64,000 bases of DNA from assembly GCF_036250755.1 (NCBI RefSeq), contig NZ_CP109583.1, positions 8,984,001 to 9,048,000 on the forward strand, read 5' to 3'. A program made the translations under genes and the position numbers. Source of the DNA: Streptomyces uncialis (GTDB taxonomy: Bacteria > Actinomycetota > Actinomycetes > Streptomycetales > Streptomycetaceae). Shown here piece after piece: positions 1 through 64,000 of the stretch. The notes under the pieces are model-generated. The model was given only the letters and a program-made list of their open reading frames with translations, did no database searches and was not told the origin of the DNA. How positions within the stretch are numbered: position 1 is the stretch's first letter; every line of letters begins with the position of its first letter.

Positions 1-394
1 GGACGGGGGCCCGGGGGAGGGGCCCCACTTCTGCGCCGCGGGGGTGGCGAGGAGTGACGTGGGCCGTCGCCGGTTTGTCGGGTGACCCCGATGGAATCTT
101 GGCGTCGGCGCCCTGCCGCTACCCGTACGGGGAGGTCCGAGTAGGCCGGTGAGAGGGCGGCCGAACGGCTGGCCCTGTCCGCAGGTTCTCCTCTGACCAG
201 GCCTTTCGGCCCGCACGGGACACGGTCGTGTGGTGGGCCGGGGTATCAGGGCGGCCGGTCGTCAAAGGGACACGGGGTGATTTCGGTGCTTGTCTTCCGG
301 TGTGAGCCGCTTCGGTTCCCGCTCATGTGGAATCGCGGTCCGGCTGTCGTGCCGGATCCTCCGGGCTCACCCTTCTCCCGACAGGGGTTCTCTC
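1..394. other. Non-coding stretch before the first gene
   Basis: No convincing reading frame was seen on either strand. The stretch is G-rich with short inverted C/G runs near its left end, and presumably carries the promoter of the secreted-protein gene starting at 395. Confidence 0.4.
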
Positions 395-805
395 ATGAAG
401 CTGCACCGCATCGCCGTCACGTCCCTCACCGCGGGTGCCCTTCTGGCCGGCGGCAGTGCCATCGCGTGGGCCGGTGCCGACGCGCCCGCCGCATCGGCCG
501 GTCGTACAGCGGCCGATCCCGTCGCCTGCGCGGCTTCGACCACAGCTGCCGCCACCTCGGCGGCCAACGCCGCTGCCGCCGCCGACGCGGCCAAGGCCGA
601 CGCGGCGACAGCCGCCGCTGCCGCCAAGGCCGTCGCCGCCGCGATCGCCGCGGCGGAGCCGTACGCGGTCCTCGCCGAGACCGCCGCCACCGCGACCGAG
701 GCGACCGCCGCCGCGGTCACCTCCGCCGACGCGAGTGCCGCCGCCACCACGACCGCTGCCGCCGCCACCCAGGCGGCCGTCACCGCCTGCGCGGTTGCCC
801 CCTGA
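395..805 (+). CDS. Small Ala-rich secreted protein
   Basis: Encodes 136 residues. The ATG at 395 is chosen because it opens directly onto a Sec signal peptide (MKLHR start, hydrophobic core around residues 8-24, AWA-type cleavage site); the frame upstream of it is not signal-like. The mature part is about half alanine with regularly placed T, E, K and D, and is predicted to be one long helix. Single cysteines lie near the start of the mature part and at the C-terminus (TACAVAP) and could form a disulfide. It stands alone on the plus strand. No enzymatic motif is visible. Function is unknown; a small extracellular or cell-wall helical protein is the most that can be inferred. Confidence 0.7.
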   Translation: MKLHRIAVTSLTAGALLAGGSAIAWAGADAPAASAGRTAADPVACAASTTAAATSAANAAAAADAAKADAATAAAAAKAVAAAIAAAEPYAVLAETAATATEATAAAVTSADASAAATTTAAAATQAAVTACAVAP

Positions 806-1469
806 CCCACCGCTCCCGTACGGTCCCGGCGGCCGGGGTCGTCGTACGGGCCACGGCGATGGCCGCACACTTGTCGACTCCCCAGCCCGGGCTGCCGTCG
901 CCTGGGGCGAGACGGCTCCCGTCGCCGCGGTGAACGCGGCGAACACGGCAGGTGGGAGCGGGGGCGCGGTGAACGCCCTTGATCCGTGAGCTGTGCCTCG
1001 CTCGGCCGGTTCCAGGGATCGGGACCCGGGTCCGGAGCAGGACGTCTCCGGTGTCCTGGACGGACAGGAAGGCGACCGCGGTGTCCTCTCCCACTGGCAG
1101 TGGGGTGAGCGGGTGGGTGGCGACCGCCTCGCCCAGGGCTCGCCACAGCACATACGCCGTGGTGTCCGACTCGATCAGCATCTCCACCTCGGGGTTCAGC
1201 ACGGGCGCACTCTCCAAAAGTCGCAGGGGGTTTCTCCGGGAGCATCCGTGACCCGGTGGCACCGCACAGGCCCCGGCGATGTCTTGCGGCTCCACCGGCA
1301 CGAGCGGCGCGGTGGCGGTGCTCTCGGGGACGACGGCTCCTCAGGTACGGGCCGCCCCGCTAACCGCGGCGGCCTCCAGGACACCCTCGAACTGCGGACC
1401 TGTGGACAGAGTCCGGCGCGGAGCCACTGAGGTCGGACCGATGAGGGAACGGGATCGGTCTAGGCTGCG
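806..1469. other. Intergenic stretch with a weak coding-like segment
   Basis: On the minus strand around 1010-1200 there is a coding-like segment (LNPEVEMLIESDTTAYVLWR and following). It cannot be joined to a plausible start or to a recognised family, so it is left as a possible remnant. Confidence 0.25.
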
Positions 1470-1954
1470 GTGGTGAACTACAGCGAGGTCGAGGCAAGCA
1501 TTCTCCGGCTGGTCACCGAAGCCACCGAGGACAGTGCCCGCGCCTTCGCGGAGCAGACCGTCACCCGCCTGGTCCGGCCGGAACTGCTGCGCGCCGCCGC
1601 CGAGGACGAACTCACCGAGGATGCCCGAACGGCCTCACCACCGGGTGCGCGAACGTCCTGATGATGGGCCCCGCCGAACTGCACGACCTGCTCGCGGCGA
1701 TCGACGGCGGAATCCTGGTCGACGACGGTCTGGACACCGGAGTCCTCACCGCCGTCACCGCCGTCACCGCATTGGAGCACTGGAAGAACTACCTGGAGCA
1801 GAACCGGCGCAGCGAGCTCTACGAACTCGCCGTCCGTTCCATCGAGGACATCGACCATGAAGTGTCCGCCACCCTCGACGACTTTCTCGCCACACCGGAG
1901 ATGGCGGCCGAGTACGCACGCATCCGCCGACTGCTGACCCCCGGACCGGAGTAG
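1470..1954 (+). pseudogene. Frameshifted alpha-helical protein of unknown function
   Basis: Two frames make one protein of about 160 residues. The first runs from GTG 1470 (MVNYSEVEASI). The second is open across 1634-1954 (LTTGCANVLMMGPAEL onward, ending LLTPGPE). Reading the second frame upstream of its ATG at 1661 gives a sensible continuation of the first, so a net -1 (or +2) shift near 1632 breaks the gene. Composition is acidic and helical, with an LEHWKNYLEQ stretch. It resembles small actinobacterial hypothetical or immunity-type proteins, but no family is assigned. It could be a natural pseudogene or a single-base sequence error. Confidence 0.55.
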
Positions 1955-2049
1955 GCGGCACCCGCCCGCTGCGTACAGCAGGGCAGGGCCGATGGCAACG
2001 GCCCGGGTCACGTCGGCTTCGCGCAGCGTCCCGTGCGAATGGCACATGG

Positions 2050-2360
2050 CATCATCGGTGGCCAGTGAAAGTCGGTCGAGGCGCGATTTCGGTGGTCGGC
2101 GTTCGCGAGGCGGCGCGCGACTGTTCGGCCGTATCCCGTGGGAGGACCTGCGCGACGGCACCGAAGTCCGTGCTGAACCTGCCGCCTACGACGGGCCCGA
2201 CGACTACCGGGCCGGGTTGCGCCAGGCGGCGCTGGACTACCGGCTGGACCGGCAGGACGGTCAACCGGTGCGGCTGGAAATCGTCTGCGAAGCAGCCGGG
2301 ACGTTCCGCAGCCGGTCGCCGGCGCAGCGACCCGGGCCCACCCGGGCCGGAAGGGGCTGA
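2050..2360 (+). pseudogene. Remnant of a mobile-element-type hypothetical protein
   Basis: The piece LFGRIPWEDLRDGTEVRAEP followed by YDGPDDYRAGLRQAALDYRL has strong coding character and resembles small proteins carried on Streptomyces integrative elements. Residues before it lack coding bias and the end runs into R/G/P-rich noise, so only a middle part survives. The exact start is uncertain. Confidence 0.35.
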
Positions 2361-2612
2361 CCAGCACCGTTGCGTCCTCCGGGGACGGGGACGGGGACGG
2401 GGACCGGGTCACCGCTCGGCCAGGTCTCCGGCCGCTGCCAGGCACCCCTTCGGGCTCGCGCGAAGCGGCACCGCGATGGCGCGGCGGCGCGACGGACTAC
2501 CGTATGCTTGTCACTCCATTGACTGCGAACCGTCGTCCTCATCGGCGCGCACCGCCGCCGGCTGTGGCCCGGCGACCGACCCACCGGAGGGCGCTCGGAA
2601 ACGGGAGCGAGA

Positions 2613-3968
2613 ATGACATCTGGAGCCGTCGAGGACACCCACGCACCGGCGGAGGCCCTGCGGGCGGAGATCGCGCGCCTCGACCGCCGCGTGGCCGAGC
2701 TCGAGGCGGACCGCCGCAGGCACGCGCACGGCTCCGGCTCCCTCACTCTCGATGAATTCCTCGAACCGGTCCGTCTCTCGCGCCGGGCCTTGGACCTGCG
2801 GCGGGCGAGCGGGGAGCCGCAGGACAAGGTGATCAAGGTTGTCCGGCCGTCCGCGGTGACGCTGCCCCTCTCCTCCTCCTTCCGCCGGGAGCCGCCGCGC
2901 AAGCCGGAGGACCAGCAGCCCGAATACCTTGAGCAGTTCGACGCCCGCACCCTCTTCTACGACGTCTTCCAGCACGGCGACGACGTGTGGCTGAGCGGCC
3001 CGCCGGTGAGCAACCTCAAGGCGCCGCTCAGCAACGGGGCCTGGCGCGTCGACGGCGTCGACGTCACGGGCGACCTCGGTCTCCGTGACTGGGGCCGCAC
3101 ACAGCGCTCGGTGATCGCGGGGGCCGGTGCGGGCCGCGAGCTGTCCTTCAGCCTGGGGAACGACAGGTTCAGCGCGGACATCGCGCCGAACGAGTCGGAC
3201 CTCTTCGCCGGGCAGCGCACGATCATCACGAAGTCCAAGGACAACGACCTCGTCTGGATCCAGGACTTCCTGCGCTACTACCACCTCGTGCACGGGGTGA
3301 CCGGAATCGTCTTCTACGACAACAATTCCACGCGCTACACCCCGCAGGACGTCGCCGACGCCATCGCGGAGGTGGACGGGATCACCACGGCCGTCGTCGT
3401 GGACTGGCCCTTCCCCTTCGGCCCGCAGGGCGGCCCCAACAAGATCTGGGACTCGGACTACTGCCAGTACGGGCTCCTGGAGCACGGCCGCTTCCGCTAT
3501 CTGTCCCAGGCGGCCGGTGTGATCAGCGCGGACATCGACGAGCTGATGCTCGCCGATGACGGCCGGTCCGTCTTCGATCACGCCGCCGAGTCGGAGACCG
3601 GCGTCGCGATGTTCTCCGGCTACTGGATGGCCAAGGCGACGCGCACCCCGATGGCGTCCGACCGCCAGCGCCGCTTCACCGACTACCACCACCGTTCCAA
3701 GGGCACGACGACGGTGAAGTGGGCGGCCCTGCCGGGCGTCGTGGACGAGATGACCACGCAGTGGCGCGTGCACAGCGTCGCAGGCTCGGGAACCGTGAAG
3801 ACCGACAAGGTCCACCACCGGCACTTCGCGGGTGTCAACAGCGGCTGGCGTTACGACCGTTCCGAGGGCGTCGCCCAGCCGGACGCCCACATCTACGACC
3901 CACGCATGAGCCGCGTCCTCGACATCGTCTTCGGCTCCAGCCCCGAAGAAGTCCGGGGCACCTGGTAG
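2613..3968 (+). CDS. Glycosyltransferase family 92-like protein
   Basis: Encodes 451 residues. Residues 12-40 form a short coiled coil. The catalytic part begins near residue 200: TIITKSKDNDLVWIQDFLRY then HGVTGIVFYDNNST, the nucleotide-sugar half of a GT-A fold. ADIDEL at 306-311 supplies the DxD-type metal site (D307-I-D309). A C-terminal TDKVHHRHFAG stretch also fits the family. This suggests transfer of a sugar onto a surface glycan or glycolipid. No signal peptide or membrane segment is seen. The ATG lies 3 bases after a GAGCGAGA sequence, a weak ribosome site. It is monocistronic and followed by a strong hairpin at 3979. The acceptor cannot be told from sequence. Confidence 0.75.
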   Translation: MTSGAVEDTHAPAEALRAEIARLDRRVAELEADRRRHAHGSGSLTLDEFLEPVRLSRRALDLRRASGEPQDKVIKVVRPSAVTLPLSSSFRREPPRKPEDQQPEYLEQFDARTLFYDVFQHGDDVWLSGPPVSNLKAPLSNGAWRVDGVDVTGDLGLRDWGRTQRSVIAGAGAGRELSFSLGNDRFSADIAPNESDLFAGQRTIITKSKDNDLVWIQDFLRYYHLVHGVTGIVFYDNNSTRYTPQDVADAIAEVDGITTAVVVDWPFPFGPQGGPNKIWDSDYCQYGLLEHGRFRYLSQAAGVISADIDELMLADDGRSVFDHAAESETGVAMFSGYWMAKATRTPMASDRQRRFTDYHHRSKGTTTVKWAALPGVVDEMTTQWRVHSVAGSGTVKTDKVHHRHFAGVNSGWRYDRSEGVAQPDAHIYDPRMSRVLDIVFGSSPEEVRGTW

Positions 3969-4209
3969 CCGCCCGCCTCGCCCGCCTGCGCGCCCGGAGC
4001 GGCGCGCAGGCGGGCGCGCACAGCGCGGCGCCGCACCAGAAGGTGGCGCTGAAGCCGGTCCGGGCGGCGACGAGGCCGGTGAGGGTGCCGACGAGAAGCT
4101 GGGCGACGCGGAAGGTCGCCGAGAGGAGGACGGCGGCGGCCCCCACGAGCGGCTTCTCGCCCAGCCGCCCGGTGAGCCGCCCCGTCCCGATCAGCAGCGG
4201 ACAAAGCAT
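3965..4209 (-). pseudogene. C-terminal remnant of a multi-pass transporter (MFS-like)
   Basis: Reading from a minus-strand ATG at 4209 gives MLCPLLIGTGRLTGRLGEKP followed by two hydrophobic segments separated by a short loop and a basic tail. This is the pattern of the last helices of an MFS-type exporter. No upstream half is present, and the end overlaps the hairpin after the glycosyltransferase. It is most likely a leftover transporter fragment. Confidence 0.4.
3979..4016 (+). terminator. Strong hairpin terminator after the glycosyltransferase
   Basis: A perfect 16-bp GC stem (3979-3994 pairing with 4001-4016) encloses a 6-base loop 11 bases after the stop codon. There is no T-run, as is usual for Streptomyces terminators. 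Confidence 0.75.
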
Positions 4210-4435
4210 GTTGCGTCCCTGAGCTGCTGAAAGCCCACGCGCGCGAGGAGGTACGGGCGAGCGTGCGTGTTGCACGGTCCTGCCCTGGCAGCGCGATACC
4301 CCGGGCCTGCTCCAAGGGGGGTGGTTGTTCCTATGGCGGGATCGGGGCTCCGGCGTCAGTGTTACGGGGCTGCTTGCCCGGTGTCACTCGCTGGAAGCGG
4401 ATATGAATGCCGCTGAAGCAGGACTGAAAGGCCTC

Positions 4436-5299
4436 TCAGAGCATCGCCATTCCCGCCACGGCTGTCGCTGCGAGTACGACGACAAACAGAACGTGGAGTG
4501 TCACGCCCTGTTCCGCCGAGCGGTGTTCGGCGGCGCGGTCCAGTGTGAAACCGGCCGGGTCGGCGGACGGGTAGTGGACTGTGACGTCACGGCCGTACGC
4601 GCGGGCGGGGTTCGGGATGTTCGACGCGCAGTGGGCTGTGACGGCCGTGCCCTCACGGGTGGTGAACGACAGGACCGGGGTGATGGTGATCGAGGTGTCA
4701 CCGTCGTCCTGGTTGGCTTTGACGTCCTTCAGAACCGCGACGACCCGTCCCCGCACGGTGTCCATCGAGGCCAGTCTCTCGATGCGGCGGTTCTTGGCGC
4801 GTACCGCCCCGGGCAGATGAACGGCGGCGACGACAGCCAACGGCCCGCCGGAGCCGATCAGCGCCCACGGCCACCCCCAGCAGACCGCGGCGAGGACCAC
4901 CAGCCCCACGTAGACCAGGAAGACCGCGAAAATCGGCCAGCCGAGCCCACGACCGGGCTCCTCCGGAGTGCTGGAGAACCGGTAGGCGTGCGGTCTGCCT
5001 CGTGGGTGGCTGACCCCGATCTCCCGGCCCTCCCACGCAGAGGTGATCGTCTCGCCCCGCTCACCGTCGTTCGTCACCGTGACCTTCTGACCGGAGGCCG
5101 GGTCGCGGTAGGAGACGACCACCCATATCCCGCCCGACCGGGACCCGCCGTGCCGGGGCTCCCGTACCTGTTCGATCCGCCCGGTGAGCAGGACCGTCCG
5201 CTGCGCCTTGGTCACCCCGGCCAGCGACATGCCGTACCCGGTCAGCGCCACCACACCCCACACCGCGCACCACAGCACCAGGAACTCGTCCCACCTCAT
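4436..5299 (-). CDS. DUF3592-like membrane protein
   Basis: Encodes 287 residues. Hydrophobic segments lie at about 8-28, 122-142 and 145-165, and at the C-terminus 265-285. Between them are two similar extracytoplasmic beta-rich modules, each with the DUF3592 pattern of a short basic strand, a GR-V stretch and then HYPSADPAG-type loops (DVTVHYPSADPAGF near residue 240). It starts 25 bp after the stop of the upstream gene at 5324, so the two are probably co-transcribed. Function is unknown; DUF3592 proteins are generally membrane-associated with no known enzyme activity. Confidence 0.65.
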   Translation of the reverse strand: MRWDEFLVLWCAVWGVVALTGYGMSLAGVTKAQRTVLLTGRIEQVREPRHGGSRSGGIWVVVSYRDPASGQKVTVTNDGERGETITSAWEGREIGVSHPRGRPHAYRFSSTPEEPGRGLGWPIFAVFLVYVGLVVLAAVCWGWPWALIGSGGPLAVVAAVHLPGAVRAKNRRIERLASMDTVRGRVVAVLKDVKANQDDGDTSITITPVLSFTTREGTAVTAHCASNIPNPARAYGRDVTVHYPSADPAGFTLDRAAEHRSAEQGVTLHVLFVVVLAATAVAGMAML

Positions 5300-5323
5300 G
5301 CGCCGCTCCTCCTGCCGATCCCG

Positions 5324-6427
5324 TCAACTGCCGCTTTTCCGCAACACTTTGCCCCGGCCGTCCGCTCTCAGTGTTCCCGTGCTCCCGCCGTCGGTGACCA
5401 CAACCATGAGCGTGAGCGAGCCGGTGACGCCGTCGGCGGTGAGCTGCCAGCTCCGCGGGGACTCGGCGCCGACGGTGGTCCCGGCCTCCTCGACCAGACC
5501 GGGAACGCGATCGTAGGGCAGGGACCTCGGGTCGAACCCGGCACGCTTCCCGCCGGTGAGGGAGAAGACGACCGTCAGCAGGCGGTCCCGCACGACGACG
5601 GAAAGCACCTCACGCCTGCCTGCGACCTGCGTCAACGACTCGACCGCAGCGCGTAGTTCACCCTCATCGAGCATCGACTTCCCAGGCCCGAGGGCGACCG
5701 TGCCTGTCGCCGAGGTCACGGTGACGGTGGACGATGTCACGGTGGTGGTGGACGACGAGGAGGAGACGGACGGTTCGGGGGCTCCGCTGTCGCCCCCCTG
5801 GGAGCCGAACAGGTCGGCACGGAACAGCAGAAGTACGGCGGCCGCGCCGAGCAGCAGCCCGAAGAGATTGAGGAGCCCGCTGGAACAGCCTTCCGGGGTC
5901 TCGCTCTTCATGGCCGGACCGGGCACCGAGTCGACCTGGGCCACGGCCGCCCGCTCCTCCCACTCCGGCGTCGGGCGCTTCACGATCCTTGTCTTCCACG
6001 GCCGGTCCGGCGGATACTCCACCACCACGACCGCACGCGGCCGGTAATCGGCCAGCTCGACGACGTTGACATCCTGCCGTATCTCGACACGGAAAGCGGG
6101 CGCGTCCTCCGGAACGACGGACAGATCGAACCGCACCGGCACGTCGCTGGTCTCACCCCCGACGGCCTCCCGACTCTCGATCACCGCGAGCGCCGTGCGC
6201 GGCGCGACGGCCGCCTCCCGGACACGGCGCGGCAGTGTGGCGAGGAAGAAGACAAGCCCGTAGACCGCGGGCAGGACCAGCCCGGTGAGGACCAGAGGCG
6301 CTCTCCCGACGACGCAGCCACCGATGAAGGCGGTCAGCGACGCCCCGATCACCCCGCCCGTCAGGAACCCCAGAGCGAGGTCGGCAGGCGTGTTGTGCGT
6401 GGGGGGCGCGCCCGCGGTGCTTGTCAT
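5324..6427 (-). CDS. Membrane protein of unknown function, operon partner of the DUF3592 gene
   Basis: Encodes 367 residues from ATG 6427 (MTSTAGAPPTHNT); the frame is open 66 bases further up but that part is not coding-like. Two membrane helices occur near residues 20-65. A soluble beta-rich region at about 80-180 resembles the DUF3592-type modules of the next gene. A third helix (about 187-207) is followed by a Ser/Thr-rich linker and a C-terminal domain that reads like a small lipoprotein-type fold, without cysteine. The two genes make a short minus-strand operon. No recognised family or active-site motif was found. Confidence 0.6.
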   Translation of the reverse strand: MTSTAGAPPTHNTPADLALGFLTGGVIGASLTAFIGGCVVGRAPLVLTGLVLPAVYGLVFFLATLPRRVREAAVAPRTALAVIESREAVGGETSDVPVRFDLSVVPEDAPAFRVEIRQDVNVVELADYRPRAVVVVEYPPDRPWKTRIVKRPTPEWEERAAVAQVDSVPGPAMKSETPEGCSSGLLNLFGLLLGAAAVLLLFRADLFGSQGGDSGAPEPSVSSSSSTTTVTSSTVTVTSATGTVALGPGKSMLDEGELRAAVESLTQVAGRREVLSVVVRDRLLTVVFSLTGGKRAGFDPRSLPYDRVPGLVEEAGTTVGAESPRSWQLTADGVTGSLTLMVVVTDGGSTGTLRADGRGKVLRKSGS

Positions 6428-6908
6428 GCCGCCGATTGTGCACGTCATGGGCAGAGGCCGACAGACCTGCGGATCGCGAGCGATACATCGCAACCGGCGC
6501 TGCGGATATCCACGCCCCGCCCCGATGGGGCTTCCAGACGCCTGGCCAGTTCGAGCGCGTTACGGTGGCCACGGCGTCTCGGCTCAGGCCCACCAGGATC
6601 GTCCCCGGATCAGGACGCCTTTCGTGGTGCTCCGCGAGATCGGGAGCGCGGCTGGGGCGGTGACTGACGCGGTTCGCCACGGAAGCAGCGGCGAGCGAGC
6701 GGAGCCGGAGTACGGGCTCAAGGGGCAGGAACTGAATGAGCGGCTGGAGAAGTGCGCCCGGTTCACCGCTGGACGGTGAAGGGCACCGACGGCCGGTGTG
6801 GGGTGAGCCGCTCCAGCCCATCCCTTCTCCGCGGCGCCCCGACATCTCGTGGACAGGACAGGAGCGCAGCTGTCTCGCAGCCCGCGTTCGCCACGTCCCC
6901 GTTTCTGA
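6428..6908. other. 480-bp gap without a recognisable gene
   Basis: It holds the upstream region of the operon starting at 6427. A plus-strand frame ending at 6779 has a weakly coding C-terminal part (EYGLKGQELNERLEKCARFT) but no supportable start or family. Confidence 0.3.
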
Positions 6909-7493
6909 CTAGCCGTCCAGCAACGCGGCCACAAGGCGCGCCATCGGGGGGCGCGGGTCAGGCGTGTCGGGTCGACTGGTCATCAGGAGGTGGTGGGCGG
7001 TTCCGACGATGGCGAGGGCCGGCGTGTCGGGGGCGATGCTCTTCGCCACCCGGCCGAGTTCCTGCTCGGCCTTCAGATAGTCGGTGATGGCTTCCTGGAT
7101 CGCGGTGAATCCGGGTGCCCCGCCTTCCAGGGCATCGCGGATACGCAGTGCGGCGGCGGGGCGGGTCATGGCCAGACCCGCGATGGCGGGGCCGCCGGAG
7201 TCGAGCAGCGCGAAGGCGACGGCCGTGAGGTTTGTCTGCACCGTACCCTGCCCGGCGAGCCCTGAAAGGGCCTGGGCCTTCGCCGCTGTCCGCGCGAACC
7301 GGTCGAGGCAGAGCTCGGCGACGAACTCGTCGAGACCCGCGAAGTGTGTATGCAGCAGCCCTTTGGCGCAGCCCGCTTGGGCCGTGACGGATCTGCTGGT
7401 GAGTGCGCCGGGGCCGTCTCTCCTCACGACGTGCTCGGCGGCGGCGAACAGGAGCTCGCGCACGTCCGGCGTCGCTACTCCGCGCGGTGACAT
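6909..7493 (-). CDS. TetR-family transcriptional repressor
   Basis: Encodes 194 residues. The ATG at 7493 is chosen because MSPRGVATPDVRELLFAAAE starts exactly as TetR DNA-binding domains do; the longer frame upstream runs through the divergent methyltransferase. The helix-turn-helix occupies about residues 10-55 (TSRSVTAQAGCAKGLLHTHF, with a conserved-type recognition helix). The rest is a helical ligand domain. It is divergent from the methyltransferase at 7632. The intervening 138 bp hold two near-identical palindromes (7567 and 7588) that are the obvious operators. The likely role is repression of the methyltransferase and of itself until a ligand binds; the ligand is unknown. Confidence 0.85.
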   Translation of the reverse strand: MSPRGVATPDVRELLFAAAEHVVRRDGPGALTSRSVTAQAGCAKGLLHTHFAGLDEFVAELCLDRFARTAAKAQALSGLAGQGTVQTNLTAVAFALLDSGGPAIAGLAMTRPAAALRIRDALEGGAPGFTAIQEAITDYLKAEQELGRVAKSIAPDTPALAIVGTAHHLLMTSRPDTPDPRPPMARLVAALLDG

Positions 7494-7566
7494 GGACTCC
7501 TCCTTCGTTCCGATTCCGCCGTTCCCCAAGGCGCGACCGTGTGGATTGTAGCGAGGATTGCCAGTT

Positions 7567-7601
7567 TGGGCACGTGCCCATAGTGTTTGGGCGCACGCCC
7601 A
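7567..7601. promoter_or_regulatory. Tandem palindromic operators between TetR and methyltransferase genes
   Basis: TGGGCACGTGCCCA (7567-7580) is a perfect 14-bp palindrome. TGGGCGCACGCCCA (7588-7601) has perfect 6-bp arms around a non-palindromic CA. Their centres are 21 bp apart, two helical turns, which suits two TetR dimers on the same DNA face. Confidence 0.75.
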
Positions 7602-7631
7602 TACTGCGGCCGTCCGCCAAAGGAGACACCT

Positions 7632-8498
7632 GTGCCCAACATCGTCAACACCGAGCAGGCACACGCATGGAACGGCGCCGAAGGAGCCCACTGGGTCCGC
7701 AACCAGGATCGCTGGAACGCCGTGACCGACGGCTTCAACGAGCCACTCCTCAACGCCGCCGGCATCACCGGACACCACCGGACCCTCGACCTCGGCTGCG
7801 GCTCGGGACAGACCACACGCCTCGCGGCGCTCCGGGCACCCCAAGGTCACGCGCTGGGCCTCGACCTGTCCGGCCCCCTGCTGGCCGAGGCCCGAACCCG
7901 CGCCGAGAGGGAAGGCATCGGCAATGTCTCCTTCACACAAGGCGACACACAGGTGCACCCTTTCGAAACGGGCACCTTCGACGCGGCGATCAGCCGCTAC
8001 GGGGTGATGTTCTTCGCCGACCCCGTAGCCGCCTTCAGCAACGTCGGCCGGGCACTGCGCCCCGGTGGACGCCTGGCGTTCGTCTGCCCGGCCGATGCGG
8101 CGCTCAACGACTGGGTGACGGCGATGACATCACTGCGCGACCTTCTTCCGGTCGGTGACTTCGCGCAGCCGGGGGCGCCCGGCATGTACTCCCTGGCCCC
8201 GCCGGACCGCATCCGCGATGTCCTCACCGCGGCCGGATTCACGGGCATCACCCTCAACAAGACTCAGGTGTACGGGGTGTGGGGACACGGAGCCGCAGAC
8301 GCGGCGGAGTTCATCCTCGGAACGGGTCCCGGTCGCCACCTGACCGGGCAGGCCCCCGCGGCCGTACGGACCCGCGCCCTCCACACGCTCACGGACCACT
8401 TGCGCGCCCACGAGACAGCGGACGGCACCGTCCGGCTGCGCAGCACGTCATGGCTGGTCACCGCGGATCGCCCGACCCGCCCGGCAGACAAGCCCTGA
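7632..8498 (+). CDS. Class I SAM-dependent methyltransferase
   Basis: Encodes 288 residues from GTG 7632, preceded by AAAGGAGA (7619-7626) at good spacing; the longer frame from 7587 would start inside the operators. Motif I is LDLGCGSGQTTRLAAL (from residue 52), with an acidic end of strand 2 (GLDLSG) and a GDTQ motif II. The strand-4 region AISRYGVMFFADPVAAF and the post-motif RPGGRLAF follow. It fits small-molecule methyltransferases of the UbiE/Methyltransf_11 type. The substrate is not evident. Its expression is probably controlled by the divergent TetR protein through the two palindromes in front of it. Confidence 0.85.
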   Translation: MPNIVNTEQAHAWNGAEGAHWVRNQDRWNAVTDGFNEPLLNAAGITGHHRTLDLGCGSGQTTRLAALRAPQGHALGLDLSGPLLAEARTRAEREGIGNVSFTQGDTQVHPFETGTFDAAISRYGVMFFADPVAAFSNVGRALRPGGRLAFVCPADAALNDWVTAMTSLRDLLPVGDFAQPGAPGMYSLAPPDRIRDVLTAAGFTGITLNKTQVYGVWGHGAADAAEFILGTGPGRHLTGQAPAAVRTRALHTLTDHLRAHETADGTVRLRSTSWLVTADRPTRPADKP

Positions 8499-8736
8499 CT
8501 CAGGACCATCAGCGCCCTGGACGTAGCACAGAGGCCGCCGCAGAACCGCTTCCACGACGGCGGTCCGGCAGACAAGCGGCTTGACCGTCGGCCCTGCGAC
8601 GCCCCGGAGACAAGTCCGCACCACCGGGGGCGTGAACGGGGGATTCAATCAGGTATCCCGGGGCACTCTGCCCTCCATGACCACGGGCGGTGATTCCCCC
8701 GCTGCCTGTAGCCACGAGGAAGGAGGGCCCCCAGCG

Positions 8737-8952
8737 ATGGCCGACCTGGATGACCCGTTGGGCCGGGACAGCGCGGTGAGCGACGCCGCCACACGAGCCG
8801 GACTCCTGCTTGCCCTGGGCTGCGCGGGCCTTCTCACCGTTGTCGGCTTGATCACAGCCTTTCTGGGGTACTCAGCCGGCCTCTGGATCGCGCTCGCGGG
8901 TGTGGTCTGCTCCATAGGAACGGCGTTGGCCATCCGCAACCGGCGGAGTTAG
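8737..8952 (+). CDS. Small two-helix membrane protein
   Basis: Encodes 71 residues. The ATG at 8737 is fixed by AGGAAGGAGG at 8717-8726, ten bases upstream. Residues 1-20 are polar and acidic, followed by two hydrophobic segments (about 22-44 and 46-64) and a basic tail (IRNRRS). This predicts a helical hairpin with both ends inside. No family is recognised. It stands alone; the stem-loop at 9040 is the probable terminator. Confidence 0.65.
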   Translation: MADLDDPLGRDSAVSDAATRAGLLLALGCAGLLTVVGLITAFLGYSAGLWIALAGVVCSIGTALAIRNRRS

Positions 8953-9039
8953 GGCTGCGGATTGCCCGGGTGCCCCTGTCTCCATGGGCCCCGTCGGCGG
9001 GGGAGTGGACTGGGCATGGTGTGGGGTCTGTAAACACGA

Positions 9040-9080
9040 ATGGTCGGGCTCCCCCGCAACCAGCGGGGGAGCCCGACCAT
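9040..9080. terminator. Perfect 18-bp stem-loop, likely bidirectional terminator
   Basis: Bases 9040-9057 pair perfectly with 9063-9080 around the loop AACCA. It lies between the plus-strand gene ending at 8952 and the minus-strand gene ending at 9365, so it can serve both. Confidence 0.7.
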
Positions 9081-9159
9081 CCCTGGTGCTCGGCATGGTC
9101 TGGAGACGCCGGGCCGTCAGGGCACCGAGCACCCGCCGGTACTGGGAGCAGTGCTGGGC

Positions 9160-9330
9160 TCAGCGGCAGGGACCCGGATCATGCGTGCCCTCCTCTGCGG
9201 CGGCCTCCAGGAACTGGAGGGCGTCAGCCTCGTACGGGTCGGCGTGGCTCTGATGGTCGCTGGCCCAGCGAGCGGGGCTCAGCGAGGTTGGTGGGGCCGG
9301 GCCGGCACTGCGCTCCACTCGGCCCTTCGG
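9160..9330 (-). pseudogene. Possible C-terminal gene remnant
   Basis: The minus strand reads PARWASDHQSHADPYEADAL then QFLEAAAEEG before a stop at 9160, with coding-like composition. There is no start and no recognised family, and nothing else is seen in the 9081-9364 gap. Confidence 0.25.
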
Positions 9331-9364
9331 AAACACGGCCGTTTCGGTCGGCCCCGCGGCTGGG

Positions 9365-10156
9365 TCAGCCCGGTTTGACCCCCAGCGTCGCAAAGTAGCT
9401 GGACATGTATGAAGCGGATGCGTTGGATTGGTGCGGCGCTTCCGCGAAGCCGGTGAGGACGAACCCCGCTGCGAGTTGCCCGCCGATCTGGTCGGTGAGG
9501 GTGTGGCTGTACTCAAGGGCGGCATCCGCGCCGAACTTCGTGGCGCGTTCCTCGGCGGAGTACTGCGTGACATCGCTGTAGGGCAGCTTGTGCACGACGA
9601 TCAGTTCGCCTCGCTCGTCAAGCGCCTCGTGGTCGAACAAGTACCCATCGGGGTTGAGGAAGCCCGCGAGCAGGGTTCCGCCCGGTCGCAGGACGCGGAA
9701 GCACTCACGCCACACCGGTGCCAGGTCGGGTACGAACAGGTTGGACACCGGATGGAACACGACGTCGAACGTAGCGTCGCCGAAGGCGCTGAGGTCGCGC
9801 ATGTCGCCCAGAACGGTGCGCAGTTCGAGTCCGTCGCGCGCCGCCACCATCTGGTCCTGGCCGAGCTGGCCGGGTGAGTTGTCGAACACGGTGACCCTCG
9901 CCCCCGCGGCGGCGAGGATCGGGCCCTGCTGGCCACCGCCGGAGGCCAGGCAGAGCACGTCCTTGCCGGTCAGGTCCGTCGGCAGCCAGGAGCGGTCGAC
10001 CGGCTCATGCCCGACGAGAACGATCGACCAGTCGCCCGCGCGGGCGCGCTCGACTTCCTCAGCACTCACCGGCGTCGACCACTCGTTGCCCTCTCGGACG
10101 TACTTGTCCCAGGCTGCCCGGTTGTGGGCAGCGGGGTCGACAGCACTGTCCTGCAC
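9365..10156 (-). CDS. Class I SAM-dependent methyltransferase
   Basis: Encodes 263 residues with ATG at 10156. The N-terminal helix AAHNRAAWDKYVREGNEWST is typical of actinobacterial Methyltransf_11 proteins. Motif I is DVLCLASGGGQQGPILAAAG (residues 66-85), with a variant SGGGQQG in place of the usual GxGxG. D91 in TVFDNS is the acidic end of strand 2. Motifs GDMRDL and DVVFHPVSNLF follow, then LRPGGTLLAG. A C-terminal half of about 90 residues holds the substrate-binding part. It is not related in sequence to the methyltransferase at 7632 beyond the fold. Substrate unknown. Confidence 0.82.
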   Translation of the reverse strand: MQDSAVDPAAHNRAAWDKYVREGNEWSTPVSAEEVERARAGDWSIVLVGHEPVDRSWLPTDLTGKDVLCLASGGGQQGPILAAAGARVTVFDNSPGQLGQDQMVAARDGLELRTVLGDMRDLSAFGDATFDVVFHPVSNLFVPDLAPVWRECFRVLRPGGTLLAGFLNPDGYLFDHEALDERGELIVVHKLPYSDVTQYSAEERATKFGADAALEYSHTLTDQIGGQLAAGFVLTGFAEAPHQSNASASYMSSYFATLGVKPG

Positions 10157-10309
10157 GTTGAACTCCCTGCTATGGCCGAGCGGACACCTGCGGTGCCGAC
10201 AGTTCGGTGCCGCCAGCCAACACGATCGCAGGGTGCGGGCTCAACGGAATTTGCGGGCATCGAGGTGTTCACGGCGAGCGACACTGGCACGCCGGTTCGT
10301 CGCAGCGCC

Positions 10310-10415
10310 AACGTGTCGCCTCGAAGGCTTCCAGCGACATCGAAAGGTACGCACTCATCCACGATCAGGACGACCCGCCCCCAGTTGCACCAGGAAGTCA
10401 ACGACAACCGCTGAC
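10310..10415 (+). pseudogene. Decayed second copy of the C-terminus of the DUF2236 gene
   Basis: The DNA is clearly similar to 16366-16458, the 3-prime end of the gene at 15304. It reads RVASKASSDIERYALIHDQD, then after a frameshift HQEVNDNR and stop; the intact gene has GVASKAFNDIEKYALTHDQD and HQELDDNR and stop. Only the last 35 codons or so are left. This shows that a paralogue once stood here, or that a duplication was almost wholly deleted. Confidence 0.75.
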
Positions 10416-10474
10416 CCCACAGGTGTTGTCGGTGAGCAGGGCAGCGGGGTCGTGCAGATAGTGGGAGGCATCGC

Positions 10475-10649
10475 CGGGTGGAACGCGGCCTCGCGGATGT
10501 CGTACGCGAGCTTCAGCGTCTTCTCCGACTTTGACGCGGGTGGAGATCTTCTCGGAGAAGACGCGCTTGCAGTTCGCGCGGTCGAGGGCGTCGAGCTGGG
10601 ACTGCTGTTTCTGCTGGGCGGTGGAGCAACGGGCGTACCCGATCCGGAT
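10475..10649 (-). pseudogene. N-terminal remnant of a serine recombinase (resolvase family)
   Basis: Reading down from 10649 gives IRIGYARCSTAQQKQQSQLD then RVFSEKISTRVKV, the first strand and helix of resolvase/invertase catalytic domains (YARCST carries the nucleophilic Ser). A frameshift follows, then LKLAYDIREAAFHP in another frame, after which similarity ends. It is a truncated, inactive piece of a mobile-element recombinase. Confidence 0.7.
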
Positions 10650-11010
10650 CGCGGCCGCGGTCGGCGCCGGCTTCTATGCGCGGGCCTGGAACCCAGGCCT
10701 GGCCGGGACTGCGGTCGTCGGGCACGGCGACGTCGAAGAGCTCGGCCAGGTCTGGCGACATCTGGGGCAGGCAGGGGCCCGGGGTTGATGGCCGATCACG
10801 TCCTACTGGTGCGACTCGTACCTACTCCTCCTCTCCTTGTCGTTCTTGTTCGGGCCGCCGCCCTGCCGGCGAGCCCGTCATCGTCTCGACCGGCCCTGGC
10901 TCGGTTGTGCCGGTCGGGGCTGCGGCCGCCACCGGGCGCCAACGCGTGACCGCGGCGGACAGCCCCAGCCCCATGCGCGGATCGCAGAAGAGGACGGTCC
11001 GGTCGTCGCC

Positions 11011-11688
11011 TCACTGTCCGTCGCGGACCACCGCTAACCCGCCGACGCGGGTCGTGATGCCCGCCGGCCCGCGTCGGGCCGGAGCGAGCACGCTGGCCGG
11101 TCGACCGAGGGTGTCGCCCTGCTCCACCTCGATCGTGACCGGAGCCTGTACGGCCGGCACGCCGCTGTCAGCCTGCCGAGGTGCGGGCGGACTCGGAGCA
11201 GCGCCGACCGGTCTTGGACCGGTACCAGCATGCGTGGAGTGCCGGGCGCGGCGATCCGTGGCGGTCGGATGCAGGTCGTCCGCGGTGAGCCCGAGCGCGG
11301 CGACGATGGCGGCGCGCTCGTCCGGTGCCGGGTGACGCAGCGCGACGAGGACTTGGTCGAACCACACCTCGATGCCGGCGGGGCGGCGGATCGCGACGGT
11401 GTCGAACGTGCGCCCGCCGGTGTGCTGGCGGCCGTTCAGCTCGCTCAGCGCGGTGCGGGTCAACCAGACTGCCTGCGCGGCAACGGTGCCGTGGCCGCAG
11501 CCGGACAGTTCGGCGATGGCCGTGAAGAACCGGACCGGCAGGCCACCGTCCGGTGTCCGCCCCAGGCCGAGGAACGTCGCGTGCGAGGTGCTGGCCGCAG
11601 AAGCGACCGCACGCCGGTCCGCGTTCGTCGCCGCCGGGTCGTCGTCGGTGCCGGCCGTGGGGCTACCGCCCCGCCCGTCGCGCCGCAC
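11011..11688 (-). CDS. Hypothetical protein, possibly decaying
   Basis: An open frame of 225 residues. The part from about residue 38 (ATFLGLGRTPDGGLPVRFFT) to 145 has clear coding character. The C-terminal 80 residues are Pro/Ala/Arg-rich and low complexity. A TTA leucine codon lies at 11035, eight codons before the stop; TTA is very rare in Streptomyces genes and would make translation depend on the bldA tRNA if the gene is real. No family is recognised, and no clear ribosome site precedes the start. It lies between recombinase and integrase remnants, so it may itself be a cargo leftover. Confidence 0.4.
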   Translation of the reverse strand: MRRDGRGGSPTAGTDDDPAATNADRRAVASAASTSHATFLGLGRTPDGGLPVRFFTAIAELSGCGHGTVAAQAVWLTRTALSELNGRQHTGGRTFDTVAIRRPAGIEVWFDQVLVALRHPAPDERAAIVAALGLTADDLHPTATDRRARHSTHAGTGPRPVGAAPSPPAPRQADSGVPAVQAPVTIEVEQGDTLGRPASVLAPARRGPAGITTRVGGLAVVRDGQ

Positions 11689-11723
11689 GCACGCATCACC
11701 ATGACATCCGGCCAGGACATCGC

Positions 11724-12017
11724 TCAGTCGATGCCTTCGACGATGCGGAAGTCGCGCTCGACGCCGTCGGAGAGGGCGACCAGCGCCTCCTGGTAGGCCG
11801 CACTCTCGCGCACCGCGACGGCCTGCTCGAAGCTGTCGAACTCGACCACGACCGTGCGCTCGGCGATTCCGGCGTCATACGCCTCGACCCGACCGCCCAC
11901 GACGATGGTCCGGCCGCCCCCGGGCTCGACGGCCAGGGGAGCCAGCTCGTTGTAAGCAGCCAACTTCTCAGGGTCTGAAATGGTGCGGTAGACGCTGACC
12001 CAGTAGCCCTTGGGCAT
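11724..12017 (-). CDS. DUF1330 family protein
   Basis: Encodes 97 residues, the usual length for this ferredoxin-like alpha/beta-barrel family. It starts MPKGYWVSVYRTISDPEKLA, as members do. The body has the expected GGR-VEAYDAG strand, the ERTVVVEFDSFEQAVAVRES stretch and the YQEAL motif. An AGGTTCC stretch directly before the ATG gives a fair ribosome site. It diverges from the HxlR regulator at 12295, and the shared region holds two palindromes that probably control both. Dimeric DUF1330 proteins act on small molecules, but the reaction is unknown. Confidence 0.85.
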   Translation of the reverse strand: MPKGYWVSVYRTISDPEKLAAYNELAPLAVEPGGGRTIVVGGRVEAYDAGIAERTVVVEFDSFEQAVAVRESAAYQEALVALSDGVERDFRIVEGID

Positions 12018-12230
12018 GGAACCTCCAGTGTCGGGATGAGTGCGTTTGACTCACGGGTTGGCCTCGGACGAGCGTCGGCGGGCGAGAGTGCGTCTTGTCG
12101 GCGTCGTGATCACCATGGCGCTGATGTCGACCGGCACCGCCGTGTCATGCGCGCGAGCAGCGCGCCTGCCTGGTCGGTGAACCGCGGTTCCGGCAGGGCT
12201 GTCCGCGATGTCGGCTCTCCCGTCGAGCTT

Positions 12231-12282
12231 GTTTCGAAATCAGAAACGCCTAGGTGGATGCTAGTGTTTCGAATAACGAAAC
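12231..12282. promoter_or_regulatory. Two palindromic operators for the HxlR regulator
   Basis: GTTTCGAAATCAGAAAC (12231-12247) and GTTTCGAATAACGAAAC (12266-12282) share GTTTC and GAAAC arms and start 35 bp apart. The second ends just before the AAGGAGG ribosome site of the HxlR gene, so bound protein would block its transcription. Autoregulation plus control of the divergent DUF1330 gene is likely. Confidence 0.75.
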
Positions 12283-12294
12283 GCAAGGAGGGTT

Positions 12295-12648
12295 ATGCCG
12301 ACACCGCGCCCAGGAACACCGGTTCGTGGATCGACTACCGGCCGTCCCCTCATGGCCGCGATGGACCTGTTCGGCCGTCGGTGGGCGCTGCGTATTCTCT
12401 GGGAACTGCGTGCGGGTCCGCTCGGCGCCCGCGCACTGCTGGCACGGTGCGAAGGGCTGTCATCCAGCGTCCTCTACCAGCGACTCCGCGAACTCGCGTC
12501 GAGCGGGATCGTCGCGCCCTCGGCCGATGGCTACGAACTCACTCGGCTGGGGACAGCGCTCCGTGATGCCCTTGGTCCGCTCGACGAATGGGCGAACGCC
12601 TGGGCGCAGGAGCAAGAACACCACGATCAGGAGCCCACGGAGACGTGA
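12295..12648 (+). CDS. HxlR-family winged-helix transcriptional regulator
   Basis: Encodes 117 residues. The ATG is preceded by AAGGAGG at 12284-12290. Core motifs include MDLFGRRWALRILWELRAGP (residues 23-42), the hallmark opening helix of HxlR/MarR-like regulators, and then SSSVLYQRLRELASSGIV for the recognition helix and wing, YELTRLG and a dimerisation helix LGPLDEWANAWA. The usual cysteine of HypR/YodB redox sensors is absent from the N-terminus; one Cys lies at residue 61. It faces the DUF1330 gene and probably regulates it through the two palindromes upstream. Confidence 0.88.
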   Translation: MPTPRPGTPVRGSTTGRPLMAAMDLFGRRWALRILWELRAGPLGARALLARCEGLSSSVLYQRLRELASSGIVAPSADGYELTRLGTALRDALGPLDEWANAWAQEQEHHDQEPTET

Positions 12649-12906
12649 AGGTCACGCCCGACCAGGTGGAGCGGTGATGTGAGTCTCCGGTCCTCGTCGG
12701 CGCCGAGCCAGGTCCGGCCCGCCGCGTCAGGGAACCCCGGCCAGACGGCTACCGCGAAGGCGTACTTCCTGCGCGTGCCCGCGCTCGCGTTGCGCATCCG
12801 CGCCGAGGCGAAGAACCCGTCGACCTCATGCCGCGACCACCCGTCGGCCCGCAACAGCACCAGCTGCTCCGGCTGCGTGCCGTGCGCGTGCGCCCACTGC
12901 TCAGGC
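12627..12906 (-). pseudogene. N-terminal remnant of a tyrosine integrase
   Basis: The minus-strand frame reads QWAHAHGTQPEQLVLLRADG, then DGFFASARMRNASAGTRRKY and AVWPGFPDAAGRTW. This is the SAM-like core-binding domain of Streptomyces phage and ICE integrases (xxFFASARMRxASxGTRRKYA). The catalytic domain with R-H-R-Y residues is absent. It is a broken integration element, with the serine recombinase remnant 2 kb away. Confidence 0.65.
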
Positions 12907-12941
12907 GGGCAGACCGCCCAAGGGTCGCGATCACCATGGTT

Positions 12942-13607
12942 CTAGCGGGGTAGCCCCAGCTCGCCTGCACGCAGCCCGGCCTGGAACCGGGAGTCGGCCT
13001 CAAGTTCGACCATCAGCTCGGCCACACGCCGCCGGTAGGTGCGCAGGGAGACGCCGAGCCGTTTGGCTGCCGATTCGTCGGTGAGGCCCGAAGCGAGGGC
13101 TTTGAGGATCATGCGGCCGTCGGCATCGAGGTGCGGGACGTCGCTGCGCAGATAGCTTTCGAGATCGACGGCGGCGTCCCAGATCGCCCGGAACAGCGAG
13201 TGAACACCGTCGACCAGGATCTGTGACGTCGTCACGGTGTACTCGCGGCCGGTGGGGGTCTCCCGGCCGGCAAGGATCATCACCCGCCGGTCGATGAGGA
13301 TGGTCTCGTGCGGCAGCGGCGAACGGCTGATCCGAACGAGAGCGCCTCTACTCCGCACCAGCCGCAGATGCGCGCGGGCCTCCTCGTCGGCGAGTGCCAC
13401 CGGGCTGAGCAGCTTCCGAGGGGTGAAGCCGACGGGATCCGCCGCGCGCATTCGAGTCCGGACCGCGGCCCTGGCCCCCAGCCGCGACCAGGTCTGGAGA
13501 TCCCGGGCGGCGCACAGGAACTCGGTCCGCGCGGACTCGAAGAGATGACCTGCGCGCGCGATCAACTCCGCGTCTCCTCGCACTGAGAACACCTCTTCGT
13601 TCCGCAT
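12942..13607 (-). CDS. LuxR-type helix-turn-helix transcriptional regulator
   Basis: Encodes 221 residues from ATG 13607 (MRNEEVFSVRGDAEL); the longer frame overlaps the divergent aldo/keto reductase and is not used. The N-terminal 150 residues resemble the PLD-like/TrmB-type sensor halves found in Streptomyces LuxR proteins (LFESARTEFLCAARDLQTW; VRISRSPLPHETILIDRRVM). The C-terminal HTH is at about 160-215: ILKALASGLTDESAAKRLGV then SLRTYRRRVAELM. The adjacent divergent enzyme gene at 13675, only 67 bp away, is its probable target. The inducing signal is unknown. Confidence 0.75.
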   Translation of the reverse strand: MRNEEVFSVRGDAELIARAGHLFESARTEFLCAARDLQTWSRLGARAAVRTRMRAADPVGFTPRKLLSPVALADEEARAHLRLVRSRGALVRISRSPLPHETILIDRRVMILAGRETPTGREYTVTTSQILVDGVHSLFRAIWDAAVDLESYLRSDVPHLDADGRMILKALASGLTDESAAKRLGVSLRTYRRRVAELMVELEADSRFQAGLRAGELGLPR

Positions 13608-13674
13608 CCCGCCAGTCTGGCAGCAAGCTGCCACGAGCTCGCCGGGAGTCGCGCCGGCGGACACCATCAGCGTC

Positions 13675-14523
13675 ATGACGATCAAGACTTTCTCCCTCGG
13701 CGGAGAGCTGACGATCAACCGGCTCGGCTTCGGCGCGATGCGCCTGGCGATGGGCACCTTCGCCGGTCCGGCGCGAGATCCCGAGAAGGGCATCGCGGTG
13801 CTCCGCCGGGCGGTGGAGCTGGGCGTGAACCACATCGACACGGCCGGTTTCTACGGCAGGGACGCGGTGTGGGCCAACGAGCTGATCCGTACGGCATTGA
13901 CCCCCTACCGTGATGATCTGGTGATCGCGACGAAGGTGGGGCCGTTGCCCGGGCCGAACGGTGTGCCGAGCGGGCAGGCGACGGCTGACCAGCTACGCGG
14001 CCTGGTCGAGGCGGATCTGCGCTGTCTGGGTATCAACCGGCTCGACCTGGTCTATCTGCGGGTCGGCGGGACGACCGGTCCGGGTGGGGAGTCGATCGCC
14101 GAACGGTTCGCGGTCCTGGCCGAGCTCCGCGCGGAGGGGCTGATCCGACACCTGGGCGTCAGCAACGTCGACGACGCCCAGCTCGCCGAGGCCCGGGCGA
14201 TCGCGCCCGTCGCGGCGGTGCAGAACAGGCACACCGGTGATATGGGGCTGCTGGCGGAAAGCGAGGAGGCGGGCATCGCTTTCGTGCCGTACTTCCCGCT
14301 CGGCGGCGGAGTCGGCAGCGGCCCACTCGACGCCGAACGGCTCGGCAAGGTCGCAGCACGTCTGGGCGCGACCACAGCGCAGGTCGCGATCGCGTCGCTG
14401 CTGGCAACCTCGCCGACGGCGCTGGCGATTCCGGGTACGGGTTCTCTCGAACACCTGGAGGAGAACCTCGCGGCGAACGATCTCAGGCTCAGTGACGAGG
14501 ACCTGTCCGACCTGCGAGGCTGA
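13675..14523 (+). CDS. Aldo/keto reductase
   Basis: Encodes 282 residues, a full-length TIM-barrel AKR. HIDTAGFYG carries the catalytic Asp and Tyr, and IATKVG carries the Lys. At the position of the usual catalytic His the protein has YLRVGG, so Arg replaces His; a group of actinobacterial AKRs shares an LR variant there, so this need not mean loss of activity. Other family signs are RHLGVSNVD and AIPGTGSLEHLEENLAA near the NADPH site. It is divergent from the LuxR-type regulator and likely controlled by it. Its natural substrate is unknown. Confidence 0.88.
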   Translation: MTIKTFSLGGELTINRLGFGAMRLAMGTFAGPARDPEKGIAVLRRAVELGVNHIDTAGFYGRDAVWANELIRTALTPYRDDLVIATKVGPLPGPNGVPSGQATADQLRGLVEADLRCLGINRLDLVYLRVGGTTGPGGESIAERFAVLAELRAEGLIRHLGVSNVDDAQLAEARAIAPVAAVQNRHTGDMGLLAESEEAGIAFVPYFPLGGGVGSGPLDAERLGKVAARLGATTAQVAIASLLATSPTALAIPGTGSLEHLEENLAANDLRLSDEDLSDLRG

Positions 14524-14559
14524 CTGGTCGGCTCCGGAAGTCAGCTTGCCTGCCATGCC

Positions 14560-14705
14560 CGTTGCCGCCGCCCGCCTGATATCCCTGACTGCCACCGAGC
14601 GGCACTGGCTGAAGAAGGCAGCCTGCGGCCACAAGACCGAGTACCGGCTTCGAGTGCGCGCAGATCGTGCTGCACACAGCCCGCGGGCTTCGCAGGCTGC
14701 CGGGT
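14560..14705 (+). pseudogene. IS630-family transposase N-terminal remnant
   Basis: Reads ISLTATERHWLKKAACGHKT then YRLRVRA, and after a one-base shift QIVLHTARGL. This is the opening helix-turn-helix of IS630-type transposases (LTxxER..L..RAQIVLxxARGxS). Nothing downstream matches the DDE domain. Confidence 0.6.
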
Positions 14706-15303
14706 GCCGGGTGCCGGGTGCCGAGGAATGTGGTGGGCTCGCAGCGCAGCCGGCTGCGGTCGGTGCAGCCGAGCCGGCGGCCGTGGAGGCAGGCCGCAGC
14801 GTGACCGGCGCCGGGGTGGATCAGGGCGACGGCGATCGTCCCGGTGTCGTGGTCGTCGCCGGGGCGCGGGTGTACGCGTTCGACGAACGGGCCGACGCAC
14901 ACGGTGGCGTCGAGGGCGTGGGCGGACGTCCAGGGCCGCGGGTCGCGTACGGCGGTGAGCATCGCACGGAACTCGTCGGCGGCCTGGTCCACGGCGGTGA
15001 GGGCGCCGGGAGCAGAGCAGCGGCGGGTGGCGCATGCCCTGATTCACGCGGGGGCGTACGCCCCCTTACTCCTCCTGGGTGACCCTCTCGGGACGCCGAT
15101 TGCGGCAAGATCGAAATCAGTGATCTTGCCGCACAAGCTTCCTCCGTTCATGCCGTCGGGTTGCGCGAGGGCCCAGCCCTCGGGAGCGGGCACTCAGGGT
15201 CCTCTTGCGCGGTGCGGAGGGCGTCCCCTGTGCCGGGAGCGCGTCAATGCGCAGGTCACACCTACCGCGTGGTCAATTACGTGAACGCATGAGGAGTATT
15301 GAT
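14706..15303. other. Decayed stretch upstream of the DUF2236 gene
   Basis: A minus-strand segment starting near 14992 (MDQAADEFRAMLTAVRDPRP) looks coding but has no recognised family or clean ends. A perfect 12-bp stem-loop lies at 15101-15133. The remainder is presumably the promoter region of the gene at 15304. Confidence 0.35.
15101..15133. repeat. 12-bp perfect inverted repeat
   Basis: TGCGGCAAGATC (15101-15112) and its exact complement (15122-15133) flank a 9-base loop, 170 bp upstream of the DUF2236 gene. It could be a terminator of lost upstream genes, an insertion-element end or an operator. Confidence 0.5.
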
Positions 15304-16458
15304 ATGGCGTTGACATCGGCAACGGTCGCGACCGAGTTGGAGGCCGCGAGCAAGGTCGGGGATCCCCCCGCCGACGCGCTTGTTTCCGATCTGCTCAAGA
15401 ACGGCGAGGTCGACGGGGTCAACGCCCTGTTCCGGACGATCGGAACGCTCAAGCCCGACACGGATCTGTCACGGCTTCCCGACCGGCTGGCGCAGTTCCT
15501 GCGGGAGGCCGCCGCCCCGCCGCCGGACTGGAGCGAGGCAGACGTCAAGGCCGCCGAAGGCTTCTTCGGACACCACCACGGCACCGCCTCGATGCTCCAG
15601 GGCACCGTCGGACTCATCGGCACCTACCTCTCACCCACCGGGGCGTTCACCCTGCGCTCCACCGGCCGCCTGGGAGGTGTCGAGGGACCAGGACGACGGT
15701 TGTCGCAGTCCTCCCGGCTGTTCCTCGACATGGGCGACAAGAACGCCATGCGCGACGGGACCCTGGCCGCCGCCGTGACGAAGGTGCGCCTCGTGCACGC
15801 CTCGGTCAGGCAGCTGCACAAGCAGAGCGGCCAGTGGGACTACGACAAGTGGGGCGAGCCGGTCTCCCAGAAATACACCACCGGCGCCGCCTGCATTTTC
15901 AGCACCCAGATCCTGCAAGGCATGAGGAACCTCGGTATCGATGTCTCCGCCGATGACGCCCGCGGCTTCATGTGCGCCTGGCACTACGTCAACCACTACC
16001 TCGGCACGCCGGAGAAATGGCAGCTGCCCAAGGACGCCGACGAGACCGAGCGGCTGTGGAACCAGGAACGGGACAAGGAATGGCAGAAGACCGACGACGG
16101 TGTCTTCATGACCGCCCAGGCAATCAAGTTCTACCGCGACCTTCTGAAGCCCGGGGCCAGTGACGCGTACATCGCGCTGACCCGCGTAGCGCTCACCGAC
16201 AAGTACGCGGACATGGCCGGCGTGCCCAAGAGCCCCCTCGATCTCGTGGGCAAGCCGCTCGCCGCCGGCCACGGCCTCGTCAGCGGAACGGCCGGCGGCC
16301 TCTTCGGCGGAGCTACCCAGCGGACCGTCGGCGTCAACCCCTACAAGGATCTCCTGGGCGTCGCCTCGAAGGCGTTCAACGACATCGAAAAATACGCACT
16401 CACCCACGACCAGGACGACCAGCCCCAGATGCACCAGGAACTCGACGACAACCGCTGA
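15304..16458 (+). CDS. DUF2236 / MpaB-Lcp-like oxygenase-family protein
   Basis: Encodes 384 residues. The ATG 15304 is chosen over the in-frame ATG 15289 because GAGGAG at 15291-15296 fits it. The N-terminal 85 residues are helical. GFFGHHHGTASMLQGTVGLI (residues 87-106) and VRLVHASVRQ (161-170) match the DUF2236 fold, where the R-L-x-H-A-x-x-R helix carries the haem-ligand His in the rubber oxygenase Lcp. GEPVSQKYTTGAACIFST and RGFMCAWHYVNHYLG also fit. No signal peptide is seen, so a cytosolic role is likely. Substrate is unknown. A decayed copy of its last 35 codons lies at 10310. A hairpin terminator follows at 16487. Confidence 0.7.
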   Translation: MALTSATVATELEAASKVGDPPADALVSDLLKNGEVDGVNALFRTIGTLKPDTDLSRLPDRLAQFLREAAAPPPDWSEADVKAAEGFFGHHHGTASMLQGTVGLIGTYLSPTGAFTLRSTGRLGGVEGPGRRLSQSSRLFLDMGDKNAMRDGTLAAAVTKVRLVHASVRQLHKQSGQWDYDKWGEPVSQKYTTGAACIFSTQILQGMRNLGIDVSADDARGFMCAWHYVNHYLGTPEKWQLPKDADETERLWNQERDKEWQKTDDGVFMTAQAIKFYRDLLKPGASDAYIALTRVALTDKYADMAGVPKSPLDLVGKPLAAGHGLVSGTAGGLFGGATQRTVGVNPYKDLLGVASKAFNDIEKYALTHDQDDQPQMHQELDDNR

Positions 16459-16486
16459 CCCCCAAGGTCCCACCGTCCTGACTGAA

Positions 16487-16523
16487 CCGCCAAGCGCATG
16501 GGAGAGCACCGCGCGCTTGGCGG
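16487..16523 (+). terminator. Hairpin terminator after the DUF2236 gene
   Basis: CCGCCAAGCGC (16487-16497) pairs perfectly with 16513-16523 across a 15-base loop, 28 bases after the stop. Confidence 0.65.
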
Positions 16524-16633
16524 CTGCGGCCCCTTGCACAGGCCAAGGACGGAGGCAACCGGCCCCTCAGCCCCGATTCAGTTCATAATGGCTGACCTTG
16601 ACGGAGAAGTCGTCGCACGCGGTGCGCACCCCG

Positions 16634-16760
16634 GTTGGACGAGCCCTCGGTGCGGGTCTTCCACGAGCTGTACGCCACCCGCGACGCGTTCCAGGCCCAC
16701 GAGGAGCAGGCCAACACCCAGCGCTTTCTCGCGGCCCGGCATGCACAGTTCCGGTGTCGG
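16634..16760 (+). pseudogene. Antibiotic-biosynthesis-monooxygenase (ABM) domain remnant
   Basis: DEPSVRVFHELYATRDAFQA followed by HEEQANTQRF is the second half of an ABM ferredoxin-like domain (the xFELYxxxxAFxxHxxxxH/N pattern). The first strand and helix are missing or shifted, and the end runs into noise. Confidence 0.55.
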
Positions 16761-16799
16761 CAGTGGGATAGACGCGTGTCCACGGTGGTCGTCAGCTGC

Positions 16800-17312
16800 G
16801 CCAGTTGCGCGGGCCTCGGCAGTCGGCCACTCATGAGCCCCTGCCAGAAGCGGGTCAGGTCGCGGTGGTGGTGATCAGTTCACCGGCTGGACCGGCCCAG
16901 CTGTAGTTGAGCCTGGTGGTGTCGATCAGCGGCCCGCCCTCGGTGAACTGCTCGTAGCCTCTGGCGTGCGGATGCGGCAGGTACGCCCACTGCTGGGGCG
17001 GAAGGTGTGGGAAAGGTGCAGCGGCCGCAGGATGCGGTCGGTCACCTCCGTGGACCAGTCACGACCGGTCACCTTCTTGATGATCATGCCGAGCAGGATG
17101 CAGTTGGTGTTGGAGTACGACCACTCCGATCACCGGGCTTGTGCCGCATCGCCATCGCCACCAGCCGCTCCGGCGGTATGTCGTCGTTCCAGTGGCGGCG
17201 GTACCCCTCGGCGGAGCTGAGGACCGGCAGGTCGATGGTGTAGTCGTACGGGCCGCTGGTCTGCTGGAGCAGCCACCGCAGAGTGATCCCGGTGTCACGG
17301 TCGCCTGCCCGA
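16800..17312 (-). pseudogene. Serine hydrolase (class C beta-lactamase / DD-peptidase type) remnant
   Basis: The minus strand, read from 17312, gives ITLRWLLQQTSGPYDYTIDL and WNDDIPPERLVAMAMRHKPG. In another frame it gives WSYSNTNCILLGMIIKKVTG (the YSN of the Y-x-N motif), and in a third GYEQFTEGGPLIDTTRLNYS and DLTRFWQGLMSG. At least two frameshifts are present and the N-terminal part with the S-x-x-K nucleophile is gone. It was a secreted penicillin-binding-type hydrolase. Confidence 0.7.
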
Positions 17313-17350
17313 CGGCCGGATCACCACCTGCCTATGACCGGCTGCTGCTG

Positions 17351-18421
17351 TCACGTGCTGCGCTTCATCCGAGAGATCGCCACCAGCGGATGGCGAGTTG
17401 CCCGGCTCTCCTGCTGGAACTCGCGGTAGAAGTCGCCCATCGCCGCGGCGACCGGTGCGTCACGGACGAGAAGCGCGGCGACCGACGCGGGAACCCCTTC
17501 CGGAGGCACCCCTTCGGCGCACGCGTTCACAAACACCTTGCGTTCCTCCGGGGTGCAACCGTGGAGAGCGACGGCAAGCCAGTTCACCAGGTGGGTGGCG
17601 GCGTAGCACCGGTCGTAGGTGCGGTGCTCGTCGAAGAAGTCGGCCTCGTCCCGTGCGAGGTCGAAGCGTGTGGAGATCGCGAGGCCGTAGTCCGTGAAGA
17701 AGAGCCGTCGGCCGTCGGTGAGGATGTTCTCGAAGTGGGCGTCGAAGTGCAGAAACCTGCGGGCGTTCATGAACGAGAGGCCGGCTGCCAGCTCGTCGTC
17801 GACCATGGCGCAGGCCCGCTCGGCCGCCTCGTCGCCGGCCCCTATCCGGACGCCCAGCCAGTCGTGCAGGTTGTGCGGGATGTACTCCAGGAACAGCACA
17901 AGGCTTGCCGTGGACTGCCGGAGAGCTTCGATCCGGCGGCGTACCGCTGGTCCGCCTCCCCAGTAGGCGACAGCCCGCTCCACGTCGGCCAGTTCCTCGG
18001 GCAGCGGCCGGCCGGAGTCCGGGATCACCCGCCAGTGGTACATCAGAGGGAAGCCGTCATGGTCTCCCGCGATCACCCAGTTCGTCGTCATGGTGTGTGC
18101 GGCCAGCTCCCGCCAGGCCCCGAACCCCGGGCCGCCGATCGTACCGATGCCGTAGTGGCAGAAGGCCGGCAGCCCGAACAGATTCGCGGTGGAGTGAACA
18201 TGCCCCGGCCGCCGCTCCAGATCGGTCAGCCGCACCTGCTTGACGAAGACCCGGGATCCCTCGACCTCCAGCAGGACCGTCTCCCCGCCGATGCCCGACC
18301 CCAGCGGCGCGCCTGCGTCCACGAACTCGCGCAGACCGCTGTCACTGCGCGCCGCCAGCGAGGTGGAAACCGCGCTGTGGGCGGCCAGACGAGCACCGCG
18401 CGACATATCAGGGCCCTTCAC
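17351..18421 (-). CDS. Protein-kinase-fold phosphotransferase-like protein
   Basis: Encodes 356 residues if started at GTG 18421, which has GGGGAG before it; ATG 18406 is an alternative. The kinase-like features are VFVKQ with the ATP-site Lys near residue 61, LEYIPHNLHDWLG as hinge, HFDAHFENIL at 225-234 as catalytic loop (Asp227, Asn232) and FFTDYGLA at 241-248 as the DFG-equivalent TDY. This is closer to aminoglycoside-phosphotransferase/choline-kinase-type loops than to Ser/Thr kinases. The remaining C-terminus is helical. It is monocistronic and surrounded by decayed genes. Substrate is unknown; a small molecule or protein hydroxyl is possible. Confidence 0.65.
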   Translation of the reverse strand: MKGPDMSRGARLAAHSAVSTSLAARSDSGLREFVDAGAPLGSGIGGETVLLEVEGSRVFVKQVRLTDLERRPGHVHSTANLFGLPAFCHYGIGTIGGPGFGAWRELAAHTMTTNWVIAGDHDGFPLMYHWRVIPDSGRPLPEELADVERAVAYWGGGPAVRRRIEALRQSTASLVLFLEYIPHNLHDWLGVRIGAGDEAAERACAMVDDELAAGLSFMNARRFLHFDAHFENILTDGRRLFFTDYGLAISTRFDLARDEADFFDEHRTYDRCYAATHLVNWLAVALHGCTPEERKVFVNACAEGVPPEGVPASVAALLVRDAPVAAAMGDFYREFQQESRATRHPLVAISRMKRST

Positions 18422-18699
18422 TCGCGTCTCCCCTCGTGCCCCGCCCCTTCTTCACGGCTTCAGCAGACACCGGGACGCGGCCAAACGCCACCCTCACCAC
18501 TCTCACCATCCTCGTCACCCGGGACACGACCCACGATGGCACCTTCCTTCGTCCTGAACCTCTGCTCCCGGCCATCGTTGTTCTCACGCCCTGTGAAGCC
18601 CGACGCGTACCTGTCCCTCGCCAGCCTGTCCAGAACGAACCTACGTGACGCGGACCTACGTGGCGCGGGGTCTGCATGGCACCTCTGGCTTGACGAAAG

Positions 18700-19640
18700 C
18701 AGGTTGCTTCGGCCTGTGTTGACGGTAGGACGCAACTACTGGGGTGGGTTTCGTAGCTTCGTCGCAGCTGGCACGCACCGGCAGGACTGTGCCGGGCTGC
18801 CCGGCCGGAGGCCATTCACGTCCGGGCAGTTGGTGGTGGACGACCTCGGCCCGGGTACCGCGGCCGGTCAGGATCTGCACGAGTGCGTCGGCGACGACGA
18901 CCGCGCGAACGTCGGCCGTCCTCGCCGCCGGCCAGCACCCTCGACCGCAGGTTGCGCGCGGCATCGGCGTCCAGCAGTGCCCGGGCCTGGTCACAGGCGC
19001 GCCCCAGGACCGTGAAGGCCCGAGGAGAAGCGAGGACGTGCTGCACGGGGGCCACGTCCGTGCCGTCACGGCCTCGCGGCCCGGCCCGTCGGCGCGGTCG
19101 TCGAGGACGGTGCCGCGACCACGATCGCCAGCAGGGGACGGACTTGGCAGGGCCTCGGCCGGGGTACTGCCGCAGGTGAGGGTTGGCCCTCTACGGCCGC
19201 GACCGCTTCCCCGTCGTTCAGCTGCCGGTTGGAGGCGCCCGCGTGGCCGTTCCCGACCCCGCGTCCGCCAGTTCGGCGATGATCTCGGCATGACACGTCT
19301 CCGGTAGGCGCCAGCAGCCGAGCCGCCGCCCGCGTAGCCCGGGGGAGAAGGGCGAGCAACTCCGGGTGGGACAGCCGATGGGTGCGGTACTCGTCCGTGA
19401 TCTGCTCGCGGGTGCCGGCGGGACTTGGGCGGTAGGGGCCGGTCGGCGGGGAGCCGTCGAGGTGCCGACCGCCCCGATGCATGGGACGGCCCACGTGAAC
19501 CACCTCTGCGTAGTACTACGACGGGACCCACCAGACGATCGCCGGACCGGTCTCCGACCACGCAGCCCCTCGGTGATCGCCCACCAGCCGACCTCCCAGG
19601 TCACCAGCGCCCGACCTCGATCGCGCACGACGCCGTAACC
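18700..19640 (-). pseudogene. Multiply frameshifted gene of unknown family
   Basis: Coding-like pieces occur in three minus-strand frames in consistent order: RGRALVTWEVGWWAITEGL, then REQITDEYRTHRLSHPELLA, CHAEIIAELADAG, VLASPRAFTVLGRACDQARA and RAVVVADALVQILTGRG. Together they would make a helical protein of about 300 residues. Several indels separate them. No family is recognised. It accounts for most of the 18422-19644 gap. Confidence 0.45.
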
Positions 19641-19644
19641 TGCG

Positions 19645-20259
19645 GTGGTGACCGGAACCGAGCTGGATGAGTTGATCGTTGCTGACGGCGCGGCGCTGCG
19701 CGCGTGGCTGCTGGACAACCACACCGTCTCTCCTGGTGTGTGGCTCGCCCTGACCAGGAAAGGTGGTTCCGTCACCACGCTGACCTGGCAGCAGGCGGTC
19801 GACGAGGCACTGTGCTTCGGCTGGATCGACGGTCAGGCCCGCAAGCGCGACGAGGGGAGTTCCTGGAGGCGGTTCACCCCGCGTCGGCCCCGCAGTGTCT
19901 GGTCCCGGCGCAACGTCGCCAACGTGGCCCGCCTGGAGGCCGCCGGCCTGATGCTGCCCGCCGGCCGCGCCGCGGTGGACGCCGCGAAGGCCGACGGGCG
20001 GTGGGCGGCCGCCTACGCGCCGTCATCGGAAGCGGAGGTGCCGGCCGACCTGCGAGCCGCGATCGCCGCCGACCCAGCAGCGCAGGCGATGTTCGAGGTA
20101 CTCACCAAAGCCAACCTCTTCGCCCTCATCAGCCGGGTCAATGCCGTCAAACGGGCCGAGACGCGCACCCGGAAGATCGCCGAGTGCGTGGCGATGCTGG
20201 CCCGGCACGAGACGTTCCACCCGCAGCGAGCCAAGCCGACGGACCCACCGCCGTCGTGA
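19645..20259 (+). CDS. YdeI/OmpD-associated family protein
   Basis: Encodes 204 residues from GTG 19645 (the second GTG at 19648 is equally possible). ELDELIVADGAALRAWLLDN and GVWLALTRKGG start as the family does. The signature AVDEALCFGWIDGQARKRDE then WRRFTPRRPRSVWSRRNVAN follows, and the helical C-terminus RVNAVKRAETRTRKIAECVA matches the second domain. Members are small cytosolic proteins of uncertain function, sometimes linked to peptide resistance. It reads as intact between two decayed regions. Confidence 0.85.
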   Translation: MVTGTELDELIVADGAALRAWLLDNHTVSPGVWLALTRKGGSVTTLTWQQAVDEALCFGWIDGQARKRDEGSSWRRFTPRRPRSVWSRRNVANVARLEAAGLMLPAGRAAVDAAKADGRWAAAYAPSSEAEVPADLRAAIAADPAAQAMFEVLTKANLFALISRVNAVKRAETRTRKIAECVAMLARHETFHPQRAKPTDPPPS

Positions 20260-20272
20260 CCGGGGGTCTGGG

Positions 20273-20355
20273 GAACCGTCAATCTGCTGAAGAGACAGGT
20301 GTACGGCCGAGCCGACTTCGACCTGCTCCGACGCCGCATCCTTCTGTTGCCATGA
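20273..20355 (+). pseudogene. C-terminal scrap of an ISL3-family transposase
   Basis: Reads VNLLKRQVYGRADFDLLRRR followed by ILLLP and stop, the invariant end of ISL3 transposases (VNRxKxxKRQxYGRAxFDLLRxRxL). About 27 codons remain, directly behind the YdeI gene, so an insertion once abutted it. Confidence 0.7.
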
Positions 20356-20437
20356 TCAAACAGCTGCTACTCCCGAAATGGAGACAGCGCCCAGAACTTG
20401 AGCCAGTACCCGAGTCTTGGCAGCCCTGGGGTACTTG

Positions 20438-20704
20438 TCAGGGCCCGGCCAGGAAGTCCGGACGGGCTCGGGTGACGATCCGGTACAGCCAGGGACGCAG
20501 CCGCTCCGGGTCGTCCAGGGACTCCCGTTCATGCCAGGCCCGGATCATCGTCTCCTGGACGAGGTCCTTGGCGTCCGCGTAGCAGCGGACCGTCCGGTAG
20601 CAGTGGACGCGCAGTTCACCGCGGTGCCGCTCCGCGCGGGAGGACAGGTCCCGCGCCGTCGCCGTCTCGTGTGCCGCCCTGGCCGCCGTCGTCCCGTGCG
20701 TCAT
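20438..20704 (-). pseudogene. Truncated ECF sigma factor (region 2 only)
   Basis: Encodes 88 residues ending at a stop in place of the rest of the protein. RHRGELRVHCYRTVRCYADA then KDLVQETMIRAWHERESL and LRPWLYRIVTRARPDFLAG are sigma region 2.1-2.4, close to the intact sigma at 36030. Region 4 and the linker are missing. It is probably a dead gene, although a lone region 2 could still bind core polymerase if expressed. Confidence 0.7.
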
Positions 20705-21009
20705 CGGCCGAGGCTACCTGTCCGGAAAGTGATGGCCTGGCAGTGGCGGGAAGACGCCGTCATATGGGGGCCGATCCGGGCGTCCGGGTGGCCGAAAACG
20801 TACGGCCTGTGTCTGGGGCGGGTCCCGGGGGAGGGTCCCGGAGGGCCCGGGGCGGGTCCCGGGGGCCGGGCGGAGGTGGTGCGCGCCCGGCGGGCCGTGC
20901 GGCGATCGCACCGGGCCCGGACCCTGAGTCTGTGACCTGGGCGTGTGGACGCGGCCGGGGTTCGGAAGAGGGGCGCGGGGGCGCGGCGCGCGAGCGGAGG
21001 GGGGCGGCG

Positions 21010-21721
21010 GTGCAATTGGTGCTCGGGAGCATCGTGATCGGACTGGTGACCAGTCTCCTCGGGGTGCCCTCGTCCGGGCGTGGGAACGCGCCAAGCGGGC
21101 CCGTGCCGTGAACCGGCGGGGCGCGTTCTTCGGGGTCCGGCCGGGCGGGGAGTGCCTGGGCGAGCTATGAAGGACCCGGCGCCTCCGCCTACCGGGACGT
21201 CCGCGCGGCCTTGGAACTCGCGCTGCTCACCGGTGAGCTGGGCTGCCGGGTCGAGAGGGAACCGGGCGGGTTCCGGGGCGGCGACGGCGACCGCACCGAG
21301 TTCTGCGGGGGCGCCTCGCCTCCGGCCTCCGACCTCCACACCCGTGGCCATCTGGCCGCCCATCTGCCCGGGACGGCCTTCCACCCCTACGATCCGGAGC
21401 AGCCGGAATCGGTGGCCGTCACGATCGGCGGGACGACGTACCCGTTCCGCAAGGGGGACGTCGAGTACGCCCTGGTCGACAGGTTCACCCCGGAGGAGTC
21501 CGGCGCGCTCATGTTCGTGGTGGCTGGGCGGTCCTCCCTGACCAACCTGGCGGCGACGCGCTTCCTGCGCCGCGAGTACGGCCGGATGGCGCGGGAGCCG
21601 GCATCGGTGGAACGGTTCTGTCTGCTGGTCCGGGTCTCAGGGATCGCGGCCTACGCCCACCATCGCGCGGGACTTCACGGCCGACGCGTTCGGGACGGAC
21701 GGCGACCGGCGCGGGCGGTGA
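21010..21721 (+). pseudogene. Decayed Streptomyces membrane-anchored hypothetical gene
   Basis: The frames chain as VQLVLGSIVIGLVTSLLG (membrane helix), AWERAKRARAVNRRGAFFGV, then a long frame from about 21175 (YRDVRAALELALLTGELGCR; GDRTEFCGGA; FVVAGRSSLTNLAATRFLRR; VERFCLLVRVSG) and finally TIARDFTADAFGTDGDRRGR and stop at 21721. At least three shifts are needed. The domain order matches a common Streptomyces family of about 230 residues with a helix, a basic linker and a soluble domain. Function unknown. Confidence 0.6.
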
Positions 21722-21847
21722 GCACGAAGGCGGGGCCTCCGGTCCCGCCCGGGGCGAACCAGCCCCGGGCGGCCGACCGTGAGGCCCCGTCCGTCGTCCG
21801 TCTCCGCCCGGAACTCGCCGACCCGGAGACGGAACCGTTCTACCGCC

Positions 21848-22303
21848 CTACGCGATGCCGTTACAGAACGCGGTGCTCCCGCCGGGCGTTCCGACGGAGA
21901 CGTAGACCTTACGGCCCTCGGGGATCTCGAAGTCGACCACCTTGGAGTTCCCGGAGCCCATGTCCAACTCCCAGGTCCGCTCGATGGCGGTGCCGCTCGC
22001 GTTCGCCCACTGCAACTTGTAGCCCATCATGGCGCCCGACCAGTTGTTGATCGACAGCTTCTCGGTGGCCGCCTTGAAGGTCGCCTTCGCGGCCTTGCCC
22101 GGGTCGTTGGTCCGGTAGATGAGGGCGGTCAGGTCGTGGGCGCCCGGGTCGCCGTCCGCCGGGAACTTGTCACAGTCGACGGTCCAGTAGGCGGGTACCG
22201 GGGCCGCCTGCGCGTTCCCCGGCACCGCCAGGGCTACGGCGGCGAGGGTCGCGGCGGCCAGTCCGGCGGCGCGGGCGAAGTTCTTCGTCCTGGAGATCTG
22301 CAT
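21848..22303 (-). CDS. Small secreted protein with two cysteines
   Basis: Encodes 151 residues from ATG 22303 (MQISRTKNFARAAGL), preceded by GAGAGGCTGGAACACC; the upstream extension lacks coding bias. The signal peptide has a basic start, a hydrophobic core at about 12-28 and AQA-AP cleavage. The mature protein of about 115 residues is beta-rich (YWTVDCDKFPADG; IERTWELDMGSGNSKVVDFE; GRKVYVSVGTPGGSTAFCNG). Cysteines near each end probably form one disulfide. Similar small beta-sandwich proteins are common among Streptomyces exported proteins; no function is known. It is monocistronic. Confidence 0.7.
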   Translation of the reverse strand: MQISRTKNFARAAGLAAATLAAVALAVPGNAQAAPVPAYWTVDCDKFPADGDPGAHDLTALIYRTNDPGKAAKATFKAATEKLSINNWSGAMMGYKLQWANASGTAIERTWELDMGSGNSKVVDFEIPEGRKVYVSVGTPGGSTAFCNGIA

Positions 22304-22795
22304 GGTGTTCCAGCCTCTCTCATGTGCGAATCGTTGGGAGTCGTCGCAGATCGCTGCAACGACCACACACAATTCCCCAGTGATGAACACGGATCAATGA
22401 GCCCTGTGTGACTGGCTGGAATGGATGGGCGGGTACGGAGCAGTGGGGCTGCGGAGAACGGAGATCTCTGGTAAAGGGCCTGTGGTGCGGGCTCTCCGGT
22501 GCGAGGTTCTCCGGTGTGGGGCGCGGGGCGGTCAGCCTGTTCCCGTCCCGGCTCCGGCCCCGGTGATGGCCACTGTCACCGTCCATGTGCCCGCCGTCGG
22601 GGGTCGGCGGGTGGGCGGCCGACGTTCGGCGTACGCGACAGCGGCGGCCGGGAACGGGTCCGCGAGAAGGAGCCGGGACACGGCCGAACGCGTCACCGGA
22701 CCCGGCAGGAGGCATGGGCCCGATCGTCGACCCCGGGGTGTGCAGAGGTGGGCCTTGAGCAGCGACGACGTCGCTGTCCGGGAGCCGGACGCCGG
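22304..22795. other. 490-bp gap, promoter side of the secreted-protein gene
   Basis: No gene is supportable on either strand. The frames open here belong to antisense shadows of the AfsR-like gene. It presumably holds the secreted-protein promoter and the end of the AfsR-like transcript. Confidence 0.35.
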
Positions 22796-25700
22796 TCAGT
22801 CAACTCCGCACGGTTCATCGCGGCAGTCCGGTCCAGTCGTCCGCGTCGCCGCGGTCTCCGTGCCGAGCGACCGCCCCCGCGCCAGCTGTGCGGTGTACCC
22901 GCGGCTCCCGAGCGCAGCCCGTACGGTGGTGGTGATCCGCTCGACGTCGCCGCGCTCCCCCGGCGGCAGCGGCGCCCCCACCGACTCCCGTGCGGCCTCG
23001 GCCGCGCCCAGCAGCCGGGCCGCCTCGTCGTACCGTCCGGTCAACGCGCGCGCGCCCGCTGCCCCCTCCAGCGCGAGCGCCACCGCGCGGATGTCACCGG
23101 TGCCGCGCGCCGCTGCCAGGCCCTCCTCGTGCAGCGCGGTCGCGGCGGCGGCGTCGCCGCGCAGCTCGGCGACGAAGCCCAGTTCGGCGAGGATCAGCGC
23201 GATGCCCGGGGCGCCCTCCCACTGGCGGCACCAGGCCAGCCAGGTGCGCAGATGCGCCTCGGCCACCGCCAGTCTGCCCTGCCGTCGGGCGACCAGGGCG
23301 AGGCCGACCTCGGCGACCTCCCGGGCCCGCTGGTCGGCGTGGTGGACGGCCAGCCTGCGGGCGCGCTCGTGGTACTCCTCGGCCGCGGCGAGGTCGCCGC
23401 GCAGCAGCGCCGTGCGGCCGGTGCGGGAGAGCAGCGCGGTGGTCTCCGAGTTCAGGCCCAGCTCCTCGGCGAGGCGCAGGCCGTCCCGGTCCAGGCCTTC
23501 GGCCGCCGCGTAGTCCCCGGCGATCTCGACCAGTCCGCGCCGCACGCGCATCGCGCGGAGCATCCCCCAGCCGTCGCCGACCTGTTCGAACAGGGCCAGA
23601 CTCCGTCCGCTGTCCCGCAGCGCGGTGTCGGTGCCGGACGCGTGCAGCTGCGACGCCCGTACGCTCAGCGCGGCAGCCGTGCCCCATGGGTCGCCAAGGG
23701 CGGTGAACCCGGCGTAGGCGCGGTCGATCAGGTCCCGGCTGACGGCCGGATCGCCGAAGCCGGTGTGCGCGAAGCCGAGGAACCATTGGGCCATGGCACG
23801 CGCGGCCGGGTCTTCGACGGCTGCCGGGAAGTCCGGGATCCGCTCCAGCGGGGTGCGGTCGGCACCGTCCAGGATGAGCAGCGCGATGCCCGCGCGCCAG
23901 GCACGGGCCCGCGCGCGCAGGTCCCGGACGGGCGCCGTCTCCGGGAGCGGGTTCAGTTTCGGGGACGGGATCGGTCCCGGGTGCGGAATCGGCTCCGGGA
24001 CGGGGCCGGGCGTGTGCAGGGTCAGCGCCAGGTCCAGAGCGGCGCGCGCCTCACCGAGCCGGCCGCGCAGGTACCAGTACCAGGACAGCGCGTTCACCAG
24101 CCGCAGCGCGAGTTCCGCCGCGTCTTCGCCGGTGCCGCGCGCCAGACCGTCCAGGGCCGTCCGCAGGTTGGCGGTCTCGGCGTCCAGACGGCGCAGCCAG
24201 TCGCGTTGCGCGTGGCCGCGCAGTCGGGGCTCCGCCCGCTCGGCCCACTCGACGTAGTAGCGGTGGTGCCGCGCCCGTACCCGTTCGGTCCCGCCCGGCT
24301 CCGCGTCCTCGCACTCCGCCAGCCGTTCGCGTGCGTAGGCGTGTACGGACTCCAGCAGCCGGTACCGTGCCGGAGGCCCGGCCACCGCCACGACCAGCGA
24401 GCGGTCCACCAGCTGCCCCAGCAGTCCGAGGACCTCCGACCGCCGCACCCCGTCTCCCGCGCACACCGCCTCGGCCGCCTCCAGCGTGCAGCCGTCCGCG
24501 TACACGGACAGCCTGCGCAGCACGGTCCGTTCGGCCCCGGTCAGCAGTTCCCAGCTCCAGTCGATCACTCCGCGCAGCGTCTGCTGCCGCGCCGGGGCGG
24601 CGCGCCGTCCACCGGCCAGCACCGCGAAGCGGTCGTCCAGCCGCTCGGCCAGTTCGGCCGCGCCGAACATCCGCATCCGTGTGGCCGCCAGCTCCAGCGC
24701 GAGCGGCAGCCCGTCCAGCCGGCGGCAGACGGCGGCCACCGCGGCGGCGTTGTCCTCGCCGACGGTGAACCCGGGCACCGCGGCGGCGGCCCTTTCGGCG
24801 AACAGCCGTACGGCACCCGACTCCCGCAGCGCACCGTGCGACGCGCCCGGTGGCGGGGTCTCCAACGGCGGCACCGGGAACACCAGTTCGCCGGGAACCT
24901 CCAGCGGGGCGCGACTGGTGGCCAGCACACGCAGTCCGGGCGCCGTCCGCAGCAGTGCCCCGGTCAGCTCGGCGACCGGGCCGATCACATGCTCGCAGTT
25001 GTCCAGGACCAGCAGCATCCGGCGGGTGCGCAGCGCGTCGGCCAGCTGCTCGGCGGTGGTGGTGCGGCCCTCGTCCCGCAGGCCGAGAACGGTCGCCAGC
25101 GTCCTCGCGATCCGGGGCACGTCCGCCGTCCGCTCCAGAGCGGCGAGTTCGGCCAGCCGCACGCCGTCCTCGTACAGGCCGTGCGGATCGTACGGTTCGG
25201 CCGACTCGGCGGCGGCGGCCAGCGCGAGCCGGGTCTTGCCGACACCGCCCGGGCCGGTGAGGGTGACCAGCCTGCCCCGCCCGAGCCGCTCCCGTACCCC
25301 GGCGAGGGCGGCTTCGCGGCCGATCAGGCCGGAGAGCGGGGCGGGCAGGTTCGTGGGCGGGGCGGGCAGGTTCGTGGCCGGGGGCGGCGCGGCGACGGGC
25401 GGGCGGGCGGCGTACGGGGCGGGGCCTGGGGTGAGAGCGGGCTCCTGGCGGAGCATCGCCTCGTGCAGTGCGGCCAGTTCCGGTCCCGGATCGACGCCCA
25501 GCTCATCGGCCAGCAACCGGCTCAGCTCCTGGTAGGAGGCCAGCGCCTCGCCCTGCCGCCCGGCGCCGTACAGCGCCCGCAGGTGCGCCGCCCGCAGCCG
25601 TTCGCGCAGCGGGTGCGCGGTGACCGGCGCGCTCAGCTCACCCGCCAGCGCGATGTGTTCGCCCAGCGTGAGCCGCGCCTCCGCCCGGTCCTCCAGGGCG

Positions 25701-26185
25701 GTCAGCCGCTCCTCCTCCAGCCGGGCGGACTCCGGCCGGACGAACGCCTCGTCGGCGAAGTCGGCGTAAGCGGGGCCGCGCCACAGGGCCAGCGCGTCGG
25801 CCAGCAGCGCGGCGCGCTCAGCCGGGGCGGCGGTCGTACGGGCCCGTGCGGTCAGCGTCCGGAACCGCTCGGCGTCCACGCTCGCGTAACCGTCGCCGGT
25901 CCGCAGCAGGTATCCGGCGGGGCTCCATTCCACCAGCCCCCGCGCACCCGGTTCGGCCCGCTCCAGCGCCGCCCGCAGCCGCGACACCTTGGCCCGCAGC
26001 GCCGCTGCCGGGTGGACGGGCTGCCGCGTACCCCAGAGGCCCTCGATCAGACGGTCGGCCGTCACCGGACGCCCGGCGTGCACGAGCAGCGCGGCGAGCA
26101 CGGCGCGGACCTTGGTCTCGCGGACCGCGGCCGGCTTCCCGTCCGCCGCCCGGACCGCCAGCGGGCCCAGCACCCCGAATCGCAT
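22796..26185 (-). CDS. AfsR/SARP-type regulator: OmpR-like DNA binding, BTAD, NB-ARC and TPR domains
   Basis: Encodes 1129 residues from ATG 26185 (MRFGVLGPLAVRAADGKPAA), the standard SARP opening. Residues 1-95 form the winged helix and about 100-245 the bacterial transcriptional activation domain (FADEAFVRPESARLEEERLT; LYGAGRQGEALASYQELSRL). A Pro-rich linker leads to the NB-ARC ATPase with Walker A GPGGVGKT (311-318) and Walker B LLVLDN (391-396). TPR-like repeats occupy about 690-1110. This is a signal-gated activator of a biosynthetic or local gene. The divergent reductase gene starts 75 bp away and is the likeliest target, because no biosynthetic cluster is visible in this window. Confidence 0.9.
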   Translation of the reverse strand: MRFGVLGPLAVRAADGKPAAVRETKVRAVLAALLVHAGRPVTADRLIEGLWGTRQPVHPAAALRAKVSRLRAALERAEPGARGLVEWSPAGYLLRTGDGYASVDAERFRTLTARARTTAAPAERAALLADALALWRGPAYADFADEAFVRPESARLEEERLTALEDRAEARLTLGEHIALAGELSAPVTAHPLRERLRAAHLRALYGAGRQGEALASYQELSRLLADELGVDPGPELAALHEAMLRQEPALTPGPAPYAARPPVAAPPPATNLPAPPTNLPAPLSGLIGREAALAGVRERLGRGRLVTLTGPGGVGKTRLALAAAAESAEPYDPHGLYEDGVRLAELAALERTADVPRIARTLATVLGLRDEGRTTTAEQLADALRTRRMLLVLDNCEHVIGPVAELTGALLRTAPGLRVLATSRAPLEVPGELVFPVPPLETPPPGASHGALRESGAVRLFAERAAAAVPGFTVGEDNAAAVAAVCRRLDGLPLALELAATRMRMFGAAELAERLDDRFAVLAGGRRAAPARQQTLRGVIDWSWELLTGAERTVLRRLSVYADGCTLEAAEAVCAGDGVRRSEVLGLLGQLVDRSLVVAVAGPPARYRLLESVHAYARERLAECEDAEPGGTERVRARHHRYYVEWAERAEPRLRGHAQRDWLRRLDAETANLRTALDGLARGTGEDAAELALRLVNALSWYWYLRGRLGEARAALDLALTLHTPGPVPEPIPHPGPIPSPKLNPLPETAPVRDLRARARAWRAGIALLILDGADRTPLERIPDFPAAVEDPAARAMAQWFLGFAHTGFGDPAVSRDLIDRAYAGFTALGDPWGTAAALSVRASQLHASGTDTALRDSGRSLALFEQVGDGWGMLRAMRVRRGLVEIAGDYAAAEGLDRDGLRLAEELGLNSETTALLSRTGRTALLRGDLAAAEEYHERARRLAVHHADQRAREVAEVGLALVARRQGRLAVAEAHLRTWLAWCRQWEGAPGIALILAELGFVAELRGDAAAATALHEEGLAAARGTGDIRAVALALEGAAGARALTGRYDEAARLLGAAEAARESVGAPLPPGERGDVERITTTVRAALGSRGYTAQLARGRSLGTETAATRTTGPDCRDEPCGVD

Positions 26186-26260
26186 GCGCCTACGATATGC
26201 GCCGGCCGACCGGCACCGGAGCGGCACCCGAGCGGCACACCCGCAAGCCACAGTCGTCCC

Positions 26261-27178
26261 ATGACCACGAACGACAACACCAACCCCGGCCCCGTTCAGA
26301 CCCGCACTCCCGTGGCGGTACTCGGCCTCGGCCTGATGGGCCGGGCCCTGGCCGCCGCCCTGCTCGGCGCCGGCCACCCCACCACCGTCTGGAACCGCTC
26401 ACCAGGGAAGGCGGACGCCCTGGCTGCCCAGGGCGCCGTACGCGCGCGGACCGCCGCCGACGCCGTCCGGTCCGCCCCCGTGGTGATCGTCTGCGTGTCG
26501 ACGTACGACGTGGCCCACCAGGTGCTCGACCCGCTGGCCGCCGACGTGGACGGCCGCACCGTGCTCAACCTCACCAGCGGCACCCCCGAGGAGGCCCGCC
26601 GGGCCGCGTCCTGGGCCGCAGCGCACGGCGCCGACTACCTCGACGGGGCGATCATGGGCGTGCCGCAGATGATCGGCCTGCCCGGGACCCTGCTCCTGCA
26701 CGGCGGCCCGCGAAAGACGTTCGATGCCCAGGAACCCCTGCTCCGCGTCCTCGGCGGCGCCAACACCTACCTCGGGGACGACCCGGGACTGCCGTTGCTC
26801 TACGACATGGCGCTGCTCACGCTGCTGTACGCGACCGGGCAGGGGCTCACCCACGCACAGGCCATGGTCGGCACGGCGGGCGTCTCCGCGACCGAGTTCC
26901 AGCCGCACGCGGCCAGCGTGTTCCACACGGTGCTCGCCGGGCTCTTCGACGCCGAGAGCGCCCGCGTCGTCGACGAGGCGGACTACGCCACCGAGGTCTC
27001 CAACATCTCCACCAACCAGCTGGCCGTCGGCCACATCATCCGCACCAGCCGCGAACTCGGCCTCCCCACCGACTGGCTCGCGCCCGTCCAAACAGGGCTC
27101 GACCGGGCGGTCCGGGAGGGACACGCGGCCGACAACCCGGCCCGCCTGATCGAGTACGTCCGCCCGGACTCCCCATAG
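26261..27178 (+). CDS. NAD(P)-dependent imine reductase-like dehydrogenase
   Basis: Encodes 305 residues. The Rossmann motif VAVLGLGLMGRALAAALLGA begins at residue 18. VWNRS after strand 2 points to NADP(H) use and is characteristic of imine reductases (GxGxMGxALAxAxLxAGHxTTVWNRT/S). ADYLDGAIMGVPQMIG and LPLLYDMALL cover the hinge and the active-site Asp/Tyr region of that family. The helical C-terminal half (QGLTHAQAMVGTAGV; VSNISTNQLAVGHIIRTSRE) provides the dimer fold. The beta-hydroxyacid dehydrogenase superfamily is certain and the imine-reductase subgroup likely. It is divergent from the AfsR-like regulator. Confidence 0.85.
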   Translation: MTTNDNTNPGPVQTRTPVAVLGLGLMGRALAAALLGAGHPTTVWNRSPGKADALAAQGAVRARTAADAVRSAPVVIVCVSTYDVAHQVLDPLAADVDGRTVLNLTSGTPEEARRAASWAAAHGADYLDGAIMGVPQMIGLPGTLLLHGGPRKTFDAQEPLLRVLGGANTYLGDDPGLPLLYDMALLTLLYATGQGLTHAQAMVGTAGVSATEFQPHAASVFHTVLAGLFDAESARVVDEADYATEVSNISTNQLAVGHIIRTSRELGLPTDWLAPVQTGLDRAVREGHAADNPARLIEYVRPDSP

Positions 27179-27379
27179 TTCACAGCCGTTGTGGGGGGTC
27201 CTTCTCTGTAGCGTCCCACGGGTCCTGTCCACGGCCTGCGAGGCGGCGCGCACCCCACCGGAGCTGTCCGAGCCCACCTGTTGGCACCGTGATCCCGGTG
27301 CCGGCACCGGTGCCGGCCTGCGGGCCGGATGCCGCAGGCCCTTCACGGTCACGGGTGCTGCCCGAGGGGCGGGCGGCTC

Positions 27380-27822
27380 AGCGGCCGGACGGTTCGGGGG
27401 AGCGCAGGCGCCGCCGTTCGGGGTCATCCGTGCCGATCGCGTACCAGGGTTCGCCTTGCTGGAGGCGGGGCAGGGTGTTGACCCAGACCGCGATGGTGAT
27501 GCCGCGGACGTCGGCGGCCGGCGGCGGCTGTCGAGGAGGTGCCGTGCGGTCCGAACCCGGCCCGGACGGCCCTCGCCCCGGTCACGGCCCTCGGACGCCG
27601 GGGCAGCTCGTTGCCGTCGGCCAGGGCCTTCCGCCCGGCCACCGTCAGGTGCCGGACCGGGTGTCGGCCGTCCTTGCCGTTCGTCTCCGCCAGCCCTCGC
27701 TGCGCCGGTTCTGTCATCGCCCGCCGCACGTACGACCGGCCGTCCGACCCGCCCGCGGTGACCATCCGGGCCATCTGCCTGGTGAAGGGGTGTCGCAGGG
27801 TGTGGAGGCCGGTTCCGAACAA
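27380..27822 (-). pseudogene. Winged-helix regulator-like remnant with frameshift
   Basis: The minus-strand frame from 27822 contains FTRQMARMVTAGGSDGRSYV then RAMTEPAQRGLAETNGKDGR and HPVRHLTVAGRKALADGNEL, the recognition helix and wing of a MarR- or phage-type regulator. After a shift it ends VNTLPRLQQGEPWYAIGTDD and stop. The two halves are out of frame, so it is probably inactive. Confidence 0.45.
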
Positions 27823-27900
27823 TGACCCGTCAGATCTGCTCTTCGGGGCATGCCGAAAGTCGGTATCGCGCCGCTGTGGTGTCGTGTCAGACTCCCGCGC

Positions 27901-28929
27901 ATGTCAGTTCGATATCCGCGCCCCCTGCGCCCTGGTGACCGCATCGGCATCACTTCTCCTTCGAGCGGGGTCCCGAAAGAGCTGCACAGTCGCCTTGACG
28001 TGGCGATTCACGATGTAGAGGCCCGGGGATACGAGGTAGTTGTCGGCCGTTGTATGGACGGTGCCGGCCATGTCAGTGCCCCTGCGGCCGATCGCGCGGG
28101 AGAGCTGATGTCGATGCTGACGGATCCCGGCATCAGAGCCGTGGTGCCGCCGTGGGGTGGGGAGACGGCGATCGACCTGCTGCCGCTGCTGGACTGGGAC
28201 CGGCTGCGTGATGCCGAGCCGACCTGGCTTGTCGGGTTCTCCGACATGTCGACCATCATCACGCCGCTGACCCTCCTCACCGGGATGGCGACCGTGCACG
28301 GCAACAACCTCATGGACACGCCTTACCGCGTACCGGAAGGACTGTTGTCATGGCTCGATATCGCCGCTGCCCCGCGGGGGCATCGGTACGCGCAGACCCC
28401 GCCGAACCGCTACCGGGCCACGGGCTGGGACGACTACCGGGCCCACCCGGAGGTGCGCGAGTACACGCTCGACACGCCCGGCAGGTGGACCCGGCTGGAC
28501 GGCGAGGGAGATCTGGAGGTCGAGGGGCGTCTGATCGGGGGCTGTATCGAGATGCTGTGCAACCTCACGGGAACGCCCTACCTCGATGTCTCGGCCTTCG
28601 CACAGGCGGAGTCCCCGGAAGGTCTCCTCGTGTATGTCGAAGCAGGAGGCGACGACGCCTTCGCCATCTGCAGGAACTTGCATGGGATGAGACTGGCCGG
28701 CTTCTTCGACACTGCGAACGCGATCCTTGTGGCACGGACGTCGGCACCCGGCGCCGACTCGCTCACCCAGCACCAAGCCGTGCTCGACGCACTCGGCCCC
28801 TTGAACGTTCCGATCATCGCTGATGTCGAGTGCGGCCACGTCCCGCCGTACCTACCCATCGTCAACGGAGCACGCGGCCGGGTGGTACACACCTCAACTC
28901 GCAGCGAATTGATCCAGATACTGGACTGA
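27901..28929 (+). CDS. S66-family serine peptidase (LD-carboxypeptidase / MccF-like)
   Basis: Encodes 342 residues from ATG 27901. LRPGDRIGITSPSSG near the N-terminus is the S66 opening. The triad is visible: S114 in VGFSDMST, E247 in YVEAGGDD and H313 in ECGHVPPYLP. LD-carboxypeptidases trim tetrapeptides during murein recycling; the MccF branch cleaves peptide-nucleotide antibiotics and has an insertion like the one here at about 160-200 (RYRATGWDDYRAHPEV). With no signal peptide and no recycling genes nearby, the MccF-like, self-protection role is a fair alternative. It is monocistronic. Confidence 0.85.
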   Translation: MSVRYPRPLRPGDRIGITSPSSGVPKELHSRLDVAIHDVEARGYEVVVGRCMDGAGHVSAPAADRAGELMSMLTDPGIRAVVPPWGGETAIDLLPLLDWDRLRDAEPTWLVGFSDMSTIITPLTLLTGMATVHGNNLMDTPYRVPEGLLSWLDIAAAPRGHRYAQTPPNRYRATGWDDYRAHPEVREYTLDTPGRWTRLDGEGDLEVEGRLIGGCIEMLCNLTGTPYLDVSAFAQAESPEGLLVYVEAGGDDAFAICRNLHGMRLAGFFDTANAILVARTSAPGADSLTQHQAVLDALGPLNVPIIADVECGHVPPYLPIVNGARGRVVHTSTRSELIQILD

Positions 28930-29225
28930 TGCCTCATGTCAGAGGCCGTATATGACTTCGATGTCTACCGCATGGGTTGCCTCAGCGCCTCTGGCTGTTC
29001 ATTTCCATGGCGGGGAGCCGGGGTGGTCGCGGGTGGCCGGTTGAGCCCCGTTCTTGCTCTCCTGCTCGCCAAGGCGCTCCGTGGTAGTGGGGCCTGGCGG
29101 CGGGGCATGCGTCATTCGTCCGGCTGATCCTTCGCGGCGAAGCGTATGGCGCCACCTCAGCGATGGGCAGTACGCGAGCACACACGCGCCGGCTGTCTTC
29201 CCGGCGCGGCACCACTGGAGGAGAC

Positions 29226-29651
29226 ATGGCCAAGAACTGGAAGACCTTCGTTCGCCTCGGCGCGGTCGCCGCCGTACTCTGCGCAAGCCTGACGGCTTCA
29301 CCGCCCGCCGGGGCCGAGGCTGCCCCTGCGACGGCGGCATACCGGTTCCGCCTCCTGATGGAGAGCGGGGGCTTCCCCAACGTCCGGTTGTGGCTCAACG
29401 AGGACACGCGGAAGATCCACGCGGACATCACCGGCAACCCGCACAACTACTTCCGGCTCATCCACCTCCGGGAGGGCTACTGCCCGAACCGGCCCAGCCG
29501 AGGGTCGCTGGAGAACAGTTGGGTCCACCCCGACCAGGGCACCGTGACCCTGTCGGTGACGCCTACGTCCAAGTGCGAGTACACGGCATGGGCCGAGCCG
29601 CACGGCTCGGCCCTCCCCCCTAAGCTCTCCGGCTGGTGGGTCGCCGACTGA
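29226..29651 (+). CDS. Small secreted protein
   Basis: Encodes 141 residues from ATG 29226, which follows GGAGGAGAC at 29217. The signal peptide is MAKNWKTFVRLGAVAAVLCA with cleavage near AGAEA. The mature domain of about 108 residues is beta-rich: YRFRLLMESGGFPNVRLWLN, RKIHADITGNPHNYFRLIHL, then CPN and TSKCEYTAWAEP, so two Cys can pair. No enzymatic motif is seen. The sequence suggests a secreted single-domain protein of unknown function. A stem-loop directly after the stop ends the transcript. Confidence 0.7.
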   Translation: MAKNWKTFVRLGAVAAVLCASLTASPPAGAEAAPATAAYRFRLLMESGGFPNVRLWLNEDTRKIHADITGNPHNYFRLIHLREGYCPNRPSRGSLENSWVHPDQGTVTLSVTPTSKCEYTAWAEPHGSALPPKLSGWWVAD

Positions 29652-29678
29652 CCTGAGCAGCCCGCCGGGCCGCTCAGG
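29652..29678 (+). terminator. Stem-loop terminator after the secreted protein
   Basis: CCTGAGC (29652-29658) pairs with GCTCAGG (29672-29678), with an inner GCCCG/CGGGC stem, starting at the base after the stop codon. Confidence 0.6.
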
Positions 29679-30036
29679 ACGGTGCCCATGGCGGCCCGGT
29701 CCAGGGCCGGCCAACCCGCTCGCCTCACCCGAGGACATCGAGGACCTGGTCGGCCGGACGCTCCACCGGCTACGCCATCCCGCCCCCGCCAGTGCCCGCT
29801 GCGCGACCCGTAGGCGGAAGACCTCGGCGGACCGGGCAGGGTGGACCGCACCGGGAGGGGAGAGGAGGCTGGACACCGGGGCTTGGGCGCCTGTGCGGGC
29901 TCGTCGTACCCGGCGATCTGCTCGTACGCGAGTTCATGGCCGCCGCGTCCATCGGCGGGGCGGCGTCGGACATGTGGTCAGGTCCAGCCGTTCCCCGCCA
30001 GCCGGGACGTGCGCGCGCTTTCCGGCGTAGGGGACT
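29679..30036. other. Gap without a recognisable gene
   Basis: A short plus-strand stretch near 29727 (PEDIEDLVGRTLHRLRHPAP) looks coding but cannot be extended or assigned. Nothing else is seen. Confidence 0.25.
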
Positions 30037-30610
30037 TCATGACGTAGGGAGCCCCTGGTGGGCGCTGGAGGGGGCGGGGGAGCGGCGGTTGTCGCGGGTG
30101 GCTTCCGCGATGACGTGTCGTACGGTGTTCAGTCTTTCGCGGTGCTTGTCGACTGCTTGCTTCTGGTAGGCGGTTTCGACAGCGAACCAGATTCCGACCA
30201 GGTTGGTTCGCTTCTTGCAGGTGATGTCGCGTGCCGCGGTGCGGATCGCCTCGTGCTTCGGGGCGTCGCGCAGCCGCGGGTCGACCGGTGGGGCGAGCGG
30301 GTTGCGGTAGTCGTACCCGGCGTCCGCCATGCACCGCGCCCACCGGGCGAACGCTTTGCGGGTGCGGGAATCCTTCTGGGATGCGTTGAAGGACCCGTTG
30401 GACAGCCGCTGGGGCAGGTCGAGGTCAGGACCGCCGGAGCGGGAGAGTCCGAGGCCGATGTCCGCCTGTTGTGCGCAGCCGCCCTCGGGGACGGCACGGC
30501 CGTCGACGCGCGTATGCCCGGTACCGAAGAGGACGGCTTCCTGCTGATGGGTGAACCGAGGCCGCTCGGGTGGGGGCTGCCGTGCGATGAGGGGACCGAG
30601 AGCGGCGGCA
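30037..30610 (-). CDS. Streptomyces-specific conserved protein, 5-prime end probably lost
   Basis: The C-terminal 170 residues or so are well preserved: TRKAFARWARCMADAGYDYR, NPLAPPVDPRLRDAPKHEAI and RDITCKKRTNLVGIWFAVET. The C-M-x-x-x-G-Y-x-Y and CKKRTNLVGIWF patterns belong to a Streptomyces family normally made as a lipoprotein with an N-terminal lipobox. Here the frame stays open to 30795 but that part is P/G/R-rich, has no signal sequence and overlaps the nSTAND remnant on the other strand. The true start was therefore probably deleted, and the end coordinate given is an estimate. Function unknown. Confidence 0.5.
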
Positions 30611-30626
30611 GGGGCGGGCGAGGCAG

Positions 30627-31127
30627 GTGAGCGGACACGGAGAGGAACGCCGGGAGCGGCGGCTCGACCCGGGGGCGAGGGCCGGACCTGTGCAGCGGTT
30701 CGCCGCGGATCTCCGCGCCCTGCGGGAATCGGTGGGGTGCCCGACGTACCAGGCGATGGGGCAGAATCTCCCGTTCTCGGCGACCGCCCTGTCACAGGCG
30801 GCGCCCGGCGGGCAGCACTCTGCGCTCGCGGTGACCCTCGCCTACGTCGGCTTCTGAGGCGGCGACCCGGAGGAGTGGGAGCGGCGCTGGCGCGAGACGG
30901 GCGCTCAGGCCGCCGTCCTCGGCGCCGACACGGGCGTCCGACCGCCCTACTGGGGTCTGACCCGGTACGAACCGGATGACGCCGCCCTGTTCTTCGGGCG
31001 CGACCGGCTGGTGGACCGGCTGACCGCGCTGACCCGACGGCACCGCTTCACCGCCGTCCTCGGCCCTTCCGGCAGCGGCAAGTCCTCCCTGCTCCGGGCC
31101 GCCTTCCACTATTCCGCTGGTCCCTGA
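30627..31127 (+). pseudogene. nSTAND/WD40-type gene with an internal TGA, truncated after the P-loop
   Basis: Frame from 30627 reads GPVQRFAADLRALRESVGCP and an XRE-like helix-turn-helix (FSATALSQAAPGGQ). A TGA at 30855 interrupts it, then the same frame continues GGDPEEWERRWRETGAQAAV, LTRYEPDDAALFFGRDRLVD and the Walker A GPSGSGKSSLLRAAF before ending at 31127. Intact homologues in Streptomyces have Cys just before GGDPxEWERRW, so TGC probably mutated to TGA. The rest of the ATPase and all WD40 repeats are absent. Confidence 0.75.
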
Positions 31128-31152
31128 TCGCGCCAGGTGGACCTGCCGGGCC

Positions 31153-31608
31153 TCATGTCCGCTCGGCCGACCGGGGGGACGTGCTCTCGACGACGTCGGC
31201 GAGGCGGCTGAGCATCTTCCTGTTGCGCAGCTGGAGCAGGGAGTCGAGCGCGGTGTTGTGGAGGCGGCCGCCCGGCCCGCGCAGCGGATGTTCGTCCACG
31301 ATGACCAGGCTCTTCTCGCCCCATGGGCGTACTTCGATGGCGATACGCGCGGTACCCAGTCGGCCGCTTTCGGCCTCCAGTTCGATCCGGCGCGGCGGCT
31401 CCACATCGCGGACCACCGTCCTCCCGGTCCCCGACCACGGGCCCAGGCGAATGGTGTACTCCAGGGTGGCGCCGGTCCGCGGCCAGTCGCCGTCCGTCTG
31501 CCGGGAGGAATCCGGGCCGACCACCCACTCGCCGTAGCGGGACCCGTCGGCGAGCACTGCCCACACCTCAGCGGGCGGCCTGCGAATCAGCTGGTGACGC
31601 ACTGCCAT
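31153..31608 (-). CDS. SRPBCC-family protein (polyketide cyclase/dehydrase-like)
   Basis: Encodes 151 residues from ATG 31608 (MAVRHQLIRRPPAEVWAVLA), the typical START-like opening; GGAG precedes it. YGEWVVGPDSSRQ, WPRTGATLEYTIRLGPW, PPRRIELEAESGRLGTARIA and the C-terminal helix LQLRNRKMLSRLADVVES complete the helix-grip fold. Such proteins bind hydrophobic small molecules or lipids in the cytosol; no catalytic residue can be assigned. It lies between two degenerate regions but is itself uninterrupted. Confidence 0.8.
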   Translation of the reverse strand: MAVRHQLIRRPPAEVWAVLADGSRYGEWVVGPDSSRQTDGDWPRTGATLEYTIRLGPWSGTGRTVVRDVEPPRRIELEAESGRLGTARIAIEVRPWGEKSLVIVDEHPLRGPGGRLHNTALDSLLQLRNRKMLSRLADVVESTSPRSAERT

Positions 31609-32168
31609 GAAATTCTCCAACAACTCCGGGGAACATGTTTTGCACCCCCGTGTGCCCACCGTAGAACGATCCACCCGCCCTGGCCCGGTGCCGCGCGACT
31701 GACACAGGGCATCACGCAAGCCCATGAGTACGCACTGCGATCGTTGAACCCGTACATCGCGAGCGTGCCCGCGAGCTCCGCCGCGGGCGTCCCGGGCCGG
31801 AAGTTCTCTCCCGCACGTTCACTCGTACATGCGGTGACGCTTTCACGACAGGCCCCACTCTTCCGCTCCGGCCGCCGGCACCCCGGCCGGAGCTGCCAGC
31901 AGCCGGGCCGGGTGGGCCCTGCGGCTGAGCACCGCGCGTTCGAGCTGCCCGACGTCCAGATCCGCCCGACGGTGAGCCGGGGTACCCGGCCTGCTGCGCG
32001 CCGGCCGGTCCCGGGCCGCGGCGAGGGACGCCTTCCGGGAAGCACGCCGGCGCGCTGAACCGTCCCGATGTCCTGCATGGGACCCAGGACGGCGTACCCG
32101 CCCGCACCCGCGTTGCCGCTTTTTCCCGACGCGGCATCGTCCCCTGGGACAGTCGCCCGATCCGGTGG
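31609..32168. other. Degenerate region beside the IS remnant
   Basis: A minus-strand segment ending at 31843 (LDVGQLERAVLSRRAHPARL) and pieces nearer 31740 look coding but have no recognised family. The promoter of the SRPBCC gene lies just right of 31608. Confidence 0.3.
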
Positions 32169-32705
32169 TCATCGCAATGGCCGGGGGAGGGCGCGTGCGT
32201 GCTCGGCCGTCGCGTGCGCGACCGCCGAGCCGCATCCGGTCGGCCAGGTGTGCAGTCTGTTCTTCCCGCGAGGGCCGTCCCGCGTCTGCTGCGGCGGTGC
32301 GCGGTGCCCCGGTAGCCACCGCCGATCACGGTGGTGCGGCCGACGGCGGCCTTGGCTCTGGACAGCGCCCACGCCCTGCAATCGTTGCGGTTGCCGGGCA
32401 ACGGCCGGCCGACCACGACGACGCGCCGGGTGTCGGTGGTGGTTGGTGGGGCAGTGGTAGTTCTTCGACCGCTCGGCCACCGTGTGGTAGCGGGTGGGGA
32501 CCAGGGTGCCGTCCACGATGAGCACGGTGTCCACGCGAAGCGCCTGCGGACCTTGGATGCGAGCAGCGGGCCAGGGTGCTTGATGATGCGGTCAGCTGCG
32601 GACTTCGAGACGCCGAACCGCGGGGCGAACTGCCGCAGCGTCAAGTCGGTGCGCCAGTAAGCCGTGACCAGCAGCACCCGGTCTTCCAGGACAGGCTCCA
32701 CGGCC
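32169..32705 (-). pseudogene. IS5-group (DDE_Tnp_4) transposase remnant
   Basis: From 32705 the minus strand reads LEDRVLLVTAYWRTDLTLRQ then FAPRFGVSKSAADRIIKHPG. In a second frame it reads DTVLIVDGTLVPTRYHTVAE and RSKNYHCPTN, where VDGTL carries the first catalytic Asp, and then GNRND and GGGYRGTA in the first frame again. Several shifts occur and the final Glu region is unreadable. It is an old insertion sequence. Confidence 0.75.
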
Positions 32706-32930
32706 GACCTCTGCGGACCGCGTCATTCCTTCGTGCCGCAGCCGTTGCCAGTGTGCCGAACAGCGAGGCTCAACCCGGTGAACGGGGGCTCTCCAGGACG
32801 GCTGCGACGCCGTGGTCACAGCAGACACCGCGAGATCAATTTCACTCGTCGCCAGTGTCCCGTTCACGGCAGCTCTCGACGGTCCCACCGAACCATGAGC
32901 GGCCGCTCCTCACCGGCTCCTGGTGCCTGG

Positions 32931-33467
32931 TCAGTCGAAGAGGGCAACGACTCCATTCACCCAGATCGCGAGGAACGCAAGGGCCCCCACCAGGCAGCCG
33001 ACGCCCGCCAGCACACCGCCGACCGTCCACGGCTCGGACGGCGCGTCCCCGTACTTCTCCTCCAGGCCGTCCCGGTAGGAGGCGGGGTCGTCCCAGTCGA
33101 CGGAGTGCCCCAGCTCCTCGGCGCAGGTGGTCCGCACTGCGACCAGTTGCCCCTCCGCGAAGGAGGTGGCAGCCACAGCCTCGGGGCCGTGCCAGGCGAG
33201 GGCCTTCATCCGCCACCCGGAAGACCCGTACCGCGCCTCGAAGGCGGCGGTCTCGTCGGCGTCGCGGTCCTCTTCGAGGTACATCCAGCGTCCGGCCTCG
33301 GCGGCATCACCGTAGAGCCGGTATACCTCGGCCAGACGCCGACGGAGTGTCAGGTCATGCGGGAAGGATGAGACAAGGCCGCGCAAACGCTGGCGCGCGA
33401 CGGGAACCCGGCCGGCGGCCAGGTCCGCATCGACTCGGGCAAGAGTCTCTATCAGGGGCATGAACAC
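32931..33467 (-). CDS. DUF6584-like protein
   Basis: Encodes 178 residues. The N-terminal half is a TPR-like helical pair: DADLAAGRVPVARQRLRGLV then SSFPHDLTLRRRLAEVYRLY and GDAAEAGRWMYLEEDRDADE, the recognisable core of this actinobacterial family. The middle is acidic and polar. Residues about 155-177 form a single C-terminal membrane helix (VGGVLAGVGCLVGALAFLAI), so the protein is probably tail-anchored with the TPR part in the cytosol. Function unknown. It is monocistronic; the 260 bp upstream have no gene. Confidence 0.7.
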   Translation of the reverse strand: MFMPLIETLARVDADLAAGRVPVARQRLRGLVSSFPHDLTLRRRLAEVYRLYGDAAEAGRWMYLEEDRDADETAAFEARYGSSGWRMKALAWHGPEAVAATSFAEGQLVAVRTTCAEELGHSVDWDDPASYRDGLEEKYGDAPSEPWTVGGVLAGVGCLVGALAFLAIWVNGVVALFD

Positions 33468-33727
33468 ATGATCGGGTACCGCACTGACCCACGTCGACCT
33501 GGTTTGTCGCTCAGAACTCGCCCGCTCTCAGCAGTATCGACCGGACCCCACTGAGACGTGACACCATCAGTTACGGGAAAACCTTTGGACACATCTCTCA
33601 CGAACGTCCAGTCAAGAGGATGCGAAATCCGGTACCCCTGAATTCAGCACCTGCTGTAAACCGCGATTGAGCCACAGCGGGATGGTTGTCACAGGGGCGC
33701 CCTTGTTGTCGCAATGGCGGAAATCTG
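33468..33727. other. Intergenic region
   Basis: No coding frame is seen. AT content is a little higher than in neighbouring sequence, and the promoter of the DUF6584 gene should lie near its left end. Confidence 0.35.
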
Positions 33728-34051
33728 TCACATGCGAGGGATGCGCAGGTCCAGGATCGCCCGTAGCCGCTCTAGGTCCCCGGTCTCACGTATTGCCCGC
33801 TTGGCCAGGACGTCGAGCATCATGATGTTGGGGTCACGGCTGAGCAGGACGAAGTGACCTTCCGTTTCTCGGTATCCCCGGAATATGGACCACTTCTGGA
33901 TCAGCGTGCTGTGGTCAGTACGGCATGTGATCCCGTCGGGAGACACGGTGGTTCGGTACTCACCCTGCCATCCGACGATCCGCTGCACGTGGGCGGCTTG
34001 CACCCACGTGCGCGACCACACCAACAGGACCACGATCCGGAGGCGACGCAT
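33728..34051 (-). CDS. YcxB-like protein, possibly N-terminally truncated
   Basis: Encodes 107 residues. The C-terminal 65 match the YcxB-like domain: GITCRTDHSTLIQKWSIFRG, YRETEGHFVLLSRDP and DVLAKRAIRETGDLERLRAI. Full-length members carry two N-terminal membrane helices. Here only one partial hydrophobic stretch (RIVVLLVWSRTWV) precedes the domain, so the gene may have lost its first helix. The 40-bp perfect palindrome lies 90 bp upstream of its start and could be part of its control region. Function of the family is unknown. Confidence 0.6.
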   Translation of the reverse strand: MRRLRIVVLLVWSRTWVQAAHVQRIVGWQGEYRTTVSPDGITCRTDHSTLIQKWSIFRGYRETEGHFVLLSRDPNIMMLDVLAKRAIRETGDLERLRAILDLRIPRM

Positions 34052-34086
34052 ACGTCGCCCGCCAGGGCGGAGGGCAAGCAGGACTT

Positions 34087-34115
34087 CGGAAACGGGTTCG
34101 GCCGAACCGTTTCCG
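34087..34115. repeat. Near-perfect 29-bp palindrome with shared core
   Basis: The perfect 14-bp core GGTTCGGCCGAACC (34095-34108) is extended by CGGAAACG and CGTTTCCG arms with a one-base bulge. It has the same core as the 40-bp palindrome whose centre is 59 bp away. Confidence 0.85.
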
Positions 34116-34140
34116 GGACTTCCGTTCGATGAGCGGCAAT

Positions 34141-34180
34141 GCGTCTATGAAGTGGTTCGGCCGAACCACTTCATAGACGC
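34141..34180. repeat. Perfect 40-bp palindrome without spacer
   Basis: The half-site GCGTCTATGAAGTGGTTCGG (34141-34160) is followed immediately by its exact reverse complement (34161-34180). It is not part of any credible gene. Possible roles are a cruciform-forming regulatory or replication site, or a recombination site. Confidence 0.95.
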
Positions 34181-34732
34181 CCGTTCGGGCCCGGGTTCCG
34201 TGTAGCTACGGCGAACGGACACGTAGCGCTGTCCTCCGGCGCCAGACGCGCGATGCCCTCTCGCGTTGAGGTTTCTGCGGCTAACCGGGCTGCGCCGCCG
34301 GGGGGTGTCTCCCCTGGGGAGTGAGAAGGGCGGAAGCGTGCCTGAGCGCACGTGGACCACTTCTCGTCGAAGGGGAATGCCAAGGCGGTCGGTACGCGCA
34401 TGCGGGCCGCTGTGGAACCCAGCGGTTCGAGCCGTCGCTGCGCGGTGGCGCTTCGGGCGCGCGTACAGACCCCCGGGAGACAACTTGCCTCTCGGGGCCT
34501 TCTGTCTCTCCGCGCGCCCCGCTCCTGTCTGGGGCTGGACAGTAGCGTCCGTTTTGCGAATTCGTATCGCCCGAACCGAAGTTAGCGGGGCTGTACGTCA
34601 CGTACGTGCCCAATGGCTTCGTACGCGGAGCAGCACTTCGACAGTGGTTCGGGAGGCGCCGAAGTGCCAGGCCGGGCGGGATGCTCACGAGTTCCGGTTC
34701 TGGCTCACATTCCGTGTAGCTGTCACGGAGAG

Positions 34733-35320
34733 TCAGATCTTCGGGGCCATGTGATGCCGGTCGGGATGGACACGAAGCTGGGGTGAGGTGAGTTCCAGGG
34801 CCCGGTTGTCGCGTCCGGCGCTCATCTGGTTGAGCCAGCGTTCGTACCAGTCGAGGAAGTCGGTGGCGGAGGAGACGTTGGGGCCCCAGAACCCATCGCC
34901 GTTGCCGATGAGGACGCGGCCGGTGAGGGGACCAGTCACCGCGATGACGCATACGTCGGTGCAGCCCATCTCGATGACGTGGAGGAAGAGGTCGCGTTCG
35001 TGAGTCCCGGATCCTGTGCCGCTGAAGCCACGAGGTGCGCCTGGCTCCCCGCGCGGATTCATGAACAGCAGGGAACACTGCTCCAGCGGGATGAGGCCGT
35101 AGAACGGTGCCGCGCCTGAGCTGCCGATGTGTGTGAGGAACTGCCGATAGGCGTCGGGCAGGACAATGCCGTGCTCGGCCTCAAACGCTGCGAGGCGTGC
35201 TTCCGCCAGCTTCGGACCGAGGCGAAACTCGTGTTGCTCTTCCCCGAAGGAGTGGCTGCGCAGGGGTTGGAACGGGATCGCGGCGAGCTTGCGACGCAGG
35301 CGGGGTATGCGGGGATCCAT
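34733..35320 (-). CDS. SMI1/KNR4 (SUKH) family protein
   Basis: Encodes 195 residues with ATG 35320. The SUKH signature is ARLAAFEAEHGIVLPDAYRQ followed by FLTHIGSSGAAPFYGLIPLE (residues about 41-80), then RDLFLHVIEMGCTDVCVIAV, RVLIGNGDGFWGPN and TDFLDWYERWLNQM. SUKH proteins are frequent immunity proteins against contact-dependent or polymorphic toxins. No toxin gene is adjacent, so this would be an orphan. Another SUKH gene, not closely similar, lies at 49674. Confidence 0.8.
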   Translation of the reverse strand: MDPRIPRLRRKLAAIPFQPLRSHSFGEEQHEFRLGPKLAEARLAAFEAEHGIVLPDAYRQFLTHIGSSGAAPFYGLIPLEQCSLLFMNPRGEPGAPRGFSGTGSGTHERDLFLHVIEMGCTDVCVIAVTGPLTGRVLIGNGDGFWGPNVSSATDFLDWYERWLNQMSAGRDNRALELTSPQLRVHPDRHHMAPKI

Positions 35321-35363
35321 GGTGCAACTTCTCTCGTCGCCGTCACCCTATGGGTGCCTGTGG

Positions 35364-35550
35364 TCAGCTGGCCAGAAGAACTCTCTTCCGTAGGACAGCG
35401 AAGCCGGCGCGGCCGAACATCTGGCGCTTGAGCATCTTGATTCGGTCGACGTGTCCTTCGACGACGCCGGAGTTCCAGGGCAGGGTGAGTCCGGCGATGA
35501 CGGCGTCGCGGTCACGTTCGATGCCCGCGGCGAGGGTGTGGAGGCTGGGG
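35364..35550 (-). pseudogene. ISL3-family transposase C-terminal fragment
   Basis: Reads PSLHTLAAGIERDRDAVIAG then LTLPWNSGVVEGHVDRIKML and KRQMFGRAGFAVLRKRVLLA before the stop. These are the last 60 residues of an ISL3 DDE transposase, including the catalytic Glu in VEGHV. It is joined in frame to a different transposase fragment upstream. Confidence 0.85.
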
Positions 35551-35940
35551 GATGCCTCGCCGGTGGCGAGCACTCTGCCGACGCCATGACGTGTGGCTGG
35601 GTAGCGGTTCTTCGAACCGGGTGACCGACCCGGACCGGGGCGGGATGGTTTCGGTGCACCGGCTGGGGAACCGGTCCTCGCGCGCAGGTTTCTGAACTCT
35701 CTGCGGACGCGGGCTGGTGTGCGTTTGTTCGGCTCGGCTGGTTTCTCCTATGGCCTGCGGAGGTCCGTGGCCAGTGGGCGGGCCAGCCGGAGTTGGGCAT
35801 CGGCGGGGATCACCAGCCAGGTCCTCCGGTCGGCCGCTTCCGAGTTTCGAAGTCGGGGCCTGGTCCAGCCGAGCGTCTGCTTGAACAGGCGAATAGCGGG
35901 CAGATGCCGTCGGCCCGGATGGCGGGGCATGCCGGCTGCC
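35551..35940 (-). pseudogene. C-terminal fragment of a second, unrelated transposase
   Basis: From 35940 the minus strand reads LPAIRLFKQTLGWTRPRLRN then SEAADRRTWLVIPADAQLRL and ARPLATDLRRP. After shifts it continues with KPSRPGPG- and NRYPATRHGVGRVLATGEA-like pieces. This pattern is the C-terminal part of a large actinobacterial transposase group in which the Pro/Arg-rich tail ends near VGRVLATGE. It is frameshifted and fused to the ISL3 fragment. Confidence 0.55.
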
Positions 35941-36029
35941 CAGCCATCCCGGCCGACCCTGGTGATGAGTTTTCGCGACCGTACCCGTCACATGTACGAC
36001 CGGACAGGGTGAGACGGAAGGATGACGTG

Positions 36030-37028
36030 ATGAGTGCGGACACCGTGCTGGAGGAGCTGGGTATGAGCGGGCTGGGCGAGGCCGACGAGTCGGGGTTCTC
36101 GGGGCTGGCCGAGCGGCACCGGCGGGAGCTGCACGTGCACTGCTACCGGATGCTCGGGTCGTTCGAGGACGCCGAGGACACCGTGCAGGAGACGTTCCTC
36201 CGTGCCTGGCGGCGGCGGGAGACCTTCCAGGGGCGGTCGACGCTGCGGGCCTGGCTGTACCGGATCGCCACCAACGCCTGCCTGGACCTGCTCGCCAAGC
36301 GCCGCCCCGAGCCCGCGACCGGCGGCGAGGCGCGGTGGTTGCAGCCCTACCCGGACCGGCTGCTCGACGAACTGCCCGCGGGTGACGCGGACGAGCCGGA
36401 AACCGTCGCCGTCGCGCGGGAGACGATCGAGCTGGCGTACCTGGTCGCGGTCCAGCACCTCGCGCCGCGCCCGCGGGCCGTGCTGATCCTGCGGGACGTG
36501 CTCGGCTGGCCGGCGAAGGACGTCGCGGAACTCCTCGGCGACTCCGTCAACTCAGTGAACAGCGCCTTGCAGCGCGCCCGGGCCGGGATGCGGGAGCACC
36601 TGCCCGCGGAGCGGCAGGACTGGACCGGCGGAGAGGAGGACGCCACCATGCGTGAGCTGGTGCGCCGCTACACCGAGGCCAGCGTGGCCACGGACGTCGA
36701 GGCGCTCGCCTCGATGCTGCGGGACGACGTCCGCTTCTCGATGCCGCCCACGCCGGGCCTGTACGTCGGCCGCGACGCAGTGGTGGACTTCTTGACCGAG
36801 AGCGGCTTCGAGGGCATGACCGGCCTGCGCGCCGTTCCCACCTCGGTGAACCGGCAGCCCGCCCTGGCCTTCTACCTCTGGCAGCAGTCCGAGGGCGCGT
36901 ACCTGCCGCTGACGATCGATGTCCTGCGCGTCACCGGCGGGACGATCACCGAGATCACCACGTTCCACGACGACCAGTTCCCGCGGCTCGGACTGCCGGA
37001 GCGCCTGTCGGCCGACGGCACCGAGTAA
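36030..37028 (+). CDS. SigX5-type ECF sigma factor with SnoaL-like C-terminal domain
   Basis: Encodes 332 residues from ATG 36030, with CGGAAGGA ahead of it. Region 2: RHRRELHVHCYRMLGSFEDA then DTVQETFLRAWRR and LRAWLYRIATNACLDLLAKR. Region 4: LAPRPRAVLILRDVLGWPAK then VAELLGDSVNSVNSALQRAR. The C-terminal 120 residues (LVRRYTEASVATDVEALASM; PPTPGLYVGRDAVVDFL) form a SnoaL/NTF2-like domain, which in such sigma factors gates polymerase or promoter binding in place of an anti-sigma protein. No anti-sigma gene follows; instead a cupin-like gene starts 4 bp downstream. Confidence 0.88.
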   Translation: MSADTVLEELGMSGLGEADESGFSGLAERHRRELHVHCYRMLGSFEDAEDTVQETFLRAWRRRETFQGRSTLRAWLYRIATNACLDLLAKRRPEPATGGEARWLQPYPDRLLDELPAGDADEPETVAVARETIELAYLVAVQHLAPRPRAVLILRDVLGWPAKDVAELLGDSVNSVNSALQRARAGMREHLPAERQDWTGGEEDATMRELVRRYTEASVATDVEALASMLRDDVRFSMPPTPGLYVGRDAVVDFLTESGFEGMTGLRAVPTSVNRQPALAFYLWQQSEGAYLPLTIDVLRVTGGTITEITTFHDDQFPRLGLPERLSADGTE

Positions 37029-37032
37029 CCCG

Positions 37033-37284
37033 GTGCACACGCTCGCGCTGCGCGCCGGCGCACGCATCGCCGTGATCGCGGACGAATGGCACAACGCGTT
37101 CTGCGTCGTCACCCGTGGCCGGGTACGGCTGGAGCTACGTGACGGCGAGCCGGGGCCGGTCCTCGGACATGACGCCGCGTTCTGGCTCCGCGGCACCGGC
37201 GTCCGCGCCCTGCACAACCCCTACCGTCGCACGGCCAGGGTGCGCGTCATCACTCCGCCCGGAAGCCAGGCCCTTGACGAATGA
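37033..37284 (+). CDS. Small cupin-like protein, coupled to the sigma gene
   Basis: Encodes 83 residues from GTG 37033, 4 bp after the sigma stop codon, so translation is probably coupled. DEWHNAFCVVTRGRVRLELR then PGPVLGHDAAFWLRGTGVRA and RTARVRVITPPG suggest a single beta-barrel of cupin or AraC-binding type, although the metal-binding His pattern is incomplete. It could sense a small ligand for the sigma factor. The short length and weak ribosome site leave some doubt that it is made on its own. Confidence 0.55.
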   Translation: MHTLALRAGARIAVIADEWHNAFCVVTRGRVRLELRDGEPGPVLGHDAAFWLRGTGVRALHNPYRRTARVRVITPPGSQALDE

Positions 37285-37297
37285 CGAGAGGAACGAC

Positions 37298-37750
37298 ATG
37301 AACAGCATGAAGGAAACCGCCGTCGTTACCCACCAGGGCGCCAACCGCGCCAGTCACCCCCACCGACTCCGCCGCCTTGTCGGCACCGGCCTCATCGCCA
37401 CGCTCGCGGCGGCGGCGGCCACCACTCTCGCCGCCGCGCTCGCCCGGGCCGCCGGAGCCGACTTCGAGGTCCAGGGTGGCGAGACCGTCCCGCTGTCCGG
37501 CATCGCCGTCGTGACCGGCTTCTTCTCGGCCGTGGGCATCGTCATTGCCGCCGCCCTGCTGCGCCTGAGCGCTCGCCCCGCCGAGCGATTCGTGTGGACG
37601 GCCATGTCGCTGACCGCCATCTCGCTGATCCCGCCGCTTCTCTCCGGGGCGACCACGGCCACCATCACCGCCCTCCTCGGGCTGCACCTCGTCCCCGCAG
37701 CCGTGATGATCCCGACCCTGACGCGGAGTCTGGGCACGCGAGCGGGTTGA
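37298..37750 (+). CDS. DUF6069-like four-helix membrane protein
   Basis: Encodes 150 residues from ATG 37298, with AGAGGAA at 37287. Four hydrophobic segments lie at about 25-48, 63-85, 95-115 and 120-140, joined by short loops. The LLRLSARPAERFVWTAMSLT loop and the LHLVPAAVMIPTL end are typical of this actinobacterial family. It is the third gene of the sigma-factor operon, 13 bp after the cupin-like gene, so it may be a membrane target or signalling partner of that sigma factor. No activity is known. Confidence 0.7.
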   Translation: MNSMKETAVVTHQGANRASHPHRLRRLVGTGLIATLAAAAATTLAAALARAAGADFEVQGGETVPLSGIAVVTGFFSAVGIVIAAALLRLSARPAERFVWTAMSLTAISLIPPLLSGATTATITALLGLHLVPAAVMIPTLTRSLGTRAG

Positions 37751-37844
37751 CGATCTCCAACGGATATCTCCCTCGTCGGTGCCCTCGGCCCGGTCTTCCT
37801 CCGTCCAGGCCAGGTTCCCGACCGCCGGCGGGCGGGCGCGGCCG

Positions 37845-38098
37845 GCGAGGGTGGCCGACGGTGCTGAGCCGGAGCGCGGTGGCGTACTTCATCATCTGGT
37901 CGTACTGCTGCTCGATCAGCTCCCAGCGGATCGGCCGCGTCAGCGAGGCACCGAGCGCCGGCCGGGCGGGGAGCCGTCCGGGCCGTACAGGCGGATGCTG
38001 CCGATGTTCTTCAGCCGCGGCGGCGGGCGGAAGTCCAGCAGCTCGGTGAAGGCGAACCCGACCACGCTCCCGCCCTGCGTGTCGCGCCGTGCGTGTCG
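37845..38098 (-). pseudogene. Tn3-family transposase fragment
   Basis: From 38098 the minus strand reads [20 protein letters not shown] then [19 protein letters not shown]. After a shift it reads [20 protein letters not shown] and ATALRL. These are the adjacent DDE-domain blocks of Tn3 transposases. Both ends and the resolvase are missing. Confidence 0.8.
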
Positions 38099-38127
38099 AC
38101 GTACTCTCACCAACCGTGACCGCCGTG

Positions 38128-38330
38128 GCCATGGCTGTGGCCACAGCGCTCTTCGCGCCGGCTGGTTCGGCAACCGCCAGCACCCCGACCGAAGGCCCGG
38201 CCCCCGGGACCGGGGTCCTCACGCCGGAGGAAGAGGTTCGGCTCCAAGAATGCCTCGATCGGAGCCGGCCCTCTATCGCTGCCTACGGCGGGACGTGTCC
38301 CCGCGGCATGCCGTCGCGCGGCACGTCAGG
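38128..38330 (+). pseudogene. Secreted-protein gene start, 3-prime end lost
   Basis: [20 protein letters not shown] is signal-peptide-like, followed by TPEEEVRLQECLDRSRPSIA and YGGTCPRGM. The frame then runs into the antisense of the response-regulator gene at 38326, where coding bias is lost. It is likely a truncated gene whose end was removed by rearrangement. Confidence 0.4.
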
Positions 38331-38775
38331 TGGGACGGGGAAGCCGGACCACGGTCACGAAGAACTCGTCGATCTGCCGGATCGCGCGGATGAACTGGTC
38401 GAAGTCGACCGGTTTGGTCACGTAGGCGTTGGCGTGGAGCCGGTAGCTGCGGAGGATGTCCTCCTCGGCGGCTGATGTGGTGAGCACGACCACCGGGATA
38501 TGACTCAGCCGGGCGTCGGATTTGATCTGTTTGAGGACTTCGCGGCCGTCGTACTTCGGAAGGTTCAGATCCAGCAGGATGAGATCCGGGAGGGGCGCGT
38601 CCGCGTGCTCCCCGCGCCGATGGAGGAAGTCCAGTGCCTCCAGGCCGTCCCTCACGACGTACAGGGTGTTACCGATCTTGTTGTCCTCGAACGCTTCCCG
38701 GGTCATCAGCTCGTCACCGGCGTCGTCCTCGACGAGGAGGACGACGACCGGCTCGGGCTGGGGGACGGTGCTCAT
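38326..38775 (-). CDS. Rcp1-like single-domain response regulator
   Basis: Encodes 149 residues from ATG 38775, whose ATGA overlaps the stop of the histidine-kinase gene. The receiver features are VVVLLVEDDAGDELM (acidic pair), LILLDLNLPKYDGREVL with phospho-acceptor Asp69, VVVLTTSAAEEDI (conserved Thr) and AYVTKPVDFDQF (Lys). There is no output domain. The long acidic insert and DLNLPKYDG pattern are typical of Rcp1/CheY-like partners of bacteriophytochrome-type kinases. It is the natural partner of the kinase at 38772 and last gene of the operon. Confidence 0.9.
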   Translation of the reverse strand: MSTVPQPEPVVVLLVEDDAGDELMTREAFEDNKIGNTLYVVRDGLEALDFLHRRGEHADAPLPDLILLDLNLPKYDGREVLKQIKSDARLSHIPVVVLTTSAAEEDILRSYRLHANAYVTKPVDFDQFIRAIRQIDEFFVTVVRLPRPT

Positions 38776-40409
38776 GGGACGCTTCCTTCTGTGGTGGCCG
38801 GCACGGCGGGGTCGGACTCGGTGGACGCGTTCCCGGCGTCGCGCACGGGGAGGGTGAAGGCGAGGCGGGTGCCGTCGGTGTGCGAGGTGTCGATCCAGAT
38901 CCGGCCGCCGCTGTGCTCGACGATCTTCTTGCACAGGGACAGGCCGATGCCTGTCCCGTCGTACGAGTCCCGGCTGTGCAGGCGCTGGAAGATGACGAAG
39001 ACCTTCTCGGCGAACTCGGGCGGGACGCCGATGCCGTTGTCCGTGACGGTGAACGTCCAGTGCGGGGGCTCGACGGAGGTGTCGCGGTCGACGGTGATCG
39101 CGACACGCGGAGGCCGGTCGGGGTGCCGGAACTTCACCGCGTTCCCGATGAGGTTCTGCCAGAGCATGGCGAGCAGTGTGGGGTCTCCCACGACTTCGGG
39201 CAGCCGCTCGGGACGGTCGATCCCGGCGTCACCGGCCTCGATCGCGGTGGCGAGGTTGTCCAGGGCGCGATCGAGGACCCCGTCCAAGGGGACGGTCCGG
39301 CGCTCGTCCTGGAGCCGCCCGACGCGGGAGAAGGTGAGGAGGTCGTTGATCAGGATCTGCATGCGCTTGGCGCCGTCGACGGCGAAGGCGATGTACTGGG
39401 TGCCCCGCTCGTCGAACCGCTCCCCGTACCGTTTCTCCAGCAGCTGGCAGAACGAGGCGACCTTGCGCAGCGGCTCCTGGAGGTCGTGCGAGGCCACGTA
39501 GGCGAACTGCTCCAGTTCGGCGTTGGAGCGGCGCAGTTCGACCGCCTGGGCGTCCAGGTCCTGGGTGCGCCGTCTCAGCTCCGCCGCGTTGTGCCGGGAG
39601 GCGGCGAGTTCGCTGACGGTCCGCCGGCGCATGGCCTCGACGGCCTGGGCCAGCGACCGCAGATCGGCCGGGCCGGTCTGCGGTATCGCGTGATCGAACT
39701 CGCCCTGGGCGACGCGGCGGGATGCCAGACGTACGGCGGTCAGCGGGCGTACCACGGCAACGCGCAGCAGAACGGCGAGGCACACCCCGGTGAGCAGGAA
39801 GGCGATCAGTACGGCCGCGAACACCCGGTCGCGTTCCGAGCGCGCCTGGCCGAAAGCGGTTCGTGCCTCGGCCTGCTGCCGGGTCAGATGGTCCTGGAGG
39901 ACGTCGAGCCGTTCGCGTATCCGGTCGAAGTGCCGCTTGCCGCGTTCCACCGCCTCGGAGTCGGTGCGCCCGCCTGTCGAGACGGCGGCGGTGGCGAACT
40001 TGGCGCGCCAGTCGTCCGCCGCTTGTTCTGTCGCCCGTAGATCAGCGAGCGTCTCGGGAACGTGGTGCATCAGCCGGTCCAGGGCGGCGGTCGATTTCTT
40101 CTCGGCGGCGAGGCCCCGGTGGTAGGGCTCCAGCAGGTTCCGGTCGTCGTTGAGGAGGTAGCCGCGAACGCCCGTCTCCTGGTCGAGCAGGGCAGTGCGC
40201 AGCTGGAACGCTTCCGTGCGGGCCGGGTCGATGTGGTCGACCAGGTGGTTGCCCGCGTCGGTGCTGCGGGAGAGCAGCGCGGCTCCCACTCCGGCGGCGA
40301 CCAGGGTCATGGCGCCCAGGACGGCCAGGGCGAGCATGAACCACGCCTGGACGGTGAGGCCGCGGGGGGCGGGGGCCAGGGGTGCGGGGGGCTCTTCCGG
40401 GGCGGTCAC
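38772..40409 (-). CDS. CHASE3-HAMP hybrid-free sensor histidine kinase
   Basis: Encodes 545 residues if started at GTG 40409, whose GTGA overlaps the phosphatase stop; ATG 40424 is an alternative. TM helix 1 is at about 21-47. A CHASE3-type extracellular helical domain spans 50-190 (RTALLDQETGVRGYLLNDDR is its signature). TM helix 2 is at 197-221 and HAMP at 222-270. A coiled coil leads to the HisKA motif YVASHDLQEPLRKVASFCQL with His308. The HATPase has N box NLIGNAVKFRHP, G1 DNGIGVP and G2 GTGIGLSLCKKI. The SHDLQEPLR class phosphorylates Rcp1-like regulators such as its neighbour. The signal is unknown. Confidence 0.92.
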   Translation of the reverse strand: MTAPEEPPAPLAPAPRGLTVQAWFMLALAVLGAMTLVAAGVGAALLSRSTDAGNHLVDHIDPARTEAFQLRTALLDQETGVRGYLLNDDRNLLEPYHRGLAAEKKSTAALDRLMHHVPETLADLRATEQAADDWRAKFATAAVSTGGRTDSEAVERGKRHFDRIRERLDVLQDHLTRQQAEARTAFGQARSERDRVFAAVLIAFLLTGVCLAVLLRVAVVRPLTAVRLASRRVAQGEFDHAIPQTGPADLRSLAQAVEAMRRRTVSELAASRHNAAELRRRTQDLDAQAVELRRSNAELEQFAYVASHDLQEPLRKVASFCQLLEKRYGERFDERGTQYIAFAVDGAKRMQILINDLLTFSRVGRLQDERRTVPLDGVLDRALDNLATAIEAGDAGIDRPERLPEVVGDPTLLAMLWQNLIGNAVKFRHPDRPPRVAITVDRDTSVEPPHWTFTVTDNGIGVPPEFAEKVFVIFQRLHSRDSYDGTGIGLSLCKKIVEHSGGRIWIDTSHTDGTRLAFTLPVRDAGNASTESDPAVPATTEGSVP

Positions 40410-41686
40410 GTGGGGCGCTTCCATTCGAGGTGGAGCACGGCGACGTCGTCGGCGAGTCCGCCGTCCGCCGCGGCGAGTTCCTGGGCGGAGTGGATCAGTG
40501 TGTCGACGAAGGCGTGCGCGGGCAGGTCCGCGTGGAGTCGTGCGAGGGCGAGAAGTCCGTCCTCCCCGAGGCGTTCGGTGCCCACCCCGGTGCGCCCTTC
40601 GACGAGGCCGTCGGTGAAGAGCATCACCGCGCCGTTCTCCGGGATCGGAACCCTGGTGACGGGCCAGTGGGCGGGGTGGTCGGGCAGCAGGCCGAGCGCC
40701 GGGCCCCCGGGCACTTCCTCCAGGCGGACGCCGGTACCGGGGGAGCGCAGCAGCAGGCCCAGATGGCCCGCCCGCTGCACGTCCATGTGCGGGTCGCCCG
40801 CGGTGCGGCTCAGGGTGGTGAGTGTGGCGAAGATCTCCGGCCCGGAGCGCTCGGCGAGCAGGATGCGCTCCAGCAGTCCGAGCAGTCGCTGGCCCCGGGC
40901 CCCGGCGAGGACGAAGGAACGCCAGGCCACGCGGAGACAGACGCCGAGGGCCGCCTCGTCGGGTCCGTGCCCGGACACATCGCCCACCACCGCGTGGGTC
41001 GTCCCGTCGGGGGTCTGGACGATGTCGTAGAAGTCTCCGCCCAGCAGGGTCTGCGCCCGGCCCGGCTGGTACCGGGCGCAGATGGCCACGGAGTCGTCGA
41101 CCAGCAAGGGGGTGGGCAGCAGACCGCGTTCCAGCCGTGCGTTCTCCTGGGCGCGCAACCGTCCGGCCTGGAGCGCGGCGGCGGCGAGTTCGGTCTGCTT
41201 GCGCTGGACCGCGTAGCGGATGGCGCGGACGAAGAGGTCCGCCTCCAGCCGCCCCTTGATCAGATAGTCCTGGGCTCCCGCGGCGACGGCGGCGAGCCCC
41301 GCCTGTTCCTCGGCCAGCCCGGTCAGCACGACCACGGCCGATTCGGGGGTGCGGTCGAGGACCGTCCTGAGCGCTTCCAGGCCCTGGGCGTCCGGCAGAT
41401 GCAGATCCAGCAGGACACACTGCGGTACGTGGATCGCCAGCTCCCGCACGGTCTCCGCCAGCGAGGTGGCCCGCCTGAGTTTCAGCGGGACACCGCTGTC
41501 GAGAACCAGTTCCTCGACCAGGAGCGCGTCGCCGTCGTCGTCCTCGATGAGCAGGACACTGGGAGCTTCGCTGTTCCACGGGGCGCCCGGGGGGCCTGTG
41601 CGCGGGCGCGGACCCGGCAGGGGATCCGCGGGGCCGGTGGTTCTGCCCCTGCTCACCTCATGCCGGATGTCGGGGCCGGTTCCCAT
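40406..41686 (-). CDS. Response-regulator PP2C/SpoIIE-type phosphatase
   Basis: Encodes 426 residues. A receiver domain at about 42-165 has acidic pocket LLIEDDDGD, phospho-acceptor Asp94 in LLDLHLPDAQG and K in DYLIKGR. A linking helix (about 165-195) precedes the SpoIIE/RsbU phosphatase, with metal motifs GGDFYD, VVGDVSGHGPDEA, LFTDGLVEGR and LADDVAVLHL, all ligands present. Phosphorylation of the receiver by the co-transcribed kinase should switch the phosphatase, which would act on a phosphorylated anti-anti-sigma protein elsewhere. It is first gene of the operon; the upstream region holds two matching candidate operators. Confidence 0.92.
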   Translation of the reverse strand: MGTGPDIRHEVSRGRTTGPADPLPGPRPRTGPPGAPWNSEAPSVLLIEDDDGDALLVEELVLDSGVPLKLRRATSLAETVRELAIHVPQCVLLDLHLPDAQGLEALRTVLDRTPESAVVVLTGLAEEQAGLAAVAAGAQDYLIKGRLEADLFVRAIRYAVQRKQTELAAAALQAGRLRAQENARLERGLLPTPLLVDDSVAICARYQPGRAQTLLGGDFYDIVQTPDGTTHAVVGDVSGHGPDEAALGVCLRVAWRSFVLAGARGQRLLGLLERILLAERSGPEIFATLTTLSRTAGDPHMDVQRAGHLGLLLRSPGTGVRLEEVPGGPALGLLPDHPAHWPVTRVPIPENGAVMLFTDGLVEGRTGVGTERLGEDGLLALARLHADLPAHAFVDTLIHSAQELAAADGGLADDVAVLHLEWKRPT

Positions 41687-41769
41687 GGCTCAGCTTCTCC
41701 TCTCGCCAGGGGCGCGGTGTCCCGTGGTGGGCCGCCGGGATGCGTCCGGGTCGAGAGTAGAGCGATCAT

Positions 41770-41879
41770 TTGTCGCATGGCAATATTTCAATGCCGGACC
41801 ACCAGTCGGCCCGGAGGCCCCGAGTGCGATGGCGGCCCGCCCCGCGTACGGTCGGGCTGCCATAGTTGCCCTATGACAA
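41770..41879. promoter_or_regulatory. Two inverted copies of a TTGTC-N4-GGCAA site
   Basis: TTGTCGCATGGCAA lies at 41770-41783 on the plus strand and TTGTCATAGGGCAA at 41866-41879 on the minus strand, 96 bp apart, in the upstream region of the operon starting at 41686. They look like a pair of binding sites for one regulator, for example the neighbouring MarR protein. Confidence 0.45.
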
Positions 41880-41970
41880 CATTCCCGCTGGGGGAACGAT
41901 CTGTTCTCCCGGCGTCAGTGGACCTTCGACCGGAGCGTGACCGATGGACGGGACCCGCTTCCGGGTGACG

Positions 41971-42483
41971 CTACGCACTGTTCGCGACGGAAGCGGCACC
42001 GTCGCTCGCGGACGCTCCTCGGCGGCCTTCGATCTGGGCCGCCGCCGCGCGGAACGCCGCGAGCCCTTCGGCGAGCGCGTCCAGGGCGGCGGGCCCCATC
42101 ACGGCCAGCACGGCGGCCACCTCACGTTTGCGGTTCGCGCGGCTCTCCCGCAGCAGGACGCGGCCCCGTGGGCTGAGACTGAGCTCGACCTCGCGCCGGC
42201 TCGTCCGGCTGGGACGTCGTTCCACCAGTCCCATCGCCTCCATCCGGTCGCACAGCCGGCTCACCGACGGGGGGCTCGACCCGATCGCTTCACCGAGCGC
42301 CCGGAGATTCGTCCCCTCGTCCTGTTCGATGACGAGGAGGGCACGCAGCTGCGACGGAGAGACGGTGACGGCGTGCGTGGCCTCCTGGCCCCGTCCCCAC
42401 AAGACCTCAAGAAGCTCCGAGGCGTCGCAGACTGCCTCGGACAACTGCTCGTCCGTAGGGGACCGGCCGGAAAAACGGGACAC
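41971..42483 (-). CDS. MarR-family transcriptional regulator
   Basis: Encodes 170 residues. The winged helix spans about 45-115: VSPSQLRALLVIEQDEGTNL then RALGEAIGSSPPSVSRLCDR (recognition helix), MEAMGLVERRPSRTSRREVE (wing) and LSLSPRGRVLL. N- and C-terminal helices form the dimer interface. It is divergent from the PP2C gene at 42564 with 80 bp between them. The arrangement is repeated by a paralogous pair at 62052-63849, so the regulator probably controls the phosphatase. It lies just upstream of, and in the same direction as, the kinase operon. Confidence 0.88.
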   Translation of the reverse strand: MSRFSGRSPTDEQLSEAVCDASELLEVLWGRGQEATHAVTVSPSQLRALLVIEQDEGTNLRALGEAIGSSPPSVSRLCDRMEAMGLVERRPSRTSRREVELSLSPRGRVLLRESRANRKREVAAVLAVMGPAALDALAEGLAAFRAAAAQIEGRRGASASDGAASVANSA

Positions 42484-42563
42484 CCGCCCACTTTGTCACC
42501 CGGGCACCGTGTCTGTCAGCCCGGGACCCCGCCCACCTCAGATCGAAGGACGCTGGAAAGACC

Positions 42564-43763
42564 GTGACCCACAGCCCCGAGACGGCGGAAGCACTGCGTG
42601 CGGCGGCCCCGTACGACTTGCTGGAGACGGTGCGTGACCTGCTTGCGGCGTCGCACGGAGCCGTCCTGGTGGACCTTTTCCTCGCGGACTACGGACTCAC
42701 CGCCCTGAACCCCCTGGAAGCCGCCGACCGGGAGACAGTGCCGGCCGGTGATCCACCGCACCCGGTGCCGATCCACCACGGCCCCCACGGGCGGTCCTTC
42801 GGCAGCCAGGAGCCGTACGCGCACACGGACCGCCCCGGAGGCCCTGTCGACCACTACCTCCCGGTGACCGTACGCGGGGAGCGGCTCGGCGTGCTGACCG
42901 TACGGCTGCCCGCCGACCGGTCCACCCGCGAAGCCGCCGAAGCGCTGATGCGGACGGCCGACATCCTGGGTCACGCGATCCTCGTCGCGGAACGGGACAC
43001 CGACCTGTACCGGCGGGCGCGCCGCACCAGCAGACTCACCCTGGCGGCGGAGATGCAGTGGCACCTGCTGCCCGCCCGCGCCTGCTCGGGCGAGGAGTAC
43101 GCCATCGGCGCGCAGTTGGAGCCCGCCTACGCCATCCACGGCGACAACTACGACTGGGCCGCGGACCGCGATGAGCTGACCCTGTCCGTCACCAACGGCA
43201 TGGGCGACGGGATCCAGGCGTCCCTGCTCACCCACCTGGCGGTGAACGCGCTCCGCAACGCCCGCCGGGCCGGTATCCCCCTCGCGGACCAGGCCGCCCT
43301 CGCGGACCAGGCCCTCTACGAACAGCACCGGGGCGCCGCCCACGTCTCCACCCTGCTCATGCGCTTCGAGCTCTCCACCGGACGTACGCAGATCGTGGAC
43401 GCGGGCTCCCCCCAGCTCTGGCGGCGTCGGCAACGGTCCGTGGAGCGCATCGAGGTGGACGCCCAACTGCCGCTGGGCATGTTCGAGGAGACGCACTATG
43501 TCGCCCAGGAACTCCAGGTCCTGCCCGGCGACCGGCTGCTGGTGGTGAGCGACGGCGTGTTCGACGCCACCTCACCCCGGGGGGACCTCTACGGGGAGCG
43601 GGCCCTCGCCCGCGCGATCCACGCCACCAGCCTGCTCCCGGCGGCGAACGTGCCCCGTGCCGTACTCCGCGCGCTGGCCGAATTCCGGGAGGCGGACACG
43701 ATCGACGACGCCCTGGTGCTCTGCCTCGACTGGTTCGGCCGCCCGAACGCCCCCGGGAGATGA
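42564..43763 (+). CDS. PP2C/SpoIIE-type phosphatase with an altered metal site
   Basis: Encodes 399 residues. The N-terminal 150 are a GAF-like helical/beta sensor (HYLPVTVRGERLGVLTVRLP). The phosphatase follows: LTLAAEMQWHLLPARACSGE, GDNYDW with Asp194, SVTNGMGDGIQASLL, LLVVSDGVFDAT and DDALVLCLDW. In the position of canonical GDVxGHG it has N211-G-M-G-D-G, so one metal ligand Asp is Asn. The paralogue at 62638 shows the same change, so it is a subfamily trait rather than damage. It may act as a weak phosphatase or a pseudo-enzyme. A hairpin terminator follows at 43795. Confidence 0.85.
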   Translation: MTHSPETAEALRAAAPYDLLETVRDLLAASHGAVLVDLFLADYGLTALNPLEAADRETVPAGDPPHPVPIHHGPHGRSFGSQEPYAHTDRPGGPVDHYLPVTVRGERLGVLTVRLPADRSTREAAEALMRTADILGHAILVAERDTDLYRRARRTSRLTLAAEMQWHLLPARACSGEEYAIGAQLEPAYAIHGDNYDWAADRDELTLSVTNGMGDGIQASLLTHLAVNALRNARRAGIPLADQAALADQALYEQHRGAAHVSTLLMRFELSTGRTQIVDAGSPQLWRRRQRSVERIEVDAQLPLGMFEETHYVAQELQVLPGDRLLVVSDGVFDATSPRGDLYGERALARAIHATSLLPAANVPRAVLRALAEFREADTIDDALVLCLDWFGRPNAPGR

Positions 43764-43794
43764 GGCCGGGCAAGCCGGTCCGCAGGACTGAAAT

Positions 43795-43843
43795 CGCCGG
43801 GCTCCACCGCGAGCGCGGCACGCGTAAGCGGCGGAGCCCGGCG
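43795..43843 (+). terminator. Hairpin terminator after the PP2C gene
   Basis: CGCCGGGCTCC (43795-43805) pairs perfectly with 43833-43843; a few more pairs extend inward with a bulge. Confidence 0.65.
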
Positions 43844-44031
43844 GGGCGGCAGCGCACGGCGGGGCGCCTCACGAGCCCGCGACCGCTGGTGTGCGCCCCC
43901 GATGCGCCATGGACCGTACGCGTGGCCGACGGGACGATGGGCAGTACGTCGGGGTGACGCCTACCGGGGCACCGCCCTGGCCCGAAGTTCCCTCCCTCAT
44001 CACCTACGTGCCGTTCGAGAACCGGAGTGCC

Positions 44032-44814
44032 GTGGACCTCAACCTCACTTCGAAGACGGCGGTCGTCACCGGCGCCGGACGGGGCATCGGACTCGCCACC
44101 GTCCGGGCCCTGACCGCCGAGGGCGTCCGTGTCGTCGGTGCCGCCCGCACCCTCACCCCCGAACTGAAGGACACCGGCGCGCACACCGTGTCGGCCGACC
44201 TGAGCACCGCCGAAGGCGTCGCCGCCCTGATGAGCGAGGCCCTCGACACACTCGGCGGCATCGACCTGCTGGTGAACAACGTCGGCGCCGGGGACGACAT
44301 GGACCCCTGCGGATTCCTCGACACCGACGACGCGCACTGGTCCCGGGTCTTCGACCTCAACCTGCTCAGCGCCGTGCGCGCCACCCGCGCCGCCCTGCCC
44401 AGCCTGATCGAACGCCGTGGATCGATCGTCAACGTCTCATCCATCAGCGCCCGGCAGCCCACCAGCGGCCCGGTCGCCTACAGCGCGGCCAAGGCGGCCC
44501 TCACCGCGCTGGGCAAGACCCTGGCGGAGGAGTTCGGGCCACTGGGCGTACGGGTGAACACCGTGTCCCCCGGCGCGGTCCGCACCCCCGTCTGGGTGGA
44601 CCCCGACGGCTACGGCGGCAAGGTCGCGGCCAGAGCCGGGATGGACCACGCCACCTTCCTGGAGCAGATGCCACCGGCCTTCGGCATCGTCTCGGGCCGC
44701 ATCACCGAGCCGGAAGAAGTCGCGGCCCTGATCGCCTTCCTCCTCTCGGACGTCGCCGGCAACATCACCGGCGCCGACCACATCATCGACGGCGGCACGG
44801 TCAAGACGGCCTGA
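44032..44814 (+). CDS. Short-chain dehydrogenase/reductase (SDR)
   Basis: Encodes 260 residues from GTG 44032, with CGGAG five bases ahead; GTG 44008 would add 8 residues. Cofactor motif TGAGRGIGLATVRAL starts at about 14. NNVGAG (usual NNAG) follows. The catalytic Ser-Tyr-Lys set is NVSSISARQPTSGPVAYSAA then K in AAKAALTALGKTL, with the Asn helix before it. VRVNTVSPGAVRTP and AFLLSDVAGNITGADHIIDG are the classical C-terminal motifs. A classical SDR acting on a hydroxyl or keto group; AARTLTP after strand 2 favours NADP. Substrate unknown. Monocistronic. Confidence 0.9.
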   Translation: MDLNLTSKTAVVTGAGRGIGLATVRALTAEGVRVVGAARTLTPELKDTGAHTVSADLSTAEGVAALMSEALDTLGGIDLLVNNVGAGDDMDPCGFLDTDDAHWSRVFDLNLLSAVRATRAALPSLIERRGSIVNVSSISARQPTSGPVAYSAAKAALTALGKTLAEEFGPLGVRVNTVSPGAVRTPVWVDPDGYGGKVAARAGMDHATFLEQMPPAFGIVSGRITEPEEVAALIAFLLSDVAGNITGADHIIDGGTVKTA

Positions 44815-44919
44815 CCGAAAAGGATCTCCTCGGTCGCGGCGCGGCGGCGGCGTTCCCGGCCGGCAGTCCGAAGCTGATGCAACGGAGTCGACCACTCCGG
44901 CGCGTGCGAGCCACACCTA

Positions 44920-45659
44920 ATGATCGGCATGAATGCCCCCACATCGGCCGGTAGCCCCTCACCTCCCGACGAAGAGCCGGGCCGACAGCCGGGACGGGGC
45001 GGGAGGACGGGGGGCCTTCGCCGTGGGACGACGGCCTGGTTGACGGCGCACTGGTGGACCGGTGTCGGGGGCGTGGTCGGCGTGCTCGGTCTGTTCGTGG
45101 GCGTACTGGCATGGCTGGCGCCGGCCGGGGACGACGAAGTTCCGGCGGTCGGCAAGGCCGACCACCAGGGGCAGGAGAGGTGGAGCTCGGTGAAATCGCT
45201 CGGCAACGCGCCCCTGGACCTCGATCCGGTACCGCCGACCGCCGACCGCCGACCGCCGACCGCCGACCGCCGACCGCCGACCGCCGACCGCCGACCGCCG
45301 ACCGCCGACCGCCGACCGCCGACCGCCGACCGCCGACCGCCGACCGCCGACCGCCGACCGGGCGTCGGGGTGACATCTGGGTCGACACCACCGAGGCGCT
45401 GACGGCCGACTCCGCCCTCGTTTCGCCGAGCGAGCTCAGTGGTGTGCGGAAACGGCGCCTGACCGATGCCCCGTCCCTCCATTCCTGCCGCAGCGAGCTG
45501 CGGCGCCCGAGCGAGGACGAGGTGAGCGTGAATTACGGGCACTTCTTCTGCGTCCGCACCAGTGAGGACCGCGTCGCCGTCATCGCTGTCGACTCCGTCT
45601 ACCAGGACGACTCCGGAGCTGCGGGAGCCCGGTTGGCCATCACCGTGTACGAGAAGTGA
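44920..45659 (+). CDS. Membrane-anchored protein split by an 18-copy heptanucleotide repeat (frame-switch candidate)
   Basis: Frame 1 from ATG 44920 (44929 possible) gives a polar N-terminus, one membrane helix (about residues 44-68, VVGVLGLFVGVLAWLAP) and a linker entering the repeat at 45234. After the repeat this frame ends at 45402. The downstream domain lies in another frame: GDIWVDTTEALTADSALVSP, SVNYGHFFCVRTSEDRVAVI and ARLAITVYEK, stop at 45659. That extracellular beta domain with two Cys resembles exported Streptomyces domains of unknown function. Adding one repeat unit or removing two would fuse both parts. As sequenced, the gene is in a phase that makes only the anchor plus a short tail. 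Confidence 0.6.
45234..45359 (+). repeat. Heptanucleotide tandem repeat, 18 perfect copies of GCCGACC
   Basis: Unit GCCGACC repeats without error for 126 bp. Because 7 is not divisible by 3, every reading frame through it encodes the same repeating heptapeptide TADRRPP, but the exit frame depends on copy number modulo 3. Confidence 0.98.
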
Positions 45660-45716
45660 GTGACCAAGCGGCGCACCGGCACGGCTCTGCGGCGCGACGG
45701 CCGCGGACCGCTCGGA

Positions 45717-46091
45717 CTACTCGGTGCGGAGATCGACGTGATCCCGAGGTCCGAGGGCGTGAGCGCAGTCGGGGCACCGTTTCGTCGCGCGCAGGGTGGT
45801 GTTGCCGTCCGTCGCCCGCGCGGGCGACTGTTCACCGAGCCGGGCCCAGAGCCCCCGCTCCGGGGAGGGGATCCAGCCCCAGCCTGCGTCCCGCGGCGAC
45901 TCCACGTGGTGGACGCAGGCCCCTGGGACATGGGCGTAGCCCGTCGGAGAGACGAGGAGCACCTCGGCTGCGGTCTCCCGCCGGATCCGTGGGCCCGCGC
46001 TCGCGCCGTCCACGGCCCGGGGAGCCGTGCCGTCCGGCGGGCAGTCGCATCCCTGGCCGACGAACAGGTCACATCGTTCGCATCGCTTCAT
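45717..46091 (-). CDS. Small protein with a zinc-ribbon-like cysteine pattern
   Basis: Encodes 124 residues from ATG 46091 (MKRCERCDLFVGQGCDCPPD). N-terminal CERC and CDC plus a C-terminal CPDC (RATKRCPDCAHALGP) give six Cys that could bind one zinc between the ends, or two. The middle contains YAHVPGACVHHVE, with Cys and three His, which could be a further metal site. This pattern recurs in small Streptomyces proteins of unknown role. The longer frame upstream of 46091 is not coding-like. It is convergent with the repeat gene, with stops about 60 bp apart. Confidence 0.55.
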   Translation of the reverse strand: MKRCERCDLFVGQGCDCPPDGTAPRAVDGASAGPRIRRETAAEVLLVSPTGYAHVPGACVHHVESPRDAGWGWIPSPERGLWARLGEQSPARATDGNTTLRATKRCPDCAHALGPRDHVDLRTE

Positions 46092-46369
46092 GGCCCCATC
46101 ATGGCGCCCGGACGACGGCGGACAGACCACCTTGGCTGTGCCGTCGCGCACTGGAGGGGGCTGCCGGGGAGCCGCTGGCACAGGACGTGGGGTCTTATGG
46201 CTCGATGCCAGCGGTCTTCCACACCGTGGCCTGCTGCTTGTTACGCGGCGCCGACGTCGAAGCCCGGGACATCCAGGACGAGGGCCGCGGTGAGGTCCCG
46301 GCCGGGATGCCGAGGGTCAGGACCACCGGCACCCTTTCGAGCCGCGATGAAGGCCGCGGACGCAAGTAC

Positions 46370-46846
46370 CTAGCGCGTGAGCGCTGCGAGGCAGGCATCC
46401 AGGGGCTGAACCTGTCCGGGGAGCAGTTCGCCGAGGTCCCACCAGTGCATGGCAGTCGTCTCCTCGTTGGCCCGGAACCCGCGGACCACGGTGCAGTTGC
46501 CGGTGAACACGGCCAGGTACTCGGCTCGCTGGTCGGGGGCCAGGACGAACTTGGCGTACCCGGTGAAGCGCAGCGGTTCGTCAGGCGCCTGCCCGCTCTC
46601 CTCCAGCAACTCACGCGTGGCCGCCTGACGAGGCGACTCACCCCGCTCGATGCACCCACCGGGAAGTTCCCAGCGCTGACGGAACTGACCGAAGACCATG
46701 AGGACCCGGCCGTCGTGCCACAGAGCGACCAGCGCCGCCGGGGTCGGCGCATCCCCCGGTGGCGTTCCCTCGTCCTCCCGGAGAAAGGAGACCAGGGTGT
46801 TTCCGCGGTCATCGGTCGCGAGCGGTTGGTCGTCGGAGCCGGCCAT
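46370..46846 (-). CDS. NUDIX hydrolase
   Basis: Encodes 158 residues from ATG 46846 (MAGSDDQPLATDDRGNT); GTG 46888 would add 14. The complete Nudix box is present: GGCIERGESPRQAATRELLE then ESG, matching G-x5-E-x7-R-E-U-x-E-E-x-G. VLMVFGQFRQRWELP before it and YLAVFTGNCTV, MHWWDLGELLPG after it complete the fold. It should hydrolyse a nucleoside diphosphate linked to another group with Mg or Mn; sequence does not say which. Monocistronic and cytosolic. Confidence 0.9.
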   Translation of the reverse strand: MAGSDDQPLATDDRGNTLVSFLREDEGTPPGDAPTPAALVALWHDGRVLMVFGQFRQRWELPGGCIERGESPRQAATRELLEESGQAPDEPLRFTGYAKFVLAPDQRAEYLAVFTGNCTVVRGFRANEETTAMHWWDLGELLPGQVQPLDACLAALTR

Positions 46847-46888
46847 GTCCCTATGCTTCCCGGGTTCCTCATACGGGAAGCCCGTCAC

Positions 46889-47172
46889 GTACCTGCTCAG
46901 GTCGGCCTCGCTACGCGAGGCAGCCCCCGAGCGTCAGCGGTGCCGGCCGGGGCGGCGGAGGGCGGGGTCTCCTTCGGCCGGGTCGTGGTGAACGGCGGGA
47001 AGCCGATCGCGGTCGGGGTCAGGGAGGAGGCCGGGGTACGTACGGCCGTGCGGATGGTGGCTCCGACCCCGGCGAGCGGCTGGGCGAGGTGGCGGCCGCG
47101 TATCAGGATCTCGCCGCCGCCTTCTGGACGGCGGCCCGACTCCGCTACGGCCTGCTGGTCCGCATCGGCTGA
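46889..47172 (+). pseudogene. Frameshifted remnant of unknown family
   Basis: Plus-strand pieces VSFGRVVVNGGKPIAVGVRE then EAGVRTAVRMV and, in another frame, GERLGEVAAAYQDLAAAFWT and AARLRYGLLVRIG with stop at 47172 read as one protein with a single shift. No family is recognised. Confidence 0.35.
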
Positions 47173-47195
47173 CGTGCCGCGGCCCCATGCTGAGG

Positions 47196-47864
47196 TCAGC
47201 GGACGGGTTTCTCCCAGGTCAGCGAGTACCGGCGGAGCACATGGCGGCGGTAGCGCACACCGGGCAGCAGCCGTCGCGCGACGGCCCGCACCTGTCCGTA
47301 GCTCATCCGCGGGACGGCGACCGGCATGCCTTCCGGCTCACTCGCGCGGCGCAGCTTCTTCGTGATCCGCACGACCGGGGCTGCCGCGATCATCGCTGCC
47401 CACTCGGTCACGTTCGCCTCGCGGGCCAGGCCCACGACCATCAGCGTGCCGCCCGGCCGCAGCAGTGCACGCATACGCACCAGGGCGGCCTCGAAGTCCA
47501 TGTGATGGATCGTGGTCACCGAGCAGATGAAGTCGTAGCCCGCGGCAGGGAGGTCGGCGGTGAGGAAGTCGCCCTCGACGAGGGAGAGGTCCGGGCTGTC
47601 GACCGCGAGGTCGCGGGCTCGGGCGATCATCTCGGGCGACTTGTCGATGCCCGTGACGCGGTGCACCCGCGCGGCGAGCTTCCGGGCCAGCAGCCCGTCC
47701 CCGCAACCGACGTCCAACGCATCACCACACCCCTCGGGCACGGAACGGAGGATGTCCGGGTGCCGGGCGACGTTGGTGTTCCAGTAGGGCTTCGGATCGG
47801 CCGGGTGCACAGCTTCATCGTAGGAGCAGCGTCGGGGTCCCCCGGTGCCAACCGGCGAATTCAT
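47196..47864 (-). CDS. Class I SAM-dependent methyltransferase
   Basis: Encodes 222 residues. KPYWNTNVARHPDILRSVPE then ALDVGCGDGLLARKLAARV is a clear motif I, with GIDKSPEMIARARD carrying the acidic residue and LVEGDFLTADLPAAGYDFIC the next motifs. ALLRPGGTLMVVGL follows. The C-terminal part is basic (RITKKLRRASEPEGM; RRLLPGVRYRRHVLRRY). The pattern HHMDFEAALVRM is typical of Streptomyces small-molecule methyltransferases. The first 18 residues may not be translated; GTG near residue 19 is an alternative start. Substrate unknown. Confidence 0.85.
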   Translation of the reverse strand: MNSPVGTGGPRRCSYDEAVHPADPKPYWNTNVARHPDILRSVPEGCGDALDVGCGDGLLARKLAARVHRVTGIDKSPEMIARARDLAVDSPDLSLVEGDFLTADLPAAGYDFICSVTTIHHMDFEAALVRMRALLRPGGTLMVVGLAREANVTEWAAMIAAAPVVRITKKLRRASEPEGMPVAVPRMSYGQVRAVARRLLPGVRYRRHVLRRYSLTWEKPVR

Positions 47865-47962
47865 CGTGCTCCCGAAGAGCCAGTTCTCCCTCTCTGGGAG
47901 CCGTGGACGGAGAGTGGCCGCACGGCAGGGCCTGGGCTGGTCCGGCCTGACAGGATCGGCTC

Positions 47963-48465
47963 TTGATCAATGCCTCGGTGACCATGCGTGATCTCGTTGT
48001 CGGTGACTGCCATGCCCTGCATACCTTCGCCCGCCTGCCGGAGGCTTGCCGCTACCAGGCGTGGGGGCCGAACACCGTGGAGCAGACAAGGGACTTCGTC
48101 CAGGGCGCGGTGGATGCCCGATCGCGGTCCCCGCAGATGAGATTCACCTATGCGGCCTGCCTCGACGGTGAACTCGTGGGCATCGGGGAGCTGAAGGTCC
48201 GTAGCCTGGCCCACCGCCAGGGCGAGGTTTGCTGTCTCGTCCACCCTCAGGCATGGGGCCGAGGGTGGGCACTGCCATCGGCGGAGAACTGCTCCGCAGG
48301 GGATTCGGGCTGACAGGACTGCACCGGATCCATGCGACCTGCGATCCCCGCAATGTCGCGTCGGCCCGGGTGCTGAGCAAGCTCGGCATGACCCACGTGG
48401 GCCGGCTGCGGCACACCGCGCGGCTCCGGGATGGCTGGGGTGACTCGGACGTCTTCAGCATCCTC
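47963..48465 (+). pseudogene. GNAT acetyltransferase with a single frameshift
   Basis: The first frame gives MRDLVVGDCHALHTFARLPE through VCCLVHPQAWGRG; the second continues VGTAIGGELLRRGFGLTGLH and ATCDPRNVASARVLSKLGMT then HVGRLRHTARLRDGWGDSDV. The acetyl-CoA loop Q-x-x-G-R-G-V/G-x-A spans the break at about 48262, where GGGTG stands for an expected GGGGTG, so one G is missing. Everything else is well preserved, so the shift is recent or a sequence error. It was an RimJ/RimL-type N-acetyltransferase. Confidence 0.8.
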
Positions 48466-48518
48466 GATCAGGAATGCCGGGGGCCCGCCCTTGTACCGAC
48501 CCCAGAAAGGCGCAGCCC

Positions 48519-48617
48519 GTGGCCCGGCTCCAGGTCGATGTGTCCCACCACCAGTACGTGATCACCGGCACCGACGCGGAGGAACCCGGCGACAGCCGTG
48601 AATTCACCCCGAAATGA
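48519..48617 (+). CDS. Very short open frame, probably a truncated gene
   Basis: GTG 48519 follows AGAAAGG at 48504-48510. It encodes VARLQVDVSHHQYVITGTDA then EEPGDSREFTPK and stop, 32 residues with strong coding character. It looks like the start of a longer Streptomyces protein cut off early. Confidence 0.4.
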   Translation: MARLQVDVSHHQYVITGTDAEEPGDSREFTPK

Positions 48618-48675
48618 CGCGGCGCCTGAGCATGCGGTGCCGCATCACGGCCGGCTTGTCAGGTCAAGCACTCCT

Positions 48676-48990
48676 TCAGGTGGCCGGGTGCTGGGCAGGG
48701 CATCCCCCGTAGACGTACGGGTCGATTTCGTTGCCCTTCCTGTCGCTGAGGTCGAAGCAGTGGCCGTTGGCCCACACCGTGACCGAATCGCTCCGATGGC
48801 CGACCTCGAACGGCTCGTCCCCAAGCCGCGTCCCGGGCCAAGAACCATCTTCCGAAGAGGAATGAGTGACGACGACGCACTTCTCCTTCGGCAAGATCCT
48901 ATGGACGTCACCCCAGGGCTCCAGCATCAGATCCAGCGGCACCTCACCGTCGTTGCTGACCACCAGCCGCGCCGTTCGCCCCGCGAACAT
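48676..48990 (-). CDS. Hypothetical beta-rich protein
   Basis: Encodes 104 residues from ATG 48990 (MFAGRTARLVVSNDGEVPLD); the in-frame GTG a few codons up is an alternative. LMLEPWGDVHRILPKEKCVV, DEPFEVGHRSDSVTVWANGH and CFDLSDRKGNEIDPYV suggest an eight-strand beta protein. Similar short proteins with an EPWG motif occur widely in Proteobacteria and Actinobacteria without known role. No signal peptide. It is convergent with the small frame ending at 48617. Confidence 0.6.
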   Translation of the reverse strand: MFAGRTARLVVSNDGEVPLDLMLEPWGDVHRILPKEKCVVVTHSSSEDGSWPGTRLGDEPFEVGHRSDSVTVWANGHCFDLSDRKGNEIDPYVYGGCPAQHPAT

Positions 48991-49330
48991 TTCCAGCACC
49001 CCTCCTTGGACGTTCTGACGGCTACGCACGCAACTGCTTCCTCGGTGCGCACACGGTACGATCCTTATACGCAAGACACCCGAACCAAGCGTCTACGCCC
49101 GAAGTATGAGACATCTGCTGGGATGAAAGGCTCTTTGAGTCCGCAGGCCCTGGGGGACATGTGGGCAACGGCCTGGCGCGAGTTCATGGCGGGCGAAACC
49201 ACGCTCATCGGGACCGCGTACGACACCTCGGCCCGGCCGCCGCTGAGCACATCTTCGGCGCTGACCTGGTACGGAGCGCCCGCAATCCGGCGGGCAGCAG
49301 CCCGCTGATGACCGTCGGACGCCGGTAGGA
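48991..49330. other. Gap with possible remnant
   Basis: Both strands are open in the middle (plus: GDMWATAWREFMAGETTLIG; minus: YQVSAEDVLSGGRAEVSYAV) but neither can be assigned or bounded. Confidence 0.25.
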
Positions 49331-49645
49331 GTGATGACCGAGACCATGAACACCAGCGGCAGGCGGCTGGCCCCGGAACTGTCCGGCGTCGACCTGGTCC
49401 GGGTCGCGCCGCACCAGGCGCGCGAAGCGGCCAAGGCCCGCGACGAGTCGGGCACCTGCAAGGAGATGCGCTGCACCCGCGCTGCGATCTCGCGGGGCGA
49501 CGGCCGGGAGCCGAGCGGATTCGCCGCTGTGCTCCAGGGCCTGGCGGCCGACCGGGCCTGGGACATCCCGGCCGCCGGCGGAAGCATCCTGGACCAGCGG
49601 CCGGACGTCGCGGCCGCGTTCTCACCGAAGCCGGCCCGGGCATTG
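49331..49645 (+). pseudogene. DciA-like (DUF721) fragment
   Basis: GRRLAPELSGVDLVRVAPHQ then AREAAKARDE and EPSGFAAVLQGLAADRAWDI followed by PAAGGSILDQRPDVAAAFSP is the pattern of actinobacterial DciA, the helicase-loader family: VDLARVALxxAKExAR, basic linker, GRDPxxLGxAIxxLxxxRGW, and V.GxVMGRWPxIVG. The C-terminal beta part is absent and the sequence runs straight into the SUKH gene. Such extra copies often come from integrative elements. Confidence 0.5.
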
Positions 49646-49673
49646 GTTCGAATTGCTAGGAGGGAAAACGACG

Positions 49674-50195
49674 TTGGCTACGCTGACAGAGACAACGACC
49701 CTGTTGGGCGAACCTCGGTTCATCTGGTCGGACCCAGCGCCTTGGATCGAGCTGGAGCAGGAATTCGGTACCGAATTCCCTGCGGATTTCCGTGAAATCG
49801 CGGATGCCTACGGTTCGATCCTGATCAACAATCAGTTGGAGCTGCGGCATCCCGCCAGCCACCTTCTGCACGACCTGGGCCGGTTCATCAGGGAGAACCT
49901 CGAATTCTGGCGTGAGGAGGGCATGGCGAAATACCTGCCCAGCAGGGCGGGAGGGGGCCCCGGCGAACTTCTGCCGATCATGACGGCGACGACCGGGGAG
50001 ATGGTCTTCCTCCGGGTTCCTGATAAGCCCTCGTCGCCCTGGCAGGTGGTGGTTCAGGAGATGGACAGCCCGGGCTGGGATCTGCACGAGATGACGTTCG
50101 GCGACTGGTTCCTGGCGTATCTCAGGGGCGAGGACGTGACGGTGTGCTCCAGTGACCTCGCACCGGACCGCCCGTTCTACGAGCCGCTTCCCTAG
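49674..50195 (+). CDS. SMI1/KNR4 (SUKH) family protein
   Basis: Encodes 173 residues from the rare start TTG 49674, chosen because AGGAGGG at 49658-49664 sits nine bases ahead. WIELEQEFGTEFPADFREIA then DAYGSILINNQLELRHPASH is the SUKH core. LLPIMTATTGEMVFLRVPDK and the C-terminal TFGDWFLAYLRGEDVTVCSS complete the domain. SUKH proteins are typical immunity partners of toxin systems; none is visible beside it. It is preceded by a DciA-like fragment and followed by a degenerate CRISPR-like repeat pair. Confidence 0.82.
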   Translation: MATLTETTTLLGEPRFIWSDPAPWIELEQEFGTEFPADFREIADAYGSILINNQLELRHPASHLLHDLGRFIRENLEFWREEGMAKYLPSRAGGGPGELLPIMTATTGEMVFLRVPDKPSSPWQVVVQEMDSPGWDLHEMTFGDWFLAYLRGEDVTVCSSDLAPDRPFYEPLP

Positions 50196-50209
50196 GACTC
50201 GTCCTCACG

Positions 50210-50298
50210 TCGGCCCCGCTACACGCGGATGCTCCGCCGATGGTGAGGCCGCCGATCGTGCTGGTGGCCTCGGCCGCGCTGCGTGGGGATGCTCCGCC
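50210..50298 (+). repeat. Degenerate type I-E CRISPR-like repeat pair
   Basis: TCGGCCCCGCTACACGCGGA continuing TGCTCCGCC (50210-50238) and TCGGCCGCGCTGCGTGGGGA continuing TGCTCCGCC (50270-50298) match at 24 of 29 positions and are exactly 60 bp apart, close to the 61-bp repeat-spacer period of type I-E arrays. Streptomyces I-E repeats have the form GTCGGCCCCGC-N-GCGGGGATGCTCC. No further unit and no cas gene is seen here. It is at best a dead array end. Confidence 0.4.
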
Positions 50299-50631
50299 CT
50301 CGGGTCCGGATCGCTTCGCGTACTCGTCCCTACGGAGACGGCGTCACAGCCCTGCGGTGCCGGGACGGGAGTGGCCGTTCAGAGGGGTACTGCGAGCTGC
50401 GGGCCTTGTCCTGCGGGGAAGTTGGGCGTACGGGGGTAGCGTCGAAGGCGCGGGTGGCCGGGTGGTAAACCCGGGCTGGGCGGGCGCTTCCGAGCGTTTC
50501 TCCAGCGAGCGGCTGGTCGGGCGGGGCGACGAACCGCCGAGGCCGCCCCCGCGCCGACCCTCGCGGGGAGACTCGTCCCCCCGGGGAGGGCCGCCCTCGT
50601 GTCGGCCCCGCCTTGGCTCTGCCAGGGATGG
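50299..50631. other. GC-rich stretch without a gene
   Basis: No recognisable coding frame. A third partial repeat-like piece (TCGGCCCCGCC, 50604-50614) lies near its end. Confidence 0.3.
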
Positions 50632-50937
50632 CTATGCGGCCCGGTCGTAGTGGGTAGATTCTTCGGGGGAGGAGGGATCATCCTGCCCGTCCTCCCCGCT
50701 GGCGGCCCGCCGCAGGAGCCTTTTCTGGGCAGCTCGGAGGAGGGCCCAGGTGATGAACAGGACCGCAGTCGCCGCCCAGGTGACGACCCACCAGTCGGTG
50801 GCCGACCGGAGCATGGCCTCGGCGGCGGTCAGGGCCATGGCGGCCGCGTGGGCCCAGCACAGCAGAACGCCCGCCCAGCGGGTCGCGCGGTCGATTCCGT
50901 GGATGCCGTGCTCAACTCGTCGGCCGTCCTGTTCCAT
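50632..50937 (-). CDS. Small two-helix membrane protein
   Basis: Encodes 101 residues. A polar basic N-terminus (MEQDGRRVEHGIHGIDRATR) is followed by hydrophobic segments at about 20-40 (WAGVLLCWAHAAAMALTAAE) and 48-68 (WWVVTWAATAVLFITWALLR), and then a basic and acidic tail with a PSSPEEST stretch. No family is recognised. A single Cys lies in the first helix. It is monocistronic, with the promoter to its right. Confidence 0.6.
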   Translation of the reverse strand: MEQDGRRVEHGIHGIDRATRWAGVLLCWAHAAAMALTAAEAMLRSATDWWVVTWAATAVLFITWALLRAAQKRLLRRAASGEDGQDDPSSPEESTHYDRAA

Positions 50938-51290
50938 GATCCCCCCTGTTTGGCACGTTCTTCTTTGCCCGACCTTGACTTTTCATACGTTCGAGCGCGC
51001 GGAACGGCACCCTCCGGGATTGGTTTCCAGCCCCGCTTCAGTCTTCGGTGGAGCGGGGATTGATGTGTACGCCTGTCGGCCGGCCGCGGCTGGCATGTGC
51101 GGCGGTGCCGGGATGTCCGGGTAGCCGTCGGCCGGGCCATATGCCTGCTTGCCGGGGCGGGCGGCCTGCCGCCATGGCGGAGCCGTCGTGGACTTCTCGC
51201 CGGTGGCGGAGCGTGCGCCGTTGCCGCCGCTTCCGCGGGGAGCACCCGGACCGGGTGCGGGTCATGGGGCGTGGGCTGGTGCCCGGGTGG
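50938..51290. other. Intergenic region with weak open frames
   Basis: Frames on both strands are open but none shows consistent codon bias or a family. The promoter of the membrane protein gene at 50937 should lie at the left. Confidence 0.3.
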
Positions 51291-51756
51291 TCAGATGGAC
51301 GGGGTGCCTGTGTATTCGAGCTTGTGGTCGCCCTGGCCGTCGTTCCGGTGGTTGTGGACGATCATGGCGTCACCCGTCAGCGGCGGGGCGGCCGACGACC
51401 ACGGAATCCGGCAGATATGCCTGTCGACGCGGACGTTGTTGACCCGGGTCCTCAGGTTGCAGACGGTTCCCTTCTGGACGATGTCGTACCTCTCCAGCCG
51501 GAGGTGGAGCTCCAGCTTCTCGAAGTCGACCCGGCCGCCGTGCCGCCAATCGGTGGTGCTCTCGACCCGGAAAACACTTGTGGAGTCCCTCTGCACGCAG
51601 AAGGCGAGCGCGAGGTCGACGTCGTCCCCGGGCGACTTGAGCACCTTGAACTGACTCGTGGAGCACTTCTGCTGGACGACGGCTGCGCTCGCCGGGCTGC
51701 ACAGGCCGATCACGGGGAACCATGGCGAGCGTCGATACGGCCGCGGCGGCGGGCAT
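51291..51756 (-). pseudogene. Secreted-protein gene with a frameshift in the signal peptide
   Basis: The mature part is well preserved: VVQQKCSTSQFKVLKSPGDD then LALAFCVQRDSTSVFRVEST, RVDFEKLELHLRLERYDIVQ, CNLRTRVNNVRVDRHICRIP, with four Cys. It is preceded in its own frame by VIGLCSPASAA, the end of a signal peptide, while the start ATG 51756 (MPAAAAVSTLAMVP) lies in a different frame. A one-base change near 51715 would join them. As written the protein cannot be exported; a sequencing error is possible. Confidence 0.6.
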
Positions 51757-51899
51757 GCGTGACTCCACGTCTTCTCCCTGAATGCGGTGGACCGGGGCGG
51801 TCGCCCCTCTGACCTGGACGTACAGGCCACGGGAGCGAACCGCTCGCACGAACGTATCCAGGGGCGGGGACGGTGGCTGTGCATTGCCCGCACGATGCC

Positions 51900-52937
51900 T
51901 TAACCAGGTGTGCGGTCCGGGCCGCGGTCGGGCGTGTGGTGCTGGACCTGGTCGCGTGCTTCCTGGCGGTATTCGGTCGGGCTCGTTCCGTAGGCGTTGC
52001 GGAAGGCGCGGCTGAACGTCACCGCGCTGGTGAACCCCCAGCGGGCGGCGATGACGTGTACGGGGCGGGCCTCGCCCGGTCGGGCACCGGCGGTGCGGGC
52101 CAGTTCGGCGCGGCATTGTTCGAGGCGGCGGCGCCGTACGGACGCGCTGACGCTCTCGCCCCGTTCCTGGAAGAGCGCGTACAGGTGGCGGACCGAGAGG
52201 TGGTGGTGGGCGGCGATGGCCCCGGGGGTGAGGCCCGGGTCCCCGAGATTGCCGTCGATGAATGTGTCGATCCGTCGCAGCAGCAGGTGTTTGCGGGTCC
52301 TGCCCGGCAGTTCGTCGTGAGCGTCCAGATGGTGGGCGATCAGCCCGGACGCCAGATCCACGGCGACGGCGCCGAGACGGCCCAACTCGGCGGGACCGCA
52401 GTGGTCGGCCTGGGAGTCGAGCGTCGTGATGAACCGGGCCAGGAACGCCCCCACTCCCCGGTGGACGTCCAGCCGTCGTGCCAGCAGGCGGTCCACCTTG
52501 TCCGGCGGGAGGGGTATCACCGCCCTGGGCAGCCGCAGGATGTGCGCCTGCACACGCCGGCTCGACGTCTCCGCCTCGAAGGGGCGGGACGTGTCGAACA
52601 GGACCGCGTCCCCGGCCCTCAGCTCCACGTCACCACGGTTCTGGGACAGCCGTTTCACACCTCGCGAGATCAGGGCCAGCGCGTACTCGCCCGGATCGCT
52701 CCGTCTGATCAGCGCCGGGGTGCGCCAGGCCCGGTGAGCACCGTAGGAGAACCGGACAGCCCGCACCGCACCCAGGTCCAGGCTCCCGGCCCGCGCGTGG
52801 AAACCTGTCTCCTTCGCCATGACCAACCGGGTGGGGGCCACCTCACGCGAGATGAGATCGATGTACCACTCGGACCTGTCCCGCAACGCAAGAGCATCCG
52901 TCGACACCACGTCCCACACCCGGCCCCACCCCCGCAC
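51900..52937 (-). CDS. AraC-family transcriptional regulator
   Basis: Encodes 345 residues. The N-terminal half is the AraC-binding-like domain used by ThcR/OruR-type regulators: LRDRSEWYIDLISREVAPTR, GEYALALISRGVKRLSQNRG, VELRAGDAVLFDTSRPFEAE. The C-terminal double helix-turn-helix starts near 235 (RIDTFIDGNLGDPGLTPGAI; HHHLSVRHLYALFQERGESV; ARWGFTSAVTFSRAFRNAYG; TSPTEYRQE), the canonical AraC motif. A start nearer residue 7-9 (GTG) is possible. The target is not clear; the neighbouring kinase-like gene is divergent with about 180 bp between. Confidence 0.88.
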   Translation of the reverse strand: MRGWGRVWDVVSTDALALRDRSEWYIDLISREVAPTRLVMAKETGFHARAGSLDLGAVRAVRFSYGAHRAWRTPALIRRSDPGEYALALISRGVKRLSQNRGDVELRAGDAVLFDTSRPFEAETSSRRVQAHILRLPRAVIPLPPDKVDRLLARRLDVHRGVGAFLARFITTLDSQADHCGPAELGRLGAVAVDLASGLIAHHLDAHDELPGRTRKHLLLRRIDTFIDGNLGDPGLTPGAIAAHHHLSVRHLYALFQERGESVSASVRRRRLEQCRAELARTAGARPGEARPVHVIAARWGFTSAVTFSRAFRNAYGTSPTEYRQEARDQVQHHTPDRGPDRTPG

Positions 52938-53121
52938 TCCCCGACGGCGGGCCCGCCACCAGCCGTCACCACACCCCGAACGCTAGGCCGCCGACGGACC
53001 GGAGCGCATCCGCCAAGAGACGGGCCGGCCCGCCGGGGGAGAACCCACAGACGCGCGAGCCCCGCCCGCTCGCCAACAACGTAGGAGTCCCCGGCGTGCG
53101 CCCGGTGCGCGGGTCTGTTCG

Positions 53122-53690
53122 GTGAGGGAGGTGACGACGGCCTCCCGGGCCCAGCTCATCGTGCTGCGCGGCAACAGCGCCACCAGCAAGACCTCGGTTG
53201 CCGCCGGAGCGCGCGAGCGCTACGGACGCGGCGTCGCCGTGGTCGGTCAGGACACCCTGCGCCGGGATATACTGCGCGAGCGCGACATCCCCGGCGGCGT
53301 GAACGTCGGCCTGGTCGGCCTCACCGCCCGGTACGCACTGGAGCACGGCTTCCACACGGTGCTGGAAGCCATCCTGTACGTCGGTCACTACGGTGACTTG
53401 CTCGCCGGGCTGCTCCCCGAGCACCCCAGTGCAGCCACTGCTCCTACTTCGGCGTCCCGTTCGAGCAGACCCTGGAACGGCACGCGACCAAAACCGATCG
53501 CCTCCGAAGTCGGCGAGGCGCAGCTGTCCGAGTGGTATCGACCGCTGGATCTGCTGCCCGGCGGAGTCGAGACCATCATCTCCGCGACCAGCGCCCTGGA
53601 CGAGACGGCCGACCGGGTGCTGCGAGCGTCGGGCCTGACTGCTCACCCCTCCGCACCGAACGCGGTCGACGGCAGCGCTGGGACTGCGAC
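53122..53690 (+). pseudogene. P-loop kinase (Zeta/AAA-type) with a displaced middle and altered Walker A
   Basis: LIVLRGNSATSKTSVAAGAR then VAVVGQDTLRRDILRERDIP, LTARYALEHGFHTVLEAILY and YGEAQ-like EVGEAQLSEWYRPLDLLPGG belong to a Streptomyces phosphotransferase family. Two features are abnormal. The P-loop reads GNSATSKTS, with Ser in place of the Gly before Lys. From about 53430 to 53500 the homologous segment (CSYFGVPFEQTLERHATK) is in another frame, framed by two compensating shifts. A protein could still be made, with about 25 wrong residues. Probably inactive. Confidence 0.6.
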
Positions 53691-53719
53691 CGCACCCCGC
53701 GCTGAGCCACGATGCGGCG

Positions 53720-53935
53720 ATGACAGCCGAACCGGTCGCATCACGCGCTCTCTACGTCCATGGCCGCAGGGGGAACGCCTGGCTGGATGACGGGGCGATC
53801 GTTCTTCAACACGACGGACTGCGGCGGCGTATACCACTGGCGGCCGTCGCCGAGGTCCGGAACGGAGGCCGCAGAAAGCCTCCCTGGATATCGCCCTGCG
53901 CACGGACGAAAGCGCCGGGACCGGAGCTGGGGCCG
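53720..53935 (+). pseudogene. Short N-terminal fragment of unknown protein
   Basis: MTAEPVASRALYVHGRRGNA then WLDDGAIVLQHDGLRRRIPL and AAVAEVRNGG has good coding bias (a small PH-like beta start), but from about residue 55 the frame turns to low complexity before reaching the DXS fragment. Confidence 0.35.
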
Positions 53936-54055
53936 GGGCCGGGCGGGGCTCATCCCGCCGCCGCGCGGCCCCGGCCCACCGCGGTCACCGAACACATCAT
54001 CACGGTCGAAGACGTCTGCTTCGCCGTGCCGCCCATCACGAGGACCCGATACCAG

Positions 54056-54370
54056 ATGACTACCGACCTCAGTAAACGTCCCCGCACCAAGGATTTCCCC
54101 CTGCTGGCCGGGATCAGCTGCCCCAGGGCGCTGCGCGCCGTCCCCGCCGACCGGGTGCCACAACTGGCCGCGCAGATAAGAGACTTCCTGGTGGAGAGGT
54201 GTGTGCCTCGGGCGGTCATCTGGGCCCGAACCTGGGGACGGTAGAACTCACCCTCGCCCTGCACCGGTTGTTCGACTCGCCGCGCGACAGGGCGGCAGCG
54301 TTGTCGTGGGCGGTGAGCGGCACGGTGCAGGTCTCCCCGGCCACCGTCACGGTCACGTGGACGGCGTGAC
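54056..54370 (+). pseudogene. N-terminal fragment of 1-deoxyxylulose-5-phosphate synthase
   Basis: [20 protein letters not shown] then [15 protein letters not shown] and, after a shift, [20 protein letters not shown] with LFDSPRD matches the first 60 residues of DXS, including the thiamin-diphosphate-binding SGGHLGxNLG motif. The frame then continues without a break into an unrelated tail, [20 protein letters not shown], and stops. It is a rearrangement scar; no enzyme can be made from it. Confidence 0.75.
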
Positions 54371-54444
54371 ATGTGACGACAGAACCTAGGGTGGTGAACG
54401 GACGCCGAGCATCACCGGCCCGGCCGAACGAGGAGAACCCGCTT

Positions 54445-54996
54445 GTGAGCGAGAACCCCGCCCGTCACCTGTCCGAGGCCGACGCCATCGCGGCGCACCC
54501 CATCCTGGACAACGTCGGAGACCTCGCACGGCTGCTCTCCCAGCTCCCGCCGGACATGGCCCTGACGCTCGATCAGCATGTGCGCGCGGACCCCGCCGAG
54601 CCCGCCGAGATGTACACCGTCACGCCGCGTCTGGTCGGCATGGTCAACGACGAGACCGCGCGGACGGTGCCGGGACTCCAACTCGGCACGGTCTACGTGC
54701 CTGCCGAAGGAGACGAGAACGCCCAGGCCGCCGCAGCCGTCCGCCGCGATCTCCTCCCGGAGAACCTCCTGGCCCGCGCCGGAGCCCGAATCCTCGATGG
54801 CCGGGATCTCCAAGCAGGCCTCAAGGACCTCACCGGTCTGCTGCAGGAGGTCGGGCTCCTTCTCGGGGAAGGCGCGAAATGGCTGTCCAGGGACGACCCG
54901 GCCATGACATCGCTCCAGGTGGAGGCCGACCGTATCCACCACGCAGCCGCCCGCATCACCCAGCTTGCCGACACGGTGGAGTCGCCTGACTGGTAG
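54445..54996 (+). CDS. Hypothetical helical protein
   Basis: Encodes 183 residues from GTG 54445, fixed by GAGGAGAA at 54429-54436. SENPARHLSEADAIAAHPIL then DLARLLSQLPPDMALTLDQH, PRLVGMVNDETARTVPGLQL, and the helical C-terminus LKDLTGLLQEVGLLLGEGAK. It is acidic with no Cys, signal or membrane segment. No family is recognised. Codon bias is good throughout, so it is a real gene. It ends against the minus-strand regulator fragment. Confidence 0.65.
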   Translation: MSENPARHLSEADAIAAHPILDNVGDLARLLSQLPPDMALTLDQHVRADPAEPAEMYTVTPRLVGMVNDETARTVPGLQLGTVYVPAEGDENAQAAAAVRRDLLPENLLARAGARILDGRDLQAGLKDLTGLLQEVGLLLGEGAKWLSRDDPAMTSLQVEADRIHHAAARITQLADTVESPDW

Positions 54997-55440
54997 ATCG
55001 CCTGTACCTGCGGCACTCCACCTTGTCGGCGGTCCCAGCGGCTGCGGGAGAGCAGGTACCGCAGCCCGTCCGGGGTGGCGCGGCCGGCCCACTCGGCGAG
55101 CTGGGCGAACGCGACCACTTGCAGCGGGGTCGGGTCGGCCGGCGGCTCGGGCACGGCCATGGTCACGAACGCGGTGAACATCGCTTCGGACACCGGGGCG
55201 ACCATGGTGCGTCTCCAGAAGCCGATCAGCGCGTCGCGGGCGGCACCACCGTCCTGCACATCGGCCAGCAACTGCAACCTGGTGGCCCGGTCGGCCGGCC
55301 CGGCCTCCTCCACCGCGCGCAGCGAGGACCGTCGCCATGCCAGGTCCGCGAGCCGCACGAGCGTCACATCGCGCCCGGCGGCAGCTTCGAGTTCTCGCAC
55401 AACGGCGGTCAGCCGATCCAGGCGCTGCGATTCCGGAGCA
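54990..55440 (-). pseudogene. C-terminal fragment of a putative regulator (MerR-like effector part)
   Basis: The minus strand reads RLDRLTAVVRELEAAAGRDV then LAWRRSSLRAVEEAGPADRA, LLADVQDGGAARDALIGFWR, RTMVAPVSEAMFTAFVTMAV and PEPPADPTPLQVVAFAQLAE. Helical with good bias, it resembles the C-terminal half of some Streptomyces MerR-type regulators, although this is a tentative match. No DNA-binding half is present, and the start is replaced by a different fragment at about 55440. Confidence 0.45.
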
Positions 55441-55574
55441 CCAACGAGTCCATGAAGGCCGCCGCCCATGTGCAGGGCGTGGGCTGGAAGGGCACCGACC
55501 AGTTGTCGTACGACCAGTGGATCGGAAGCATCGGCGAGAACCGCTGGATGGAAGCGTTCTGGATAGCCATCTGA
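55383..55574 (+). pseudogene. C-terminal ChW (clostridial hydrophobic W) repeat fragment
   Basis: GGSFEFSHNGGQPIQALRFR then STNESMKAAAHVQGVGWKGT and DQLSYDQWIGSIGENRWMEA with FWIAI and stop follows the ChW pattern xxYxAHVQxxGWxxxxxxGxxxGTxGxxxxxEAxxIxL. Only the last repeat remains. ChW proteins are extracellular and surface-bound. Confidence 0.6.
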
Positions 55575-56074
55575 CCCAGAGCCACGCTGGGTGCTCCCGA
55601 GCTGTTCGGCTGGGGGACCCACGCGTTGTTCGGCATGTAAACAGCCGTCCGGTGGGTCAAGCCGATCTCACGGGCCGACATCCGGGAGCGTCCGGTCGGG
55701 ATTCCCGTATGTCCCGGGCCGGACCGTAGGGGCCGGTGCTCGCGGTGCGGTCTGTCGGCGCCGACGGGACGGTGTGGTCATGACGAGTCCCCTGTTGGTG
55801 GTCTACCCACCGGACAAGCGTGGGTGGAGGCGGCTGCGCGGAACGGGCAGATCCTCCTGGGAGGATGGTCACCCTTCCGTCGGCACCGGCCCGCCTCCCC
55901 GCCGACCGGGCCGCTGTGGCGCCCCGGGCAGGGCGGGGGCCCGTGCCGAACGGGGTTGTGCCGAGGCCGGAGGCGGCCGGGGGCGCGCTATCGGTCGGCG
56001 TGCGACGCCTGGTTGCGTGAGGTGCGGAGCCGACCGGGCCCGTGATGCTGGCGGGCCCGGCCGATCTCTCGGGG
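55575..56074. other. Decayed region
   Basis: A possible gene start at 55780 (MTSPLLVVYPPDKRGWRRLR) resembles the opening of a widespread Streptomyces hypothetical family, but the frame loses coding character after about 25 codons. Nothing else can be supported. Confidence 0.3.
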
Positions 56075-56430
56075 CGGGTGGGTTCAGTGGCCGCACCGAC
56101 GCGGCATCGACGATCTCGGGCGTCCAGTCAGCTCACCTCTGGCACCGAGCTCGTTCAGGACCGTCCGGTGCCGCCTGCGTCACAGGCCGCCCCGGTCCAC
56201 ACGGTGAACCGACGGTGCGCGGTGGCAGGCCAGACGCCGAACGACTCCGGCAACACCGCCAAGCGCACCCGCTCGTCAGCACGTGCACGACAGCCGTGCA
56301 CGCCGCCGTCTCGTCCGCCGGGACAGCACCCCACCCTGCGGGCGGGACGTCGGCCTCGGCACCAGCGGAGCCGCCACTTCCCACAGTTCGTCCGGAGCCG
56401 GTCGACGCGACAGATCAACCCCCACATTGC
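56075..56430 (-). pseudogene. IS5-family transposase N-terminal remnant
   Basis: The minus strand carries VDLSRRPAPDELWEVAAPLV then CTAVVHVLTSGCAW, FGVWPATAHRRFTVW and LNELGARGEL in three frames, in the order seen in Streptomyces IS5-type transposases (LSRRLVPDELWExxxPLxP; DERAVFxAVxYVLTSGCAWR; PTAHRRFxxW; LDELGARGELDW). Catalytic residues are lost with the rest of the gene. Confidence 0.7.
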
Positions 56431-56475
56431 GGCAGCGTGCCGCACCCACCCCGAAGTGCCGCGTGAGAAATCCTC

Positions 56476-57390
56476 CTAGATGAAGTTCTTGTTGATCAGG
56501 AGGTCCAGGATGTCGGTGCGGTAGTTGGGGAAGTCCATCGGCACTATGCCGAAGCGGGCTCGCTGATTCCTTCTGGGGTCCAGATACGCGTAGACGCTCG
56601 GAAGGATCTTCTCGGCACCGATGGCGGGATTGGGGATGGGGCCCTTGGCTGTACTGGTGAAGTTGATGAACATCTTGGACGTGCTGTGGTCATAGAAGGC
56701 TTTGTCGAAATGCGCGACGATCGCCCTCCTCTTCGCATCGTCCGAAACGTTGTACTGGTCCTGGATGTCGCAGTGGCCGCTCCATCTGAGGGTCGACCAG
56801 TCGTGGGTGAAGTCGGTGAGGAGCACGACCTTTCCGCGGGCTTGTCCCAGGGTGGGCCACGACGGGTTGGTCCAGAAGAGCGAGCGGAAGCCCATGGACG
56901 GGTCGTCCAGGTGCCAGTTGAAGCGGCGCTTGAATTCCTCCGCGTTGAGTTTGTTGCCGCCGCTGTGCTCGTTCTTGATCCGCATGACGATTACTTCGCC
57001 CGGGTTGCCGCGGAGGAACGTTCTACAGTCGCTGAGAACGTCTTGGTAGCGCTTGTACATGTAGACAGGGCCGTGGTAAAGGCCCATCTCGTTCGCAGTT
57101 CCCGCCAGGCCGTTCAGACGGATGTCGAGGAATCGGATACCGTTGCCGAGCTGCGTCGGCAGGTTCCAGTCCTGGCATTTGGGGACGGCGCCCCCGGTGA
57201 TGGAACACGTGTTGTGGGTGCCGGGGATCGTCAGGCTGGTGATGGGCAGGCTGCTGGAGAGAGAACTCATCCAGGAGCGGTAGGCCCAGCTCGCGGCAGT
57301 GGCCGCACTTGGCATGCCGAGCACCGCGGCGGTGGCCAGGCCACCGGCACCGGCTCCCCACTTCAGAACGTCACGACGGGTAGGGGACAT
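56476..57390 (-). CDS. Secreted phosphatidylinositol-specific phospholipase C
   Basis: Encodes 304 residues from ATG 57390, with CCGGAG upstream; TTG 57411 is less likely. A Tat signal opens it: SPTRRDVLKWGAGAGGLATA with cleavage near ATAA. The catalytic PI-PLC X box follows: LTIPGTHNTCS with general-base His59, FLDIRLNG, LYHGPVYMYK with His107, and VIVMRIKNEHSG. KVVLLTDFTHDW and the C-terminal MDFPNYRTDILDLLINKN match bacterial PI-PLC such as those of Bacillus and Streptomyces. It should cleave phosphatidylinositol or GPI outside the cell. Monocistronic. Confidence 0.9.
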   Translation of the reverse strand: MSPTRRDVLKWGAGAGGLATAAVLGMPSAATAASWAYRSWMSSLSSSLPITSLTIPGTHNTCSITGGAVPKCQDWNLPTQLGNGIRFLDIRLNGLAGTANEMGLYHGPVYMYKRYQDVLSDCRTFLRGNPGEVIVMRIKNEHSGGNKLNAEEFKRRFNWHLDDPSMGFRSLFWTNPSWPTLGQARGKVVLLTDFTHDWSTLRWSGHCDIQDQYNVSDDAKRRAIVAHFDKAFYDHSTSKMFINFTSTAKGPIPNPAIGAEKILPSVYAYLDPRRNQRARFGIVPMDFPNYRTDILDLLINKNFI

Positions 57391-58132
57391 CTGCACACTC
57401 CGGTTCGACAAGGGGAATTACCGCATTTACTGGGGCGTGCTTTCGTCCGCCCCGCCCGCGCGGGGGCTTCGAGCTGCTCCGCGAAACGGGTTTCTGCTCC
57501 ACTCTGAAATTGCTCGGTGGCCGTCTCCGAACGGATAGGGAGGCTGTATGCCCGGGGTGAGTACCTGCTTGTACCTGCGCCGGACCGGCGTCCGGGCAAC
57601 CCGCAGCGCGACACCGCGAACCCGCCCCCGCCGGATCCCGTCGGGGCGGGGGCCACTGGCGGGGGCCCCCGGACGCGGAACGGACCCGCCTGGGTCGAGG
57701 CAGGAACGCGTGCTCCGACTTGGCGGTGCCCGGCTGTGCGCGCTACCGCCCCCCCTGCCCCGCGGATACGGAGCTTGCCTGCGGAAGAGGTGATTCAGCC
57801 ATCTGGCCACATCAGCAGGACCGTTCACCCGACGACGCTTCCAGCGAGAGAGAGGGACCACCGGCCCCGGAGGTTGCCTCACCCCGCCATCCGGCTCACC
57901 TGCCTCACCCACCTCATCTGCCTCACCTGTTCAAGGGGACCGGCGGAACCTGCGGCAGACACACCACGTCGGCCCCACTACGCGGGGACGCTCCTCGCTC
58001 CTCGCTGTGCTCGACCGCCCGGCCCAGAGCGTCGTCGTCGTCCGGGGCCCGCCCCGCCCTTGCCTCCTGGGCTGTTCGACGGCCAAGAGGCACCGCGAGG
58101 GCCGTATGGGTCAGGTCTTGCTGCACCGGCCG
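57391..58132. other. 740-bp region without a gene
   Basis: Long frames are open but show no coding bias or family. A single CRISPR-repeat-like sequence (GTCGGCCCCACTACGCGGGG followed by ACGCTCC) lies at 57968-57994. The upstream region of the phospholipase gene is at the left. Confidence 0.4.
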
Positions 58133-58945
58133 TCAGGTATGGAGGAATCGGCGGATCGCGACCGCTGACTCCTTCGGCCTCCGTAGATGAGGCCAGTGGT
58201 CGGCGTTCAGTTCGACCAGGGTGGTGCCGGGGCGTCGGGATGCCATCTCGCGGGCCTGCGTGGTGGGCAGCACGGTGCTGGCCGTGCCGTGCAGGAGCAG
58301 CGCGGGGCAGTGTGAGCCCAGCCATTGGTGCCAGTGGTCGCCGAGCAGACGGGTGTCGGAGTCGATCATGTCCGTGGGGTGGGAGCCGAGCCGCCACCCG
58401 TCGTGGTGCGGTCGCAGTCCGTTTTCCAGCAGGGGTGTCAGGGAGCCGCAGGCGGCCAGGAGTTCCTCGCGTGTGGGGGCGGAGTACGGAATGCCGAGCA
58501 GGACGGACAGCGGGACGGGGTTCACGATGGGCAGGTACGCGGGCCCGTCGATGTTGATCAGTGCGCTCACCGCGTCGGGGCGGGCCGCGGCCAGGTAGTA
58601 GGCGTTGACGGCACCGAGGGAGTGCCCGAGGACGGGCAGGGGCTGATGGCCCAGGCCCAGGTGGGTGAGCAGGAGGTTCAGATCGTCGAGGTATCCGGTC
58701 CGGTCGTACCGCTTCGCCCGGTCGGAGTCCCCGTGCCCTCGCTGGTCCGGTGCGACCACCCGCCACCCGTCGGGGCTCAGGTCGCGGGCGAGGTCCGCGA
58801 AGTCGGCTCCTTCGCCGAGGTGCCCGTGCAGCGCGAGCAGGGGCCGTCCCTCCGCCGGCCCGAAGTCGAGACAGGAGAGACGCCGCCCGTCGGGAGTGGT
58901 GAGGTGCTCGCGTACGGGTTGACCCGGGGCTGGTTCGGTGGGCAT
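58133..58945 (-). CDS. Alpha/beta hydrolase
   Basis: Encodes 270 residues from ATG 58945. LLALHGHLGEGADF is the oxyanion strand-turn, DQRGHGDSDRAKRYDRTGYL the next conserved block, and VLGHSLGAVNAYYLAAARP the nucleophile elbow with Ser109. The C-terminal ALLLHGTASTVLP and VELNADHWPHLRRP give the catalytic acid region and His. The cap region at about 130-200 is helical. It belongs to the broad esterase/epoxide-hydrolase-like group; no substrate is indicated. Cytosolic, monocistronic. Confidence 0.88.
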   Translation of the reverse strand: MPTEPAPGQPVREHLTTPDGRRLSCLDFGPAEGRPLLALHGHLGEGADFADLARDLSPDGWRVVAPDQRGHGDSDRAKRYDRTGYLDDLNLLLTHLGLGHQPLPVLGHSLGAVNAYYLAAARPDAVSALINIDGPAYLPIVNPVPLSVLLGIPYSAPTREELLAACGSLTPLLENGLRPHHDGWRLGSHPTDMIDSDTRLLGDHWHQWLGSHCPALLLHGTASTVLPTTQAREMASRRPGTTLVELNADHWPHLRRPKESAVAIRRFLHT

Positions 58946-59189
58946 GGCTTCACCGTAGAGAACGTTCACACGGGACGTGCCACCATTTTTCCCCGCCAGG
59001 AACGCCCCACTGCGCGAGTACGCCGACGAAGTCGAGCGCGTATGCCTCTTGTACTGGGTGGCAGCTTTTCGAACCGCGGTCGTCGTCGTGGGAGCACGTA
59101 CTTGACCGCGTCACCGTCCGCAGCCGTGCCGGAACGCCCGTCGGGCCGCCTGTGAGGGTCGGCCCGGCGGGCGTTCCAGGGTGGCCCTT

Positions 59190-59219
59190 CGCCGGGTATC
59201 GGTCGGTCGATACCCGGCG
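59190..59219 (-). terminator. Perfect stem-loop terminator after the SMR operon
   Basis: CGCCGGGTATCG (59190-59201) pairs perfectly with 59208-59219 around a 6-base loop, 40 bp beyond the stop of the second SMR gene. Confidence 0.75.
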
Positions 59220-59258
59220 TCGCTGTGCGGTCGGCCTGGGGTCGGATCCAGGCCGGGG

Positions 59259-59636
59259 TCACTGCGGGCTCTGTGCCTCCGGTGTCTCCGGCAGTCGCTG
59301 CTCGGCCTTGGGGCCCGGCTTGGTCTTGACGAACTTCAGCCCGATGACGCACAGGATGATCCCGCCGAGGAACACGATCTTGAGCGGGGAGGTGGGCTCC
59401 TCGCCGGTGATCATGGCGTAGAGGACCGTCAGGGCCGCTCCGATGCCGATCCAGACCGAGTAGGCCACGCTGATCGGAATCCGGATCATGGCGTAGCCCA
59501 GGCCCGCCATGCTGAGGGCAAGCCCGACGAAGAAGACGACGGTGGGGACCGTTTTGCTCAGCCCGTCGGAGAGACCGAGGGCCGTGGCCCAGACGGCTTC
59601 GAACACGGCACTGATGAGAAGGATGACCCAGGACAT
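59259..59636 (-). CDS. SMR-family exporter subunit (second of a pair)
   Basis: Encodes 125 residues with four predicted helices. It starts WVILLISAVFEAVWATALGL with the membrane-embedded Glu14 needed for proton-coupled export, and has the family loops LSMAGLGYAMIRIPISVAYS and VWIGIGAALTVLYAM. A polar tail of about 20 residues (KTKPGPKAEQRLPETPEAQS) is an addition to the usual 105. Its ATG overlaps the stop of the partner gene (TGATG), so translation is coupled and the two likely form a heterodimer. The riboswitch-like leader suggests guanidinium as substrate. Confidence 0.9.
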   Translation of the reverse strand: MSWVILLISAVFEAVWATALGLSDGLSKTVPTVVFFVGLALSMAGLGYAMIRIPISVAYSVWIGIGAALTVLYAMITGEEPTSPLKIVFLGGIILCVIGLKFVKTKPGPKAEQRLPETPEAQSPQ

Positions 59637-59950
59637 CAGCTGACCGCCTTCAGTCCGACGACGCAGCCGACGAGACCCAGCAGCAGGAGTACTCGCGCGG
59701 TGGTGGCACGCTCCTGCCCGGTCGCCATGGCCCAGACGGCGGTGAGCACCGCCCCGATGCCGACCCAGACCGCGTACGCGGTCCCCGTCGGCAGACTCTT
59801 CATGGCGAACGCGAGACCTGTCATGCTCGCTGCGAGAGCAACCCCGAAGATGATGGTCGGGACGGGGCGCTTGAAGTTCTTGGACGCTGACAGTGCTGTG
59901 GCCCAGACGGCCTCCAGCACTCCTGATACGACGAGAATGAACCACGCCAT
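59636..59950 (-). CDS. SMR-family exporter subunit (first of a pair)
   Basis: Encodes 104 residues, the standard SMR length with four helices. WFILVVSGVLEAVWATALSA carries the essential Glu, and AASMTGLAFAMKSLPTGTAY then AVWVGIGAVLTAVWAM the dimer and coupling loops. KNFKRPVPT after helix 1 resembles the K-x-F-x-R-P region of SugE/Gdx guanidinium exporters rather than multidrug EmrE types. GGGAGG (59962-59967) precedes ATG 59950 and lies next to the riboswitch-like element. It forms an operon with the next gene. Confidence 0.9.
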   Translation of the reverse strand: MAWFILVVSGVLEAVWATALSASKNFKRPVPTIIFGVALAASMTGLAFAMKSLPTGTAYAVWVGIGAVLTAVWAMATGQERATTARVLLLLGLVGCVVGLKAVS

Positions 59951-59967
59951 GACGGAACTGACCTCCC

Positions 59968-60015
59968 AAGTGGCCAGTCTTGTCGCTGAGCGGGTACTGA
60001 TCCGTCGTCCGCAGG
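59968..60015 (-). promoter_or_regulatory. Guanidine-III (ykkC-III-type) riboswitch candidate
   Basis: The leader transcript reads GCGGACGACGGATCAGTACC then CGCTCAGCGACAAGACTGG, matching the conserved core CGGACGA, GTACCCG-TCAG and GACAAGAC-GG of guanidine-III RNAs. It ends just before the GGGAGG ribosome site of an SMR gene, the usual position and target for this class, where ligand controls access to the ribosome site. Confidence 0.7.
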
Positions 60016-60029
60016 CCCCGCGGGGGCCT
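60013..60029 (-). other. Short GC hairpin beside the riboswitch
   Basis: AGGCCCC and GGGGCCT flank three bases directly upstream of the riboswitch-like core. It may stabilise the leader or terminate upstream transcription. Confidence 0.4.
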
Positions 60030-60275
60030 CATCACCTGTATAGCACAACGGAGTGGCGCCCTGGTGAGCCCGTTCGAGGCCAGGAGCGCGTGCTCCTGGC
60101 CACCCAAGGTGATCGCCCGGGGCGACCGCCTTGGCCGGCGGAAGCGCCGGCGCCGCTGCTGAGGCCGTGGTGGCCTGGTGGCCCATGAGCCGCCCCGGCA
60201 CGCTCCGGCGCGGCAGCCCCGCGTCACGCCGAGCCGGACCGGTGAACGCCTGGTCGCGTGAGGTACGCCGTCCGG

Positions 60276-60536
60276 TCATCCGGTCGGGCGGCCCGCTGCT
60301 CCGGCGACGACAAGGGCGCGGGCGGTCTCCTTCAGTGCGACGCGGGCGGCAGGGGTTCCGGCGGGGGTGTCCCAGTAGGGGTGGGCCGCGATCCGGGCGG
60401 ACAGGGCCAGAAGCCGACGGCGGGACGCGGCCGCACCGGTGCCGGTGACGGCCGTGTCCGCGAGGCGCCCGTACGTGACGTACCAGGCGATCTGGCTCTC
60501 CAGGAGGTCGGCAGGGAAGCTGTGCTGTTGCGCCAT
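60276..60536 (-). CDS. Small hypothetical helical protein
   Basis: Encodes 86 residues from ATG 60536 (MAQQHSFPADLLESQIAWYV). TYGRLADTAVTGTGAAASRR then RLLALSARIAAHPYWDTPAG and PAARVALKETARALV is a recurring Streptomyces pattern (SFPxDLLxxQxAWxxTYxxLA, RRRLLxLSxRIxxHPYW) of unknown function. Upstream, TCGAAC (60555-60560 on the minus strand) could be half of a LexA-type box, but the second half is poor. No strong ribosome site precedes the start. Confidence 0.6.
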   Translation of the reverse strand: MAQQHSFPADLLESQIAWYVTYGRLADTAVTGTGAAASRRRLLALSARIAAHPYWDTPAGTPAARVALKETARALVVAGAAGRPTG

Positions 60537-60771
60537 GAACCAAATTAGATCGCATGTTCGATTTGCATGGCAAAAGCGCACCCCCTGCCACCTGCCGTGG
60601 TGAAGGTTGAGTGGCTCCTCGAACGTTGAGTGCGATCGGCGCGGCGCGGCGCGGTCGGCGGTCATGGCCTACGCACACTCCGCGCGAGGCGGTCGCCGCA
60701 GGTGTCCTCGTGCTGGGTGAGCCTGTTCAACGCGGCTGTGGCCGGGACCGGCACCGATCCGGCCGTGCAGC

Positions 60772-61023
60772 ATGCCTGCGGTCTCGGCGGTGAGAGGACA
60801 CCTGTTTCGCGCCGCCGCCGAAAGCCAGGTCCTGGCCATCCTGCGCAACCGGGAGCCGGAGAAGGCGTTCACCGAGATCGCCGCGCAGCGCGAGATTCTG
60901 CGGAATCAGCACGAAAGGGCCTTCTCCTCGGACAGGCTGGAAGCCGACGAGCGGGCCGCGCTCGCCTACAACTGTGTGGAGCGGGTCGCAGCCTCCACGA
61001 ACCGGCTGTCGGCGGCCTCCTGA
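60772..61023 (+). CDS. Hypothetical small protein, possible fragment
   Basis: An open frame of 83 residues. SQVLAILRNREPEKAFTEIA then AQREILRNQHERA is helical and coding-like, with C-terminal ERVAASTNRLSAAS. It faintly recalls the DUF6221-type helix pattern. There is no clear ribosome site, and the region before it is noise, so it may be the tail of a longer gene. Confidence 0.35.
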   Translation: MPAVSAVRGHLFRAAAESQVLAILRNREPEKAFTEIAAQREILRNQHERAFSSDRLEADERAALAYNCVERVAASTNRLSAAS

Positions 61024-61326
61024 CCAGCGCGGGGGACGGTTCGAACAGGCAGGGGGAGAGTCCAGCTGGGAGGGGTGCCATGCAGGGGGCAGGCGGCGGA
61101 TCCGGACGGCGATGCTCACCGGCCGGGTCCCCGCGCCGGTCCGGTTCCCGCAGCCGGGTTCCCTCCCACGCCTCTCAGCGGAGCAGCAACCAGGTAGCGC
61201 CCCCCACCGTGCCGCCCCCGTCCCCGTTCTCCCTGCCCACCCCTGACGAGGAGTCCACGTTCAGGGTGTTCATCGCCATCCGCACCACCGACATCCCGAG
61301 AAAGCCGCCTGGCGAAAGGAAGCACG

Positions 61327-61821
61327 ATGCCCCCTGACCTGACCGAACTGGCCCGTACAGGACGTGTGCTGGAGGAGGCGCGGTCCCTGCTGGAGGCCGA
61401 CCGCGCACGCCTTGAGGAGCGGTACGGCCCGTCACCGTACGGAGATATCGCCGCCGGGAGCCCGGACCAGACCCTGCGCGGCATCAGGGACATGTCCAGC
61501 AGCGTGTCCGACGCCCTTGAGAGGATCGCCCTGGCCGCCGGCTACTCCGTACTCGGCTTCGACCAGCGGGCCGACCGCGCGCTTCGGCTGGCCCGGATGA
61601 CGCCCGTGTCCATCCCCTCCGGCGCGGACCGCATGGCCCGCCCGCTCGGCGAAGCCACCGTACGGGCACTGGAGATGATCCGGGACCTCGGCCTCTTCCC
61701 CGGCGAGACCGCGATCGCGATCGACGTGGCCCTCGCGGCGCCGCAGGCGACGTATCCCCCCGCGGACTGGGACGCCTACGCGCGCGAGAAGAGGTGGCGC
61801 TCCGAGCACCCCCGACCCTGA
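61327..61821 (+). CDS. Hypothetical helical protein
   Basis: Encodes 164 residues from ATG 61327, with AAAGGAAG at 61315-61322. TELARTGRVLEEARSLLEAD then ARLEERYGPSPYGDIAAGSP is helical and acidic. DMSSSVSDALERIALAAGYS and ATVRALEMIRDLGLFPGETA follow, and the end is basic (REKRWRSEHPRP). No family, signal or membrane segment is recognised. Codon bias is strong. It is convergent with the MarR gene at 62052; a perfect hairpin between them serves both. Confidence 0.6.
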   Translation: MPPDLTELARTGRVLEEARSLLEADRARLEERYGPSPYGDIAAGSPDQTLRGIRDMSSSVSDALERIALAAGYSVLGFDQRADRALRLARMTPVSIPSGADRMARPLGEATVRALEMIRDLGLFPGETAIAIDVALAAPQATYPPADWDAYAREKRWRSEHPRP

Positions 61822-61938
61822 CCGACCACCCCGGCAGCAGCGCCGCGCCCAGGCGCACCCGCTGCCCGTCGGCGCCCACGCCACGGCCGGGGTCCACGAC
61901 GCCGATACAACCGGCCCCGCCCTGTTCCACACACGAGA

Positions 61939-61966
61939 CACCGGCCCGGCCACCGCCGGGCCGGTG
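61939..61966. terminator. Bidirectional hairpin terminator
   Basis: CACCGGCCCGGC (61939-61950) pairs perfectly with 61955-61966 around loop CACC, between convergent genes ending at 61821 and 62052. Confidence 0.75.
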
Positions 61967-62051
61967 CCCGCCTCTCCCGGCGGGCCCCGATCGCCGTCTC
62001 CGCCCGGACAGGTCACCGCACCGCACCTGTCCTGCGGATGACGCGGGTTCC

Positions 62052-62540
62052 TCAGGCGGTTTCCCGGTGGCCGAGCGACTGGGTGGGTTCGCTGACCGCG
62101 TCGCACAGTGCGCTGAGCCCGGTGGCGAGGGCGTGCCGGGCGTCGGGGGCCATACGGCTCATGGCCTGTTGCAGGGCCAGTTCCCGGCGGTGCCTGATGC
62201 CGTGCAGGTGGGCGGTGCCACTGTCGGTGAGTTCCAGCTGCATTTCGCGGCGGTCCTGGGGGCGCGGGGTCCGGCGGAGGAATCCGGCGGCCTGGAGGCG
62301 GTCGCAGAGGCGGGTGACGGAGGGCGCGGCCGCGGAGAGGCGGCGGCCCAGGGTGCTCGCGTTGATGCCGGGTTCGCGTTCGATGATGTACATCACACGC
62401 GTCTGGGCGGCCGAGAGTGGCGCGGTGCTGAGGGTGCCGCGGCCCCGCTCCCAGGCGATTTCGAGGAGCTCCAGGACCTGGCCGATGTCGGGCGCGGCCG
62501 GGGAGCCGTGCGGGTGCGGGGGGGCGGGGGTCTCGCGCAT
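62052..62540 (-). CDS. MarR-family regulator (paralogue of 41971-42483)
   Basis: Encodes 162 residues from ATG 62540 (MRETPAPPHPHGSPAAPDIG); the upstream extension overlaps the promoter region. The winged helix is LSAAQTRVMYIIEREPGINA then STLGRRLSAAAPSVTRLCDR, LQAAGFLRRTPRPQDRREMQ and LELTDSG. It aligns with the MarR at 41971 (shared SVxRLCDR, RREVxL) and like it is divergent from a PP2C gene. It probably represses or senses for the neighbouring phosphatase. The ligand is unknown. Confidence 0.88.
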   Translation of the reverse strand: MRETPAPPHPHGSPAAPDIGQVLELLEIAWERGRGTLSTAPLSAAQTRVMYIIEREPGINASTLGRRLSAAAPSVTRLCDRLQAAGFLRRTPRPQDRREMQLELTDSGTAHLHGIRHRRELALQQAMSRMAPDARHALATGLSALCDAVSEPTQSLGHRETA

Positions 62541-62637
62541 GTGACACTCCCGAGTGGGCCTTGTGTGCCCGTTCCGGCTGGTCGATGTGGACAGTCGCAC
62601 AGATGAAGATATGTGAAGGAAGGAAGGACCGGTACCG

Positions 62638-63849
62638 GTGGACAGACCCAGCGCGGTCGAGCGCTCCCTGCGCGAGGCCGCGCCCCACGAGATCTTCGAC
62701 GTGGTCCGCTCCCTGATCGAGCGCCGACACCATGCCCGTGCGGTGGAACTGCTGATGGCCGACTACGCCATGACCAGGCTGCAACCTGTCGGAGTCCTCC
62801 CGCACACCCGGCCCCCGGTGTCGGTGCACGACAGTGCACCGGGCCGTGCGTTCGGCGCCCAGGAGGCGCACTGTGTGTCCGACGGTCCGGGGTCCACGGT
62901 GACGGCGCACCTGCCGGTCAGTGTACGGGGGGACCGGCTGGGGGTGCTGAGCGTCACGCTGGAGGCCGGGGCGGGCGGGCCGTCGGCGGATGTGCTGGAG
63001 GAGCTCCAGGAGTGCGCGAACGCGCTGGCGCACGAGGTGGTGGTCGCGGAGCGGGACACCGACCTGTTCCTCCAGGCGCGCCGCGCGGAACGGCTGACGC
63101 TGGCCGCCGAGATGCAGTGGCAGTTGCTGCCCGGGCGTTCCTGTGCCCGGCCGGAGTACAGCCTCGGCGCCCAGCTGGAGCCCGCGTACGCCATTTTCGG
63201 TGACAGCTTCGACTGGTCGGCGTCGGCCGACGACCTGTACCTGACCGTCAGCAACGGTATGGGCGAAGGGATCGACGCCGCGCTGCTGACCAATCTCGCG
63301 ATCAATGCCCTGCGCAACGCCCGACGCGCCGGCCTGGGCCTGGTCGATCAGGCGTATCTCGCCGACCAGGCGATCCACGGACAGCACCAGGGCAGCCATT
63401 ACCTGTCGACGCTGCTGCTCCGGTTCCACCTCCCCACCGGAGCCGTGGAGATCATCGACGCAGGCTCCCCGCGTATCTGGCGGCTGCGCGCGGGCGTGGT
63501 CGAGGCGATCGGGCTGGAGGCGCAGATGCCCCTGGGCATGTTCGAGGACACCGCCTACGTTCCCCAGCACTTCCAGGTCGAGCCGGGGGACCGCCTGCTG
63601 TTCATCAGTGACGGGGTCTATGACGCGCTGTCACCCGGCGGTGAGAAGTACAGCTCCCGCGCGCTGGCCGCCTCGATCAGCGCCACACGACTGCTGCCCG
63701 CCGCCCAGGTGCCCAGAGCGGTGCTGCGGGAGCTGCTAGGACATCGCGGCTCCGGCCCTGCGGTGGACGACTCCCTGGTGATGTGTCTGGACTGGCACGG
63801 CCGTCCCGGCCCGGTCCAGGACGCCAGTTCTCCCACCCGGGTCATATGA
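62638..63849 (+). CDS. PP2C/SpoIIE-type phosphatase (paralogue of 42564-43763)
   Basis: Encodes 403 residues from GTG 62638, with AAGGAAGGA upstream. The N-terminal sensor (AHLPVSVRGDRLGVLSVTLE) and linker VVVAERDTDLFLQARRAERL lead to the phosphatase: GDSFDW with Asp189, TVSNGMGEGIDAALL, LLFISDGVYDAL and DDSLVMCLDW. As in the paralogue the canonical GDVxGHG Asp is Asn (N206). Overall the two proteins match in most residues from 150 onward. Divergent from its own MarR. Substrate is presumably a phosphorylated anti-anti-sigma partner if the enzyme is active. Confidence 0.85.
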   Translation: MDRPSAVERSLREAAPHEIFDVVRSLIERRHHARAVELLMADYAMTRLQPVGVLPHTRPPVSVHDSAPGRAFGAQEAHCVSDGPGSTVTAHLPVSVRGDRLGVLSVTLEAGAGGPSADVLEELQECANALAHEVVVAERDTDLFLQARRAERLTLAAEMQWQLLPGRSCARPEYSLGAQLEPAYAIFGDSFDWSASADDLYLTVSNGMGEGIDAALLTNLAINALRNARRAGLGLVDQAYLADQAIHGQHQGSHYLSTLLLRFHLPTGAVEIIDAGSPRIWRLRAGVVEAIGLEAQMPLGMFEDTAYVPQHFQVEPGDRLLFISDGVYDALSPGGEKYSSRALAASISATRLLPAAQVPRAVLRELLGHRGSGPAVDDSLVMCLDWHGRPGPVQDASSPTRVI

Positions 63850-63857
63850 CCTTTCCG

Positions 63858-63876
63858 TGAAGGTTGTGAACCTTCA
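63858..63876 (+). terminator. Short stem-loop after the second PP2C gene
   Basis: TGAAGGTT (63858-63865) pairs perfectly with 63869-63876 around loop GTG, 8 bases after the stop. It may be a terminator or an operator for a gene beyond the window; no other gene is seen to 64000. Confidence 0.5.
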
Positions 63877-64000
63877 TCGCGAGGAGTGCGCGAGACGCGC
63901 CTTTCCCCGAACGGCGGCGCGTGGGGGCGGGTTGCCATCGACGACACGCCTGAGTGATGCTTGCCGTCGGTTAAGTATTTTTCCTCCAGTGGGAAGGGTG

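Follow-up and report, generated by a model that had tools for sequence, protein, structure and literature searches.

A heptanucleotide array that sets the reading frame of a candidate phase-variable membrane protein gene in Streptomyces uncialis

In Streptomyces uncialis, the copy number of a perfect heptanucleotide array determines whether a gene for a predicted membrane-anchored protein can be read through to its end. The gene lies within the window, a stretch of 64,000 nucleotides of contig NZ_CP109583.1, where 18 GCCGACC units split it between two reading frames. The sister strain S. uncialis DCA2648 carries 10 units, with which the gene is open throughout and encodes 227 amino acids. Control of the frame by copy number is well supported. 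We lean toward reading this locus as a living gene for a single-pass membrane protein that is frame-switched by a slippage-prone array in a variable loop of its domain. The parts of the gene in the window are as follows.

44920 to 45230, + strand: 5' part of the gene, with N-terminal tail, membrane anchor, linker and first domain motif (ORF, codon score, profile match to the anchor)
45031 to 45117, + strand: predicted membrane helix, residues 38 to 66 (AlphaFold2 model of the DCA2648 protein)
45220 to 45237, + strand: LDPVPP, the family motif LDxxxP, in the anchor frame, ending within the first bases of the array (22-row alignment)
45231 to 45360, + strand: heptanucleotide array, TADRRPP encoded by all three frames (Tandem Repeats Finder, unit count, phase reading)
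45361 to 45402, + strand: OFF tail of 13 residues and a stop, in the anchor frame at 18 units (ORF, phase reading)
45360 to 45659, + strand: 3' domain part, in the other frame at 18 units, ending in TGA (codon score, homologue-only profile)
45486 to 45551, + strand: first to second invariant Cys codon (codons 45486-45488 and 45549-45551; Cys in 21/21 homologues)

The 18 perfect whole units at 45234 to 45359, proposed in an earlier sequence-only reading, were confirmed by unit count and by Tandem Repeats Finder, which places the array at 45231 to 45360 (130 bases, period 7, 18.6 copies, 100% matches). Its score of 260 is the highest among the 24 rows of tandem repeats reported for the window, compared with 89 for the runner-up. 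The ORF list likewise contains the proposed anchor-frame ORF (44920 to 45402, 160 amino acids) and the different frame ending at 45659. Codon usage is Streptomyces-like in each half's own frame; the 5' half scores +7.1 in the anchor frame and the 3' half +23.8 in its frame, values reached by none of 5000 base shuffles in either case. The array starts about 103 codons past the start codon and, as expected of a phase-variable gene, lies within a reading frame and has a unit length that is not divisible by 3. Reading the gene at altered array lengths showed the proposed phase table to be right: at 18 units translation stops 13 residues past the array (GVGVTSGSTPPRR), one unit more or two fewer (19 or 16) restores the full protein, and the third phase stops about four residues past the array (RASG). 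That every frame encodes TADRRPP is also true, but it is not evidence of design, since any unit length coprime with 3 has this effect. No sigma-70-like promoter or terminator was matched at the gene with models that cover Streptomyces promoters poorly.

A scan for peptide patterns derived from the 3' part, run on a single genome per species across 84,980 species and able to detect close relatives only, returned DCA2648 as the only other locus. Identity between the two strains is 99.3% over 3001 bases that reach into the array from its 5' side and 98.3% over the 2561 bases from the array onward. Across the 380-kb stretches compared, the 26 blocks longer than 1 kb have a mean identity of 98.3%, and 21 blocks above 95% identity have a mean of 98.8%. 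Within the gene, none of 312 bases differs 5' of the array and 3 of 300 differ 3' of it (one silent, two replacing), with no indels or stops elsewhere in these 612 bases. The 10 units of DCA2648 correspond to the phase predicted to be ON, so the claim that copy number controls the frame held in a second strain; nor is copy number fixed among relatives (18 vs 10), and the window copy (OFF) and the DCA2648 copy (ON) are in different phases in these two close strains (n=2). At one position the ON copy encodes Lys and the OFF copy Asn; this column holds Lys in 8 of 21 homologues and Asn in none, which is a possible sign of relaxed constraint in the OFF copy. AlphaFold2 modelled the DCA2648 protein poorly (mean pLDDT 50.6), with the helix at residues 38 to 66 as the sole well-scored part.

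To place the gene within a protein family, we compared the DCA2648 protein with 295 genus genomes. At E 0.01, 77 genomes were matched, mostly on the TADRRPP repeat, and two weak matches that cover both anchor and domain (G110 and G022, E ~0.005) were taken further. A profile made from these two and the DCA2648 protein has matches in 69 of the 295 genomes, including those of G110, G022 and the window strain. In all 27 match ORFs that were read, a hydrophobic segment precedes the domain in the same ORF; none contains a frame-breaking perfect array of at least 28 bases, and an array of period 9 occurs in one. In 29/29 homologues read, anchor and domain are encoded in the same frame, as anticipated if the two halves in the window belong to one protein. 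A profile built from 21 of these 29 homologues, with the window gene and DCA2648 excluded and 8 more distant sequences dropped (L183, L185, L187, L188, L189 and L191-L193), recognizes the out-of-frame 3' half at E = 2e-10 and nothing else when run on the window's 892 six-frame segments. The sequence past the array, as expected of a phase-variable gene, still encodes a recognizable domain. The homologue profile also matches the anchor of the 5' half.

The window protein has the features of this Streptomyces family of anchored two-cysteine proteins, namely a membrane helix, a low-complexity linker, a domain with LDxxxP and two Cys, and a C-terminal TV[W/Y]. Both Cys columns, which hold Cys in 21/21 homologues, are kept, as are the invariant D, D, C, C, T, and V; the departures are Y at a near-invariant W and D at the near-invariant G of a GR motif. 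Its ON form is divergent, being 18% to 27% identical to other family members, and it has a frame-breaking array, unlike all 27 other ORFs checked. In the 22-row alignment, the invariant Asp (residue 102) and nearly invariant Pro (106) of LDxxxP fall before or at the start of the array, and the next invariant Asp after it is residue 133 of the 10-unit protein. Because invariant Asp columns flank the array, it is located in a variable loop of the domain, past the LDxxxP motif, and not between anchor and domain as it had originally been placed. The charges around the helix, positive before and acidic after, suggest that the two-cysteine domain is probably outside the cell. Searches of the 22 members against Pfam and NCBIfam gave no significant match (lowest E 0.072 in Pfam and, for one member only, 0.0084 in NCBIfam), the two window halves produced nothing near the cut-off in either database, and no PDB entry matched the 22 members at E up to 1. 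Two of three longer ORFs scanned (L179 and L189) are protein kinases with the same domain at their end, and the ORF of the latter contains a period-9 array.

The gene itself was found in only two genomes, those of the window strain and DCA2648. When the 3' half alone was searched against 392 genus genomes, the result besides the gene itself was a 47-residue piece with an internal TGA (G351), which was rejected. The corresponding place on plasmid pSSP121038 matched at E = 0.6, mostly outside an annotated gene, and was considered chance. A search with the DNA of the 5' half against 100 relatives matched 39 genomes at E 0.001, all of it the locus itself and short chance pieces. Phages and viral contigs gave no match to the gene.

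As a frame switch, the locus would work by gaining and losing units, with slipped-strand replication as the most likely mechanism, and so shifting the frame in which translation leaves the array. Copy numbers of the form 3k+1 (10, 16, 19) would give the full protein, with seven more loop residues for every three additional units, and the other two copy-number classes would leave a membrane stub that lacks most of the domain. Loop length and frame would both be set by copy number, because the array lies inside the variable loop. Switching in this sense presumes that the protein is made and that copy number changes frequently and reversibly within a lineage. Reversible, selected phase variation of this kind is plausible. 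Its fullest form, a selected contingency locus in which a surface-exposed, sensor-like domain is toggled by the array in its own loop and loop length varies among ON variants, is possible but doubtful, and we count it as part of the broader frame-switch reading. A family-conserved domain that appears intact on both sides of the array, in one ON and one OFF strain, points to a switch, as does the apparent lack of frame-breaking arrays in other genes over the 1.6 Mb surveyed. Counted against it is that the comparison comprises two strains, in either of which the state could be final.

Arrays elsewhere in the genome bear on a different explanation, neutral decay, in which arrays grow and shrink without function across the genome and one of them, in the loop of a dispensable gene, broke the frame with no selected switch. 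We regard this as a serious minority possibility. In the 380 kb shared with DCA2648, 6/6 perfect arrays differ in length between the strains; in one, the difference does not correspond to a whole number of units. An intergenic GCCGACC array that follows the stop codon of another ORF (L142 9084-9111, genome 8517084-8517111) counts 4 units in the window strain and 19 at the matching site of DCA2648, a shift of 15 units. Greater variability than in arrays outside genes, our own mark of selection, was not seen: the array in the gene differs by 8 units, compared with 15 for the intergenic one. Instability by itself therefore says nothing for function, since intergenic arrays vary equally; of the slipped-strand design originally proposed, frame control by copy number stands, and the array's variability does not set it apart from other arrays of the genome, including the intergenic one of the same unit. 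Five or more tandem GCCGACC units, searched as GCCGACC x5, occur in 41/384 genus genomes, the window genome included (a reversed control pattern was counted from the table in 23 of the same 384), and 28 of 30 such loci examined are outside genes. No coding label lies within 20 bases on either side of 21 of the 30, and seven are just past stop codons (L045, L051, L052, L057, L062, L068, and L071), several of them between convergent genes; at L045, L051, L062, and L068 the array (from 1501) is situated between convergent genes, 11 to 67 bases from stop codons. Of the remaining two loci, L055 adjoins a run of N, and L053 is the one other array in a split frame. That array (GCCGACC x5, L053 1501-1535, genome G084) is found where the coding frame of a possible TetR-like remnant shifts. 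Its downstream frame matches TetR_C weakly (E = 0.052) and shows more frame changes by eye, which is why L053 looks like a decayed regulator gene. This apparently decayed neighbor in kind, the finding of the gene in only two genomes, and the unusual Asn of the OFF copy are all in keeping with decay.

Against decay, however, the OFF copy has no other stop or indel, its 3' domain is still recognized by the homologue-only profile, and genes are otherwise free of frame-breaking arrays in the surveyed 1.6 Mb of the window genome, yet here the array is long in both strains. Counting perfect arrays with periods of 4-12 and a length of 28 bases or more, that survey found 31, of which 16 are frame-breaking (12 heptanucleotide and 4 octanucleotide; none of period 4, 5, 10, or 11). 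Twelve of the 16 are labelled non-coding and three were read as outside genes, which leaves the array at 45231-45360 as the only intragenic one found. The three (at 8894747, 4125339, and 8517082) had received a coding label from a codon-based gene finder, which was rejected after reading. Assembly error, by which both strains would have the same true copy number or the window gene would really be in frame, is improbable. Arrays of 74-130 bases are difficult for short reads, and a term search of PMC8210685 did not locate the sequencing method for DCA2648; however, the DCA2648 assembly contains the intergenic GCCGACC array as a perfect stretch of 133 bases and is thus not limited to 74, the window genome consists of 3 contigs, and the array in the gene is perfect in both strains. 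Least probable, to the point of being barely credible, is that the 3' frame is translated independently, via an internal start or recoding at the array. A GTG at 45054 does open the 3' frame as a 201-aa ORF (45054-45659), but this frame scores -25.0 over the 5' half, compared with the anchor frame's positive value of +7.1, and anchor and domain occur in one ORF in the 29 homologues read. Automatic annotation could pick this ORF, in which the anchor region is read in the wrong frame.

The frame-switch reading has precedents in two known systems. The gene neuO of Escherichia coli K1 (prophage CUS-3) is an acetyltransferase gene with an AAGACTC array two bases past the start codon; it is ON when the number of units is a multiple of three, each three units add one heptapeptide, and its switching is established in the literature (PMC3046976). 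The two loci have in common a heptanucleotide array in the coding sequence, one full-protein phase in three, and an array length that also tunes the ON protein. Unlike in neuO, the array here is about 105 codons in, within a membrane-anchored domain, and the difference in frame is known from two genome sequences. The array is not just past the start of an O-acetyltransferase gene, and no acetyltransferase was matched in Pfam or NCBIfam. In Streptomyces, contrary to the earlier sequence-only reading, phase variation has already been described: Pgl phage resistance in S. coelicolor varies in phase, attributed to a G-tract in pglX, and changes in repeat length are held to toggle the gene at 10^-2 to 10^-4, as cited in PMC4365076. 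The window gene and pglX belong to the same genus, and the on/off state of pglX is likewise held to follow repeat length; in contrast, the tract of pglX is a homopolymer and its methyltransferase gene is part of a defence system, and the two loci showed no kinship in either protein or repeat. The array here is of heptanucleotides, and Pfam and NCBIfam detected no such methyltransferase domain. Literature listings, which lack most subscription journals, contained no heptanucleotide or simple-repeat phase-variable Streptomyces gene.

Both phase variation in Streptomyces and the heptanucleotide design are thus known already, from the pglX G-tract and neuO. As a selected contingency locus, the gene would join pglX as the second gene in Streptomyces switched by a repeat, in this case a heptanucleotide. 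The two strains of this free-living bacterium form a concrete pair, one ON and one OFF, and heptanucleotide arrays are common and unstable in S. uncialis. If the gene does switch, random variation of a surface protein would also occur in a soil group that produces antibiotics; if it does not, the locus is an example of array instability breaking a gene. In addition, the analysis points to an anchored domain without a family name that is shared by some Ser/Thr kinases and matched in 69 of 295 genus genomes.

Three further arrays were noted in these surveys. An ACTCCCG array (L130 6747-6792, genome 8894747-8894792) has 6 whole units here and 7 in DCA2648. It lies upstream of a 155-aa ORF, with its end 14 bases from the start codon and next to the likely ribosome site, where it could tune translation. 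In genome G213, GCCGACC x11 as assembled (L055 1501-1577) adjoins a run of N. A perfect CGGCAGG array of 142 bases and 20.3 copies (L216 15557-15698, genome 4035557-4035698) is labelled non-coding.
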